From Neocallimastix lanati (nom. inval.) (taxonomy: Eukaryota; Neocallimastigomycota; Neocallimastigomycetes; Neocallimastigales; Neocallimastigaceae), in the NCBI GenBank assembly GCA_016946835.1, contig JACVTC010000150.1, forward strand, positions 321,501-385,500: a DNA stretch of 64,000 bases, written 5' to 3'. Both the position numbers and the translations under genes were made by a program. The notes under the pieces are model-generated. The model ran no database searches. It saw only the letters and a list, made by a program, of their open reading frames with translations, and was not told the origin of the DNA. Positions 1-64,000 of this stretch are shown here, in pieces; the first letter of the stretch is position 1, and the number at the start of each line of letters is the position of its first letter.

Positions 1-60
1 GATAAATTTGTTTTAATTTTCATTCATGATCTTGAATCTTGGACTGAAAGTAGACTATGA

Positions 61-312
61 GAATTTTTAATCAAAAAGATATCAAATTGTAATGAAGTTG
101 TTCATGGAATCGTTAAAAAACACTATATTAATATGGAAAACTACTTCATCCTAAGAGTTAACTATAATAATTATAAGGATTATTTGAAGGTTATTTATTT
201 GATTACTAAGCACTTACCTGTTAAAAGAATAAAATGGAAGATTACTTCAAGGATACGCACATTTAGCAATGTTAATCATAATAGAACCAGGTATTATTCT
301 GAACCCTCATGA
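61..312 (+). pseudogene. Unassigned reading frame upstream of the LINE endonuclease
   Basis: Frame 1 is open from the codon after a TGA at 58-60 to a TGA at 310-312 and overlaps the endonuclease frame by about 44 bases. The encoded peptide is basic and Tyr/Asn/Ile-rich, with a stretch like YLITKHLPVKRIKWKITSR near its end. I see no zinc knuckle or other named motif. It is probably the end of ORF1, or an N-terminal extension of ORF2 cut off by a frameshift. No ATG near its start is convincing. Composition and position make coding ancestry likely, but function is unknown. Confidence 0.4.
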
Positions 313-692
313 AAGCCTCCTGTATGCTAACCCTTACTCGAATACTAAATATTTCAACCTCTGTATTAGCTGGAACATAAATAGTTGGAATTCTGAAAAA
401 CGTGACGGACTTACCAATTTTAATTCAATCTTTAATCCTATTTGTATTTGTCTTCAAGAAGTCGGTAATAGTTCATTCCTTAACTCCTTTTCTAACTCAT
501 ATCCATTCCTTAATCATTATAGAACAGTACTGAGACGTGCGGACAAAAAAATCCCTGGTATGAGGGGCCTTTATATAGGTGTGCACTCCTCCTGCCAATT
601 CACTAATATTGATTTTGAATATAGATATATACTCTCAGTAAATATATTCTCTTTTTGGGGTGTCAGATGTTCTTTAGGGAACATTTACATCC

Positions 693-1467
693 TGTAAAGA
701 TATTATTAATATCTTTATAAATTTTAATTAAATTTAATCATAAATTTAAGTAAAATTGAAATAAATCTATTAAAAATCACGTGTATAAAATTATTGCAAA
801 TAATTTTAAACAAAACTTCGACTTCTTCCCAATCATATTAATAAATTAAAAATTTCTCTTGTGAAACTAGTAATTAAAAATCATTTCTTTTTATGTAATT
901 TAATTTAAATAATAAGAGTTAAGGTTTTTTACAAGATAAATTAACAACATGAAACCATGCAATTAGTCATGTTGAAACTTGCAGCATTTTATGCTAAAAT
1001 CATATTAAATAATTATGACAACTTTTATATTAATTTTAAATAGAAAATATAATAAGAATTTATTAATAATATTTAAATAATAAATAAATAATAAATGAGC
1101 TCGATTGAAATTGTTTATATTTATTTTAGTTATTAATTATAATTCTCTTTATTTAGTAACAGTTAATTATTTATTATTAGTTTAGGTTAGTATTGTTTTT
1201 AAATAAATAGTTAGATAATATATAATTCAATAGGAATTATATATTCTAAATGTAATAAGATAAAAATATAAATAGTTAACCAAATTTCATGTATTTTAAT
1301 CGATGTAATTGTTATTAACGATTTATTGTTAATAACACTAATAATTAATAAAGATTATTTTAAAATCTAAATATAATAAAACTTATTTGTTTATAAAACA
1401 TTTTTGTGTTATTTAGTGTTATTATAATTTTTGACTTATAATCTATTTTTTAAATCAAAACTTTATA
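693..1467 (+). mobile_element. Solo LTR inserted in the LINE endonuclease
   Basis: A 775-bp AT-rich insert starts TGTAAAG and ends CTTTATA, an imperfect 7-bp terminal inverted repeat. It is flanked by CATCC at 688-692 and 1468-1472. Inside, on the + strand, are a TATA-like box (1267-1275), a 9-bp-stem hairpin (1311-1336) and, near the 3' end, AATAAA-like and TTGTGTT signals, the usual order U3-R-U5. No coding remains, so it is a solo LTR left by LTR-LTR recombination or an LTR-like MITE. The 5-bp duplication favours an LTR element. Confidence 0.65.
1267..1336 (+). promoter_or_regulatory. TATA box and downstream hairpin in the solo LTR
   Basis: TATAAATAG at 1267-1275 is followed 35 bases later by GTTATTAAC (1311-1319), an 8-base loop and GTTAATAAC (1328-1336), a perfect 9-bp stem. 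The spacing would place the hairpin near the 5' end of the transcript, like a TAR element. Function is inferred from the same arrangement in other LTRs of this window. Confidence 0.45.
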
Positions 1468-1701
1468 CATCCCTAGCAAAAAACGCAAAGACTCTAGAGA
1501 AAAAGCGGAAACTGATTTTGCTAATTGGCTCAAGAAACATCAGAATAACCCTTCGGCTATTGTTGGTGATTTCAACATGACTAAGCAACAACTCAAAGAT
1601 CTTATTCTTAGAATTTCCCCTCAATGGTTTGTTATGGATATGGTTGGTCATCAATTTACTTGGTCTAATGGTGGAAAGAATTCTTGTATTGATTTTATAT
1701 A

Positions 1702-2298
1702 ATGAACGATAAATTAAGAAATTATCTGAATATTGCTTCTGTATGCTACTCTTTTAATGACATCTCTGACCATTTACCACTTATTCTTTCTTGTAAAAAA
1801 ATATCTCCTGATGGTTTTGTTACTCCCCCTCGGGATAAACAAATTAAGTGGTCTAATCGAATTTGTAGGGATAAACGTGAAGCAATCTTCTCTCATAATA
1901 AATTCACATGTTTACTGGATGAATTTGAACATAATGATAATCTAGACTCTAATACAATGGTTAAAAATCTTCTTGACACAGCAAATAAAATAGGCGATGA
2001 CATTCAAGCAAGAGTTCCTACAAATTTACAGGGTTCAGCGTTCCATTGTCCTGCTTATATTAAGAAATTATCACATGAAAAACATTTATTTTATAAAAGG
2101 ATTAAAAATTTTAAACTTAGTAATGATTTGTCAAATCTTCAAGAATTTTGTGATCTCTCAAAAGAATATAGAGTTCTTTCTGATTATATCATTAGTATTA
2201 AAAGAAATATTAGGAATATTAGATTTAAAAATTTGATTCATTCCATCGGCGAATGCTTCTTAAAAAATGATGCCCAGCGTGGTTGGGTCTGGACTTAA
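1702..2298 (+). pseudogene. LINE ORF2: end of endonuclease and linker to RT
   Basis: This frame starts at an ATG that overlaps the stop of the preceding endonuclease frame and contains the terminal EEP motif ISDHLPL (SDH codons at 1765-1773). It then runs through the Lys- and helix-rich linker normal between endonuclease and RT in LINE ORF2. It ends a few codons after RGWVW, where one extra base (about 2292-2294, in TGGACTT) throws the RT out of frame. It is therefore the middle part of one broken ORF2, not a separate gene; the ATG is probably incidental. Confidence 0.75.
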
Positions 2299-4810
2299 GA
2301 AAATTTCTAAACCTTCTTACTCTCCTTCCCAATCACCTGTATACATTAAAGATAAAGAAGGTAATGTTCTAGTATCCCAAGAAGATCAACTCAATCGTTT
2401 TGCAGAACACTATGAAGAACTTGCTTCTGATATAACTGGTCACAGACTTAATGAAAATTATTGGAAAAGAATACTTAATAATTCTTCTACTCCTCAGGAA
2501 TCATGGGATATTAATCAACCTATTTCCATGTCAGAAATTCATTCAACTGTTCTTTCAATGAAAAATAACAAAGCACCTGGTCCTGATGGTATACCTACAG
2601 AATTTTTTAAAGCATTTTTTAATTCTGAGAGTAGAAATTCTTCTCAGGATGACTCTAATCAAGAGGTTACTTATTCCGATTGTGCAAAGTGTCTGTTATT
2701 ACTTTTTAATAAAATTTGGGATGGTGACTTTCCTAATGAATGGAACTCTGCTTCTATTGTTTCTATTCCTAAAAAAGGGGATCTTTCAGATTGTAATAAT
2801 TATCGTGGTATTTCACTCATCAATGTAGGTTTAAAAATTCTATCAAAAATTGTCACTAAAAGAATATCGGACTATGCTTTTTCTAATGGAATAATTAGAA
2901 CAGAACAGTTTGGTTTTAGAAATAAAGAAGAATGTATTAGTTTATTTGTATCCATTCGTGAAATTTGTCAAAGAAGAAAATTTAAGGATAAATTTACCTT
3001 TCTTGCCTTTCTTGACCTTAAAAAAGCTTATGATTCAGTTCCAATTTACAATATACTTACTAAACTAAATTATCTTGGTATTCGTGGTAAATGCCTTCAA
3101 TTCATTACTAATCTATACCTTACCTCGAAAGCTCGTGCAAACTTTAATGGTAAACTTTCAAAAGAATTTCCAATACACCGTGGTGTTCGCCAAGGGTGTC
3201 CTCTCTCTCCTATTTTATTCAATATATTTATCAATGATATTTTTGATAAATGTAAAAGTTATGGTGTGATTACTGAAAAGAAAAAGTGTTGTGGTGGATT
3301 ATTTGCTGATGATATTGTATTATTAGCTCCTACAAAATCTTCACTTAAAAACCTTTTGAATATTGCTCATGATTGGGGTATTAAAAATGAAATGACCTTT
3401 GGAATCAATAAATGCGCTACACTAGTTGTTAAACCAAAGAATTTTATACCTTCAAGACATTATGAAAATCCTACTTTTAGACTTGGTATGAACTATATAC
3501 CAAGCACTAATCAATACACATATCTTGGTATACCTTTTAATGAATCGTTGGATTTAAAACCTATTATTGCTAAGATGAATAGTAAAATTAATTATACAGT
3601 TAACTCTTTCTTTAGATTTTTAGCCAATAGGAATGTTCCTTTCTACTTTAAAACTCGTATACTAGTTTCTTTTGTCCTTAGTTCAGTTCTTTATTATGCT
3701 CCCTTACTTGGTTCAAATAAAAAGAATACTGAAAAAGCTCAAACTGCTTTTAATCGAGGTTTGTATTGGAGTTTAGGGTTTAAAAATAAAACCTCCAATA
3801 CTTCAATTTACAATATGTCTAAGGAACTTTCTATACCTCCTATAGCTAGTTTTTGTGCTAAGACGATGATTCGATGTTTTAAAAAGTGGAAAGATTCTTC
3901 TTGTATTATTTCTCATTTAGTCAAAAATATACCTACACTTTCTAACTATTCATGGACGAAAAAAGCACGGAGTTTAGCAGTACACAAGCACAATAATAAA
4001 CTTCCTGGAGAAATAAGGAAGTTTTACTGGGAAAATATTCATTATTCAAGCACTCCTGCGATCAGATCTACAAAATACAAGAAATTTAAATTTGGTTTTA
4101 AAAAATTTATTCAACGTCTATCACTTAAATTTTCACAATTTTCTCTTGGATTTTTTTGGATTGGACGAATTAAATGTGGATTCAAATTTGATGTAAAAAC
4201 GTATGTTAAAAGTAATCTAGTATCAGAATATTGCCCAACATACTGCCCTTGTTGTGGTGAGAGTAACAGCATACCTAGTTTTACACACTGGATACTTTTA
4301 TGTCCTAAATTTGAAGAATTTAGGCAACATTTCATTCCCTTTGTTGATGAAATTTTTATTAATTTTTCTCTTATTGTTCATGAGAAATCATTGAACATTC
4401 CTGATGATAAAGAGGAAGATTTTGATGATAATATCAATTTTTACGTGCTGTGTCTCCTTCTTGGCGGAAATGCAGTATTTGAAATCTTAAAGATCGGCTC
4501 GGAGGAAAGAAGGCGATATATTAATAATATTTTTCAATCACCTTCGAACGAGTCTTCTTTCCCGATTTCATATTTTGTGGGGCTTGCGGAATTCCTTACT
4601 AACGTTATGCCTATTGTGATTGGTGATTTTTACACCATGATCGATTTGTATAGTGTTAGACCTACCGTTGTCAAGAGCGTCGACGTCGTAACGATAAGGC
4701 AAAGAAGAAATTCTGATACAGATTCGAATGATAATTTTCATCCACATGGAGTTATCTTCGATGAATGGGAAGAGTTAGAGGCCTTTTCGTCCTCGAATCT
4801 CATAACGTAG
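2267..4810 (+). pseudogene. LINE ORF2: reverse transcriptase and C-terminal CCHC knuckle
   Basis: The 847-residue frame holds the LINE RT in order: KAPGPDGIP (about residue 105), YRGISLINVGLKILSK, QFGFR, FLDLKKAYDSVP (about 248), RQGCPLSPILFN (about 307) and the catalytic LFADDIVLL (about 346), then YLGIPF. A knuckle of the form CX2CX10HX4C follows near residues 661-680 (YCPTYCPCCGE to HWILLC), as in many LINE C-termini. All RT signatures, including the Asp pair of FADD, are intact, so decay is recent or mild. The listed ATG is not the natural start: the frame is the continuation of the endonuclease frame after a 1-base shift. In the family it copies its own RNA at a nicked chromosomal site. 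Confidence 0.88.
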
Positions 4811-4889
4811 TTTTTTAATATTAATATAAAAAAAAAAAATTTCATGTATTTAAACTTCATGTATTTTTTTAAAAAAAAAAATATTATTA

Positions 4890-4937
4890 AATAAAGTTTA
4901 TTCCTAGTCTAAAAAAAAAAAAAAAAAAAAAAAAAAA
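4890..4937 (+). terminator. LINE poly(A) signal and tail
   Basis: AATAAA at 4890-4895 is followed 15 bases later by 27 A residues (4911-4937). This marks the 3' end of the reverse-transcribed LINE RNA. Confidence 0.75.
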
Positions 4938-5326
4938 CTTTATATTATAAACAAATATTACATGCCTCTCAATTGTACTTATACATGCATGAAAAACATA
5001 GACTGCACATACTGGGTACCCATCTCCCAATATGGCCATACAGTTATTAATTAACTGTAAGGTGATGAGTTATTGGCATACTGTATCAGCTTCGCCGCTC
5101 TCAATAGTCGTTACACACTGCCCGGAGATGCATTCCTAACGTTCCTACATATATCTCTATTGACCACGAGCATCAGAACGGAATCATTAACTCCTCCCTA
5201 GTGGGTGTAATCATTCGCGATTGGAAATATTACAATTATCAAGGTCTATGCTTCAATTCAAAGCGTAGTATTAGGGTTGGGTGAAATAATCATTCGAGGG
5301 AAAGCCTTATTGATCTAAAACAAATA
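4938..5326. other. Unassigned segment of higher GC content downstream of the LINE
   Basis: About 390 bases clearly richer in G and C than the surroundings, with no frame longer than a few dozen codons. A perfect 7-bp hairpin (ACAGTTA/TAACTGT) lies at 5040-5058. It resembles in texture the SINE at 21.4-21.9 kb but I could not align them. No polymerase III box was recognised. Confidence 0.4.
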
Positions 5327-5801
5327 TGTGTAGTAACATATTTATATATTTAATAATAATTATTAAATATTAAATTTATATCTTTTTGATAATGATTTTT
5401 AATAATATATTATTAGTTATTCATTATTATATTATAATTACTATTATATTATATATTATTTTATAATATATTGAATTATATATTTATATTATATTATATT
5501 ATATAATATATTATTATGTATTATTTTATATTTATTTTATATTTTACATAAAATATACATTTATTATTTAAATATAGATATTGTATTCTTATATATAATT
5601 TATATTATATGTTTAAAATGTATTTTATATTATTAAATTTATAATTTTAAAAATGTAAATTTCTTAATAACAACCAATTTCTAATAAAATTAATTTAGAA
5701 AAGGGGTTTTTAATTATTTTAGGAAAAGTAATAATAAATTAAATAAAGATATAACTATATTATTATAATTAAAATATAGCACATAAAAGTCCCGCATATC
5801 A
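5327..5801 (+). mobile_element. Probable 5' LTR end of the first Ty3/gypsy element
   Basis: The right boundary is supported: the sequence ends CCCGCATATCA four bases before a primer-binding site, as the full element does after CCATAACA. The left boundary (a TG at 5327) is a guess, since no second copy of this LTR is present downstream of pol. Confidence 0.35.
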
Positions 5802-5805
5802 AAAT

Positions 5806-5824
5806 TGGTGGAGATATCGGGGAT
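5806..5824 (+). promoter_or_regulatory. tRNA primer-binding site (PBS) of the first Ty3/gypsy element
   Basis: TGGTGGAGATATCGGGGAT is complementary to a tRNA 3' end reading from T-loop A58 through CCCCGA, acceptor strand TATCTCC, discriminator A and CCA. The same 19 bases follow the 5' LTR of the intact element at 22992. A U at position 70 would fit the G3-U70 pair of alanine tRNA, but the primer identity is inference. Confidence 0.75.
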
Positions 5825-5990
5825 GTGCAGTAATATAGTTGTATTATTTTTATAAGTGTTTTATTAAGAGATATATTTTTATTATAATTATTTTCGTGTG
5901 TTAATTTATTAAGTTTAAATATAATATTAGTTGAAAATTAATAATTACACGTCAAAAAAAAAAAAAAAAATATTTTATTTTATTCTTATT

Positions 5991-6153
5991 AATTAAAGGC
6001 AGCTGGGAATTTGGACCAGGATAAAAACGAATAAGTCTTTAATTACTATTTAGATTTAGTTAATAGTGATAAGTTAGTTAATTGTAATATTTTATTTGTA
6101 ATTAAAGATAACTGGGAGTTTGAACTAGTATAAAAACGAATAAGCCTTTAATT
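5991..6153 (+). promoter_or_regulatory. Two nested-hairpin repeats in the Ty3 leader
   Basis: Two units, 5991-6044 and 6100-6153, each start AATTAAAG and end CTTTAATT (a perfect 8-bp outer stem) and share ATAAAAACGAATAAG before the closing arm. Each has an inner hairpin whose stem differs: CTGG/CCAG (6003-6019) in the first, ACTGG/CTAGT (6111-6129) in the second. The change preserves pairing. The position is between PBS and gag, the same as the five-hairpin array of the intact element. Confidence 0.55.
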
Positions 6154-6182
6154 ATTAGCTATTAGTTTATTATATAAAAAAG

Positions 6183-6183
<1 letters not shown>

Positions 6184-6218
<35 letters not shown>

Positions 6219-6337
6219 TAGTATAAATAGTATTAATTAGTAGCATAATAATAATAATAAAGTAGTAATAAATAGTATTAATTAGTAGCATAATAATAAT
6301 AATAATAAAGTAGTAATAAATAGTATTAATTAGTAGC

Positions 6338-6389
<52 letters not shown>
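6184..6389. repeat. AAT trinucleotide microsatellite with a ~50-bp repeat
   Basis: Runs of AAT alternate with a repeated block containing AGTAGTAATAAATAGTATTA, present about three times. Reverse-strand reading frames through it (Ile/Leu/Tyr repeats) are shadows. Confidence 0.8.
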
Positions 6390-6392
<3 letters not shown>

Positions 6393-6667
6393 TTAAAATA
6401 ATATTAATAGAATTAATAGAAATAATAGTAATAAATAATATTAAATAGTAAAAAAAAAAAAAAAAAAATATAAAATAGTAATAATACTAATAATTCTAAT
6501 AATAGTAATAAATAATAGTAATAAGTAATAAAAAAAAAATTTAATAGTGACTAAATTATATATTTAATTGTTATAAAATATAAAACGAGTTTATATTAGT
6601 TAATAAGACTATATTGTTAAACTTATTATATATATATAAAATATTAATTATCCTGAATTTTGTGACG

Positions 6668-7819
6668 ATGTCAGGTTCATCTACTCCTTTGATAGATCTG
6701 GTGGATAATAATGATGTTGATACTAGAACTCTACCAAGGATTGGAGGTGCAGAGATCTGGAAGTTCCGTATTACTGACTGGTTTAGAAGAGAGCGTATAT
6801 TTAGTGATGAAGGTAAATTTAGTTATATCATTGCAGCTTGTAAGGATGATATTGTTAGGGTCCTTCACTCAGAACGAATTAAGTCTGGTCGTATTCTAAC
6901 ACTTAATGAATGCGTAAACCTGATTAAAAAGAAATATTGGAGAAAAAATATGAAAGAAGATAAATTACGACAAATTAAGAAAATTATGATCAATCCAAAT
7001 GAAAGTATCTATGACTTTAATACAAGATTCTTGGAATTATATGATCAGTTAGATTCTATTGATCAATCCGCTATTTCAGTAATTGATTATGAAAATGTCT
7101 TGAGACCTCGTAGAAAAATTTATGAAAGAGTCGCCATGGCTGAAGCTTCTGACCTAGAAACTGCCTGTAACTTAGCTGAGAAATATGAAAACATATTAAA
7201 TGAAACGGAAGGAAACCAAGAAATGTGGAGTTCTTATGGTAATACCAGTAACTATAATAGAGGAAATATTTTTTTCCAATCTGGTAGATTAAATTCTAAT
7301 AATACCTTCATGGATCAATATAATAATAATTCAAATTTTACACCATTCAATAATAATTTTAATACAATTAATAATTCAGGAAACTTTAATAGAATAAGAA
7401 AATTTAATAATTTGTCATTAAATTCACCATCTAGAGTGAATTCGAACAGTTTAAGAAATTTTAATAATAATGGAAATTTCAGAAACACAAATTTTAATGG
7501 TAATAATGGTAATAATTATAATATTAGTAACAATAATGGAAATTTTAGAAATATGAATTTTAACAGTAATAATGGTAATAATTATTATAATAATAACAAT
7601 AATAGTAATATAAACCATAACTCAATTAATAGTAATAATAATCCTGATATTATGGATGATTTAACTAACCGGATGAAAAATTTAAAAATTAAAACTTGTT
7701 ATTTTTGTCATCAACCGGATCATGTTTTGAAAGATTGCGTTGCTTTTGCTAGGTTCCAAAATGATCCAAATTATGAAAGTTACATTAATTCTTTATATTC
7801 TCAAAAAAAAACTAGATAA
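6668..7819 (+). CDS. Ty3/gypsy Gag
   Basis: An intact frame of about 383 residues from the ATG at 6668 (MSGSSTPLIDL); an upstream in-frame ATG at 6614 would add a hydrophobic Leu/Ile stretch and is less likely. The N-terminal half looks like a retrotransposon capsid domain, with EIWKFRITDWF, a run like LRQIKKIMINPNESIYDFN (the conserved helix near the end of capsid) and AEKYENIL. An Asn-rich low-complexity region follows. Near the C-terminus is a CX2CX4HX4C zinc knuckle, CYFCHQPDHVLKDC, which in Gag binds genomic RNA. It is followed by pol in another frame. It is a relative of the Gag at 24.6 kb but clearly diverged, so an older subfamily. Confidence 0.85.
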   Translation: MSGSSTPLIDLVDNNDVDTRTLPRIGGAEIWKFRITDWFRRERIFSDEGKFSYIIAACKDDIVRVLHSERIKSGRILTLNECVNLIKKKYWRKNMKEDKLRQIKKIMINPNESIYDFNTRFLELYDQLDSIDQSAISVIDYENVLRPRRKIYERVAMAEASDLETACNLAEKYENILNETEGNQEMWSSYGNTSNYNRGNIFFQSGRLNSNNTFMDQYNNNSNFTPFNNNFNTINNSGNFNRIRKFNNLSLNSPSRVNSNSLRNFNNNGNFRNTNFNGNNGNNYNISNNNGNFRNMNFNSNNGNNYYNNNNNSNINHNSINSNNNPDIMDDLTNRMKNLKIKTCYFCHQPDHVLKDCVAFARFQNDPNYESYINSLYSQKKTR

Positions 7820-10771
7820 AGGAAGAAGGCTAACTTCCTTTAATCAAAATGCCAACCCTAGTATATTTGCAGTTAATAATTGGAATGATAGATATCAAGA
7901 TATAATTGCAGCTACAAAATATAGTAGGGATGAAAAATATTCTACATTATTACCAAATTCTAAAAGAACTGCAAATAATAAAATTATTAATAATACAAAT
8001 AATAGTAATGAATTGAACAACTTAAACAATAATATTAATAATAATTCGAATAATAATAATAATGATATAAAAATTATTAAACCTAACCCAAAGGAAACTA
8101 TTAAACCATTACAAAATTTTGCCAAATCAAGTTCTAAAACACATTCAAGAAATAATACAAATAATAGCAATATTCATAATGATATTCCTATTAAAAATAA
8201 TATAATTATCAACAATGATAATGAAAATAGTTTTACAGTAAGGAAAACAACTCAAGATAATAAAATCACTATAAATTTTAATGGAAATAATAAAAATAAT
8301 AAAATTAAAACAGAAAATAAACCACCTAGAGTTAATCAAATAATTCAATTAATGGATGGAGTAGAGTCATACAACATATTAGAGGAATTGAAGAATACTC
8401 CAGCTCATATTACATTAGCTCAATTACTTAATATAAGTAGTTCCTTACGTTCGGATGTGACTAAAAGTTTTAGGAAATCTAGAGGTGACGATGAAATTAT
8501 AGTAGGACTAGCAGATTCTCATAATACTATAACAGATTTAGAAATTGTGAATAACCCTTCTCATGATTATAATAGTAAAAATGTACAAGAACATGATATT
8601 GCTGTAGTTAAAGGTTTTGTTAATGGAGCTACCGCAAGCAGTTCTTATTGATGGATGTAGTAATGCGAATTTAGTCACTCGTAACTTTTTAAATAATTCT
8701 ATTAAAAATTATAAAATAATTGGTTCAGTTACAAGTAAAGTTCATCAAGCTATGTCTGATGCTGAGGAACGTGTATATGAAATAGTCCAATTAGATGTTA
8801 ACATAGGAGATTTAAAGATTTCAAGTAATTTTAGAATATCTGAAAAAGAAGACTCCTTTTATGATATTATTATTGGTTTGAAAACTCAGCACGATCATAG
8901 AATTATTGTGGATACTGTGGACAAATACTTATCAATTAAAAATAAAGAAAATAAATTGGTTCCCTTAGTTCTGATAGAGGATATATCCATGTTTCATTCA
9001 CAAGCCTTATTATGTTATTTATATGATGATAATTTCTCAATATCTGCTAGTACTATTTTTACAAACATAAAAGATGATAAAAGAGCTATTATAGAATCAG
9101 TTATAGAAGGTATGGATATTCAGGAAGATACAATAAAATCAGAATTAAGAAATCTGTTAATAACATTTAATGATGTCGTTGCAATATCTTCAGATGATTT
9201 GGAACCACCCAAATTATTACCACATCATGTCGAACTAGTAGATGGAGCAAAACCTATTAAACAAATAGCATATAGGTTATCCCATATCCAATTAACAGCA
9301 TTGAAAGAAGAATTAAAAAAATTAATTGATAAAGGTTTAATTTCTCCTTCCCACTCTTCATGGTCGTCTCCCATTGTATTGGTACCAAAGAAAAATGGTC
9401 GTTGGAGACTATATGTAGATTATAGGTTAATTAATAATATTACAATAAAAGATGTATATTCACTACCAAAAATTCAAGAAATATTTGACGCTCTAAAGGA
9501 TGCTACTATTTTCTCAACTATTGATTTATTTAGTGGATATCATCAAATTCCTATGCTTGTTGATGATCAAGAAGTTATCTCCTTTACTACAAAATATGGT
9601 AACTATTATTTTAAAGTGATGCCGTTTGGGTTAACAAATGCACCGGCCACTTTTCAGAGGGAAATGAATCGAATATTTTTCGATTTAATTAATAATTGTG
9701 TACAAATATACCTTGATGATATTATTGTTTATTCCCCTAATATCGAACAACATTTTATTAGATTTAAAAGAAGTATTTAATATTTTAAGAAAACATAAAT
9801 TAAAATTAAATATTGAAAAATGTCGTTTTTATAGGTATGAAGTAGAGGCTTTGGGACATAAAGTAACAAATAAAGGTTTATTACCTATTAAGAAGAAAGT
9901 AGAAGCTATTAGTAAGATGAATATCCCAAATAATATTACGGAGTTGCGTTCTTTTCTAGGTATGGTTGGTTACTATAGAAATTATATTGATAATTATGCG
10001 TTAATATCAGCTCCCTTATGTAAATTATTGAGGAAAAATATGGAATATATCTGGACATTAGAACATACTGAAAGTTTCAACAAATTGATAAACGCGTTAG
10101 TTAATGCACCTATTCTTTGTTACCCAAGATTTGATAAACCATTTATCATCCGTTCTGATGCTAGTTTTAATGGTATTGGTAGTGTCTTACTACAATTATA
10201 TGATGATAACATAGAACATCCAGTTTATTTTGTTAGCCGCTCTCTAACTAAATCAGAAAGAAATTATGCCATTACAGAATTAGAGGGTACCGCTGCATAC
10301 TATTGTATTAATCAATTTAGACCATATATACTTAGTAATCCATTTCAGACAATTTTATATACTGACCACTTACCTTTAGTTTCTATTATTAAGAAGTTAG
10401 AACCTGCAACTAGTAAACATGATCGTTGGTGTAATCTTTTTAGTCAACTTAAAGTTAATATTGTATATCAACCTGGTAAGGGTAATATTATCATTGATGC
10501 ACTATCAAGAATTAGAAAAAAAGATAATATAATAGTAGATACATTAATTAATAATAATAATAATGAAGAAAATAATGATGGAGGGAATAATTCTATAGAG
10601 AATAGCAGTAATAATGATGAAAATAATCTAATTGAGGCAATAAATGATGTTGAAAACGAAAAATATATAGATGAATTTATGAAAAAATTCTTGAAAGATC
10701 GAATAATTACAATAGATGGTAAAACTTATATTAGAGATAATATAACGAATACTAAATGTAAGAAATTATAA
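7820..10771 (+). pseudogene. Ty3/gypsy Pol: protease, RT, RNase H; two frameshifts, integrase lost
   Basis: Three overlapping frames together give one Pol. The first (to 8651) is an Asn-rich linker ending VVKGFVNGA. A one-base shift near 8630-8640 separates it from the protease VLIDGCSNANLV. RT follows with SPIVLVPKKNGRWRLYVDYR, TIDLFSGYHQIP, GLTNAPATFQRE and catalytic YLDDIIVYS. An extra T in TTTT at 9753-9756 shifts the frame just after SPNIEQH. RNase H continues with IRSDASFNGIG, ITELEG and YTDHLPL. The frame stops after DGKTYIRDN, the region that precedes the integrase zinc finger in the intact element; no integrase follows. Both shifts are single-base; the second is in a homopolymer and could be a sequencing error, but the missing integrase shows real decay. 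Confidence 0.85.
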
Positions 10772-11209
10772 TTATTTCCTTTAAAATAATTATTATTTCT
10801 TAGTTCATAATAAATTATCTAATTATTATATATTACATTCATTAAATTAATATTAGATAATTTATTTATATTATTATAAATACATTCATTAAATTAATAC
10901 TAGATAATTTATTTAAATTATTATAAATACATTCATTAAATATAATAATAAGAATTTATTTAATAATAATTATTACGTCCATTGATTATATTAGTAATTT
11001 ATTTATTTATTCATTTAATTTAAACATATAATATTCTTTATTAATATTAATTTAAAATTAATCCTGTTTTTGTAATTTTTGAAAAAGATTGATTTTATTT
11101 TTATTAATTAGTTATTTTATTTAATTAGTAACCAATAATATTTAAATAATTCATTTTTAATGATTTTTATTATATTTTCTTTTATTTATCTATTCTAGTG
11201 TACTTAATA
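10772..11209. other. AT-rich spacer with a short tandem repeat
   Basis: No gene seen. At about 10840-10940 a block like TACATTCATTAAATTAATA followed by TAGATAATTTATTT recurs about three times. No 3' LTR matching the 5' LTR end at 5801 was found. Confidence 0.5.
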
Positions 11210-11727
11210 TTAGACAATCGGTATTTTAAGGTTTTTCCCGATTTTACCAATCGGTTTTACTTAAAATATTCGATGACCAATATGTATAGATTTTCGGTCG
11301 AATTTTTCTTCTAATCTTCTCCTAAACAATTGATTTGTTAAGATTAGAAACAAATTTATTAAAATTTAAAAGTATAAATAGAAACTCTTGAGTTCTCTTA
11401 GAGAAATCAAGAGTTATTATTTTAGGATTTTTATAATAAATAATAATTCAAATAAAATAATTAATTAATAAACAAAAACATTTTTAATAAAACATATTTT
11501 ATATTATTTGTGTCTTTTATTCCTTTTGTGTTATTGTTTATTATAAACTTTCTATAATAAACTCTCTTTTATATTTAAGTTAAGTATAATTATTTATTTA
11601 TATTATTTTATATTTATTTAATTATATTTTAATTTTATTTTCTCATATTAATGTTAATTAGTAATAATTAATTCTAATTTGTAGTTAAGAAATTATTTAT
11701 AATTAATTTTATAAGTAATTTCTTACA
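11210..11727 (+). mobile_element. LTR-like copy 1 (TAR-like hairpin family)
   Basis: It shares with 12795-13344 an ordered set of blocks: an AATCGGTT-containing block, TTTGTTAAGATTAGAAA, a TATA box, a hairpin with arms CTCTTGA/TCAAGAG, a TTTATTATAA/ATAATAAACTCT block after a TGTGTTA signal, and an end TTACA. The right end (CA at 11727) is inferred from where the two copies stop matching; the left end is uncertain. No coding region lies between the two copies, so they are solo LTRs or remnants. Confidence 0.55.
11373..11413 (+). promoter_or_regulatory. TATA box and TAR-like hairpin, LTR copy 1
   Basis: TATAAATA at 11373-11380 is followed by a nested hairpin: CTCTTGA (11385-11391), TCTC (11394-11397), loop TTA, GAGA, AA, TCAAGAG (11407-11413). 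The outer 7-bp and inner 4-bp stems are both perfect, separated by a 2x2 internal loop. Confidence 0.6.
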
Positions 11728-12794
11728 CTAAAATAATAAGTTCAAGGTATTAATTATTTTATTTTCTTAAACTTATTTTATATCGTTTTACCTTGTTTTA
11801 TTCTAACAAGTTTTACCGATATTTAATATTTAAATTTACTTAATTATTTTAAAAAAAAATGTTTTATTAAAAATTTATATAATATATTTAATCTATATAT
11901 TAAATATTATAATTTTTTTATAAATAATTAAAATAGTTAAATACTATAATATAAATAATATAGTTTATAACTTTATATATTTGTTATAATAATAATCTTT
12001 ATTTAATATTTTTATAGTTGATTATACAACGTTGAGAAATATTTTTAATTATTATAATTCATTATTTTTCTAAATAAATTCTCTTAATAAATTTCATAAT
12101 TATTTCCTAAAAATTTTATAAATTGATTTCTAAAGAACAAATTATTCCATATAAAAAATTTTATATTTATATTATTATTATAGTTGGTGTAACTATATTT
12201 TCCAATCAAATGTATATAAATATTATTATTAAATAATATTATTATAATAATAAAAATTATTATAATTACTTAATATTATGAATAAGAACTATTAAGTTAT
12301 TACTATTTAATTATTATAATATTTAAAATATTATAAAATCTTTTACTATTTCTTAATATATATTATTATTATTTATAAAAATGTAAGAATCTATAATTAT
12401 TTTTAAATAAAATAATTATATTTTCTTAGTTAAAGTTATAATTATAACTTTATTTAATTATATAATATTTATTCATTTAAATATTATTAATAATTTATTT
12501 AACTCAATATTAAATATTCATTAATTTAATACAACAAAATTTATTTAATTAATTATTATTTATACATTTATAAATAATTATAGTTTATTTAATTATACAT
12601 TTAATTATTAAATTTATTAGTCTTAGTTTATTTATTTAATTATATTGTAAACAAATATATTATGTATTCTAATATGTATTTAATAACGTATTCTGTATTT
12701 TGTTCATTAATATCATTATTATGTTATTTTCCTTATTTGTGAATTTATGATTTTATGATCGAAATATTTTTTATTATTTTATTCTTTTATTTTC
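11728..12794. other. AT-rich spacer
   Basis: Almost only A and T, with many short inverted repeats of ATTATAAT type. I see no gene, RNA or recognisable repeat family. Confidence 0.5.
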
Positions 12795-13344
12795 GATCAA
12801 TTACATTAGATTAGCGAATCGGTTAATTAGGGTTTTTCCAAATTACTTCTTAAAAGTAATTGGTTTTACCTAATTGATACGATGATCGATATGGATAGAA
12901 TATCGATCAAAAATCTTATCTAGATTTTTCTGTCTAATCTTTTCCTAGATAAGAAATTTGTTAAGATTAGAAAACATTTTTTAATTTAACCTTATTTTTC
13001 AAAAAAGTATAAATAAGGCTCTTGAAATCTCTTTGAGAAATCAAGAGTTATTATTATAACAATTATAAAATAGTAATAACATTAATAAATATTTTATATT
13101 TCTATTTTAATAAAGCAAGTTTTAATAAAACAAATTTAAAAATAAAATAAAATAAAATAATCTTTTCTCTTTGACAATTCTGTGTTACTAGTTTATTATA
13201 ATTATTTATAATAAACTCTTTCTAATAGAAGATAAGTATATTTATCTTTTTTGCTTTCTCAATTTAATAATAATTATTATTTAATTATTATTAAGTTGTA
13301 GTTAATAATTTGATTATAATTAATTTTATAATTAAATTATTACA
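12795..13344 (+). mobile_element. LTR-like copy 2 (TAR-like hairpin family)
   Basis: A diverged homologue of the copy at 11210-11727 in the same orientation, with the same block order and ending ATTACA at 13344. The left end is uncertain. Divergence is large in the spacers but the TATA-hairpin module is nearly unchanged. Confidence 0.55.
13008..13047 (+). promoter_or_regulatory. TATA box and TAR-like hairpin, LTR copy 2
   Basis: TATAAATA at 13008-13015 is followed 3 bases later by CTCTTGA (13019-13025), AA, TCTC, TTT, GAGA, AA, TCAAGAG (13041-13047). The architecture is identical to the module at 11373-11413; only unpaired bases differ within the hairpin. Confidence 0.6.
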
Positions 13345-13920
13345 AAAATGATACGAATAATTTTTATATTGTATCGGGTGGTTCGTGAATGCAAGTTTTA
13401 TTATAAAATTATATATTCTAATAAAAGAATTATAATAATTATCACACAAAAAGATTAAATAAAAATAATAAGAAAAAGATAAAAGAATATTTGTTGTCGT
13501 TTTGTTTTATTAAAAAATATATATATTTCTTGTTACATTAATTATTTTTAAATACTTATTAGTTATTTTAATCTATTCCGTTGAATAATTAAACCTTAAC
13601 TTTAATAAGTATTTATTTTATATTTAAGTAAATTAATTATTTTCTAAGTATCTCTAACTTAGATTTATAAATTCCTAATTCTAAACTAATTAAACTACCT
13701 CTGTCTAAAAAAAATCATTTTTCTTTCATATTTATATATTTATTTTTATTAAATCCTATTGGTTCAATTTATATATTATCCTTACTATCTTTACTAATAT
13801 TTTTTTATATTATTTTAAATTTAATTAATATTATTATATATAATTATTTTATAATTATTTCCTATTTAACTTTACTATTTATATTAAAATTATATTTTTA
13901 ATTCGGCAACGTACCAAAAA
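13345..13920. other. AT-rich spacer
   Basis: No gene seen. The sequence next to the LTR at 13921, read on the minus strand, begins TTTTTGGTACGTTGCCG, which looks like a PBS but does not fit a tRNA T-stem well. Confidence 0.4.
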
Positions 13921-14218
13921 TGTTAAGGATTTAGAGAATAAAATAAAAATAAAAGTAAAAGAAACACAAATTTATTTAATTATTTATTATTTTATTTATT
14001 ATTTTTATTTATGATTGAATTTTAAAAATTTATAGCAAAATTTACAACTATTTATACTTTTTGTTAAGGCATAAAAGTTGTTCTTGCCACTAAATTTTAT
14101 ATTATTACATATTATTTTTTTTTATAAAAATTATTAAATTTAAATTGATTTTTATAATCAATTATATAAAATTTAATTATAACAATATAAATAAAATACA
14201 TTTATAATATTAATAAAA

Positions 14219-14264
<46 letters not shown>

Positions 14265-14752
14265 CTATCTAAAATATTACTAATAAGAATTTATTTAATT
14301 GGCTATAAATTTTATTACAATCTGTTAAAATATTCAAATAAAAATAAAAATACTATTCTAATATAAAGATTTTAATAAAATAAAATATTTTTCAATATAA
14401 AATAAAACATTTTGATATAAAATTTTATAATAAAAGTTAAAATATAATATATAATTTTAATTATCAATATAAAAAAAAATATTATTAATAAAAAAAATTT
14501 AATTATTAATATAAAAATAAAAAAAATAAGATTTATTATTAATATTGCTAATATAAGTTTTAAATATATAAAAATATTACTATTAATATAAGATTTAATA
14601 TAAAAATATAAAGTTTAATATAATTTTTGATTTAATTTTTGATCTTTGGATTTAAAAATTTATTAAAGTACAAAAATAATAATGTACACATAATGTATTA
14701 AAAATAAATCGTAGATTTAATTAAGAATGCATTATTTAGTACATTCTTATCA
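13921..14752 (-). mobile_element. 3' LTR of the minus-strand Ty3/gypsy element
   Basis: Read on the minus strand it starts TGATAAGAATG and ends CCTTAACA, matching in style the intact element LTR (TGATAAAGAATG ... CCATAACA). A TATA box (TATAAATA, plus positions 14049-14056) and AATAAA lie in the expected order. It begins 19 bases after the integrase stop codon. It contains a run of about 38 T (plus strand) at 14221-14259. It is diverged from the intact element LTR, so a related but older insertion. Confidence 0.65.
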
Positions 14753-14770
14753 AGATTCCCCGACGAAGAC

Positions 14771-15553
14771 TCAAGCTTCTCTGTAAGCAGAGTTAAACTT
14801 TACTAAATTTTTAAAATGAACATTCCTGTTGAGTTGTTTTCCAGTTTTCTGATCGATTAAAGTTGCTGTATTGAATTGAATTTTTAAAATTTTAAATGGT
14901 CCATTGTAATATGGTTCTAGATTATTGCGGCTAAAGTTCCTAACAAGAACAAGATCACCAGCCTTTAATTCTTTTCCTTTTTTCATACTTATTTGTTCCT
15001 CTCGTCTTGTTGCCCAATACTTGTTAGCATTCTTCACATTTTCGCATGCTTCTCTAGTCCATTGATAATGACGAACAAATTTTTCCATTAAAATTTCATC
15101 ATATGATTTACCTGCATTTTCAATTGTTCTTATGGCTATATCATAAGGCTGTTGGTCTTCTCTTCCATATACTAATTTAAAACTAGAATGTCCAGTAGCA
15201 GTGTTTTTGGTAGTTCGAAGTGCCCACAAAGCAGAAGGTAAAACTTCATCCCAATCTTGATTTTTCCTTCCTAATAAACGAAGCAATTTTCCAATTTCTT
15301 TATTTCGGTTTTCAGTGAGACCATTGGATTCAGGGTGATAGGTAGCTATGAATTTTACATAAACATCATAAAGGTCAAGAAAGATTTTTGTCATGTCGGA
15401 GGTGAATTGGACTCCATTATCAGTAGTAATAACTTGAGGCACACCATGTCTTGCAAAAACGTTTATTAAAAATTCAATTATATCAGAGGAAGTTATGTTT
15501 TCAGTGGGTTCGGCTTCAACCCATTTGGTAAAGTAATCAACAGTTACTATAAT
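14771..15553 (-). pseudogene. Ty3/gypsy integrase core and C-terminal domain (minus-strand remnant)
   Basis: The frame is continuous with the RT fragment upstream except for one TAA at 15554-15556 where the intact element has Tyr. It reads VDYFTKWVEAEP, then VITTDNGVQFTSD (second catalytic Asp), YHPESNGLTENRNKE (catalytic Glu), and the C-terminal DLVLVRNFSR...YYNGPFKI block (GPY/F-type). The first catalytic Asp (GLDIIGPL) lies just upstream of the stop. An ATG start is absent; this is a downstream part of Pol. The zinc-binding N-terminal domain is missing because of the deletion described for 15554-16452. Confidence 0.85.
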
Positions 15554-16452
15554 TTATTGATTATTATTTCTTGTTTTTGGTAACGGCCCTATAATATCTA
15601 ATCCTAAATGCACAAAGGGACTATCAAAAATTTCATCTATATATGGAACTGAATAAGAATCTTTTTCTGTCATATCATTGACTTTTCGGTAGTCAATGCA
15701 CAAGCGCCACTTTCCATTGTGTTTAAGAATAAGTACTACTGGAGATGACCATTCTGAACAGGAAGGCTCTATCAATCCTTTCTTAATAAGTTTTGTAAGT
15801 TCTTCTTTTAATATATCTGATTTTAATTTTGTTAACCTATAACTTCTTAATTTCACTGGCTTTGCATTAGCTTTTAAACGGATCTTATGTGGTGAAAGTT
15901 TAGAAAGGGTTAATTCTTCTGTTGATGTAGCAACTATGTCAATCATTTCTTTGAGTATTTTGATAATTTGTTCTTTATATTCTTCATTTAAGGTATTTAA
16001 AAATTTATCACTTTCAATAAATTCCATTGGTGTTAATTCCTTAATAATTTCCTTTTCGTTATTTGTTTCTTTAACTTTTCTAATAGTGCAGATTATACTT
16101 TCTTCATCATTATATTGATTATTTATTTTAGCCATTTCTTCAAATTCACTCTTTGACGAAAGTTTGCATAAACTATTTATGGTGGGATGAATAAAGAAAC
16201 AATGATCAATTTGAGTTTTAAAATTTATTAACATATCATAGAAAGAATCTTCTTTTTCAACAATTCTAAAGTCTGCATTAAATATATAATTATTAATTTT
16301 TACTGGTAATCGAACAATATTTCCTTCTGAATATTCTTCATCTAGTGTCGCTAATTGAATTCTTCCACGACTTTTTCCAACTATTTCATATTCACCAGGT
16401 AATTTTTCAAAATATTGTTTAGTGACAATGCTAAGATTACTACAAGAATCAA
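15554..16452 (-). pseudogene. Ty3/gypsy protease and N-terminal RT fused in frame to integrase
   Basis: The frame starts with the protease LVDSCSNLSIV and continues through FRIVEKEDSFYDMLI. It goes on to the RT start: TKLKSDILKEELTKL, EWSSPVVLILKHNGKWRLC, and PYIDEIFDS. At that point, with no frame change, it jumps to PFVHLGLDIIGPL, the integrase core. Compared with the intact element (27.48 to 28.91 kb), about 1.4 kb is gone: catalytic RT, RNase H and the integrase zinc finger. It ends at TAA 15554-15556. The copy cannot reverse transcribe. The clean in-frame junction suggests a deletion in the DNA or during reverse transcription. Confidence 0.85.
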
Positions 16453-17372
16453 CTAAAATTTTCCTGGTACTCCATCAACACTTGCATCAACCATTGCTAA
16501 ATCTTCTTCAGCTACTTCATTGCTCTTACTTATGTAGCTATGGCCACTATTATTTACTAATAGAGTTTTTGTAATCACATTATCTACTGTTCCAATTATT
16601 TTAGATTTTTCTAACATTAAACCTTGCGATAATTGCGAACGAATCTTAGGACATGCATTCAGAAGTTGGCCGACAGTAATACTATATTTAAGATTATTTA
16701 GATCATCCATTATGTTATAAGGTTCTTTGTTATTCATCATTTTGATGTTTCTCTTTACTATCTGAGTATTTCCATTATTAGTTTCTTTAATATTTGTTGA
16801 AATTAATTTTTCTAGAGTGTTAGTTTTATTTCTTTGATTATATTTGTTCTTTTCTATTCTTTCTATTTCATTATCAATTGCAAATATATCTTCAGATTCA
16901 GCTTTTTCTTTTCTTTTTGTGGAGGTACTGTTGTGTTTTTCTTTATTTTCGTTTGCTCTCACCCTATTTCTTAATTCTTTTTCTTTTTGTTTTTCTTTAT
17001 TAATATTTTGTTGAGCTAAAATTGAAGGAATTATTTGATTTTTATAAACTTTATTTGGTGTATTATGAAGTTCATTCTCTTTCTTCTTTCTTAATGCGGG
17101 AGTTGCAAAGGGACGAGGATTATCTTTTAAATTTTTATGTACTTTCTTAGAATTACTATCTTCTTTATCATTAATAGTATCATTCATTTTTCTTTTAATA
17201 ATAATAATTTCTTTCTCATTTTCAATTACATCACTTAAATCCGATTCTCTATATTCATCAAATTCTTCACTAAGGAAATTATTATCAATTGAAATATTGT
17301 TAGAACTTTGTTTATTTTGTTTATTACTTAATGAAGCTATTTTTTTGTCATTGGGAGTGCTTCTACTCCCAT
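16453..17372 (-). pseudogene. Ty3/gypsy Pol N-terminal linker (minus-strand remnant)
   Basis: The main frame, 17187 to 16453, is Lys/Asn/Glu-rich. It carries NPRPFATPALRKKKE, NIMDDLNNLKYSITVGQLLN and the block AEEDLAMVDASVDGVPGK, all collinear with the intact Pol at 25.7-26.6 kb. A one-base loss near 16459 ends it just before the protease motif. The stretch 17188-17372 continues the homology (SNNISIDNNFLSEEFDEY) without a good start. The role of this linker is unknown; it precedes the protease in all three Ty3 copies here. Confidence 0.75.
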
Positions 17373-17750
17373 TTAGTAGTTTAAAGAGTTTTTGGAATAT
17401 ATTTCTTTTTTATTTTCTTCCATGATTTTATTTAATTGAGGGCAATAGTTTGAGTAGTGACCTTTTTCTTTACAGAAGAAACAAGTTTTAATAGATAAGT
17501 TCCTCATTTTCTGTGTTAAATCTTCTATACTATCTTGAGGTTTTGGTTTATTATTCATTTGAGTTGTTTGGAAAGTTTCATTTCTTCTTTTAGGATAAAA
17601 TCTTGAAGTGGTATTGTTTTGATTATGTTGTAAATTATTAATATTGGAATTACTAACATTGTTGTTCTTTACTGAAAGTCTATCTACCTTTTCGGCAGTT
17701 TTGAAAGTTTTATCCATACTTATGTCGTCTTTAAGTGATAGTTTCTTCCA
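17373..17750 (-). pseudogene. Ty3/gypsy Gag C-terminus, cut by a telomeric tract
   Basis: The reading frame enters directly from the TTAGGG tract at 17751, with WKKLSLKDDI as the first Gag residues (intact element: WKRVTLIDDI). It continues through TAEKVDRLSV, an Asn-rich linker and the zinc knuckle CFFCKEKGHYSNYC (CX2CX4HX4C) to the stop at 17373-17375. About two thirds of Gag and the 5' LTR are missing. Pol lies in the -1 frame relative to Gag, as in the intact element. Confidence 0.85.
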
Positions 17751-17766
17751 AGGGTTAGGGTTAGGT
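17751..17766 (+). repeat. Interstitial telomeric repeat tract (TTAGGG)
   Basis: AGGGTTAGGGTTAGG gives about 2.5 units of the common fungal telomere repeat, exactly at the breakpoint of Gag homology. Confidence 0.75.
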
Positions 17767-18140
17767 TTTAAACTTTGTAATTTTTATTAAAATTATTCGA
17801 TTAGATAATACATTAATTAATGTATATATAAATTATATGAAATCATGACTACATGATTTTAAGTAAATTAATACATTTTTAGTAAAAAATAAAAGTTCGA
17901 TAAAATAAAAAAAAAGTATATATCTATAAAGTTTAAAATTTTAAGGAAGAAAAATTATTCTTTTAAAGTAGATGAATAATAAAAGTAACTCTAATATAAG
18001 AATTTTTGTAATTATTTAAAAGAATATAAAGTTTTTAAATGATAATAAAATATTTTAAAATAAAATTAATAAAGAAATTAAGTTTTAGTTTGTTTGTAAA
18101 TAAGTATATGTATTTAAAGCTGAAATCGTATGACATATAT
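17767..18140. other. AT-rich spacer between telomeric tract and ORF1-like gene
   Basis: No gene seen. It lies 3' of the ORF1-like frame and may be its 3' UTR. Confidence 0.4.
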
Positions 18141-19277
18141 TTATTCATTGATATATTTCATAGATTCAATAATATTCTCAGAACTATAATCCATAGGATT
18201 TAATGGATTAATAGTTGTATTGAGAATGTTAGGGGAATTGGATATTATAGTGTCACTATACATATCCATCCCGGCTTCATGGTAGTGCTCAATTGGCACT
18301 GTGGGAGTTAACGTTGAGGAGATAATTGAATCATTATCATCCTCCGTGTTTAGGCTGTCATCCTCAAAGAGTTCGGACGTACCTTTGAACTCTGGGGATT
18401 CAAGAGGGCCACTTGGATTAGCAGCCTTAAAAGCAGCAAAGCCCTTTGATGGGCTAACAACCCTTTCCTTTAGCGCAAGGGCAAAGGCAGAGATGGCTTC
18501 TTTACTAGAGCGGAGGGCAGCATTAGCTACTTCCGAGGTCGAGCCGGGCGAGTTAGCTGGAGCATCATTGATGGTAGCTGGAGCATTATCGTGGGCACAA
18601 ACCGAAGAAGGAGCATCGAAGTTATTACCTGAGGTAGAGGTTTCTACATTAAGAGAAGCTTCATCAGGAACAGCAGTAGGCGTAGGCGTAGGAATATTAA
18701 ATTTGGTAAATTTAATATTCTGGATAACATTAGAAAAGAAGTCCTTAATATAATCAGGACTTCTTTTTCTATTAATAGTTTCAGATATTCTTCGGTAGCA
18801 TGCTTTTTCTACTCTAAGAATATCTTCATCATTAGCTGTAGAGGCATTGTCAACAGCAACAGGGTTAAAGTTTTCGAGAACTTTGAATGAGTTTTCAAAA
18901 ACTTTAAGGATGTTAATAATCATTGGTTTGGATCTTTTGAGAACTGTAAGTTCGCAAATGTCTTTACCAATGAACGAGACATTTTTAATATAGAAATGTC
19001 GTATTCCAAGATTACTAAGGCATTTTTTGATAACCCAGATGGGTTGCCTTTGAATGCCTTTAATATATACTAAATCAAGATCATCCTTTCGGATGATCTT
19101 AGGTTGCCTCGTAATGAGGCTCAGGATACTTTCCTGAATTAAGGGGAGGCCATCTTCCTGACTTCTTATTCGTTGAAGCTGTGGAGGAAGATGGTCGGCA
19201 TTCTTCTCAAGGGAATCTGTAATATCCTTACATTTTCCCTTTTTTTCTTCTATCATTTTTTTGATCCTCTCCTTTTT
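18141..19277 (-). pseudogene. LINE ORF1-like protein, C-terminal part
   Basis: A frame of 371 residues from the ATG at 19256. It continues the frame of 19278-20236 across a single TAG (19278-19280) and 7 codons, so the two were probably one protein. Residues about 58-115 read DDLDLVYIKGIQRQPIWVIK, LGIRHFYIKNVSFIGKD and ICELTVLKRSKPMIINILK. This resembles the nucleic-acid-binding region of some fungal LINE ORF1 proteins; the assignment rests on memory of the family pattern, not a search. The rest is Ala/Ser/Asp-rich and low complexity. GC content is visibly higher than in all neighbours. No RT lies next to it. Confidence 0.55.
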
Positions 19278-20236
19278 CTATAATATTTCAAGAGAAAGTC
19301 GAGAGGGGGAGGCTTCAGACTTATTTTGTAACACCGTACTAAGTGCTACTGAGTTGTTCTGAGCCTTGAAAATTTGGGATGAAAGTTTAACTTTCTCCTT
19401 TTTCCAAGACTCTTCTAGGCTTCTTATTGATTCAGTAAGATTGGAAATTTCAATCTTACTATTATAACATAAATTTTTTAAATGAGCGTTCTCAGTTCTA
19501 AGACGATTAAATTCGTATAAATCGAACTGATTGAGCTCTTTAGGGGCCGAATTTTGGCAGCTTGAGAGATATCTCTCAATGCTAGGATTTCGTTCATCTT
19601 CTTCCAAGGGGTTATTTTTTCTTTTACCAGTCCCTTCGGTCACTGGCTTCTTGAATAACCTTTCTTGGCTTAAGATATCTACTTCTTTCGTTGTGGAGGG
19701 AATCACCGGCTTTAAGATAGGCTCTTCAGTAATTATGGGATTACTGACGGTCTTTCCAACGAGTTCTTCCCCAGAGTTAGCTTCTTTCATCGCAGCATCT
19801 TGGGAAGGTGCTGCGATGACTAGAGTAGTACCGTTAGAAGAGGTAGTAGGTTCAGCAGAGAGGAGGGTTTGATTTACATCAATCTCCTCTTTGTCGTTCA
19901 TTTCTGGTCTACAATAATCATATTTCCACCAGAAATGGTTTCTCAAACTAGGCACCATCGTGAGTTGCTTCTTTACTTGTACCGGTTTGAAGAGGTCTTC
20001 ATTAGTTTTGTCCTTGGGATTAGGACTTTGGAAGGGGAGAGATATGACCTGTCTCCCATTCTTGAATAGGATAAGAGGTATGTTATCATTTCCCTTACTG
20101 AGAGAGACGATCTTATGATTATAAAGATCAATAAGATACGCCTTAAGAGCACTAAAGGTGCAGCTATTGTTGCAGTTCTTTCGTTTGTTCGAGCAGTAGA
20201 GGCGGGTATGACTTGGGGTTAGGGTTAGGGTTAGGG
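19278..20236 (-). pseudogene. LINE ORF1-like protein, N-terminal part with coiled coil, opening inside a telomeric tract
   Basis: The first ATG is at 19958, but the frame is open upstream through 20236. There it reads SHTRLYCSNKRKNCNNSC and LKAYLIDLYNHKIVSL, with a cluster of four Cys, and its 5' end is read from the TTAGGG tract itself. Near residues 150-215 of the ATG-started form is a heptad-rich stretch (NRLRTENAHLKNL, NLTESIRSLEESWKKEK) typical of an oligomerising coiled coil, as in LINE ORF1 trimers. The frame ends at TAG 19278-19280. The true start was probably lost with the sequence replaced by telomeric repeats. Confidence 0.5.
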
Positions 20237-20240
20237 TTTA
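20215..20240 (+). repeat. Interstitial telomeric repeat tract (TTAGGG)
   Basis: Three exact GGGTTA units and a GGGTTTA, same orientation as the tract at 17751. It joins the 5' side of the ORF1-like frame to the 3' end of the minus-strand LINE tail. Confidence 0.85.
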
Positions 20241-21358
20241 AATTCTTTTATTTATTTAAGATTTACAAAGTATTACATGTATTTGATAAATATAATAATA
20301 ACAAGAATAAAATATAATAATATAAAAATTATTTAAAGTATTTACTAAGTATAACTATTATAAGAATTAATAAGTAATTTGAAATATTAAATATTATTAC
20401 TAAGTTAAATATTAATAAAGATTTAGCTAACTAATAAAATTATTTAATATTAAAATATTTAAAGTTTGATAAAAAATATAAATTTAAAGTTATTAAAATT
20501 TTGATCAAAAGTAAATTAAAGTATTTAAAGTTTTGATTAAAAAGTAAAACGGACATACTAAATATGTCCATTATCTAAAAAAGGAAATTATTCTAATTAA
20601 TTATATCTAAGAGAAAATTTATGAAAATTTATCACTTAAAATTCGTATACTGAAATCCCATGAGGAATTTCAATATCTTGACTATCTCTAAAAGGAAATA
20701 TTAAAAATAAGTATTATTAAGTATTAATATCTATAAAAGTATTAATGTCTTATTTAAGAAACTAAAATAGATAATTATTATAAGTAAATAATTATATATG
20801 ATAATAATCTAAGTATTATATAAGATATTAATCTAAGTATATAACTATAAAAAGCAATAATAAAAATATATAATTATATAATTATTAAAATAAATAATTA
20901 TATATAAATGAATAAAATATATAATTATAAATGAAATATAATTATATAATAAAATAAAAAATATAATTATTAAACCAAATAATTATATTAGATAATAATA
21001 AAAATATATAATTATAAGTAAATAATTATATAAGTGAATAAAATATAATAAAATATATAATTATTATAAGTAAATAATTATATAAGTGAATAAAATATTA
21101 ATAAATTATATAATTATTATAAGTAAATAATTATATAAGTGAATAAAATATATAATTATAAAGGATATATAATTATATAATAGAATAATAAAAATATATA
21201 ATTATTAAAAGAAATAATTATATAAATAAATAATAAAATATATAATTATAAAAAGTATATAATTATATAAGTAAATAAAAAGTATATAACTATTAAAATA
21301 AATAATTATATAAGTAAATAAAAAGTATATAACTATTAAAATAAATAATTATATAAGA
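20241..21358 (-). mobile_element. 3' end of minus-strand LINE copy 1 (distal tail)
   Basis: The sequence aligns by eye with 46311-47000. Shared anchors are AAGATTTACAAAGTATTACATG, a hairpin with GGACAT/ATGTCC arms (20550-20568), and repeated TATATAATTATA blocks. The common 3' end, read on the minus strand, is AATCTT(A/G)AATAAA, giving a poly(A) signal at the terminus. The tail continues at 30834 after two nested insertions. Confidence 0.65.
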
Positions 21359-21921
21359 TTTTTTTTTTTTTTTTTTTTTTAACGACCGTAGCAGGATTTC
21401 TCCCCAGCTGTACATCTTGTAGACACACAATGGTTTATAACTAGAGCCCTTATCTAACTTCCTACTTTAGTAGGTGGTCCCGTCCCTGCTGGACTGCCTT
21501 ACAGTTACTCTGCATTGGCGCTCCTTACCCAAGTATAATTACTGCTTGTCATTGTACGATAATCTTACAATTGGGTCTTGCAGCCACAATCTCCGGGATC
21601 ACGTGACAACCGCTCCATAACATACCTATAAGTAAGGATAACTAAATTTTCATATGTCACCATATGTTGGGTATCTCCTCTTAAGAAACTTTGCCATACA
21701 CACTCAACCCTCTCAGGCCTGCAAGAAGTGTAAATCGATGAAAGTTGAATTAGAGATATAGGGGGTATCAAATGGGTATAATACTTACCTGAAAACCCTA
21801 ACCACCTAATAACGAAAAACCAGTGGAAAAAACGCTATAGGCATAGGGAGGGGTCGAACCAGGAACCTTATGCTCTCAAAGCTTACGCCTTAACAGCCAG
21901 GATAAAACCTGGAACAATTAT
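21359..21921 (-). mobile_element. tRNA-derived SINE with poly(A) tail
   Basis: On the minus strand it has a tRNA-like head. A TGGCTGTTAAGG box (plus 21888-21899) resembles the D-arm A box of Ser/Leu tRNAs. A perfect polymerase III B box, GGTTCGACCCC (plus 21850-21860), lies at normal spacing. Between them a 7-base loop TTTGAGA with near-complete stem would give anticodon UGA. A GC-richer body of about 450 bases follows, ending in about 20 A (plus T-run 21359-21380). Flanks show an imperfect duplication, AATTATATAAGAT left and AATTATAAGAT right. SINEs are transcribed by Pol III and copied by a partner LINE. The short frame at 21565-21771 inside it is not a gene. Confidence 0.6.
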
Positions 21922-21926
21922 AAGAT

Positions 21927-22984
21927 TGATAAAGAATGAAGTAATAAATTGATTCTTATTAAAAACCTTTTAATATAGTCAAGGTGAATTTTAAAATATT
22001 AATAAATTTATGTATTCTTTACATTAATAATTTTACTATATTATTTGATCTGAAAATTTAAGTTTATACATAAAATTTAATTTAAATTTATGTTCATTCC
22101 TTATAAAGGTAAATTAAATTTATGAGAGTTTAGCAATAACATAGTACTAATTACTTTTAGTATTATTTTTCTAAATAAGGAATAATTCCTGTATATAAAC
22201 AACTTAAATAACTTTATCAATATTTCTGTCTTTCGAATTAAGAAATAATTGAAATGAAAGAAATAAATAAAATAAAATTTTCTGTATTTAAAATTGTAAA
22301 AGATTTTTCATATATTAATAAATGTATTTTATTTTCTATTATGTCATTCAAATTAATATATAAGATTACATATTAAATTAGTATCAAAATTAAGTTAAAG
22401 TATTCAATTTTATTGTAATACTGCTTCTCTTTTTTTTGTTTAATTCTTATCTATAATGCATCTTTTATATTATAGATTTATTTTGGTTAATTTGAATATT
22501 AGGAAATAATAAAATTTCTATTTAATACAATAAGGAAATAATCAATAAGATTTAAAAATCTATTGTTTTTCCATCTCTTCAACTACTTCCAGAGGCTTTG
22601 CTACTTTTATATCTTCAAAAAGATATAAATTGACTACCTTGGAACCCCTTTTTAGGAGAGAGAGAAAAAAAAAAAAAAAAAGAAAAAAAAAAAAAAAAAA
22701 AAAAAAAATAGAAATAATAAAAATAAATAAATAAAAAAAAAAAAAATAAAATAAATAAATAAAAATAATAATAAAAATAAAATAAAAATAAAATAAATAA
22801 ATAAAAATAATAATAAAAATAAAATAAAAATAAAATAAATAAATAAAAATAATAATAAAAATAAAATAAAAATTAAAATAAAAATATAATAAATAAATAA
22901 AAATTATTGTGAAAGAATAAAATTTTTTTTTGTGTTTTAATATTATATAATTTTTTTTTTTTTTGAATTCCTCGAACCATAACA
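21927..22984 (+). mobile_element. 5' LTR of the complete Ty3/gypsy element
   Basis: It starts TGATAAAGAATG and ends CCATAACA. It contains a 13-bp palindrome AGGAATAATTCCT (22178-22190) one base from the TATA box, a hairpin downstream, and an A-rich tract of AAAATAAAT type (22673-22900). Reverse-strand frames through that tract (Phe/Tyr/Ile repeats) are not genes. Confidence 0.9.
22178..22254 (+). promoter_or_regulatory. LTR promoter module: palindrome, TATA box, downstream hairpin
   Basis: AGGAATAATTCCT (22178-22190), TATATAAA (22192-22199), then a hairpin at 22231-22254 with arms TTTC-g-AATT and AATTGAAA around AAGAAAT. An identical copy lies in the 3' LTR (TATA at 30039, hairpin 30078-30101). 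Confidence 0.5.
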
Positions 22985-22991
22985 TAAAGTT

Positions 22992-23010
22992 TGGTGGAGA
23001 TATCGGGGAT
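22992..23010 (+). promoter_or_regulatory. tRNA primer-binding site of the complete Ty3/gypsy element
   Basis: TGGTGGAGATATCGGGGAT, seven bases after the LTR end, identical to the PBS at 5806-5824. It complements CCA, discriminator A, acceptor strand and the T-arm up to A58 of one tRNA. Confidence 0.85.
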
Positions 23011-23569
23011 TTCAAAATTAAAAACTAATATTAAAACATACACAATAATTTTATTTAATTAAATAAAAAAAAAAAAAAAAAAAAATTTTTTTTACAATAA
23101 TATAGAAATATAATATATACATAAATAAATATTAATAATTTAAAGTAGCACCTACGTCCTTACTATATTAGTTGGATAAATAATTTCATTCAACAAAGTT
23201 GTTATATTTCTGTTTGTGCAAGAGAAACAGTGTGATATAAAACTTTGAAATATTTATTCCTGTCAAGTACTAATTAGTAAGAATAATAATTTAATTATAT
23301 TATACATTTATTCATTAATATAAGAATACTTTTATACAATTTATAACTTATTGTAATCGGCGGCTGTTGGATGAAAAACTCCTTAGCTTAAGGCTTTGTT
23401 ACAATTAAGTGTATATAGTAATTCGTATTTATATTATCGACTAAATTATATTATAATTGAAATTATAAATTCAAATTTATAAATATATACATATATATAG
23501 TATCTATATATTGATACCAAGACTGTTGATATATATAGATATAAAAATTAGACGTTTATATTAGAGAAT

Positions 23570-23760
23570 AGGAGAAGGATTGCTTTACACATAGGGAGGT
23601 AGTAGAGCATTATTGAATAAGGTTTAGTGATACAAGTGATAACAGAATAGAAAAAGTGGTAAGGTCCCGTGTTCGTACAGGCACACACTACTCTGTTATA
23701 TTCACTATTCTGACGGTTCAATAGTGGAGGTCGAACGGCCCTGTAAAGAATCTGCGGATC
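23570..23760 (+). other. Structured leader block, possible packaging signal
   Basis: An 8-bp perfect inverted repeat CAGAATAG/CTATTCTG and an overlapping AACAGA/TCTGTT pair allow two alternative folds. AGGTAGTAGAGCA resembles a tRNA D-arm and GTGTTCGTACAGG an imperfect B box. Position after the PBS suits an RNA packaging or dimerisation element, or a captured SINE fragment. Both readings are inference. Confidence 0.3.
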
Positions 23761-23994
23761 CGAAAATAATATAAAGCTAATAATATATATATAAGAAATA
23801 TTTATAAATTTTCCATATTAATTTTTTTTAATTTAGCAATTAATTTATTCCGTGCTACATATAAGAAATTCTAGTGTACTGAATTCCAAAAAAAAAAAAA
23901 AAAAAAAAAATTTTTGTTTACTGTTCTTACTCTGTGGTTAAGTGAAATTGAGCCAAAGAAGAAGGACTACTATATTTTTTTTACTACCTGTTTG

Positions 23995-24205
23995 ATTTGG
24001 TTGTCGAGGTGTATCTTGAACCAAATAATTATCATTATAAGTGGTCGAAGTGTCATTCGAGCTTATAACCTTAATATAATTATATCTTCTATTGGTGATC
24101 GAAAGGTATTCGAACCAATAATATAAAATTTTCTTAGGTGGTCGAGTGTTATTCGAACCTAAAAATATATTTCTTGTAGGTGGTCGAAGTGTATTTCGAA
24201 CCTCA
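23995..24205 (+). promoter_or_regulatory. Tandem array of five covarying hairpins in the Ty3 leader
   Basis: Five units at 23995-24026, 24035-24068, 24090-24120, 24134-24162 and 24178-24203. Each has an outer stem of 4 to 8 bp, a 2-base bulge on the 5' side (TG, GG, GA, GG, GG), a 5-bp inner stem TCGAA/TTCGA (TCGAG/CTTGA in unit 1, TCGAG/TTCGA with one G-U in unit 4), and a 5-6 base loop, mostly GTGTAT-like. Outer stems differ between units but pair in each: ATTTGGT/ACCAAAT, TTATAAG/CTTATAA, TATTGGT/ACCAATA, TTAGGT/ACCTAA, AGGT/ACCT. Confidence 0.75.
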
Positions 24206-24478
24206 TATAAATAACTATAAAGATATAATTTAATAAACAATAATTATAAAATATTTTAATCTTGGATATCAAAATAAAACAAAACAAAAAAAAAAAACAA
24301 AAAAAAAAAAACAAAAAAAAAAAACAAAAAAAAAAAAAAAAAAATTTTACTTATTTTTTTTTTATCTCTGAAGTGTTTGTAAACTTACCTATTTTTTTTT
24401 TCTAATCTCTGAAGTGTTTGTAAACTTATAAATTCTAATACTATATTATATATATCTATAACATACTCACACACACAA

Positions 24479-24536
<58 letters not shown>

Positions 24537-24594
24537 TATTATTTTTATTTTGAATATTTTACCTATATTACTGTATAATTTCTACTCAAGAAAT

Positions 24595-25554
24595 ATGGCT
24601 TCAGTTACTAATGATACTACTAATGTTCCTTCATTTAAAGATCTTAAAAAGGAACTAAAATATGTTGATAAATTAAACAAGGACCATTTGGATATAAAAT
24701 CTTGGGCTTCTGAAATTGAGTTATGGATCCAATTACAAAATATCACTGATCCAAAAACTATTTTTGTTGCTTGCCTATTAACGTCTACTGGTGAACCAAG
24801 ACAAATTATCCAAGAATTAGAACTACCTGCTACTACAGCAGAAGAAGATGTAGAATTGAATGGTTCCACTGATACTGGTGAGATGTCAGGATCTAGCACC
24901 AGTAGCTCTACTAGTTCAAGTAGTTCTAGTAATGATAGTGTTAGAACTAACCGTTATCCTTCTTTTGTCGAGATCGTCAACGCTCTTGAAGTATTCTATG
25001 GGGCAAAGGAAGATCAGAATACCTTATTAAGGGAATTGCGTGCTCTTAAAATTGGTAGAAATGAAAAAGTAAGGGATTTTAATAAAAGATATCGGACATT
25101 ATATTTAAAATTAGATAAAACTCACAAAAAACAAATCAGTATCTTGGACTATGCTGATGCACTTGAGAATAATATTGAGGCCTGGAAAAGAGTAACTTTA
25201 ATTGATGATATACCACTTTCAAAGGCTTATGAAATTGCAGAAAAAGTGGATAGACTTGCTGTGAGGTTACATCGTGTACCAAGTCCTAATAGAAATGTTT
25301 CCAACAATAATAATAATAATTATAATAAGAGTCGTAGTTCACCACCAAGAAATACTTATGAAAACAGGGACAATAGGAAAGTTTCTGATGAAAGTGAAAG
25401 GGAGAACCTTACACGTGGACCAAGAAACTCTACCGTCAAAACCTGTTTCTTCTGTAAGGAACCTGGACATTATCAACAACATTGTCCCAAACTACAAGCC
25501 ATTATAGAAGAAAATAAGAAACAGATTTTTTCCAAAGGACCTTTAAACCAGTAG
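24595..25554 (+). CDS. Ty3/gypsy Gag
   Basis: About 319 residues from the ATG at 24595 (MASVTNDTTNVPSF); an in-frame ATG at 24550 would add 15 residues with no homology. The capsid-like region includes WASEIELWIQLQN, a Ser/Thr-rich insert, EVFYGAKEDQNTLLRELRAL and KVRDFNKRYRTLYLKL. A basic Asn/Ser/Arg linker leads to the zinc knuckle CFFCKEPGHYQQHC (CX2CX4HX4C) near the C-terminus, which binds genomic RNA. Gag assembles the cytoplasmic particle in which reverse transcription takes place. Pol is in the -1 frame; the overlap is 25518-25554, and a T-run (ATTTTTTTCC, about 25525-25532) lies at its start. Confidence 0.92.
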   Translation: MASVTNDTTNVPSFKDLKKELKYVDKLNKDHLDIKSWASEIELWIQLQNITDPKTIFVACLLTSTGEPRQIIQELELPATTAEEDVELNGSTDTGEMSGSSTSSSTSSSSSSNDSVRTNRYPSFVEIVNALEVFYGAKEDQNTLLRELRALKIGRNEKVRDFNKRYRTLYLKLDKTHKKQISILDYADALENNIEAWKRVTLIDDIPLSKAYEIAEKVDRLAVRLHRVPSPNRNVSNNNNNNYNKSRSSPPRNTYENRDNRKVSDESERENLTRGPRNSTVKTCFFCKEPGHYQQHCPKLQAIIEENKKQIFSKGPLNQ

Positions 25555-28500
25555 AAGGGAGAGGAAGCACTCCCATCAAAAAAATAGCTTCATTAAAATA
25601 TACTTCCAATTCTTCTGATGCAGAAAGTAAAGACTACAGAGTGGATTATACTATCAAAAGTCATGATCAGGTAGGAGAATATTTTGTCGGTGCGGCAAAA
25701 AGAAAACTTGATGAAAGTGATGTTGAGTTAGATAATGGAAAAGGAAGGAAAATTCATAAAAGCCTACGTGATAATCCACGACCTATAAACACTCCTGCAT
25801 TAAGAAAAAGAAAAGAAAGAGAATTGGAAACTGAAGAGGTGATACCTCATAAGAAACAGTTGCAAACATCAATAATTATGCAACCAAATATCAATAAAGA
25901 AAAGAAAATTGAAAAAGCAATACGTGATAAAGAAAGATTTTTGAAATCTAGTACTAATTCTAAAGAATTCGAAACTGCATCATCCAGTCAGTCTAATGTA
26001 AACTTAATTACTAATAAAGAGGAAATAACTTCAAAAGTTGATAATGTAGAAGCTCCAAGGGAAATTAACCAAACTAGAGAAAGAAAAAAAGACAAAAATA
26101 ATAATAATAATACTAGTAATCCTAATAATAGTAACAACGGAACTATTAGAAAAACCCCAGTCGTAAATGATATTAATAATAATAATACTATTAATATTAA
26201 TAATAATGAAACTATTATCGATAATAATCATGTAACGAATAATAAAAATATATTAAATAAATTAATTAATACAGATGGTATTAATAATAATAATAATAAT
26301 GATAATAATAATAGTATGAAAATACCTCGGGTAAATCGAATTATTAAAATGCTTTCTAATTATAAGGAATATGATGTATGGGATGATTTAAGCAATACCA
26401 AGTGTAATATTACCTTTGGACAGCTTTGGAATGCTGCGCCTAAAATAAGAAGTCAAGTCTCCCAAGGTTTAAAACTAGTAAAAGCCACCACTAATGTTGT
26501 TGGCGCTATTAATAATGTAGTTGCTACTACAACATTAGTTAATAATGTTGATCATAACTATAAAAGTAAAAGTACAGAAATAACAGAGGAGGATATTGCA
26601 ATGGTAGATGCCTCTGTTGATGGTGTATCTGGAAAATTACTTATTGATACGTGTAGTAATTTAAATATTATGTCACAAAAATATTATAATTCTCTACCAT
26701 ACCAATATACCGTTGTTGGTCATAGTTGTGGTAGAATAATGCTTGCCACTAGAGACGATGAATACTCTGAAGGAATAGTCGTTAGGATACCTGTGAAAGT
26801 TAATGAGCTTTCATTGTTAATTGATTTCCGAATTGTAGAAAAAGAGGAACCATTTTATGACATGCTAATTAATTTAAAAACTATAGTTGATAATAGATTA
26901 TTTATTAATCCCTTAAATAATTGCTTATGTAAATATAACATGGATGGTACTATCAGTTCTATTACACCAATAAATAATTCTGCAATTGACGAAAAATATA
27001 TTTGTAGTGTTAACAAATTACTTGAGGATAATAGTAAGGAAAAATATGCTGGTGGGGAATTAAAGAAATTAGAAGGATTACCACCTATGGAATATATACA
27101 TAATACAATATTTATGAATACTCTAAATGAAAAATATAGAACTGATATAATACACCTATTAGAGGACAATATAGAAATTGTTGCTACGTCGTCTGAGGAA
27201 TTAACACCATCATTGCTTTCACCACACAAAATAAATCTAAAAGCTGGTACCAAACCTATAAAACAAAGAGCTTATCGGCTAACAAAATTAAAGACAGATA
27301 TTTTAAAGGAAGAATTAACTAAGTTAATTAATAAAAAGTTAATTGAGCCTTCAAATTCTGAATGGTCTTCGCCTATTGTTCTAGTACCAAAGCCTAATGG
27401 GAAATGGCGTATGTGTGTAGATTATAGGAAGGTTAATGATTCTACTATAAAGGATTCTTATTCTATACCATACATTGATGAAATTTTTGATAGTCTCAAT
27501 GGTGCAACTATCTTCACTACCATTGACTTATACTCTGGATATCACCAAATTTTAATGGAGGAAGAAAGTATTGGTATAACAACTTTCACCACTAAGTTTG
27601 GTAACTACCAATTTAAAGTTATGCCATTTGGTTTAACCAACGCTCCTGCAACCTTTCAAAGAGAAATGAATAGAATCCTATTTCCTTTAATAGGAAAGTG
27701 TGTTTATAATTTTATCGATGATATACTTATATACTCTAAAACAGTTGAAGAACACCTCCAACATATTCAACAAGTTTTATCCATACTCAAAGAAAATAGA
27801 TTAAAACTTAATATTGAAAAGTGTCACTTCATGAAAACAGAAGTGAATGTTTTGGGGCATAGATTAACCACTAAAGGCTTAAAACCTCTTGATAGTAAAA
27901 TCGAGGTTATCAGAGATTGGAAACCCCCTCAGGACATCCATGAATTACGTTCATTTTTAGGAGCTGTTGGATACTATAGAAATTTCATCGATAAATATTC
28001 ACAAATTACTGCGTGTTTGTGTAAATTATTAAGGAAAGGTGTGAAGTATGTTTGGACTAGTGAACACCAAAAATCGTTTGAAGTACTGAAAGAAAAACTA
28101 ATAAATGCACCCATATTAAGTTTCCCTCAGTTTGATAAAGAATTTATTATACGTACCGATGCTTCTTATGATGGAATAGGAGGTGTGTTATTACAAAAAG
28201 ATAATGAAACTGGAAAAGAACACCCTATTCACTTTATTAGTAGAAGTTTGACCAGAGCAGAAAAGCATTATGGTATAACTGACCTAGAAGGTGCTGCCCT
28301 ATATTATTGTATAACTAAATTAAAACCGTATATAGATGGAAATCCAATACCAACTATTGTATATACGGACCATAAACCGTTACTAGGGTTGTTCAAAAAT
28401 AAGGAACCACATAATGCAAGGCAAACTAGATGGTGTTTGACAGCTAGTATGCTTGGTGTAGACATTAGATATGAAACCGGTAAAAAGAATGTGCTTGCTG

Positions 28501-29750
28501 ATGCCCTATCCCGAATGAAAAATAATAAAGAAAATGTAGTTTTAGCTACGAAAATAATTAACCATGATATTACGAATGATGAAAATGAAGCCTTATTATC
28601 CAAAGTAATACATGATTTTATCAATGAAAAATTCACCACTATTGATGGTATTGACTACTTTATTGATGGTAACAATTATAGAAAATTAGTAACCGATCTT
28701 AATGAAAGAATAAAATTAATATTAGAGGCTCATAATATTGGACACGATGGTTATTATAAGACTTATCAACGTTTACGTAAGAGTTATTATTGGAACGACA
28801 TGGTGAATGATGTTAAACGTGTTGTCAGTAAGTGTGAAAAATGTCAATTAAATCGACCACAACCTTATCCAGAGCCTACAGAAAATCTACCTACTAAAGT
28901 GGAAGGACCTTTTGTACATCTTGGTTTGGACATTATCGGTCCACTGGTTAAAACTAGAAGTAATAATCAATATATAATAGTAGCTGTTGATTATTTCACT
29001 AAGTGGGTAGAAGCAGAACCGACTGAAAATATCACTTCTAAAGACGTAATTAAGTTCCTTATTAACGTATTTTCTCGTCATGGAGTTCCCCAAGTAATTA
29101 CCACCGATAATGGTGCCCAATTTACATCAGATATGACTAAAATATTTTTAGATCTATATGATGTATATATAAAATTTGTTACAACATATCATCCCGAATC
29201 TAATGGACTTACGGAAAATCGTAATAAAGAAATTGGTAAACTCCTTAGATTGCTTGGGACAAAAAATAAAGATTGGGATGAGGTATTACCCTCTGCTCTC
29301 TGGGCTTTAAGAACCGTTAAAAATAGTACCACTAACCATTCTAGTTTTGAATTAGTTTATGGTCGTGAAGACCAACAACCTTTTGATATAGCTGCAAGAC
29401 CGACTAAAGGTATAAATAAATCTTCTGATGAAATTCTATTGGAAAAGTTTATATCTCATTATAGATGGACCATAGAAGCATCAGAAAATGTGAAAAATGC
29501 AAATAAATATTGGGCTGTTAGACGAGAAGAAAAACAAAGTATGAATCAGGCTAAGGAAATCAAGGAGGGAGATTTAGTCCTAGTTAGAAACTTTAGTAGA
29601 ACTAAACTAGAACCTTATTTTAATGGACCTTTAAAAGTAATCAAGAAAAAGTTTAATACAGTTACGTTAGCTGATCCAAATTCAGGAATATTATTAAATC
29701 GGAATGTACACCTCAAAAATATAGTAAAATATAACTCAGCTACAATATAG
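25518..29750 (+). CDS. Ty3/gypsy Pol: protease, reverse transcriptase, RNase H, integrase
   Basis: One uninterrupted frame; the first ATG (25641) gives 1369 residues, but the frame is open from 25518 inside gag, so -1 frameshifting is likely. Residues below count from 25641. An Asn/Lys-rich linker of about 320 residues precedes protease LLIDTCSNLNIM (about 333). RT has SPIVLVPKPNGKWRMC, TTIDLYSGYHQIL, GLTNAPATFQRE and catalytic FIDDILIYS (about 691). RNase H has IRTDASYDGIGG (about 835), LEGAALYY and TDHKPL. Integrase has an HHCC finger (HNIGHDGYYKTY to CEKCQ, about 1031-1072), then GLDIIGPL, TTDNGAQF and PESNGLTENRNKE for D-D-E, and a C-terminal YFNGPLKV block. I see no chromodomain. All catalytic residues except the protease Gly are present. 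Confidence 0.93.
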   Translation, partial: ETDFFQRTFKPVEGRGSTPIKKIASLKYTSNSSDAESKDYRVDYTIKSHDQVGEYFVGAAKRKLDESDVELDNGKGRKIHKSLRDNPRPINTPALRKRKERELETEEVIPHKKQLQTSIIMQPNINKEKKIEKAIRDKERFLKSSTNSKEFETASSSQSNVNLITNKEEITSKVDNVEAPREINQTRERKKDKNNNNNTSNPNNSNNGTIRKTPVVNDINNNNTININNNETIIDNNHVTNNKNILNKLINTDGINNNNNNDNNNSMKIPRVNRIIKMLSNYKEYDVWDDLSNTKCNITFGQLWNAAPKIRSQVSQGLKLVKATTNVVGAINNVVATTTLVNNVDHNYKSKSTEITEEDIAMVDASVDGVSGKLLIDTCSNLNIMSQKYYNSLPYQYTVVGHSCGRIMLATRDDEYSEGIVVRIPVKVNELSLLIDFRIVEKEEPFYDMLINLKTIVDNRLFINPLNNCLCKYNMDGTISSITPINNSAIDEKYICSVNKLLEDNSKEKYAGGELKKLEGLPPMEYIHNTIFMNTLNEKYRTDIIHLLEDNIEIVATSSEELTPSLLSPHKINLKAGTKPIKQRAYRLTKLKTDILKEELTKLINKKLIEPSNSEWSSPIVLVPKPNGKWRMCVDYRKVNDSTIKDSYSIPYIDEIFDSLNGATIFTTIDLYSGYHQILMEEESIGITTFTTKFGNYQFKVMPFGLTNAPATFQREMNRILFPLIGKCVYNFIDDILIYSKTVEEHLQHIQQVLSILKENRLKLNIEKCHFMKTEVNVLGHRLTTKGLKPLDSKIEVIRDWKPPQDIHELRSFLGAVGYYRNFIDKYSQITACLCKLLRKGVKYVWTSEHQKSFEVLKEKLINAPILSFPQFDKEFIIRTDASYDGIGGVLLQKDNETGKEHPIHFISRSLTRAEKHYGITDLEGAALYYCITKLKPYIDGNPIPTIVYTDHKPLLGLFKNKEPHNARQTRWCLTASMLGVDIRYETGKKNVLADALSRMKNNKENVVLATKIINHDITNDENEALLSKVIHDFINEKFTTIDGIDYFIDGNNYRKLVTDLNERIKLILEAHNIGHDGYYKTYQRLRKSYYWNDMVNDVKRVVSKCEKCQLNRPQPYPEPTENLPTKVEGPFVHLGLDIIGPLVKTRSNNQYIIVAVDYFTKWVEAEPTENITSKDVIKFLINVFSRHGVPQVITTDNGAQFTSDMTKIFLDLYDVYIKFVTTYHPESNGLTENRNKEIGKLLRLLGTKNKDWDEVLPSALWALRTVKNSTTNHSSFELVYGREDQQPFDIAARPTKGINKSSDEILLEKFISHYRWTIEASENVKNANKYWAVRREEKQSMNQAKEIKEGDLVLVRNFSRTKLEPYFNGPLKVIKKKFNTVTLADPNSGILLNRNVHLKNIVKYNSATI

Positions 29751-29760
29751 CTTGAGTCTT

Positions 29761-29773
29761 AGCGGGGGCATCG
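29761..29773 (+). promoter_or_regulatory. Possible polypurine tract before the 3' LTR
   Basis: AGCGGGGGCATCG lies directly before the LTR; the minus-strand relative has CGGGGAATC at the same place. It is short and interrupted, so the plus-strand primer assignment is tentative. Confidence 0.35.
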
Positions 29774-30829
29774 TGATAAAGAATGAAGTAATAAATTGAT
29801 TCTTATTAAAAACCTTTTAATATAGTCAAGGTGAATTTTAAAATATTAATAAATTTATGTATTCTTTACATTAATAATTTTACTATATTATTTGATCTGA
29901 AAATTTAAGTTTATACATAAAATTTAATTTAAATTTATGTTCATTCCTTATAAAGGTAAATTAAATTTATGAGAGTTTAGCAATAACATAGTACTAATTA
30001 CTTTTAGTATTATTTTTCTAAATAAGGAATAATTCCTGTATATAAACAACTTAAATAACTTTATCAATATTTCTGTCTTTCGAATTAAGAAATAATTGAA
30101 ATGAAAGAAATAAATAAAATAAAATTTTCTGTATTTAAAATTGTAAAAGATTTTTCATATATTAATAAATGTATTTTATTTTCTATTATGTCATTCAAAT
30201 TAATATATAAGATTACATATTAAATTAGTATCAAAATTAAGTTAAAGTATTCAATTTTATTGTAATACTGCTTCTCTTTTTTTTGTTTAATTCTTATCTA
30301 TAATGCATCTTTTATATTATAGATTTATTTTGGTTAATTTGAATATTAGGAAATAATAAAATTTCTATTTAATACAATAAGGAAATAATCAATAAGATTT
30401 AAAAATCTATTGTTTTTCCATCTCTTCAACTACTTCCAGAGGCTTTGCTACTTTTATATCTTCAAAAAGATATAAATTGACTACCTTGGAACCCCTTTTT
30501 AGGAGAGAGAGAAAAAAAAAAAAAAAAAGAAAAAAAAAAAAAAGAAAAAAAAATAGAAATAATAAAAATAAATAAATAAAAAAAAAAAAAATAAAATAAA
30601 TAAATAAAAATAATAATAAAAATAAAATAAAAATAAAATAAATAAATAAAAATAATAATAAAAATAAAATAAAAATAAAATAAATAAATAAAAATAATAA
30701 TAAAAATAAAATAAAAATTAAAATAAAAATATAATAAATAAATAAAAATTATTGTGAAAGAATAAAATTTTTTTTTGTGTTTTAATATTATATAATTTTT
30801 TTTTTTTTTGAATTCCTCGAACCATAACA
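29774..30829 (+). mobile_element. 3' LTR of the complete Ty3/gypsy element
   Basis: A copy of 21927-22984 with the same ends; the clearest differences are in the A-runs near 30510-30555. It starts 23 bases after the pol stop. The apparent reverse-strand frame at 30462-30830 is the A-rich tract, not a gene. Confidence 0.9.
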
Positions 30830-30833
30830 AGAT

Positions 30834-33302
30834 AATGATAAAATATATAATTATTTAAAAATAAATAATTATATAAGTAAATAAAAGTATATAATTATAA
30901 AAGATATATAATTATATAAGTAAATAAAAGTATATAATTATAAAAGGTATATAATTATATAAGTAAATAAAAAGTATATATAATTATTAAAAGAAATAAT
31001 TATATAAGATAATAATAAAAAAATATATAATTATTAAAAGATATATAATTATATATAATGATAAAAGTTTACAATTATTATCTAAAGATAATAACTATAA
31101 TAAAATAAGAGTTAATAATTAAAAATAAAGGGTAAATAAAGTAAAGTAATTATTAACCAAAGTAAATAAAATAAATAAAAAAGGTAAGGTTGAAAGAATA
31201 ATAAAGGTTATAAAAATATAATTATTATAATGAAAAAAAATAAAAGGTATTATATAAATATTTAAATTATTATGAAGACATAATAAAATAAGATATTTAT
31301 ATAGAGATAATTTATAAAAGATAATTTATAAAAGATAAAAATAAAAATAAAAGAAAAAAAGAAAAAAAGAAAATAAAAAATAAAATAATAATTATTCTTA
31401 TGTTATTTATATATAATTAAATAAAAAAAGATTTAAAAAATAAATCTTTTAATAATTTATATATAAAGGGAACACAAGAAAAATTTTTAATCTAAATTTT
31501 TTAAATATAAATAAATTAAATATAAAAGAATTATAATAAAAGCTATAAAATTATATTTAAACTATTGTAAAAGTTAAAAGGGTAAATAAAGAAAGGAAAA
31601 ATTATATATTGTCTTAGTATTTACCTAAGACTGCAATTACGTTAATAAAAAAATTATAAAACTATATAATTAATAAAAATCTAATATGTAAATAAATAAA
31701 AAAAAATATTTTATACTAAATAAAAACTATATATAAAATAATTAAATTCTTTAATAATAAATAATAAAATAATAATAAAAATTATTATAGAAATTATTTA
31801 TTAAAAAATTATTAAATTATTTTATATAAGAGAAAAAAATAAAATATTAAAAATTAAATGAATTAAAAAGTGCACTTTTAAAATAATTATTAAAACTATT
31901 TTAAAAGAATAAAAACAAATAATGTTAAATAAGTGTAAATAAAAAAAAAAGTCATTAAAAAATTTTTTAATAACAATAAATAAAAATATAAAAAAAAAAT
32001 ATAATTATTTAGAGTTATCAAAAATAATGTAGTACAAAAAATAAAAAAATTTTTTGTACCGCAAAATATATATAATAATTAATAAATAGATAAATATGAA
32101 TTAACCGTTATGATATAAAAAGATTTATAATAAATATAATTATTTAATAAAAAAAAAAAATAATTTAATAATAAACCATAATGTATTTTGGATTATACAT
32201 TAGGAGAAATAAAATTATTTTTTTTTTTTTTAATAATAATTATTATTATTATTATTATTTTTTTTTTTTTTTTTTTGTAATTTTTTTTGTAGTAGATTTT
32301 TTTTGTATTATTTTTTTGTATTTGAATATATTGTTATTATATTATAATATATGTGATGAAAAAAAATTTTTTATATTTTTTAATGCATTTTTATTTTTAT
32401 TGGATAAAAAATTGAAATTTTATAATTGTATTAAACTTTTTTATTTTTTATATGGCTTTAAACATTAATTATATTTGATTATATTGAATTTTTTTTATTT
32501 TTTGTATGGCTTCAAATTAAAAATATTTGATTGTATTGAAATTTTTTTTTTGGTCCTATTTATTGGTTCATTTTTTTTTTTTTTTTACAATTTTGATTGA
32601 TTTAAATTTTTTTTTTTTTGCAATTTTGATTGATTTTATTTTTATTTTTTTTTTTTTTTTTTGCATTTTTGATTGGATTTAATTTTTTTTTTTTTTTTTT
32701 ATTGTTTGAATGAATAATGAATGTATTTATATTGAAAAAATAATTATTTTTTGTTACATTGTAATGAAATTTTTTATAATTATTGGATAATAAGTTGAAA
32801 ATATTGTATATGTATTGTTTTTTTTTTTTTTTTTTGTATTTGAATTGTAAAATATTTTAATTATAATATAATTTAATAATAAAATTAAATAAATAAAAAA
32901 TATAGTTAGTAATTATTGATAATAGTAATAAAAAATAATAATAAAAAATTTAAAAGGCCTTTTAAAAAAAAAAAAAAAGTAAAGACTTTAAATAAAAAAA
33001 AAAATAATTAATAAATTTATTATATATTTTTTAAATAAAATATTTATATAAATAAATATATATTTAAATATATAAAAAATTTATTTTTAATTTTTCATAA
33101 AATAATTAAAAATATAATAATTTATTTTATAAAAAAAAATTAAAGAAATAAAAATAAAAAATAAAAAATAAAAAATAAAGGTCACTTTAAAATAAAAGAA
33201 TTATTTTAAAAGGCCTCTTAAATTTAAAATTTTAATAAATAAATAATAAAAAAATTTTTAATTTACTATTAATTATAATTAAAATTATAAAAAATTTAAT
33301 TT

Positions 33303-33333
<31 letters not shown>

Positions 33334-33617
33334 TAAACTTTGGTGTAACAAAAAAAAATTTTTTTGAAATAATTTAAAAATTTAATTAAATTTATATTTA
33401 CCTTTTAATTATATAATTCTAAAAGTTGTTTTGTTTTGTTTATGTGCTGAAGTTATAATTTTTATTAATGGTATTATTGTCCTTATTGTCGTTGTTATTT
33501 CATTTTTTTTTTTTTTTTTTAAATTATTAAAGTGATAAATAATTTTTATATATTAATTTGTTTTTAACGAGGTCCTTTAAAGTGCACTTTTGATTACTCG
33601 TCTTAAACCATTTTGTT
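30834..33617 (-). mobile_element. 3' tail of minus-strand LINE copy 1 (proximal part)
   Basis: Non-coding, collinear by eye with about 47000-49440. Shared anchors include GGGAACACAAGAAAAATTTTTAAT, AAAAGTGCACTTTTAAAATAATTATT, TGTACCGCAAAATATATATAATAATTAATAAATAGATAA and AAAATTTAAAAGGCCTTTT. Together with 20241-21358 it makes a tail of about 3.9 kb. The frame at 32181-32468 is a T-rich shadow. Confidence 0.65.
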
Positions 33618-35366
33618 TTAATTATTATTATGATTATTATTATTATTAGTAGCAGTAGTAGTAGTAGTAGTAGTAGTAGTAGCAGTAGTAGATGATGGTA
33701 GTTCATTCCAAAATTTATAAAGGAAGTCGGTGATAATTCTAAATTTATCATAATTTTTATTATTTAATATACTGTCTAGTATATTATAGTTTGGTGGTGG
33801 ATGATCACCATACTTTCGAAGTTCACTTTTATATGCATAGATGTCATCGTTGCATATAAAATGCCAAAAGGAAACATGCATAAATAATTTGCATTTCTGA
33901 ATATGAGCTCTATTCATTTCCCTATGACATATTGGACAGATCTTTTTATAGAGAAAAGTATTTAATCTCCATCTTATTGCTCTATATCTTGTTATAGGAT
34001 CATTGATATAGATGCATTGATCAGAAGAATTAGTTTCTTTAATATAATTTTTATCGGTCTTCTTTTTCACTCTTGCAAATGGAAGAATACAACTTGTTAA
34101 CGCTGAACTTCCAAAGTTACTTTTATAAATAAGATCTTTTATTCTTGAATCCAAACCAATAAGATCTATATCTGGATCATTCGGGTCTTCGTCGTCTGGT
34201 ATCACTGGATCTTTTAATCCAAAGTATTTTAAATGGAACAAATGATCCCAGTCCATAACTTTATAAAAAAAGGAATTTCTTGGGATCCTACTTTTATAGT
34301 TATTGATATAAAAGGCCACATTTAAAGGATTATCTTCATCTATTTCTTTAATGTGCCTTTTAAATTTTAATGATAATGTATAGAGTCTTTCTAAAGTTGG
34401 AGGTAATCCTAAAATAGAAAAGCCTATACGAAAACGTTTAGTATTTAAGATCCATTTAACTCCTAGTCTCATTACTTTATTATAAAGATGGATCTCTTCA
34501 AAGGGTTCTTTGGAATTTAATTCTCTATTTTCAAATTCTTCAATACTTTTCATCCAGTAAAAGGAAAGACAAGCAGAATGTTTCATCATTGGTCTAATAA
34601 ATGATCTAAATATGAATAACTTAATTGAAGGCGACCATTTATTGATATAATAATTCAGAGACTTTAACAATTTTAATGATCGTTCTGCTGAATTATTTAA
34701 ATGTTCTTTCCAATTAATTCCAGAACATCTATGAATAAAACCCAAATACTTGTATTCTTCTTTTTTTGGAAGTCTATTTTCTTCTGAACCTAAATAAAAA
34801 GGAAGATTATCCACGTTATTATTATTATTATAATTATTTATGTTGTTATTATCATCATCATTATCATTATCATTATCATTATCATTATCATTATCATTAT
34901 CATTATCATTATCATTATCATTATCATTATCATTATCATTATCATTATCATTATCATTATCATTATCATTATCATTATCATTATCATTATCATTATCATT
35001 ATCATTATCATTATCATTATCATTATTGTTATTAAAATAAGGATCACTAAGGAAAGCTGACTTTTCAATATTAAACTCCATTCCATTTTCTTCAGCCCAT
35101 TTAAAACAGATATCTATCATTTTTTGCATATCATCTTTATTTTCATTATTTAATTTAATATCATCAGCATAGAAAAGACAATGAGGTAATGGATCATTTG
35201 GATACCTTTCGATCAATTCTGATGCTAAATCATCAATGAAAATATTAAAAAGTAAAGGTGATAAAATAGCACCTTGTAGTAAGCCTCTTTGTATTTCTAT
35301 TTCATCCGTTATTTCCTGATTTACAATAATTCTTGTAGTACATCCAGAAAATAACGAAGCAATCAA
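33618..35366 (-). pseudogene. LINE reverse transcriptase, 5'-truncated (copy 1)
   Basis: An open frame of 582 residues without an ATG at its start (the first codon is TTG); homology to copy 2 stops at IASLFSGCTTR, where a satellite begins. RT motifs are QGAILSPLLFNIFIDDL and catalytic HCLFYADDIKLN, then FNIEKSAFLSD. Next comes an (Asn-Asp)n tract from a hexanucleotide repeat, then EEYKYLGFIHR, a long C-terminal domain and a knuckle CPICHREMNRAHIQKC (CX2CX7HX3C). The C-terminus is a Thr/Asn homopolymer run. The N-terminal RT, endonuclease and ORF1 are missing, as expected for a 5'-truncated LINE insertion. The family differs from the LINE at 1-4.9 kb. Confidence 0.85.
34859..35026. repeat. (ATTATC)n hexanucleotide microsatellite in the RT gene
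   Basis: About 27 near-perfect copies. On the minus strand they encode alternating Asp and Asn within the RT. Both-strand frames here (His-Tyr, Met-Ile, Leu-Ser repeats) are shadows. Confidence 0.9.
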
Positions 35367-35367
35367 A

Positions 35368-35895
35368 AATTTTTTTTTTATCTCTGTAAAATTTTTGTAA
35401 TAAATTTTTGAAAGTTATCATGAATCAGTATGATATACGGGTTTAAATAATTCATGAAATAATAAACCTAGAATAAAATAAATTATATCATTGGAAAGGT
35501 ATTTGTTTTCATTAAATTAATATGAAATTGAATTACTTGTAACTTTATATTTAAAGATTTTCAAAAAAATTTTTTTTATCCCTTTAAAATCTTTGTAATA
35601 AATTTTTGAAAGTTATCATGAATCAGTATGATATACGGGTTTAAATTATTCATTAAATAATAAACCTAGAATAAAATAAATTAAATCATTAGAAAGGCAT
35701 TTGTTTGCGCTAACTTAATATGAAATTGAATTACTTGTAACTTTATTTTTAAAGATTTTCAAAAAACTTGTTTTTATCTCTGTAAAATTTTTGTAATAAA
35801 TTTTTGAAAGTCAACATGAATCAGTATGATATATGGGTTTAAATAATTCATGAAATAATAAACTTAGAATAAAAAAAATTATATCATTAAATATG
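35368..35895. repeat. ~198-bp tandem repeat, about 2.7 copies
   Basis: Units start at about 35379, 35577 and 35774. They share TTTTTGTAATAAATTTTTGAAAGT, CATGAATCAGTATGATATA and GAAATTGAATTACTTGTAAC. It abuts the truncation point of the LINE. Nothing coding is seen, and the next 217 bases are plain AT-rich sequence. Confidence 0.8.
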
Positions 35896-36112
35896 TAATA
35901 TAAAAATATTTAATACATTAGCTTTTAAATTCGTAAGCATTGTTATTTAAAGCTAATAATTTCTTTTAAAATACATATTTATTATAATACCAAATAATCA
36001 TTTATATTTAAATGTTTGAGAAAATATAAATTTAAATATTAAATAAATTTAATTTAAAATATTAATGAATAAATATTAATTATATAAATAAATAAATAAT
36101 TTAACAAATATA

Positions 36113-36745
36113 TTCTTTTATTTTTAGTTAATAAAAAAAAAATTGCTCAAACCGTATATGTCAAAAAAAAAATAGCGGAAAAACTTTTCTCTTTAAAATG
36201 CAAAAATATTTGAATATTTTATTCATAATAAGCAAAAGTATTTTTGGATTAATTTTTATTAAAAAATTATTAATTAAAATAAAAAGATTATATAAGTGGA
36301 TATATATTATGTTTATAAATAAATCAACTATATATGTTAATGAATAAATAATTATAAAATAAATAAATAAATAATTTAATAAACAAATTCTTTTATTTTT
36401 GGTTAATAAAAAAAATTTGCTCAAACCGTATATGTCAAAAAAAAATAGCGAAAAAACTTTTTTCTTTAAAATGCAAAAATATTTGAATATTTTATTCATA
36501 ATAAGCAAAAGTATTTTCAGATTAATTTTTATTAAAAAATTATTAATTAAAATAAAAAGATTATATAAGTGGATATATATTATGTTTATTAATAAATCAA
36601 CTATATATATTAATGAATAAATAATTATAAAATAAATAAATAAATAATTTAATAAACAAATTCTTTTATTTTTGGTTAATAAAAAAAATTTGCTCAAACC
36701 GTATATGTCAAAAAAAAATAGCGAAAAAACTTTTTTCTAATGGAA
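36113..36745. repeat. ~273-bp tandem repeat, about 2.3 copies
   Basis: Units begin near 36113, 36389 and 36660, each with TTGCTCAAACCGTATATGTC followed by AAAAAAAAATAGCG. The reading frames across it (Ile/Leu/Phe-rich, repeated) are shadows of the repeat. Confidence 0.85.
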
Positions 36746-36779
36746 ATTTATTAATAAAATAAATAAATAATTAAATATA

Positions 36780-37078
36780 TATTTTAATGATTATTTATTA
36801 AATAAATAAAAAATAAATAAATTAATCAGTATTAATGAATATTTATTAATTACTTAAATAAATATTTTGATATATATATAAATGAATATATATTAATTAC
36901 TTAAATAAATATTTTGATATATATATTAATGAATATATATTAATTAAGTAAATAAATATTTTGATAAATATATTAATGAATATATATTAATTAATTAATT
37001 AAATATTTTGATATATATATTAATGAATATTTATTAGTTACTTAAATAAATATTTTGATATATATATTAATGAATATT
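36780..37078. repeat. ~56-bp tandem repeat, about five copies
   Basis: Units contain AAATAAATATTTTGATATAT followed by ATTAATGAATATATATTAAT, drifting by a few substitutions. Confidence 0.75.
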
Positions 37079-40000
37079 TAAATAAAGAATAAAATAAAGA
37101 TAAAATAAAATAAAGAATAAAAAAAAAATAAAATAAAATAAAGAATAAAATAAAGATAAAATATAATAAAGAGAAAAAAAATAAAATAAAAAAAATAAAA
37201 TAAAATAAAGAATAAAATAAAAAATAAAATAAAATAAAGAATAAAATAAAGAATAAAATAAAAAATAAAATAAAATAAAAATAAAGAATAAAATAAATCA
37301 AAATAACATAAAATAAAATAAAGAATAAAATAAAAATAAAGAATAAAATAAATCAAAATAACATAAAATAAAATAAAGAATAAAATAAAGAATAAAATAA
37401 AATAAAAAATAAAATAAAATAAAGAATAAAATAAAAAAAAAAAATAAAATAAAGATAAATAAAATTAAAAAAGAATAAAATAAAAAAAAAAAAAAATAAA
37501 ATAAAGATAAATAAAATTAAATAAAGAATAAAATAAAAAAAAAAAAAAAAAATAAAATAAAGATAAATAAAATTAAATAAAGAATAAAATAAATCAAAAT
37601 AAAATAAAATAAAATAAAAAAGAAATAAAATAAAATAAAATAAAGAATAAAAAGAAATAAAATAAAAATAAAATAAAATAAAATAAAATAAAATAAAATA
37701 AAATAAAATAAAATAAAATAAAAAATAAAATAAAAAAGAAATAAAAAAAAAATAAAGAATAAAATAAAATAAAAAATTAAAATAAAATAAAACATAAAGA
37801 ATAAAATAAAATAAAGAATAAAATAAAAAAAAAAAAAATAAAATAAAGATAAATAAAATTAAAAAAGAATAAAATAAAAAAAAAAAAAAAAAATAAAATA
37901 AAGATAAATAAAATTAAATAAAGAATAAAATAAAAAAAAAAAAAAAAATAAAATAAAGATAAATAAAATTAAATAAAGAATAAAATAAATCAAAATAAAA
38001 TAAAATAAAAAATAAAATAAAATAAAATAAAGAATAAAATAAAAAAGAAATAAAAAAAAAATAAAGAATAAAATAAAATAAAATAAAGAATAAAAGAGAA
38101 ATAAAATAAAATAAAGAATAAAATAAAAAAGAAATAAAATAAAATAAAGAATAGAATAAAATAAAATAAAGAATAAAATATAAAGAAAATAAATAAAAAA
38201 AATAAAATAAAACATAAAGAATAAAAAAAATAAAATAAAACATAAAGAATAAAAAAAATAAAATAAAACATAAAGAATAAAAAAAATAAAATAAAACATA
38301 AAGAATAAAAAAAATAAAATAAAACATAAGGAATAAAAAAAATAAAATAAAACATAAAGAATAAAAAAAATAAAATAAAACATAAAGAATAAAAAAAAAT
38401 AAAATAAAACATAAAGAATAAAATAAAATAAAGAATAAAATAAAATAAAGAATAAAATAAAATAAAGAATAAAATAAAATAAAAAATAAAATAAAATAAA
38501 GAATAAAATAAAAAATAAAATAAAATAAAGAATAAAATAAAGTATAAAATAAAAAATAAAATAAAATAAAGAATAAAATAAAGAATAAAATAAAAAATAA
38601 AATAAAATAAAGAATAAAATAAAGTATAAAATAAAAAATAAAATAAAATAAAGAATAAAATAAAGAATAAAATAAAAAATAAAATAAAATAAAAAATAAA
38701 ATAAAATAAAGAATAAAATAAAATAAAGAATAAAATAAAAATAAAGAATAAAATAAATCAAAATAACATAAAATAAAATAAAGAATAAAATAAAGAATAA
38801 AATAAAGAATAAAATAAAATAAAGAATAAAATAAAAAAAAAAAAAAATAAAATAAAGATAAATAAAATTAAAAAAGAATAAAATAAAAAAAAAAAAAAAA
38901 ATAAAATAAAGATAAATAAAATTAAATAAAGAATAAAATAAAAAAAAAAAAAAAAAATAAAATAAAGATAAATAAAATTAAATAAAGAATAAAATAAATC
39001 AAAATAAAATAAAATAAAAAAATAAAATAAAATAAAATAAAATAAAGAATAAAAAGAAATAAAATAAAAATAAAATAAAATAAAATAAAATAAAATAAAA
39101 TAAAATAAAATAAAAAATAAAATAAAAAAGAAATAAAAAAAAATAAAGAATAAAATAAAATAAAAAATTAAAATAAAATAAAACATAAAGAATAAAATAA
39201 AATAAAGAATAAAAAAGAAATAAAATAAAATAAAGAATAAAAAAGAAATAAAATAAAATAAAGAATAAAATAAATCAAAATAAAGAATAAAATAAAATAA
39301 AAAATTAAAATAAATCAAAATAAAGAATTGAATGAAATAAAAAATTAAAATAAAATAAAAAAAAAAATAAAATAAAACATAAAGAATAAAATAAAGATAA
39401 ATAAAATAAAATAAAGAATAAAATAAAATAAAATAAAGAATAAAATATAAAGAAAATAAATAAAAAAAATAAAATAAAACATAAAGAATAAAAAAAATAA
39501 AATAAAACATAAAGAATAAAATAAAATAAAATAAAATAAAAAATAAATCAAAATAAAATAAAATAAAGAATAAAATAAATCAAAATAAAATATAATAAAG
39601 AATAAAATAAATCAAAAAAAAATAAAATAAATCAAAAAAAATAAAATAAAACATAAAGAATAAAATAAAGATAAATAAAATAAAATAAAGAATAAAATAA
39701 ATCAAAATAAAATATAATAAAGAATAAAATAAATCAAAATAAAATAAAATAAAAAATAAAATAAAATAAAATAAAATAAAGAATAAAATAAAAAAGAAAT
39801 AAAAAAAAATAAAGAATAGAATAAAATAAAATAAAGAATAAAATATAAAGAAAATAAAATAAAGAATAAAATAAAAAAGAAATAAAATAAAATAAAGAAT
39901 AGAATAAAATAAAATAAAGAATAAAATATAAAGAAAATAAATAAAAAAAATAAAATAAAACATAAAGAATAAAAAAAAAAATAAAATAAAACATAAAGAA

Positions 40001-43000
40001 TAAAATAAAATAAAGAATAAAATAAAATAAAGAATAAAATAAAATAAAGAATAAAATAAAATAAAAAATAAAATAAAATAAAATAAAATAAAATAAAATA
40101 AAGAATAAAATAAAATAAATTAAAATAAAAAATAAATCAAAATAAAATATAATAAAGAATAAAATAAATCAAAATAAAATAAAATAAAGAATAAAATATA
40201 AAGAAAATAAATAAAAAAAATAAAATAAAACATAAAGAATAAAAAAAATAAAATAAAACATAAAGAATAAAAAAAATAAAATAAAACATAAAGAATAAAA
40301 TAAAATAAAGAATAAAATAAAATAAAATAAAAAATAAATCAAAATAAAATATAATAAAGAATAAAATAAATCAAAAAAAATAAAATAAAAAAAAAAATAA
40401 AATAAAACATAAAGAATAAAATAAAGATAAATAAAATAAAATAAAGAATAAAATAAAAAAGAAATAAAAAAAAAAATAAAGAATAAAATAAAATAAAATA
40501 AAGAATAAAAAAGAAATAAAATAAAATAAAGAATAAAATAAAAAAGAAATAAAAAAAAATAAAGAATAAAATAGAATAAAATAAAAAAGAAATAAAAAAA
40601 AAATAAAGAATAAAATAAAATAAAATAAAGAATAAAAAAGAAATAAAATAAAATAAAGAATAAAATAAAAAAGAAATAAAAAAAAATAAAGAATAAAATA
40701 AAATAAAACATAAAGAATAAAATAAAATAAAAAAATAAAATAAAATAAAATAAAATAAAATAAAGAATAGAATAAAATAAAATAAATAATAAAATAAAAT
40801 AAAATAAAATAAAGAATAGAATAAAATAAAATAAATAATAAAATATAAAGAAATAAAATAAAATAAAGAATAAAATAAAGATAAATAAAATAAAATAAAG
40901 AATAAAATAAAATAAAATAAAATAAAAAATAAATCAAAATAAAATAAAATAAAAAATAAAATAAAATAAAATAAAGAATAAAATAAATCAAAATAAAATA
41001 TAATAAAGAATAAAATAAATCAAAATAAAATATAATAAAGAATAAAATAAATCAAAATAAAATAAAATAAAGAATAAAATATAAAGAAAATAAATAAAAA
41101 AAATAAAATAAAATAAAGAATAAAAAAAATAAAATAAAATATAATAAAGAATAAAATAAATCAAAATAAAATATAATAAAGAATAAAATAAATCAAAATA
41201 AAATAAAATAAAGAATAAAATATAAAGAAAATAAATAAAAAAAATAAAATAAAACATAAAGAATAAAAAAAATAAAATAAAACATAAAGAATAAAAAAAA
41301 TAAAATAAAACATAAAGAATAAAATAAAATAAAGAATAAAATAAAATAAAATAAAAAATAAATCAAAATAAAATATAATAAAGAATAAAATAAATCAAAA
41401 AAAAATAAAATAAATCAAAAAAAATAAAATAAAACATAAAGAATAAAATAAAGATAAATAAAATAAAATAAAATAAAGAATAAAATAAAAAAGAAATAAA
41501 AAAAAATAAAGAATAAAATAAAATAAAATAAAGAATAAAAAAGAAATAAAATAAAATAAAGAATAAAATAAAAAAGAAATAAAAAAAAATAAAGAATAAA
41601 ATAGAATAAAATAAAGAATAAAATAAAATAAAAAAATAAAATAAAATAAAATAAAATAAAGAATAGAATAAAATAAAATAAATAATAAAATGTAAAGAAA
41701 TAAAATAAAATAAAGAATAAAATAAAGATAAATAAAATAAAATAAAGAATAAAATAAAATAAAATAAAATAAAGAATAAAATAAAATAAAATAAAATAAA
41801 AAATAAATCAAAATAAAATAAAATAAAAAATAAAATAAAATAAAATAAAGAATAAAATAAATCAAAATAAAATATAATAAAGAATAAAATAAATCAAAAT
41901 AAAATAAAATAAAAAATAAAATAAAATAAAATAAAGAATAAAATAAAAAAGAAATAAAAAAAAATAAAGAATAAAAGAGAAATAAAATAAAATAAAGAAT
42001 AAAATAAAAAAGAAATAAAATAAAATAAAGAATAGAATAAAATAAAATAAAGAATAAAATATAAAGAAAATAAATAAAAAAAATAAAATAAAACATAAAG
42101 AATAAAATAAAGATAAATAAAATAAAATAAAGAATAGAATAAAATAAAATAAAGAATAAAATATAAAGAAAGTAAATAAAAAAAATAAAATAAAACATAA
42201 AGAATAAAAAAAATAAAATAAAACATAAAGAATAAAATAAAATAAAATAAAAAATAAATCAAAATAAAATAAAACATAAAGAATAAAATAAATCAAAATA
42301 AAATATAATAAAGAATAAAATAAATCAAAAAAAAATAAAATAAATCAAAAAAAATAAAATAAAACATAAAGAATAAAATAAAGATAAATAAAATAAAATA
42401 AAATAAAGAATAAAATAAAAAAGAAATAAAAAAAAATAAAGAATAAAATAAAATAAAATAAAGAATAAAAAAGAAATAAAATAAAATAAAGAATAAAATA
42501 AAAAAGAAATAAAAAAAAATAAAGAATAAAATAGAATAAAATAAAAAAGAAATAAAAAAAAAATAAAGAATAAAATGAAATAAAATAAAGAATAAAAAAG
42601 AAATAAAATAAAATAAAGAATAAAATAAAAAAGAAATAAAAAAAAATAAAGAATAAAATAGAATAAAATAAAAAAGAAATAAAAAAAAAATAAAGAATAA
42701 AATGAAATAAAATAAAGAATAAAAAAGAAATAAAATAAAATAAAGAATAAAATAAAAAAGAAATAAAAAAAAATAAAGAATAAAATAGAATAAAATAAAG
42801 AATAAAATAAAATAAAAAAATAAAATAAAATAAAATAAAATAAAGAATAGAATAAAATAAAATAAATAATAAAATATAAAGAAATAAAATAAAATAAAGA
42901 ATAAAATAAAGATAAATAAAATAAAATAAAGAATAAAATAAAAATTAAAATAAAATAAAAAAGAAATAAAATAAAACATAAAAAATAAAATATAAAGAAA

Positions 43001-43040
43001 TAAAATATATCATAAAAAATAAATAAAAAATAAAATAAAG
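37079..43040. repeat. 6-kb A-rich satellite (AAAAT/AAAGA type)
   Basis: The plus strand is almost entirely A and T with scattered G and very little C, built from AAAAT, AATAAAG and AAATCAAAATA words. Longer blocks recur. A ~170-bp block with AATAAAATAAAGATAAATAA and AAAAAATAAAATAAAGAT appears near 37440, 37825 and 38835. AATAAAACATAAAGAATAAA appears many times near 38210-38410 and again at 39.5, 40.2 and 41.3 kb. All long reverse frames here (Phe/Tyr/Ile/Leu only) are shadows. No gene is supported. Confidence 0.9.
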
Positions 43041-43166
43041 AATAGAATAAAATAAAACATAAATTAATATTATATAAAATAATATTAATTGTATATAATA
43101 TAAAATATCAAGTAAACTAATATACTAAACTAATAATATCAATTAAAAAATATAATAACTTGATAG

Positions 43167-43685
43167 GAGTTTAAGAGATAATAAATTCACAGGAGATATT
43201 CCGGATTTCTCAAGCTCACCATCTATAAGAGAACTGTACGTTTGTTATAAATATTATAAAAATAATAAATATAATTATGATTTTAAAAATATTTCAAAAA
43301 ATGTTTTATATTTATTTTAATAAATTACTTCTATTAATATGAAAACTATTTTCATATTATATATTGTTTATATTGTTATCATTTCTATATTTATTAATAG
43401 ACATTTATATAATAATCAATTTGATGGAGATATTGGTAATAGATTAAAAAACCTAGATTATCTTTATTTATTGTAAGTATATTATTAATAAATAAATAAA
43501 TATATAAATTTTATATTTCATTTTTATTGAAAAAAAAAAAAATTTATCTCTACTTAATAAAAAATTTTTGTATAAACCTAATTAATATTATAGAAATTTA
43601 AGAAATAATAAATTAACTGGAACAATTCCTGAATATATTGGTAGCTATACTAATATGACCGAAATGTAACTATGATTTTTCTATA

Positions 43686-43716
<31 letters not shown>

Positions 43717-43776
43717 GAGTAATAAAAATAGGAATGATTAATTATTAATGATTTTTATTGATTATTTTAATATTTG

Positions 43777-43811
<35 letters not shown>

Positions 43812-45107
43812 AAAGAAATTTATCAGACAACCAATTTTCAGGTTCACTTCCTTCCTCATTTTAAAATTTTAAAAATTTAGAATTATTGTAAGTATGATAA
43901 AAGTTTTAAAAAATATATATATATATATAAATATATATATATATATTATAATTTACTTAATTATTAAATTTAAATATACACTTACATGTTAATAATAATA
44001 ATGAAATAAATTTTTAAAACGTTGCATTATTTTATTTATTTATTTATTAATTTATTTATTAATTTATTTATTAATTTATTTATTAATTTATTTATTAATT
44101 TATTTATTAATTTATTTATTAATTTATTTTATTAAAAAAAAAAAAAAAATAAAATAATTAATAAAAATAGTGAAGCTAATAATTTAAAAGATATTAATGG
44201 ACCAGTTCCAAATTTTAATTCTAAAAAATGTTTATTTATTGGAACTAATGTATGCATTAAACCTGATGAAAAACCTTCATGTGTATCTTCATTAAATGTT
44301 TGTAGTGTATCGGAACAATCAAAAAAAGATAATGATAAAAACTATAATTTAGTTTTAATTATTAGTGTTATTGGTTTAATTCTTGCTATATTATTCTTTT
44401 TAAAAATGATAAAGAAGAATAAAAATAAATCAGAATATAATGATGAAAATGATAGTCAAACAACAAGTGTCGAATTAAATATCTCAGATGATAACCATAA
44501 CAGAAGCAGTAGTAATGAAAATGGAAATATGAATATGAATACTTATAATGAAAATGATCAGATGATTAATGCAAATCAATATAGCAATCAATCATTAAAT
44601 CAAATTTATAATGAAAATAGTCAAATGAATGCATATCAATACAATAATCAATCATTAAATCAAGTTTATATGAATAATTATCAATATGATAATAGAAGTA
44701 ACGTCGTAAATAATAGTGGTAATTATAATACTTCTGGAATGACCTCACCTATACAAACGAATTTAAATACGTTAAATTCAACTAGTAATAATGGTTATAG
44801 CCAAACTTTATCTAATAATGGAGTCACCAATTTTAGGTCACCAATTTTAGGTATGAATAATATGGTATCATCAACTAATGCCATTCCACAAGTTAATCTC
44901 TATTCGAATACACCTTCAATTCAAAGTAATAACGGTAATGAAAATAATATAAATCAATTACATGGTAAATTTTCAGGAATTCAGAATGTTCAAAATAATG
45001 TTTATAATAATAAAGTTACGAATGAAGAACCACCACCATATATTGAATCAGAAGAAAAACAAAAAGCTCCATTGTTTGAAAAATCAAAAAAATTAAGTAG
45101 TAAATAA
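43167..45107 (+). CDS. Leucine-rich-repeat transmembrane protein, 3' part of a multi-exon gene
   Basis: Five exons: 43167-43235, 43401-43472, 43594-43665, 43816-43887 and 44171-45107, with GT...AG introns of 121-283 bases. The first four are 69-72 bases, in the same phase, and each encodes one LRR of plant-like type (SLRDNKFTGDIPDF, NNQFDGDIG, LRNNKLTGTIPEYIG, LSDNQFSGSLPSS). The last exon encodes a cap with six Cys (KKCLFIGTNVCIKP to SLNVCSV), one membrane helix (VLIISVIGLILAILFFL), a basic stop-transfer and a long Asn/Ser-rich cytoplasmic tail ending with PPPYIE, a PPxY motif that can bind WW domains. The 5' exons are absent: the 6-kb satellite begins 130 bases upstream. An in-frame TAA lies in exon 4 (43862-43864), so the gene may be a pseudogene or skip that exon. 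No kinase domain. Confidence 0.75.
44037..44133. repeat. 12-bp minisatellite in the last LRR-gene intron
   Basis: About seven copies of ATTAATTTATTT, followed by a short A-run and the acceptor AG at 44169-44170. Confidence 0.8.
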
Positions 45108-45400
45108 TAAATATAAAATCACCGAAGAAGAAAAAAAAAAATTAAATATTTCATTATTTATATTAATTTTTTTTTCTCTTATATATATATAAATATATAT
45201 ATATAAATATATATATATATTATCATTTATTTATTAAATGATTTATACAATAATTCATTTATCTTATATTGAATGAATAGAAAAGTAAAACTTTAAAGAA
45301 AAAAAAAGAAGAAAGTTTAAAATAATGAAATAATAATAAAGTAAAAATAAAAAAAAGAAAAAGAAAAAGAAATAATAAAAAAAAAAAAAATAAAATAAAA

Positions 45401-45432
<32 letters not shown>

Positions 45433-46310
45433 CAATTAAAAAAATAGTATAGTTTTAAAAATTTAAAAAATAAATATATATATATAAAAGTAAAAATAAG
45501 AAATTAAAAATAAAAATAAATATATATATTATATAATATTAAAAATGAATAAAATAAAATAATATACATATATGAAAGAAAATTAATTTTTCCTATTGAT
45601 TATTTTTTTTTATTTGGTTTTGTTGTTTGTGTTTGTTTTTTTGTGTTGAATTTGTAGTCAGCTCAAAATATTATTTTATGTATATTTAAAAAAAAAAAAA
45701 AAATAACTATTTTCTAATATCGATCAAAGTCTCTCCAAAAAAATTTTTTTATGAAATTGTTCTCTCTATCTATTATTACCGATTTAAATCCAAAAAAAAA
45801 AAAAAAAAAAATAAAAATAATTAGAATAACAGAATATATCACTCATTCACGCAATGTTCAATCCATACTTTTTTTTTTTTTTTAAAAAAACAAAAAAATT
45901 AAAGAAATGATTATCTCCAGGTTTTTATTGGCCTTATTTAGTCTGTCTTATTAAATAATCAACTTCAAATTATTTTATTTTTTAGTAGAACAAAACGTTT
46001 TGGCTTTTCTTTTTTTTTTTTTTTTTTTATAAATAAATATATATATATATATATAAACAATAAATATCGGATATTTTAAAACTATTTATTAAATTTTTAT
46101 TATTATTAAAAGTAAAAATGAAACTTTTTGTACTTTGGAAAAGTTGAAAGTCTATTTTTTAATAATTAATAATAAATAAAAATAACTATAATTATTTTTT
46201 TTTTTTTTATAAATGGACATAGGACATAATTATAATAAATTACAATTTTTATAAATTTTTGTTGGTATTTTTTTAAAATTAGTCAAATAGTCAATATATA
46301 TAAATTACAT
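45108..46310. other. AT-rich intergenic region 3' of the LRR gene
   Basis: Poly(A), poly(T) and (TA)n runs; no gene or RNA recognised. AATAAA-like words just after the stop (45109-45115 and 45153) could serve as poly(A) signals. Confidence 0.5.
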
Positions 46311-48354
46311 TTATTCAAGATTTACAAAGTATTACATGTATTATTACAATAAAGATTAATGTAGAAATAAAATGTAATTAAGATTTAATTAAAGTTTTGA
46401 TCAATAAGTCAATTAAAATATTTAAAGTTTTGATCAAGAAGTAAATTAAAGTTATTAAAGCTTTGATTAAAAAGTTTAACGGACATACTAAAAATGACCG
46501 TTTGTTAAATAAGGAAACTATATAAAAATACTATATCTAATAATAAATTTTTTGAAAATATAAACTTAAAAATAATTATAAGAAATAATATATAATTATT
46601 ATAAGAAAATAATTATATAAGAAATAATAAGATGTATAATTATTGTAAGTAAATAATTATATAAGAAATAATAAGATGTATAATTATTATAAGAAAATAC
46701 TTAAAGAATATAATTATACAAGAAAATAAAAATATATTATTATAAATAAATAATTATAAAAAAAAACTTTAAATAATTATTTAATAATTATTTAAAGAAA
46801 ATAATTATATAAGAAAATAAGAATATATATATTATATAAAAGATATATAATTATATAAGAAAATAATAAAAGTATATAATTATTTTAAAGAAAATAATTA
46901 TATAAGAAAAATAAAGTATATAAAATTATTAAAAGAAATAATTATATATATAAAAAAATTATATAAAATTATATAATTATAATTATAAGAAAATATAATT
47001 ATATAAAATTATAAAAGAAAATAATTATTATATAGAGAGAATAAATATAATAATAAAAAAGTTAATATTTATATAAATAAAGTAGTTATTTATTACTCAA
47101 AAGGTAATAAAATAATTATAAAAGGTAATGTTGAAAGAATAATAAAGATTATAAAAATATAATTATTATAATGAAAAAAATAAAAGATATTATATAAGTA
47201 TTTAAATTATTATGAAGAAATAATAATAAAAAGATATTTATATAAAGATAATTTATAAAATAAAAAGATAATTAGTAAAATAAATAAAATAAAAATATAT
47301 TATTCTTATGTTATTTATCTTATCTTATTTATTTTATGTTATTTATATATAATTAAATAAAAAAGATTTAAAAAAAATAAATCTTTTAATCATTTATATA
47401 TAAAGGGAACACAAGAAAAATTTTTAATATAAATTTTTTAAATATAAATAAATTAAATATAAAAGAAGAAATATAATAAAAACTATAAAATTATATTTAA
47501 ACTATTGTAAAAGTTAAAAGGGTAAATAAAGAAAGGAAAAATTATAAAACTATATAATTAATAAAAATCTAATATGTAAATAAAAAAAATATTTTATACT
47601 AAATAAAAACTATATATAAAATAATTTAATTCTTTAATACTAAATAATAAAATAATAATAAAAATTATTATAAAAATTATTTATTAAAAAATTATTAAAT
47701 TATTTTATATAAAAGAAAAAAATAAAATATTAAAAATTAAATGAATTAAAAAGTGCACTTTTAAAATAATTATTTAACATTATTTGTTTTTATTCTTTTA
47801 AAATAGTTTTAATAATTATTTTAAAAGTGTAAATAAAAAAAAGTCAATAAAAAATTTTTTAATAACAATAAATAAAAATATAAAAAAAAATATAATTATT
47901 TAGAGTTATCGAAAAAAATGTAGTACAAAAAATAAAAATAAATTTTTTTGTACCGCAAAATATATATAATAATTAATAAATAGATAAGTATGAATTACCG
48001 TTATTATCTAAAAAGATTTATAATAAATATAATTATTTAATAAAAAAAAAAATAATTTAATAATAAACCATAATGTATTTTGACTATCTATTATATAATA
48101 ATTAAACTAAATTATTTATTATTATATATAATAAATATTCTCAAAATACATAGGAGAAATAAAAATTATTTTTTTTTTAATAATTATTATTAATTTTTTT
48201 TTTTGTCTATTTATTATTTTTTTTGTAATATTTTTTAAAATATTTTATTATTATATTATTATATGGGTTGAAAAAAAAATTTTTTTTTTTTTGTATTATT
48301 TGTTAATACATTTTTAATTTTATTGGATAAATAATTTAATTTTTTAGTTTGTAT

Positions 48355-48386
<32 letters not shown>

Positions 48387-49440
48387 GCAAAGGCTTTAAA
48401 TTATTTCAATACCTTGATTGGATTGAAAAAAAAATTTTTTTTTTATATATTTGTGATTATATTTTATTTTATTTATTATTTTTTTTTTGAATGAATAATA
48501 ATTATTTGTATTGAAAAAATAATAATCTTTTGATACATTGTAATGATATTTTTTATTATTATTGGATAAAAAGAAGAAGATATTGTATATATATTGATTT
48601 TTTTTTTTTTTTTGATATATTGTAATACATTTTTATATTTGAATTGTTAAATATTTTAATTATAATTTAATATTAAGTAAATAAAAATTATAGTTAGTAA
48701 TTATTAATAATAGTAATAATAAGTAATAATAATAAAAAATTTAAAAGGCCTTTTTTTGAAAAAAAAAAAAAAAAAGTAAAGGCTTTAAATAAATAAATAA
48801 ATAAATAAAAATAAATTTTATTATATATTTTTTAATAAAATATTTATAAAAATAAATATATTTAAATATATAAAAAACTTATTTTTAATTTTTAAAAAAA
48901 TTTTTAAAAAAATAATAATTTATTTTATTAAATAAAAAATAAAAAATAAAAAATAAAAAATAAAAAATAAAAAATAAAAAATAAAAAATAAAAAATAAAA
49001 AATAAAAAATTAAAAATAAAAAATAAAAAATAAAAAATAAAAATAAAGGACACATTTAAAATAAAAGAATAATTTTAAAAGGACCTTTTGAATTTATAAT
49101 TTTAATAAATAATTAATAAAAAATTTTTTAATTTATTATTAATTATAATTAAAATCATAAATAATTTAATTTAAAAAATAAAAAAATTTAAAAAAAAATA
49201 ATTAAATTTTGGTGTAACATAAAAAAATTTTTTAAGAATAATTAAAAAAATTTAATTTATATTTACCTTTTAATTATATAATCATAAAAGTTTTTTCGTT
49301 TTGTTTATGTGTATATTTTATTATTTTTAAATAAAATTATAATTAGTGTTATTATAATTTTTATTATTGTTATTGTGGTTTTATTTATCTTTGTCTTTAT
49401 TGTCCTTGTCGTTATTCATTTAATATTTATTTTATTAAAG
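46311..49440 (-). mobile_element. 3' tail of minus-strand LINE copy 2
   Basis: Collinear by eye with 20241-21358 plus 30834-33617, without the SINE and Ty3 insertions, which confirms that those two are insertions. It differs by two fold-back rearrangements (47757-47828 and 48073-48151) and by a longer (TAAAAAA)n tract (about 48940-49046, against three to four units at 33150-33178 in copy 1). Confidence 0.65.
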
Positions 49441-51170
49441 TAATAAAAAGTGCCCTTTGGATAAGGTCTTTTTTCTTTAAAACTTACTGTTTTAATTATT
49501 ATTATTATTAATATTATTATTATTATTATTAGTAGTAGTAGTAGTAGTTCATTCCAAAATTTATAAAGAAAGTCCGTGATGATTTTAAATTTATAATAAT
49601 CTTTATTATTTAATATACTGTCTAATATGTTATAATTTGGTGGTGGATGATCACTAAGGAAAGCTGACTTTTCAATATTAAATTCCATTCCATTTTCTTC
49701 AGCCCATTTAAAACAGATATCTAACATTTTTGCATATCTTTTTAATTTTCATGATTTAATTTAATATCATCAGCATAGAAAAGACAATGAGGTAAAGGAT
49801 CATTTGAATACTTTTCCGTCAATTCTGATGCTAAATCATCAATGAAAATATTAAAAAAGTAGGGGTGATAAAATAGCACCTTGTAATAAGTCTCTTTGTA
49901 ATTTCTATTTCATTAGTTATTTCCTGATTTACAATTATTCTAGTAGTACATTCAGAAAATAAAGAAGCAATCGATGAGAGGATACCTTTGGGAAGATTTC
50001 TTTTTTCTATTTTTTTTTTATCAACATTTTTATTGGAACGGTATCATAGGCTTTCTTTAAATCCAAAAAAAAAAAAACATGATATTTTTTGGATTATAAC
50101 TCTGAGCTGTTTCATTTGAGGCTATGACATGTGTTACTGTGGAATACCCTGAACGAAATCCTGCTTGATTTCCACACAATTTAAGTTCTTTTTTTCAATT
50201 TCTGATTCATATAATCTAATAATAGACCTTCAAATACTTTACGAAATGTAGTTGTTATTGACATTGGTCTAAAATCTTTAATATAGGAGGACTTCTTCTT
50301 TTTTTTGGAATAGGAAATGTAACGGATTCATTCCATCCTTTAGGCGTCATTCCAAACTTCATACACATTCTGATAAAGGCGAAGTAAAAGTTTTGGAAAA
50401 TCTGTTCCTAAAAGAGTTTTCAACATTACTGGATGAATCCCGTCTATTCCACATACTTTATTTGAGGTTAACTTACTAATTTTAAACTTAATTTGATCCT
50501 CATTCAAATATTCATAAAATTCCTTATCATAGCATCTCAAAATAGTTTTTTTCTTATGTCCCTAGGATTGAATTTCTGGTTTTTTATATTTATATATTTT
50601 TTTTTATAATAATTAAAAACATCTTCAAGAGGTGTTAAATTTAGTGATTCTAATTCAATAAATTGAGGATTTTCATTTGAGTTCTTTAAATGTTCCTTAA
50701 AAAGTTTCAGTACCGTATTTATTTCTATTGGTTTTTTTTTTTCTGAAATTGAATTAGAATATTGTTTCTAATTCATTGTTTGTACTTGTTGATTTTTGAT
50801 TTTTCATTATCCGATATAGATTTTCCAATTTCAAAAAAAAAAAAAAAAAAAAATATTTATCTATATCGGGAGATTGATACACATTTTTATTTGCTGATAA
50901 AGAACCCAATAAATCAGAACTTCGTATCTTGTAAAAATCCCCCTTATTAATTCATCGAAGGAATTTTGTATCATTTTGTTTTTACCTCCACTAAAGATTG
51001 TTGAAATTTTATTGATGATTGTTTTTTCGAATTTTGAAAGATAGTACTTGAAAATATATTTATTCTATTTGAAAATGAATTTCTTATTAAAGGTAGTTTT
51101 AAATTTTTTAATAATGTATCTTTTCTTAATAGTAGTAGCAGTAGTAGTGTTATTATTAATATCATTATTG
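49441..51170 (-). pseudogene. LINE ORF2 fragment, internally deleted and frameshifted (copy 2)
   Basis: Pieces of one ORF2 in several frames on the minus strand. From the 5' side: a Lys-rich linker (about 51170-50580; IRNSFSNRINIFSS, LNLTPLEDVFNYYKK), then RT YDKEFYEYLNEDQIKF, KVCGIDGIHPVMLKTLLG (50540-50340), KDFRPMSITTTFRKVFEGLL, NQAGFRSGYSTVTHVIAS and CTTRIIVNQEITNE. The last piece (49727-49416) reads WAEENGMEFNIEKSAFLSD and then jumps to HPPPNYNILDS, the C-terminal end. It supplies the N-terminal RT part missing from copy 1. The copy is dead. Confidence 0.8.
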
Positions 51171-51376
51171 TTGTAGTTATTAATATTATTATTATTAGTA
51201 TTAAATGAATTATTAAATGAATTAAAACTAGAATTATAATTATTAGTATTAAATGAATTATTAAATGAATTAAAACTAGAATTATTATTATTATTAATAT
51301 AATTATAATAATTAAATAAATATTTTATTATATAATAATTTCATAATTTAATATATATTTGATAATAAAAAATAAA

Positions 51377-51419
<43 letters not shown>

Positions 51420-51840
51420 AAAATAAAAAAAGATTAAAAAATAAAATACAAAAAAAATAAAATAAAACATTTTCATATTTATTTATATTTATAACTGTAA
51501 TTTTTATTATATAAATAAATAAATAAATAATAATTAAATAAATATTTTATTTTAAAATAAAAAAATAAAATAAAAAAAAGAAAAGATAAATATTTTTTTA
51601 GTAATTTTCTTGAAATAAAATAAAATATTTTTTTAGTAATTTTCTTAAAATAAAATAAAATATTTTCATATTTATTTATAACTGTAATTTTTTTTAAAAA
51701 AAAATAAATAAATAAATAATAATTAAATAAATATTTTATTTTATAATAATTTCATAATTTAATATGTATATATTTGATAATAAAAAGTAAAAAAATAAAA
51801 AAAAAAAAAAAAAAAAAAAAAAATAAAAATATAAAATAAA
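51171..51840. other. AT-rich region with microsatellites
   Basis: A ~55-bp block with AGTATTAAATGAATTATTAA occurs twice (about 51200-51285). Two similar ~200-bp blocks containing A-runs and AACTGTAATTTTT follow. No gene seen. Confidence 0.5.
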
Positions 51841-52175
51841 AATTAAAAATAAAATAAAATAAAATAAAATAAAATAAAATAAAATAAAATAAAATAAAAT
51901 AAAATAAAATAAAATAAAATAAAATAAAATAAAATAAAATAAAATAAAATAAAATAAAATAAAATAAAATAAAATAAAATAAAATAAAATAAAATAAAAT
52001 AAAATAAAATAAAATAAAATAAAATAAAATAAAATAAAATAAAATAAAATAAAATAAAATAAAATAAAATAAAATAAAATAAAATAAAATAAAATAAAAT
52101 AAATAAAATAAAATAAAATAAAATAAAATAAATAAATAAAATAAATAAATAAAATAAAATAAAATAAAATAAATA
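51841..52175. repeat. (AAAAT)n pentanucleotide array
   Basis: More than fifty nearly uninterrupted copies, degenerating to AAAT/AAAAT at the right end. Reverse frames of Ile-Leu-Phe-Tyr-Phe repeats are shadows. Confidence 0.95.
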
Positions 52176-52469
52176 TTGAATGTAATAATATAAAAGTACA
52201 AGTATATAAAATAAAACAAAATAAATATTTATTATTATTTTTATTAAAGATTATTAAAGACAATTTATTTTTAAAAATAAAATGTTTTATTTAATTATAT
52301 ATATTAGAAAGCAAAAAAATCATTTATATTTAGTGAAATTATTAACAATAATATTGTTTTATATATTAAATTATATCATCAATTGAATACAATAAAAATG
52401 TAAAAAATTTTCATTTCTAAAACAATGATCGATCTGTAATATTCTTTAATAAAAAATAATATTAGATAT

Positions 52470-52985
52470 TTATTTTATTTTATTTTATTTTATTTTATTC
52501 ATTCTGTACTTTATATTCATATTCTACTATTTGTTTTATTTTATTTTATTTTATTCAATATGTACTTTATATTCATATTCTACTATTTGTTTTATTTTAT
52601 TTTATTCAATCTGTGCTTTATATTCATATTCTACTATTTATTTTATTTTATTTTATTTTATTCAATCTATACTTTATATTCATATTCTTACTATTTATAT
52701 TATTTTATTTTATTTTTTTTTTATTTTATTTTAACTTATTTTATTTTATTTTATTTTATTTTATTTTATTTTATTTTATTTTATTTTATTTTATTTTATT
52801 TTATTTTATTTTATTCAATTTGTACTTTATATTCATATTCTACTATTTATTTTATTTTATTCAATTTGTACTTTATATTCATATTCTACTATTTATTTTA
52901 TTTTATTTTATTTTATTTTATTTTATTTTATTTTATTTTATTTTATTTTATTTTATTTTATTTTATTTTATTTTATTTTATTTAT
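52470..52985. repeat. (TTTTA)n array with six interspersed ~35-bp units
   Basis: Six copies of a unit containing ACTTTATATTCATATTCTAC (near 52509, 52564, 52616, 52672, 52825 and 52870) are separated by runs of TTTTA of different length. It is the reverse complement in type of the array at 51841. Confidence 0.85.
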
Positions 52986-54165
52986 TTTATTTTGTATACT
53001 TGTACTTATATTATTGCATTCTTTATTTATTTTTTTTTTTTTTTTTTACAAATAATTGAAAAACTAATTTTTCAAAATTAGTATTAAGAATAATATTGGA
53101 AAATTAATATAAAAATTTTAATTATAATATTTATAAAAATATAGAAATGGAAGAAAATCTAATTATTAATGTGAGTCTAACAAAGGAAAAAAATAAATTA
53201 TTATTAATAAAAAATATAAATTTAATTTTTCTATTTTTTTTAATTATTAAATATTTTTTATTCATTAATTTAATTAAAACTTTAAAAAATATAAAATATA
53301 GATAAAATATTAAAAAATTATAATAATTTACTGAAATTTTTTAATATAAAAAAAGACTTTTTTACTTTTTTTGTTACATAATATATATATTATTGTCCCT
53401 TTAAACAAAAAATATTAATAAATATATATTTTTTATAATATTTAATTAAAAATAAGTTATTATTGTTTTCTAAATTCATATTAATAACATAATAAATATG
53501 TATTTATTAGGATAAATTCCTAATATGATATTATATATATAAAACCATAAATTTTTATTAATATTTTTTAAAATTCTGATAAATTATGTTTAACGTCTTA
53601 ATATATTATTATATATACTTTACTAATAATATTAGCATTTAAAATAAAATAATTCTGAAATTTTACAATAAAACTATTTATATTATTTTTACTTATTTAA
53701 TTCATTTATTTAATAGAAATTATATAAAAAACATTTAATATAAATATTTAAATATGTATAATAGATTTACTGATTATTGAAAAATTAAAGTTAATAAAGT
53801 TTTTTATTAAATTTTTTTTTTGTAATTAATAATAATTTTGTTTTATTTTATTTCTTTTATGTAATTAAAAATTTATTTAAAAATAAATATATTTAAATAA
53901 AAATGTTATAATTTAGAAAAAATGACTTTATATTAAAAATTTTTTTAAAATTTTACTTCAATCAAGATTAATATATTTTAAAAAGAAAGTTAATTTTTTT
54001 TATTTTTTTATTTTACACTTTATTCTTTAATTTTTATATATTAATATATATAAATATTTTAAATATTTTAATTATTTATACATAAAAGTAAAATCATAAT
54101 GATATATAAAATATCATTTTTAATAATTAAAGTACTATTTGAGTATTGTAATATTTTTTTAAATT
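52986..54165. other. AT-rich intergenic region
   Basis: No gene, RNA or repeat family recognised. It forms the upstream region of the ankyrin-like gene at 54166; no clear TATA box can be singled out in such AT-rich DNA. Confidence 0.45.
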
Positions 54166-55314
54166 ATGAAAAGAATGAAAATAATGAAAACAAATGATGT
54201 TCTTTCAAAGAAACAGAAATTAATTTTAGAATTACTTAATAGGAATAATATTGATAAATTAAAAGATTTTATTAATAGTTTAGAAACTCCTCTTTATTTT
54301 TTAAATAGTACTAATTTCGATCTATTTACTTTGGCTTTAAGTTTAAATTGCTCTTTCGATATTATAAAATTAATCTATAATAGGTGTAATTATAAAACTT
54401 TAAATTATGTAGTTAAAGATATATATCATTTATATGATATGAGTAATCACAAAGATGAAACTATTGTAAATTATCAAAATAGTTTAGAAGTTTTAATGGA
54501 TTCAAATAATAATGTAAAATCACCACTTTTAGTATCATTAGAATTTTCTGATTTTCAATCAGTTGAATTTTTAATTAATAAAGGAGCTGACATGTATTTC
54601 AAAATAAATGGTAAATATATTTTAGAAATTTTAAGGGAAGAAAATTTATTAACTATGAGAAAATTAAATTTTCTCCTAAAAAATGGCTTTAGTTTAAAAA
54701 AATTTAAGATTGAACGACTCAGCAATTTTGAATTTAAATATATTAAAAAGTGCTTAGAAAACTTTGTTTTTGATATAAATTTTATAAAATATCTACTTAA
54801 TTTATATAAAAATAAAGCTGGAATTTCAAAAAGAAAATTTAACCATAGGGTTAATAATGAAATAAATAAAATTGAAATCCCAATGGAATTATATTTGAAA
54901 TATTTAGACAGGAAAGATTACAAGAAAGTAGAATATCTTTATAAATATTATGGTACAGAAAAAACAAGATCATTTAAGGATTTTATTCTTTTTTATTTAA
55001 ATTATTTTGATAGAAATTTTAATAAAAAATCATTTTATGATTTTTTTAATTTTATTATAAACAATGAAAACACATTTCCATTTAGTAAAGAGTATGCAAT
55101 TAATGAAAATGAAACCATTATAATAAATAAAAAATTAAAAATAGTTGAACTAATAAAAAATAATAATAATTTAAAATTAGAAACATTTTTGAAAAACAAT
55201 AATTATATTCTTCATTGTTTATATTCAAGCAAAAGTGAAATTTTGAATTTAATTAATGAATATAACGTTTCATCAGATATAGTTGATATTCTTCGAAAGT
55301 ATTTTTTAATTTAA
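54166..55314 (+). CDS. Divergent ankyrin-repeat-like protein
   Basis: An intact single-exon frame of 382 residues. Three ATG codons lie near the start (54166, 54175, 54184); the first is taken. No signal peptide or membrane helix. The clearest ankyrin-like unit is near residues 118-148 (SPLLVSLEFSDFQSVEFLIN then KGADMYFKINGK), with helix-pair texture at 13-85 (LELLNRNNIDKLKDFIN) and 155-190. A conserved block IEIPMELYLKYLDRKDYKKV sits near 237 and NNNLKLETFLKNNNYILHCL near 343. The same blocks, diverged, occur in order in the gene at 58906-59913, so they are paralogues. Ankyrin repeats bind proteins; the partner is unknown. Codon use is extremely AT-biased, like a resident gene. A few atypical repeats make the family label moderate. 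Confidence 0.8.
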   Translation: MKRMKIMKTNDVLSKKQKLILELLNRNNIDKLKDFINSLETPLYFLNSTNFDLFTLALSLNCSFDIIKLIYNRCNYKTLNYVVKDIYHLYDMSNHKDETIVNYQNSLEVLMDSNNNVKSPLLVSLEFSDFQSVEFLINKGADMYFKINGKYILEILREENLLTMRKLNFLLKNGFSLKKFKIERLSNFEFKYIKKCLENFVFDINFIKYLLNLYKNKAGISKRKFNHRVNNEINKIEIPMELYLKYLDRKDYKKVEYLYKYYGTEKTRSFKDFILFYLNYFDRNFNKKSFYDFFNFIINNENTFPFSKEYAINENETIIINKKLKIVELIKNNNNLKLETFLKNNNYILHCLYSSKSEILNLINEYNVSSDIVDILRKYFLI

Positions 55315-55317
55315 AAA

Positions 55318-55738
55318 TTTTATGATAAATCAATTAATAATTAAATTATAATACTCTCTAATTATTTAAAAGTATAAATAAATTAGTATTAAAATTTATT
55401 TTATTATTAATGTATTAATTTTATTTTTTATTGAAAATTTTATATATTTCATGTAATTTTTTATATTAATATTTATTATAATGATATTATATTGGAACAT
55501 GTAGCATTTTTATTATTTTATACGAAACAAATATTAAATAAAATAAAAAAAAAAAAAATTTATATATTACATAAAATAATTAAAAAATTTCTTTTAAATA
55601 CTAAAAAAGATTTTTTATAAAAAAAAGAATAAAAAAAAAAATATATAAAAGAAATATATATTCTTATTAATTTTTAAAAATTATTTTTTAAATATTTTTA
55701 TATTTGTTTTTTAATAAAATATATTTTTTATTTCATTT

Positions 55739-55771
<33 letters not shown>

Positions 55772-55817
55772 TTTATTTATTTTTTTTATAGTATATTTTA
55801 TTAAAATTATAATGTAA
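55318..55817. other. AT-rich 3' flank of the ankyrin-like gene
   Basis: Long T-runs and A-runs; nothing recognised. Confidence 0.45.
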
Positions 55818-58345
55818 TTTTTTGTTTTGTTTTTATATTAATTTTGAAATTTCAGTAAATTAATTCAAATTTTTTTTTTTTTTTTTTTTTTTTCATATAT
55901 TTTGTATTTAAATAAAAAATAATAAAATTTTATTAATTAAATTATTTATGATTATTTTACATTTAAAATATTGTTCACCTTACTTGACAAACTATTAAAA
56001 AATACTTTTCATTGTTTTTGAGATAAAAAAAATAAATAAAAATGAACATATAACGTATACTAATAATAAATAATTTATTAATATTATTTGGATTTTAATT
56101 TTTTTTTTTTTTTTTATTTTTGTTAAATTAATTTTGAAATTTCAATAAATTAATTCAAAGACTTTACAGATTTTAATTTCCATCATTTTTGTATTTAACT
56201 AAAAAATATTAAGAATTTATTAATTAAATTATTTATGATTATTTTACATATAACATAGTGTTCACGTTACTTGACAAACTATTAAAATTAACATTTCATT
56301 TTTTTTTTTTAAAAAAAAAAAAGAATATAAATCATAATAAAATAGTAATAAATAAAATATATGGTTATTATTTGGATTTTTCAATAGTTTTATTTTTTTT
56401 GTGTTAAATTGATTTTGAAATTTCAATAAATTAATTCAAAAATTTTACATAATTTTTTTCCATCATATTTGTATTTAACTAAAATATACTAAAAATTTAT
56501 TAATTAAATTATTTATGATCATTTCACATATAACAGTGTTCACGTTACTTGACAAACTATTAAAAAATACATTCCATTTTTTTGAGATAAACAATAAAGA
56601 AAAATAAATATAAAACATATAAAAAAATAATAAATAAAATATTTGGTTAATATCTGGATTTAGAATAGTTTTATTTTATTTTTGTTAAATTAATTTTAAA
56701 ATTTCAAAAAATTTATTCAAAGATTATACAGATTTTAATTTCCATCATTTTTATATTTAACTAAAAAATACTAAGAATTTATTAATTAAATTATTTATGA
56801 TTATTTTACATATAACATAGTGTTCACGTTACTTGATAAACTATTAAAAAATACATTCCATTTTTTTTGAGATAAAAAAATAAAGAAAAATAAATATTAA
56901 ACATAATAATAAATAATAAATAAAATATATTGTTATTATTTGGATTTTTCGATAGTTTTATTTTATTTTTGTTAAATTAATTTTGGAATTTCAATAAATT
57001 AATTCAAAATTTTACAAGATTTAATTTCCATCATTTTTATATTTAACGAAAAAATTATAAGAATTCATTAATTATATTATTTATGATTATTTTACATATA
57101 ACATAGTGTTCACGTTACTTTACAAACTATTAAAATTAACATTTCATTTTTTTTTAAAAAAAAAAAAAAAAAGAATATAAATCGTAATAAAATAGTAATA
57201 AATAAAATATATGGTTATTATTTGGATTTTTCAATAGTTTTATTTTTTTTGTGTTAAATTGATTTTGGAATTTCAATAAATTAATTCAAAGATTTTACAA
57301 GTTTTGATTTCCATCTTTTTTATATTTCACTAAAAAATTATAAGAATTTATTAATTAAATTATTTATGATTATTTCACATAAAACATAGTGTTCACGTTA
57401 CTTGATAAATATTAAAAAATACATTTCATATTTTTGAGATAAAAAAATAAAGAAAAATGAATATAAAACATATGAAAAAAATAATAAATAAAATATTTGG
57501 TTAATATCTGGATTTAGAATAGTTTTATTTTATTTTTGTTAAATTAATTATGAAATTTCAATAAATTTATTCAAAGACTTTACAGATTTTGATTTCCATC
57601 ATTTTTATTTAACTAAAAAATTATAAGAACTTATTAATTAAATTATTTATGATAAATTTACATATAACATATCACGTTACTTGACAAACTATTAAAAAAT
57701 ACATTTCATTTTTTTTTTAAAAAAAAAAAAAAGAATATAAATCATAATAAAATAGTAATAAATAAAATATATGGTTATTATTTGGATTTTTCAATAGTTT
57801 TATTTTTTTTGTGTTAAATTAATTTTGGAATTTCAATAAATTAATTCAAAGATTTTACAAGTTTTGATTTCCATCATTTTTATATTTCACTAAAAAATTA
57901 TAAGAATTTATTAATTAAATTATTTATGATTATTTTACATATAACATAGTGTTCACGTTATTTGACAAACTATTAAAAAATACATTCTATTTTTTTTGAG
58001 ATAAACAATAAAGAAAAATAAATATAAAACATATAAAAAAATAATAAATAAAATATTTGGTTAATATCTGGATTTAGAATAGTTTTATTTTGTTTTTGTT
58101 AAAATTAATTTCGGAATTTCAATAAATTAATTCAAAATTTTACAAGATTTAATTTCCATCATTTTTATATTTAACGAAAAAATTATAAGAATTCATTAAT
58201 TATATTATTTATGATTATTTTACATATAACATATCACGTTACTTGACAAATTATTAAATAATACATTTCATTGTTTTTAAGATAAAAAAATAAAGAAAAA
58301 TGAATATATAACATAATAAATAAATAATAAATAAAATATATGGTT
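55818..58345. repeat. ~283-bp satellite, nine tandem copies
   Basis: The marker TGTTCACGTTACTTGACAAA or a close variant recurs near 55972, 56269, 56536, 56821, 57106, 57390, 57667 (shortened), 57949 and 58230 (shortened), so the period is 268-297 bases. Each unit also has ATTTATTAATTAAATTATTT and TTAATTCAAA. Poly(T)/poly(A) lengths vary most. No coding. Confidence 0.9.
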
Positions 58346-58905
58346 ATTATTTAAAGCAAAATATATATATTATTTTTATTTATATAAAAAAAATTTAAAT
58401 AATAATATAAAGTATGAATTAATAAAAAAATGTAAAAATTTATATAACAATAAATAAAATATATATATATATTTTTATCAAAAATTTTAAATATAAATTT
58501 AAAAATAAAACATTAAATTAACACGAATATTTAAATTTAAACATGAACATGATCATTATTATTAAATTTTTTTATTTACATTAAATTTTTTTTATATAAC
58601 AATAAAATTTAATTACATTAACACAATTTTTTTTAATATTAGATAATTATATTTATTATATAAAATAAAATTAGTTTTATATAAAATATATTAATTTTAC
58701 ATATTATAAAAAAAATATTAGAATTTAAAAAATATAAAAAATATATAAAAATTTAAGTATATTAATTAAGAAATTAAAAAATATATAAATAATAAAATAA
58801 TAATCTTATTATTATTTTATCATGAAATAAAAATTATTATATGTGAATTTGTCTTTTTTTTTTTTTTTTTTTTTTTTTTATTTTTAATGTTTATTTTAAT
58901 TAATT
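58346..58905. other. AT-rich 3' flank of the minus-strand ankyrin-like gene
   Basis: Poly(T) of about 26 bases at 58855-58879; nothing else recognised. Confidence 0.45.
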
Positions 58906-59913
58906 CTAATTAATTATAATTTTTTTTTGTAAATAGAGTAAAAAAAATTTATTATTATTTTTAAATTCTTCAATTTCTTCGTTTTTTTTATTTAAAAGAA
59001 TTCTTTTATATAATTTTCTTTTTCTATTTAAAATTTGTTCAAATTTATTTCTAATCTGGATATCTTTATTTACATCATCATAATTTCCATTTTTGTAATT
59101 TGGGATTTCAATATTATTTTCAATAATTTCATGTAAGAAATGTAATTCAATATCATTTTCTGAATTTTTATTTAAATATTTAAATTGATGATCGAAAAAT
59201 TTTATTCCATTAAATTTTTCTTTTGATTTTTCATATTTAAGTAATATAGTTATTTCTCTAAATTTATTTTGTTTAAATAATTTGATATACCACATAAATG
59301 GTATATTAATTTCCTGCATGATGATTTTTTCTTTTTCTTTTTCTTTTTCAAATCTTCTTTTTTTTTTTTCCATATTATTATTTTTATTATAATTATTTTT
59401 TATTTCTTCGTTGAATAAAGTGATTTGTTCAAATGTTAATATAATTAAATTGAACTCTTTTTGAAAAAAAATTTCAAAATCATGACGACTAAATTTATAT
59501 TTATTTTTAACTAAAATTGAAATATTTTCTTCATTAAAATATTCATTATTAATTAAGTATTTTAATAAACTCATATTATTATATTTTCTATTAATATTAG
59601 CTCCTTTATTTGTTAGGAACTCAATTAATTCATATTTTTTATAAATAAATGAATATAATAGTGGAGAAATAAATCTATTATTTAAAAAATAACAATAATC
59701 TAACTGATTAATATTATACCATTTATATATATTTTTAATAAAAGAATCTTCACATCCATTTTTAATTGCAAAACATATTATATCAAAGTTTTTATTTAGT
59801 ATTTCATTTAAGGGAATAATAAAATTACTTAAAATCTCTTCTAAATTAATATAATCTTTTTTTTCAATATATCGTTTGATTATATTAATATTGTTATCCA
59901 TTTTATTGATCAA
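58906..59913 (-). CDS. Divergent ankyrin-repeat-like protein, paralogue of the gene at 54166
   Basis: An intact single-exon frame of 335 residues (start ATG at 59913; a second ATG at codon 5). Residues about 83-120 form the best ankyrin-like unit (SPLLYSFIYKKYELIEFLTN then KGANINRKYNN, SLLKYLINNE). A highly charged Lys/Glu stretch (KKKRRFEKEKEKEK) at about 183-198 replaces the Ala/Ser-type loop of the partner. The block INIPFMWYIKLFKQNKFREI (about 204) matches IEIPMELYLKYLDRKDYKKV of the gene at 54166, followed in both by an F-rich helix and Tyr-Leu-Asn. The two genes converge on the satellite. No membrane segment or signal peptide. Function unknown. Confidence 0.8.
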   Translation of the reverse strand: MINKMDNNINIIKRYIEKKDYINLEEILSNFIIPLNEILNKNFDIICFAIKNGCEDSFIKNIYKWYNINQLDYCYFLNNRFISPLLYSFIYKKYELIEFLTNKGANINRKYNNMSLLKYLINNEYFNEENISILVKNKYKFSRHDFEIFFQKEFNLIILTFEQITLFNEEIKNNYNKNNNMEKKKRRFEKEKEKEKIIMQEINIPFMWYIKLFKQNKFREITILLKYEKSKEKFNGIKFFDHQFKYLNKNSENDIELHFLHEIIENNIEIPNYKNGNYDDVNKDIQIRNKFEQILNRKRKLYKRILLNKKNEEIEEFKNNNKFFLLYLQKKIIIN

Positions 59914-61725
59914 TTAAAAGTTTAAAGTATATAATTATTGATTAAAAAATAATTTTTTTCTTTTTTATAATTAATAAAAATAATTTTGATTTCGTAAATA
60001 TATAAGTGTAAAAAAATTTTAGAAATATTAATAAAGTATATTTATTTCAATATTTAAAAATTTTAATAATTTAAAAATAAATTTAATTAATAGTTAAATT
60101 CGTTAATATACTATTTAAAGTTTTTAATTTCTTTTTATTAAGTATATATATTATTAAATTAATAAAAGAATTCTTAATAAATTAAAGTAATATAAAAAAA
60201 TTAATTATAATTATATATTATTATTTATAATGTAAATTATATAAAAATGAAAAAATATATTTTATATATAGATTAAAATTTAATATAATATTTATATCCT
60301 CTACTTAGTTATTACTAAAATATATATATAAAATCATAATTAAAATATTTATTCTTAAATTAAAATAATAATTTTTAATGAAATTAATATTATTATTATC
60401 ATTTATAATTAGTATTATTAGCATAATATTAATTATGATCTTTATTTTATTAATTATTTATAAAAAAAAAAAGCAAATAAAAATGCTTATATATTTTTTA
60501 TATTATATTATGTTAATTATAAAATATTTTTTTAACTTTTAGTTTTAATTTAGTATAAATTTCTTCTTAAAAAAAAAGAAGAAAACAAATCAATAAAAAA
60601 TTAATAACTAATAAAAAAACGAAAAATGATTAAAAATAAAAATAAATAAAATTAAAAAAAACAATATATATTAAAAATCATTAGCATACAAACAATTTTT
60701 TAATATATAATTTTTATTTGAAATATAAGTACTTATATTCAATAATAACAAATGATAAAAATATAAACACTTGAAAAATAGATATGAAAAGCAAAGTATA
60801 ACAATCCTATAAAAAAAGCTAATTTTTAATTATAAAATGAATTGAAGAAGGTTTATTTGTAAAAAAAAAAAACTAAATATTCCAAAGGCTTACCAATAAT
60901 ATTTTACTTTATGATAATAAATCAAGCAAAATTAAGAATGATTTGAATTATTTTTATATCATAATTTCTATTTATTGAATTATTAATTTATCTATTATAA
61001 GATTCTAATATTTAGTATATAACTTCAATGAAAATTAATTTTCAAAAAAGCATTTATCAAAAGATAGTTTAGTACAATATATAAATGATATATAATTTAA
61101 ACTAATACTATCGAAATGAAATAATAGTTATTAAATATTAAAAGCATAAGGAATATTAATACATTTATTAGATAATAATTCGAAGTCCCAAATACATTTC
61201 TCTCTATTACATTTATTTAACAAAATGAAATCATATATATAAATATAGGTGATATATTTTATTAAATAACTATTTTTATTGAGAAATACATTAAAGGGAT
61301 TTCTAAAATTATAATACGATAAAACCCAATTTGCTTTTCATATAGTAGAAATTTCATAAACACAAGTAGATTTAATATAAAGGATAAAAATTAATGATTT
61401 ATATATATATAATATTTAAATTATAAATTAAAAATTTAATTTTAATGAATAAAACATATTTATTATGCAAGTTATAAAATATTTTAAATTTGTATAATAA
61501 TTAAATATATCAATTAAAAAATTTTTATTATAAAAATAATAAATAAAATTTATAAATTTAATTTATTTAATACTAAAATAATTATTAAATAATAAAAAAA
61601 AGTAAACTCATTTTATATAAAATTTTGTAAACAATATTAAATTATATAAAATACAATTATATTATTTACTATTAAATATGTTTTATTAATTAATATAAAT
61701 TTATTATTTATAGAATATAAATAAA
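59914..61725. other. AT-rich intergenic region
   Basis: No frame of interest, no RNA gene and no repeat family recognised. It includes the upstream region of the minus-strand ankyrin-like gene and the flank of the copia element. Confidence 0.45.
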
Positions 61726-61902
61726 TGGTTAACAAAGATTTAAAGTACAGAGAAAATTACATGTATTTATATTTAATTGTGGCTTGTTCTAGATACATAT
61801 TAATTTATATTTAATTTATAATTACAATGTATTTAATATAATTTAATTTAATATTTTATTAAACCTAAGCTAGAATATAACTTTATATTAATAAAGTTAA
61901 CA
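61726..61902 (-). mobile_element. Probable 177-bp 3' LTR of the Ty1/copia element
   Basis: On the minus strand it begins TGTTAAC directly after the polypurine tract and may end GTTAACCA at 61726. That gives near-inverted ends and a length normal for copia LTRs. ATATAAATACATG lies inside. A 20-bp palindrome (AACTTTAT/ATAAAGTT, 61880-61899) is next to the TG end. Without the 5' LTR the inner end is an estimate. Confidence 0.5.
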
Positions 61903-61914
61903 CTCCCCCTCAAA
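61903..61914 (-). promoter_or_regulatory. Polypurine tract of the Ty1/copia element
   Basis: TTTGAGGGGGAG on the minus strand, 10 bases after the pol stop and adjacent to the LTR. It would be the primer site for second-strand synthesis. Confidence 0.7.
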
Positions 61915-61923
61915 TTAAATTTT

Positions 61924-64000
61924 TTATTTTATAAAAATTTTATTTGTAAAATTAGTTATTTTGTTTCCATTAAGGTTTTTGGTTAATGGATCGGCCAGCA
62001 TATCATTTGTACTAATATATTTTAGTTGAACATTTTTATTTAATATATTTTCATTGTTGAAATGGTAGCTAACACTAATATGTCTAAGCTTTGGATTTAA
62101 ATGACCTGCTTCAATGCTACTTTTGCTTGCTTCATTATCCGTGTATATGTCTATAGTTTCAGTTTCTCCAAATAATTCATAAAGTAGATTTTTAATTTGT
62201 AATACTTTCTTAATACATTCTGTAGTACTTAAATATTCAGCTTCGGCAGTAGACGTTGCGACAGTTGTTTGTTTTTTAGAATACCATGAAATAGGATTTG
62301 TACCCATTAAGATAATGTGTCCTGAAGTAGATTTTCTATCATTTGGATCACCGGCAAAATCTGAATCTGTATGTGCATTTATTTTACCTTTACCGTCATA
62401 TCTTATTTTATAATGTTTTGTTCCATTTAAGTATTTTAATATTTTAATAGCTTTTTTCCAATCGGCTTGAGTTGGATTTTCTGATTTTCTAGCGGCAAAG
62501 TTAACAGCAAATGCAATGTCTGGACGTGTGCATCTTGCAAGATAAATTAAGGATCCGATAATACTTTTGAATTTTATTTTGTCAACAGGTTCATTATCTT
62601 CATTATTTTCATTTACTGAACATGGTGATTTTATTTTCTTTTTATTATTTATACTATATTTATTTAATAGATTATCAATGAATGCTTCTTGTGAGATATA
62701 AATATCATTATTTTCTCTTTCTATTTTGATTCCTAATATGAAGTCAGCAAATTCACATTTTGATACCTTAAAGTTATCTTTAATTCTTGAAACAATTCTA
62801 ACAATTTCGAAATTTTCACCTATAATTAGCATATCATCAACATAAAGTCCTATAATACAAGTTAGTTCTTCCTTCTGCTTTTTAAAGAAAACACATGGAT
62901 CAGTGGTGGATTGATGAAATTTGTTTTCGGTTAAAAATTTTGTAATGGTTTTATTCCACTGGCGGCCTGATTGTTTAAGGCCGTACAATGCCTTATTTAG
63001 AATCCAATAGCCTTTACCGTAGTTTTCATCGCCGTAAGGAATTTCGGTGTAAATTTCTTTGTCTAAGGCGGCGTTTAGATAGGCAGATTTAAAATCTAAT
63101 TGATAAACAGTCCATTGAAATTGAGCAGCAAAAGCGAGAAGTAATTTTATACAATCAACGTTTAATGTCGGACTATATGTAAGTTCATAATCGATACCGT
63201 ATCTTTGAGCAAAACCTCTTGCAACAAGTCTGGCCTTTCTTTTAATAATTTTATTATTTGCATCCTTTTTAATTGCAAAAACCCATCTTGTAGAAATTGG
63301 TTGTTTTCCTCTTGGTAATTTTTTAACAAAAGTCATTGTATTATTATCATATAAATTTTTGAGTTCTTCTTGGATAGCAATATCCCATTCATCGGCATGA
63401 TCACAATTGAGAGCTTTTTGATAGGTTTTCGGAACTTCTTCATTTTCAGTTTCAATAGTATTAATTAAATTATCATTGTTGTAATTAAAATTGTTAGGAT
63501 TATTATTATAAGAAATAATATTATTATGATTATTATCATTATTGTAAATATCAATATTATTATTATTAATATTAGGTTTGAAATGTTTAATAATATTATT
63601 ATTGGTAAATTTGGATTTCCTTTTATTATTTCTATAAATATTTATGTTATTATTATTTGAATTATTATTAATAAAATTATTAATATTATTATTATTTTTA
63701 TCTTCTTCTGATAAAAAATTTTTATTAATAAAATTTTGATCATTTTTTGAATTAAAATTTTCATTAATTAAAAATTTTTTATTATTAGAATTTTGTATAT
63801 AATTTGGATTAGAAAAATTTTTGGTGTTGGAAAAATTTTCATTGGTTATTGAATTGGTATTTGTATTTTGATTAAAATTTTCTAAATTTTGATTAAATTC
63901 AGAATTTATTGTATCAGAAAAATTTTTACCATTGTATTGAATTTTTGAGCCAATAAGATTATTGTTATTAGAATTAATAAAATTATTTGAAAAATTTTTA
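61924..64000 (-). CDS. Ty1/copia Pol: Asn-rich linker, reverse transcriptase, RNase H (5' end outside the window)
   Basis: The frame is open from the right edge (first full codon at 63999) to TAA at 61924-61926; the ATG at 63336 is internal. The part from 64000 to about 63480 is an Asn-rich linker of the kind found between integrase and RT. Then VPKTYQKAL and the copia RT start: PISTRWVFAIKKD, KARLVARGFAQ, YQLDFKSAYLNA, LNKALYGLKQS, and catalytic LYVDDMLIIG. After it come IIGSLIYLARCTRPDIAFAV and RNase H (HTDSDFAGD, STAEAEYLS, IYTDNEAS, ADPLTKNL). All motifs are intact, so the element may be functional. Gag, protease and integrase would lie beyond 64000. Confidence 0.92.
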   Translation of the reverse strand, partial: KNFSNNFINSNNNNLIGSKIQYNGKNFSDTINSEFNQNLENFNQNTNTNSITNENFSNTKNFSNPNYIQNSNNKKFLINENFNSKNDQNFINKNFLSEEDKNNNNINNFINNNSNNNNINIYRNNKRKSKFTNNNIIKHFKPNINNNNIDIYNNDNNHNNIISYNNNPNNFNYNNDNLINTIETENEEVPKTYQKALNCDHADEWDIAIQEELKNLYDNNTMTFVKKLPRGKQPISTRWVFAIKKDANNKIIKRKARLVARGFAQRYGIDYELTYSPTLNVDCIKLLLAFAAQFQWTVYQLDFKSAYLNAALDKEIYTEIPYGDENYGKGYWILNKALYGLKQSGRQWNKTITKFLTENKFHQSTTDPCVFFKKQKEELTCIIGLYVDDMLIIGENFEIVRIVSRIKDNFKVSKCEFADFILGIKIERENNDIYISQEAFIDNLLNKYSINNKKKIKSPCSVNENNEDNEPVDKIKFKSIIGSLIYLARCTRPDIAFAVNFAARKSENPTQADWKKAIKILKYLNGTKHYKIRYDGKGKINAHTDSDFAGDPNDRKSTSGHIILMGTNPISWYSKKQTTVATSTAEAEYLSTTECIKKVLQIKNLLYELFGETETIDIYTDNEASKSSIEAGHLNPKLRHISVSYHFNNENILNKNVQLKYISTNDMLADPLTKNLNGNKITNFTNKIFIK

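Follow-up and report, generated by a model that had tools for sequence, protein, structure and literature searches.

A Ty3-type LTR retrotransposon in Neocallimastix lanati carries a row of five tandem bulged hairpins in its leader, between the primer binding site (PBS) and gag. Comparison within and across families of related elements supports the view that this structure has been kept under selection, because covariation exceeds that of shuffled, slid and half-swapped controls. The array may be a modular cis-acting signal of the genomic RNA, most likely used for Gag binding and packaging. We hold this reading with moderate confidence. The window analyzed is a stretch of 64,000 nucleotides, and all positions below are counted within it.

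The carrier element and its five hairpins

The carrier looks like a young and apparently intact Ty3-type LTR retrotransposon on the forward strand, with LTRs, target site duplication, PBS, gag and pol in order. The 5' LTR (21927..22984) is 1058 nt and the 3' LTR (29774..30829) is 1056 nt, and a paired comparison gave one mismatch and one 2-nt gap. The target site duplication AGAT was found at both outer LTR edges (21923..21926 on the left, 30830-30833 on the right). The PBS, TGGTGGAGATATCGGGGA (22992..23009), starts 7 nt past the 5' LTR. It is the complement of the CCA-ended tRNA-like 3' part in locus L071. The gag gene (24595..25554) encodes 319 aa with one zinc knuckle, CFFCKEPGHYQQHC, at residues 284-297. 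Pfam matched it to Ty3_capsid at E 6.2e-5 and to zf-CCHC at E 0.013, each below the curated cut-off. The pol gene (25518..29750) is a 1410-aa open frame that overlaps gag in another frame and encodes RT, RNase H and integrase. From NCBIfam came nothing beyond IS-type integrase matches below cut-off. A polypurine-tract-like G-run (29760..29773), assigned by position and reading, abuts the 3' LTR. A near-identical G-run also precedes the 3' LTR of family F1, described below. The preliminary description had placed the array between PBS and gag of an apparently intact Ty3 element, and the LTRs, the AGAT duplication, gag and pol agree with that placement.

Other features were seen in the window. 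Ty3 elements are known to insert beside Pol III genes. A minus-strand tRNA-like remnant was recognized by eye right beside the 5' LTR (21830-21910); ARAGORN and Rfam make no call there. Three tandem copies of 198 nt lie at 35363-35956, and a repeat with 12-nt steps (34764-35075) lies within an ORF having an RT domain. A GC-richer part of the leader (23580-23760) recurs in the leaders of L017 and L029, which belong to the same family, and may be a further structured domain.

All five hairpin units lie on the forward strand. Unit 1 (23995..24026) has the outer stem UUUGGU/ACCAAA, the bulge UG and the inner stem UCGAG/CUUGA. Unit 2 (24036..24067) has the outer stem AUAAGU/GCUUAU, the bulge GG and the inner stem UCGAA/UUCGA. 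Unit 3 (24090..24120) contains the same inner stem as unit 2, with the bulge GA and the outer stem UAUUGGU/ACCAAUA. Units 4 (24133..24163) and 5 (24175..24206) both have the bulge GG, with the outer stems UUAGGU/ACCUAA and AGGU/ACCU, respectively. The unit starts are 41-54 bases apart, and the spacing had been described as about 45 bases. Folded singly, the units reach -7.3 to -10.3 kcal/mol, each with a 2-nt 5' bulge and an outer stem of 4-8 bp. The inner stems are TCGAA/TTCGA or near variants such as TCGAG/CTTGA. These unit-by-unit folds bear out the architecture first proposed, in which a 2-base 5' bulge separates a near-constant inner stem from differing outer stems of 4-8 bp.

Just 1 of 200 dinucleotide shuffles folds as stably as the 231-nt array (z -3.4). 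The minimum-energy fold of these isolated 231 nt rewires units 2 and 5 into longer pairings. In the fold of the 1.6-kb leader, units 1-4 are present and unit 5 is partial. Rfam gave 0 matches at gathering across the window and 0 at E up to 1 across 22900-24650, and ARAGORN found no tRNA in the window.

Three further candidates were set aside. A sixth unit that the motif scan placed in the window leader (23349) is probably due to chance, and a wider covariance model (R2) gives five units per leader of this family. A suspected degenerate unit near 23931-23963 (L029 1661-1690) scored E 0.16 and was left uncounted. Matches of model R2 at 9664-9689 and on the antisense strand of the units of this family were put down to chance or palindromy.

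Pairing within and between families

Families were labeled F0-F9, F4b and Fx by the bases that follow the PBS; these labels are our own. The window element is F0. Within the window, 93.3% of the 60 pair cells of the five units are paired (1 of 500 shuffles as high). Two-sided changes occur at 5 of 12 pairs (5 of 500 shuffles), and the covariation score is 0.417 (0 of 500).

A 14-unit set was compiled with a single row for each unit position in each family (F0, F1, F2 and F7). It omits F8, the F0 variants seen in L017 and L029, and F2 unit 3, which equals F2 unit 2. The set contained 134 paired cells out of 140 and 15 two-sided changes. Swaps of the 3' halves among the 14 units gave means of 85.3% paired and 3.4 two-sided changes, and 0 of 5,000 swaps reached the observed values. 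An 11-row alignment of trimmed units has the same omissions and also lacks F7 and units 3 and 4 of F1, which have other bulge lengths. It was 91.7% paired (0 of 500 shuffles), with two-sided changes at 7 of 11 pairs (1 of 500). Its covariation score was 0.430 versus 0.209 (0 of 500), and the signal was lost when partners were slid. RNAalifold returned the same bulged fold from this alignment.

The constant letters across the 14 units are a 5' GU, a bulge with G, and UC, followed on the 3' side by GA and RC. The bulge is 1-3 nt. The A of the conserved 3' GA is replaced by U in 2 of the 14 units. The inner stems of F1 include UCAG/CUGA and UCGG/CCGA at the place where F0 has UCGA/UCGA. Unit 1 of F0 also varies between copies with pairing kept, as UCGAG/CUUGA in the window and UCGAA/UUCGA in L017. 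The preliminary description had read differing stems with preserved pairing as selection on RNA structure. That reading held, with two-sided changes far beyond the shuffle, slide and half-swap controls and the array present in all F0 (4/4) and F2 (10/10) leaders.

The non-Watson-Crick cells of the 14 units comprise 12 G.U, 0 A.C and 6 others. The balance of G.U over A.C points to RNA of the sense strand, although single copies do have A.C breaks. We consider an element acting as DNA, either a cruciform or a protein site with dyad symmetry, the least probable of the readings weighed here. The inner TCGA core is palindromic, and the A.C mismatches of single copies would suit such an element. Against it, the outer stems pair despite their variation, and all 14 units, as aligned by hand, have their bulge on the sense strand's 5' side. 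The G.U excess is also strand specific, though its 12 cells sit in five columns, seven of them in one.

Among the rows for single copies, four of F2 and one of F0 contain A.C mismatches, alongside other mismatches. Two F1 rows contain them as well, in which the alignment template is displaced by an additional base. Decay after insertion would produce such breaks, as would absence of structure. It is highly improbable that the array has no function and is a tandemly duplicated inverted repeat carried along as the elements spread, its pairing inherited and not selected. Such a repeat would account for the broken pairs, for the 45 of 63 same-PBS places that manage without an array, and for the range of 5-7 units among ten F2 copies in the motif scan, which indicates active duplication. 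It would not account for the two-sided changes between units and families, which are far above the swap and shuffle controls.

Folding stability differs by family, with z of -5.5 for F1, -3.5 for F0, -0.4 for F2, and -1.25 and -0.93 for F8. One of four comparisons between copies suggested slower change in the hairpins. In L055 versus L036 (F1), the hairpins differ by 7.7% and the rest by 14.7% (p 0.022, uncorrected). The other three were not significant (p 0.21, 0.38 and 0.5).

Families with and without the array

The genome searched comprised 199 Mb in 762 contigs. Of 1,440 candidate CBM_10 domains in it, 150 scored above the cut-off, whereas 0 of 14 control genomes had any, and this suggests an anaerobic gut fungus. 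The 221-base array had at least 40 matches, all full length and 99-100% identical, the window's own included; these were the 40 scored among 54 candidates. The unit pattern of F0/F1 type occurred at 110 places, the F2-type pattern at 1,286 and the F1 unit 3 pattern at 36, each with 0 in the reversed control. The F1 unit 2 pattern occurred at 38 places, of which at least 2 fall outside F1 judging from their sequence, and its reversed control gave 2. The PBS core TGGTGGAGATATCGGGG was found at 927 places (705 + 196 + 26; control 0), which means that one primer site serves many families. As many as 37 of the 927 are tRNA-like pieces. A tRNA 3' part plus primer complement occurs at 37 places in the genome, L071 among them. 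L071 was not classed as a tRNA, and ARAGORN recognizes none in it. It encodes CCA and may be a retro-copied tRNA piece.

We read 63 places. They were 60 PBS loci (the first of the 927 by contig number), the two window sites and L036, which came in through its hairpin and not its PBS. Reading covered about 1.5 kb after each PBS, so that more distant units would be missed. The scanner was written with the motif already known. It found 93 units versus 3 reversed, 1 antisense and 4.6 per mononucleotide-shuffled set.

The array was present in 4 of 4 F0 leaders, with five units each by model R2 (6 each by motif scan). Its absence from other copies of the family had been named as the outcome that would count against the proposal, and that outcome did not occur. 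All three F1 leaders contain it, with 3, 4 and 4 units, as do all ten F2 leaders, with 5-7 units by motif scan. The one F7 leader has a single unit. The remaining 45 places were without a unit within about 1.5 kb by the same scan. They were F3 (7), F4 (6), F4b (1), F5 (5), F6 (1), F8 (2), F9 (21), Fx (1) and a tRNA-like place (1). The array is not universal among elements with this primer site. A second element with the same PBS, from position 5806 of the window onward, belongs to F9 and has no hairpin unit by scan.

A model of the five window units was run on 162 kb (the loci plus the window). It recovered F1 unit 1 twice (E 3e-8 and 3e-7), along with F2 units at a best E of 0.0015. F1 unit 2 scored no better than E 0.6, and F1 units 3 and 4 were missed. 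The wider model R2 was built on 35 rows, one of them an antisense match, and gave the F7 unit E 0.0087. The sequence around the F7 unit aligns with the F1 leader in L068 at 77% across 78 columns (E 9e-6).

Two further leader features were seen. Both F8 leaders (L090 and L097) contain a row of four to five other hairpins about 660-930 nt past the PBS, directly upstream of gag. These have outer stems of GATATA..TATATC type with AGGGG at the bulge. Their sequence is unrelated to the window array, and their folding z is about -1. A GC-richer second leader domain is common to L040 (F3), L044 and L064 (F5), L074 (F7) and L051 (F2). Its matches span 125-286 columns at 77-90% likeness, and it looks structured. 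The F5 leader L044 was read through, and gag was not reached within it.

F1 appears to be a non-autonomous LTR element that has retained the array and would be mobilized in trans. One copy, at C7, is a complete element and was read from LTR to LTR. It contained LTRs 97.2% identical over 533 nt, the target site duplication ACTG, the PBS and four hairpins. Its interior is about 2.1 kb, and the whole element is about 3.2 kb. This copy has no gag-pol frame. No sense frame reaches 60 aa in L055 or exceeds 63 aa in L099. No long frame crosses the join of L055 and L099, because the frames at the end of L055 run just 0-3 aa. This copy would therefore need proteins in trans. Another F1 locus, L036, contains frames of 94 aa and then 217 aa, and Pfam places no family above cut-off in either.

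An LTR-end motif of F4 type is joined to an F1 leader at the PBS at four places (G000 C13, C58, C103 and C295). F1 unit 3 lies about 370 nt downstream at each. The sole join that was read, L068, is F4-like over 1041 columns upstream and F1-like over 1406 columns downstream; the F4 side of the other three rests on few bases. Template switching between co-packaged RNAs would give such joins. The scan gave F4 itself no unit, although F4-type LTR ends take part in these joins with F1 leaders, and this argues that the array is not the sole packaging signal in the group.

Candidate function and comparison with known signals

Sequence comparison established a selected paired fold, a position in the leader, a variable number of units and retention in a gag-less element. 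From these we infer that the array acts as RNA in the cell, that Gag is its binding partner and that packaging is the outcome. Retroelement packaging signals usually lie between PBS and gag, and the array is a structured stretch of sense-strand leader RNA in that interval. Several functions had been listed in the preliminary description. Packaging through Gag is favored among them, because gag-less F1 retains the array. Retention by a non-autonomous element was seen in one full copy of F1, for which mobilization in trans is the likely route. A scanning block and a tRNA T-arm mimic are disfavored.

F1 has a parallel in BARE2 of barley, an element of copia type. BARE2 is a Gag-less parasite of BARE1 that keeps packaging and dimerization signals and is packaged in trans, and the portions of the source consulted describe no array of the present kind in it (PMC3735527).

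In the mechanism we propose, each unit would be a docking site in which an unpaired G sits within a 1- to 3-nt bulge (5' GU-bulge-UC ... GA-RC 3'). Two stems would hold the bulge, their letters being free provided that they pair. The number of units would grow by tandem duplication, and the units would then drift through compensatory changes. Several copies of Gag would bind the row of bulges through the zinc-knuckle domain, and the docked Gag would in this way pick out the RNA that enters the particle. A parasite that encodes nothing, as F1 appears to be, would have to keep this role.

The main rival is an element for nuclear export or RNA stability, in which a host protein at the bulges would export or protect the unspliced RNA, as an export factor does with the constitutive transport elements of retroviruses. 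Retroviral RNA export elements are described in the consulted part of PMC4829213. Repeated bulged sites would suit such a role, and gag-less F1 would keep it just as well. We regard it as possible but doubtful. The array sits where packaging signals usually lie, and export at the 45 of 63 same-PBS places that have no array must do without it.

A tRNA T-arm has a 7-nt TTCRANY loop on a 5-bp stem. Its mimicry by the units is disfavored because TTCGAA is in the stem and not in a loop, and because F1 replaces it with UCAG/CUGA and UCGG/CCGA. ARAGORN finds no tRNA in the window.

The long leaders of gag-bearing families are AUG-poor. The F0 leader (23010-24594, 1585 nt) contains 1 AUG versus 24.0 expected from dinucleotide shuffles, and 0 of 500 shuffles were as low. 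That AUG is far upstream of the array, and there is none from the array to gag. The observed versus expected counts were 2 v 15.4 in F2 (L051), 1 v 5.5 in F3 (L040), 1 v 16.1 in F4 (L047), 4 v 10.7 in F7 (L074), 3 v 9.7 in F8 (L097) and 2 v 9.0 in F9 (L078). The second window element (F9, 5806) has 0 AUG in a leader of 844 nt versus 10.0 expected. F1 was less clear, with 3 v 9.7 in the first 542 nt and 14 v 27.2 over 1501 nt. Raw counts of CAT, taken with no expectation, were 14 in F0, 9 in F2, 6 in F3, 4 in F7, 12 in F8, 7 in F4, 6 in F9 and 3 in the second window element; in F7 (L074) the AUG count equals the CAT count.

This scarcity of AUG suggests that ribosomes probably scan these leaders, array included. 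The block to scanning once suggested for the array is therefore disfavored, with the one AUG of F0 far upstream and none between array and gag. More generally, the array might slow, shunt or gate ribosomes heading to gag. Slightly less than 400 nt separates its end from the gag AUG, and ribosomes probably travel through the AUG-poor leaders of gag-bearing families. We consider such translational control unlikely, since the AUG counts of F0 indicate scanning through and not a block, each hairpin is worth a mere -7 to -10 kcal/mol, and gag, the gene to be regulated, is missing from the F1 copy read.

Dimerization, in which hairpins from two genomic RNAs would pair mutually, is very unlikely. The position in the leader would suit it, and the self-complementary stems could build extended duplexes between RNAs. 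The loops, however, vary between units and families, with no palindromes by eye, and a dimer would not need the conserved bulge.

Several known systems resemble the array in part. MS2-type bulged hairpins are coat-protein sites in RNA phages, where they are dispersed over the phage genome. The window units are likewise bulged hairpins; the proteins differ, and no common sequence was noted. The retroviral packaging signals of HIV-1 (core encapsidation signal) and MMTV (psi) lie in the leader, as the array does, and have several Gag/NC sites per structured stretch there. As far as is known, they differ in that they are composed of varied stem-loops, whereas the array is a tandem row of one bulged module in variable number, to which Gag would presumably bind. 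In the part of the HIV-1 source consulted, NC has over two dozen sites on the leader dimer and binds first at a [UUUU]:[GGAG] helix whose pairing is weak (PMC7395439). The corresponding part of the MMTV source states that MMTV Gag needs the PBS together with a purine loop that is single-stranded (PMC8096270). The cis signals of budding-yeast Ty1 and Ty3 share the element class (Ty3) and lie in the same RNA region. In the sections consulted, the packaging sequences and Gag sites of yeast Ty3 are not precisely defined, its dimerization is assigned to a palindrome, and no tandem bulged hairpin is described (PMC4974528; PMC11381356).

The array appears to be new as a form of retroelement leader signal, with the function proposed above. 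The preliminary description knew of no such repeated bulged hairpin in the leader of an LTR element. In keeping with this, titles and abstract openings of the open-access papers listed contain no such array (most subscription papers lie outside this scope), and Rfam has no match. We suggest only tentatively that it represents an undescribed class of signal, in which tandem bulged hairpins duplicate, compensate and recruit Gag by number. This class would be shared with a coding-free parasite, and F8 would have evolved an unrelated row in the same place.

Packaging signals of Ty3 are imprecisely defined even in yeast, as far as the consulted parts of two sources go (PMC4974528; PMC11381356), and here there are many diverged repeats of one candidate module. 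These diverged versions include those of a coding-free parasite, and a candidate contact site can therefore be named, namely the bulge with its GU/UC and GA/RC flanks. It may be tested with short RNAs. The array would show a retroelement signal evolving through tandem duplication and compensatory change.
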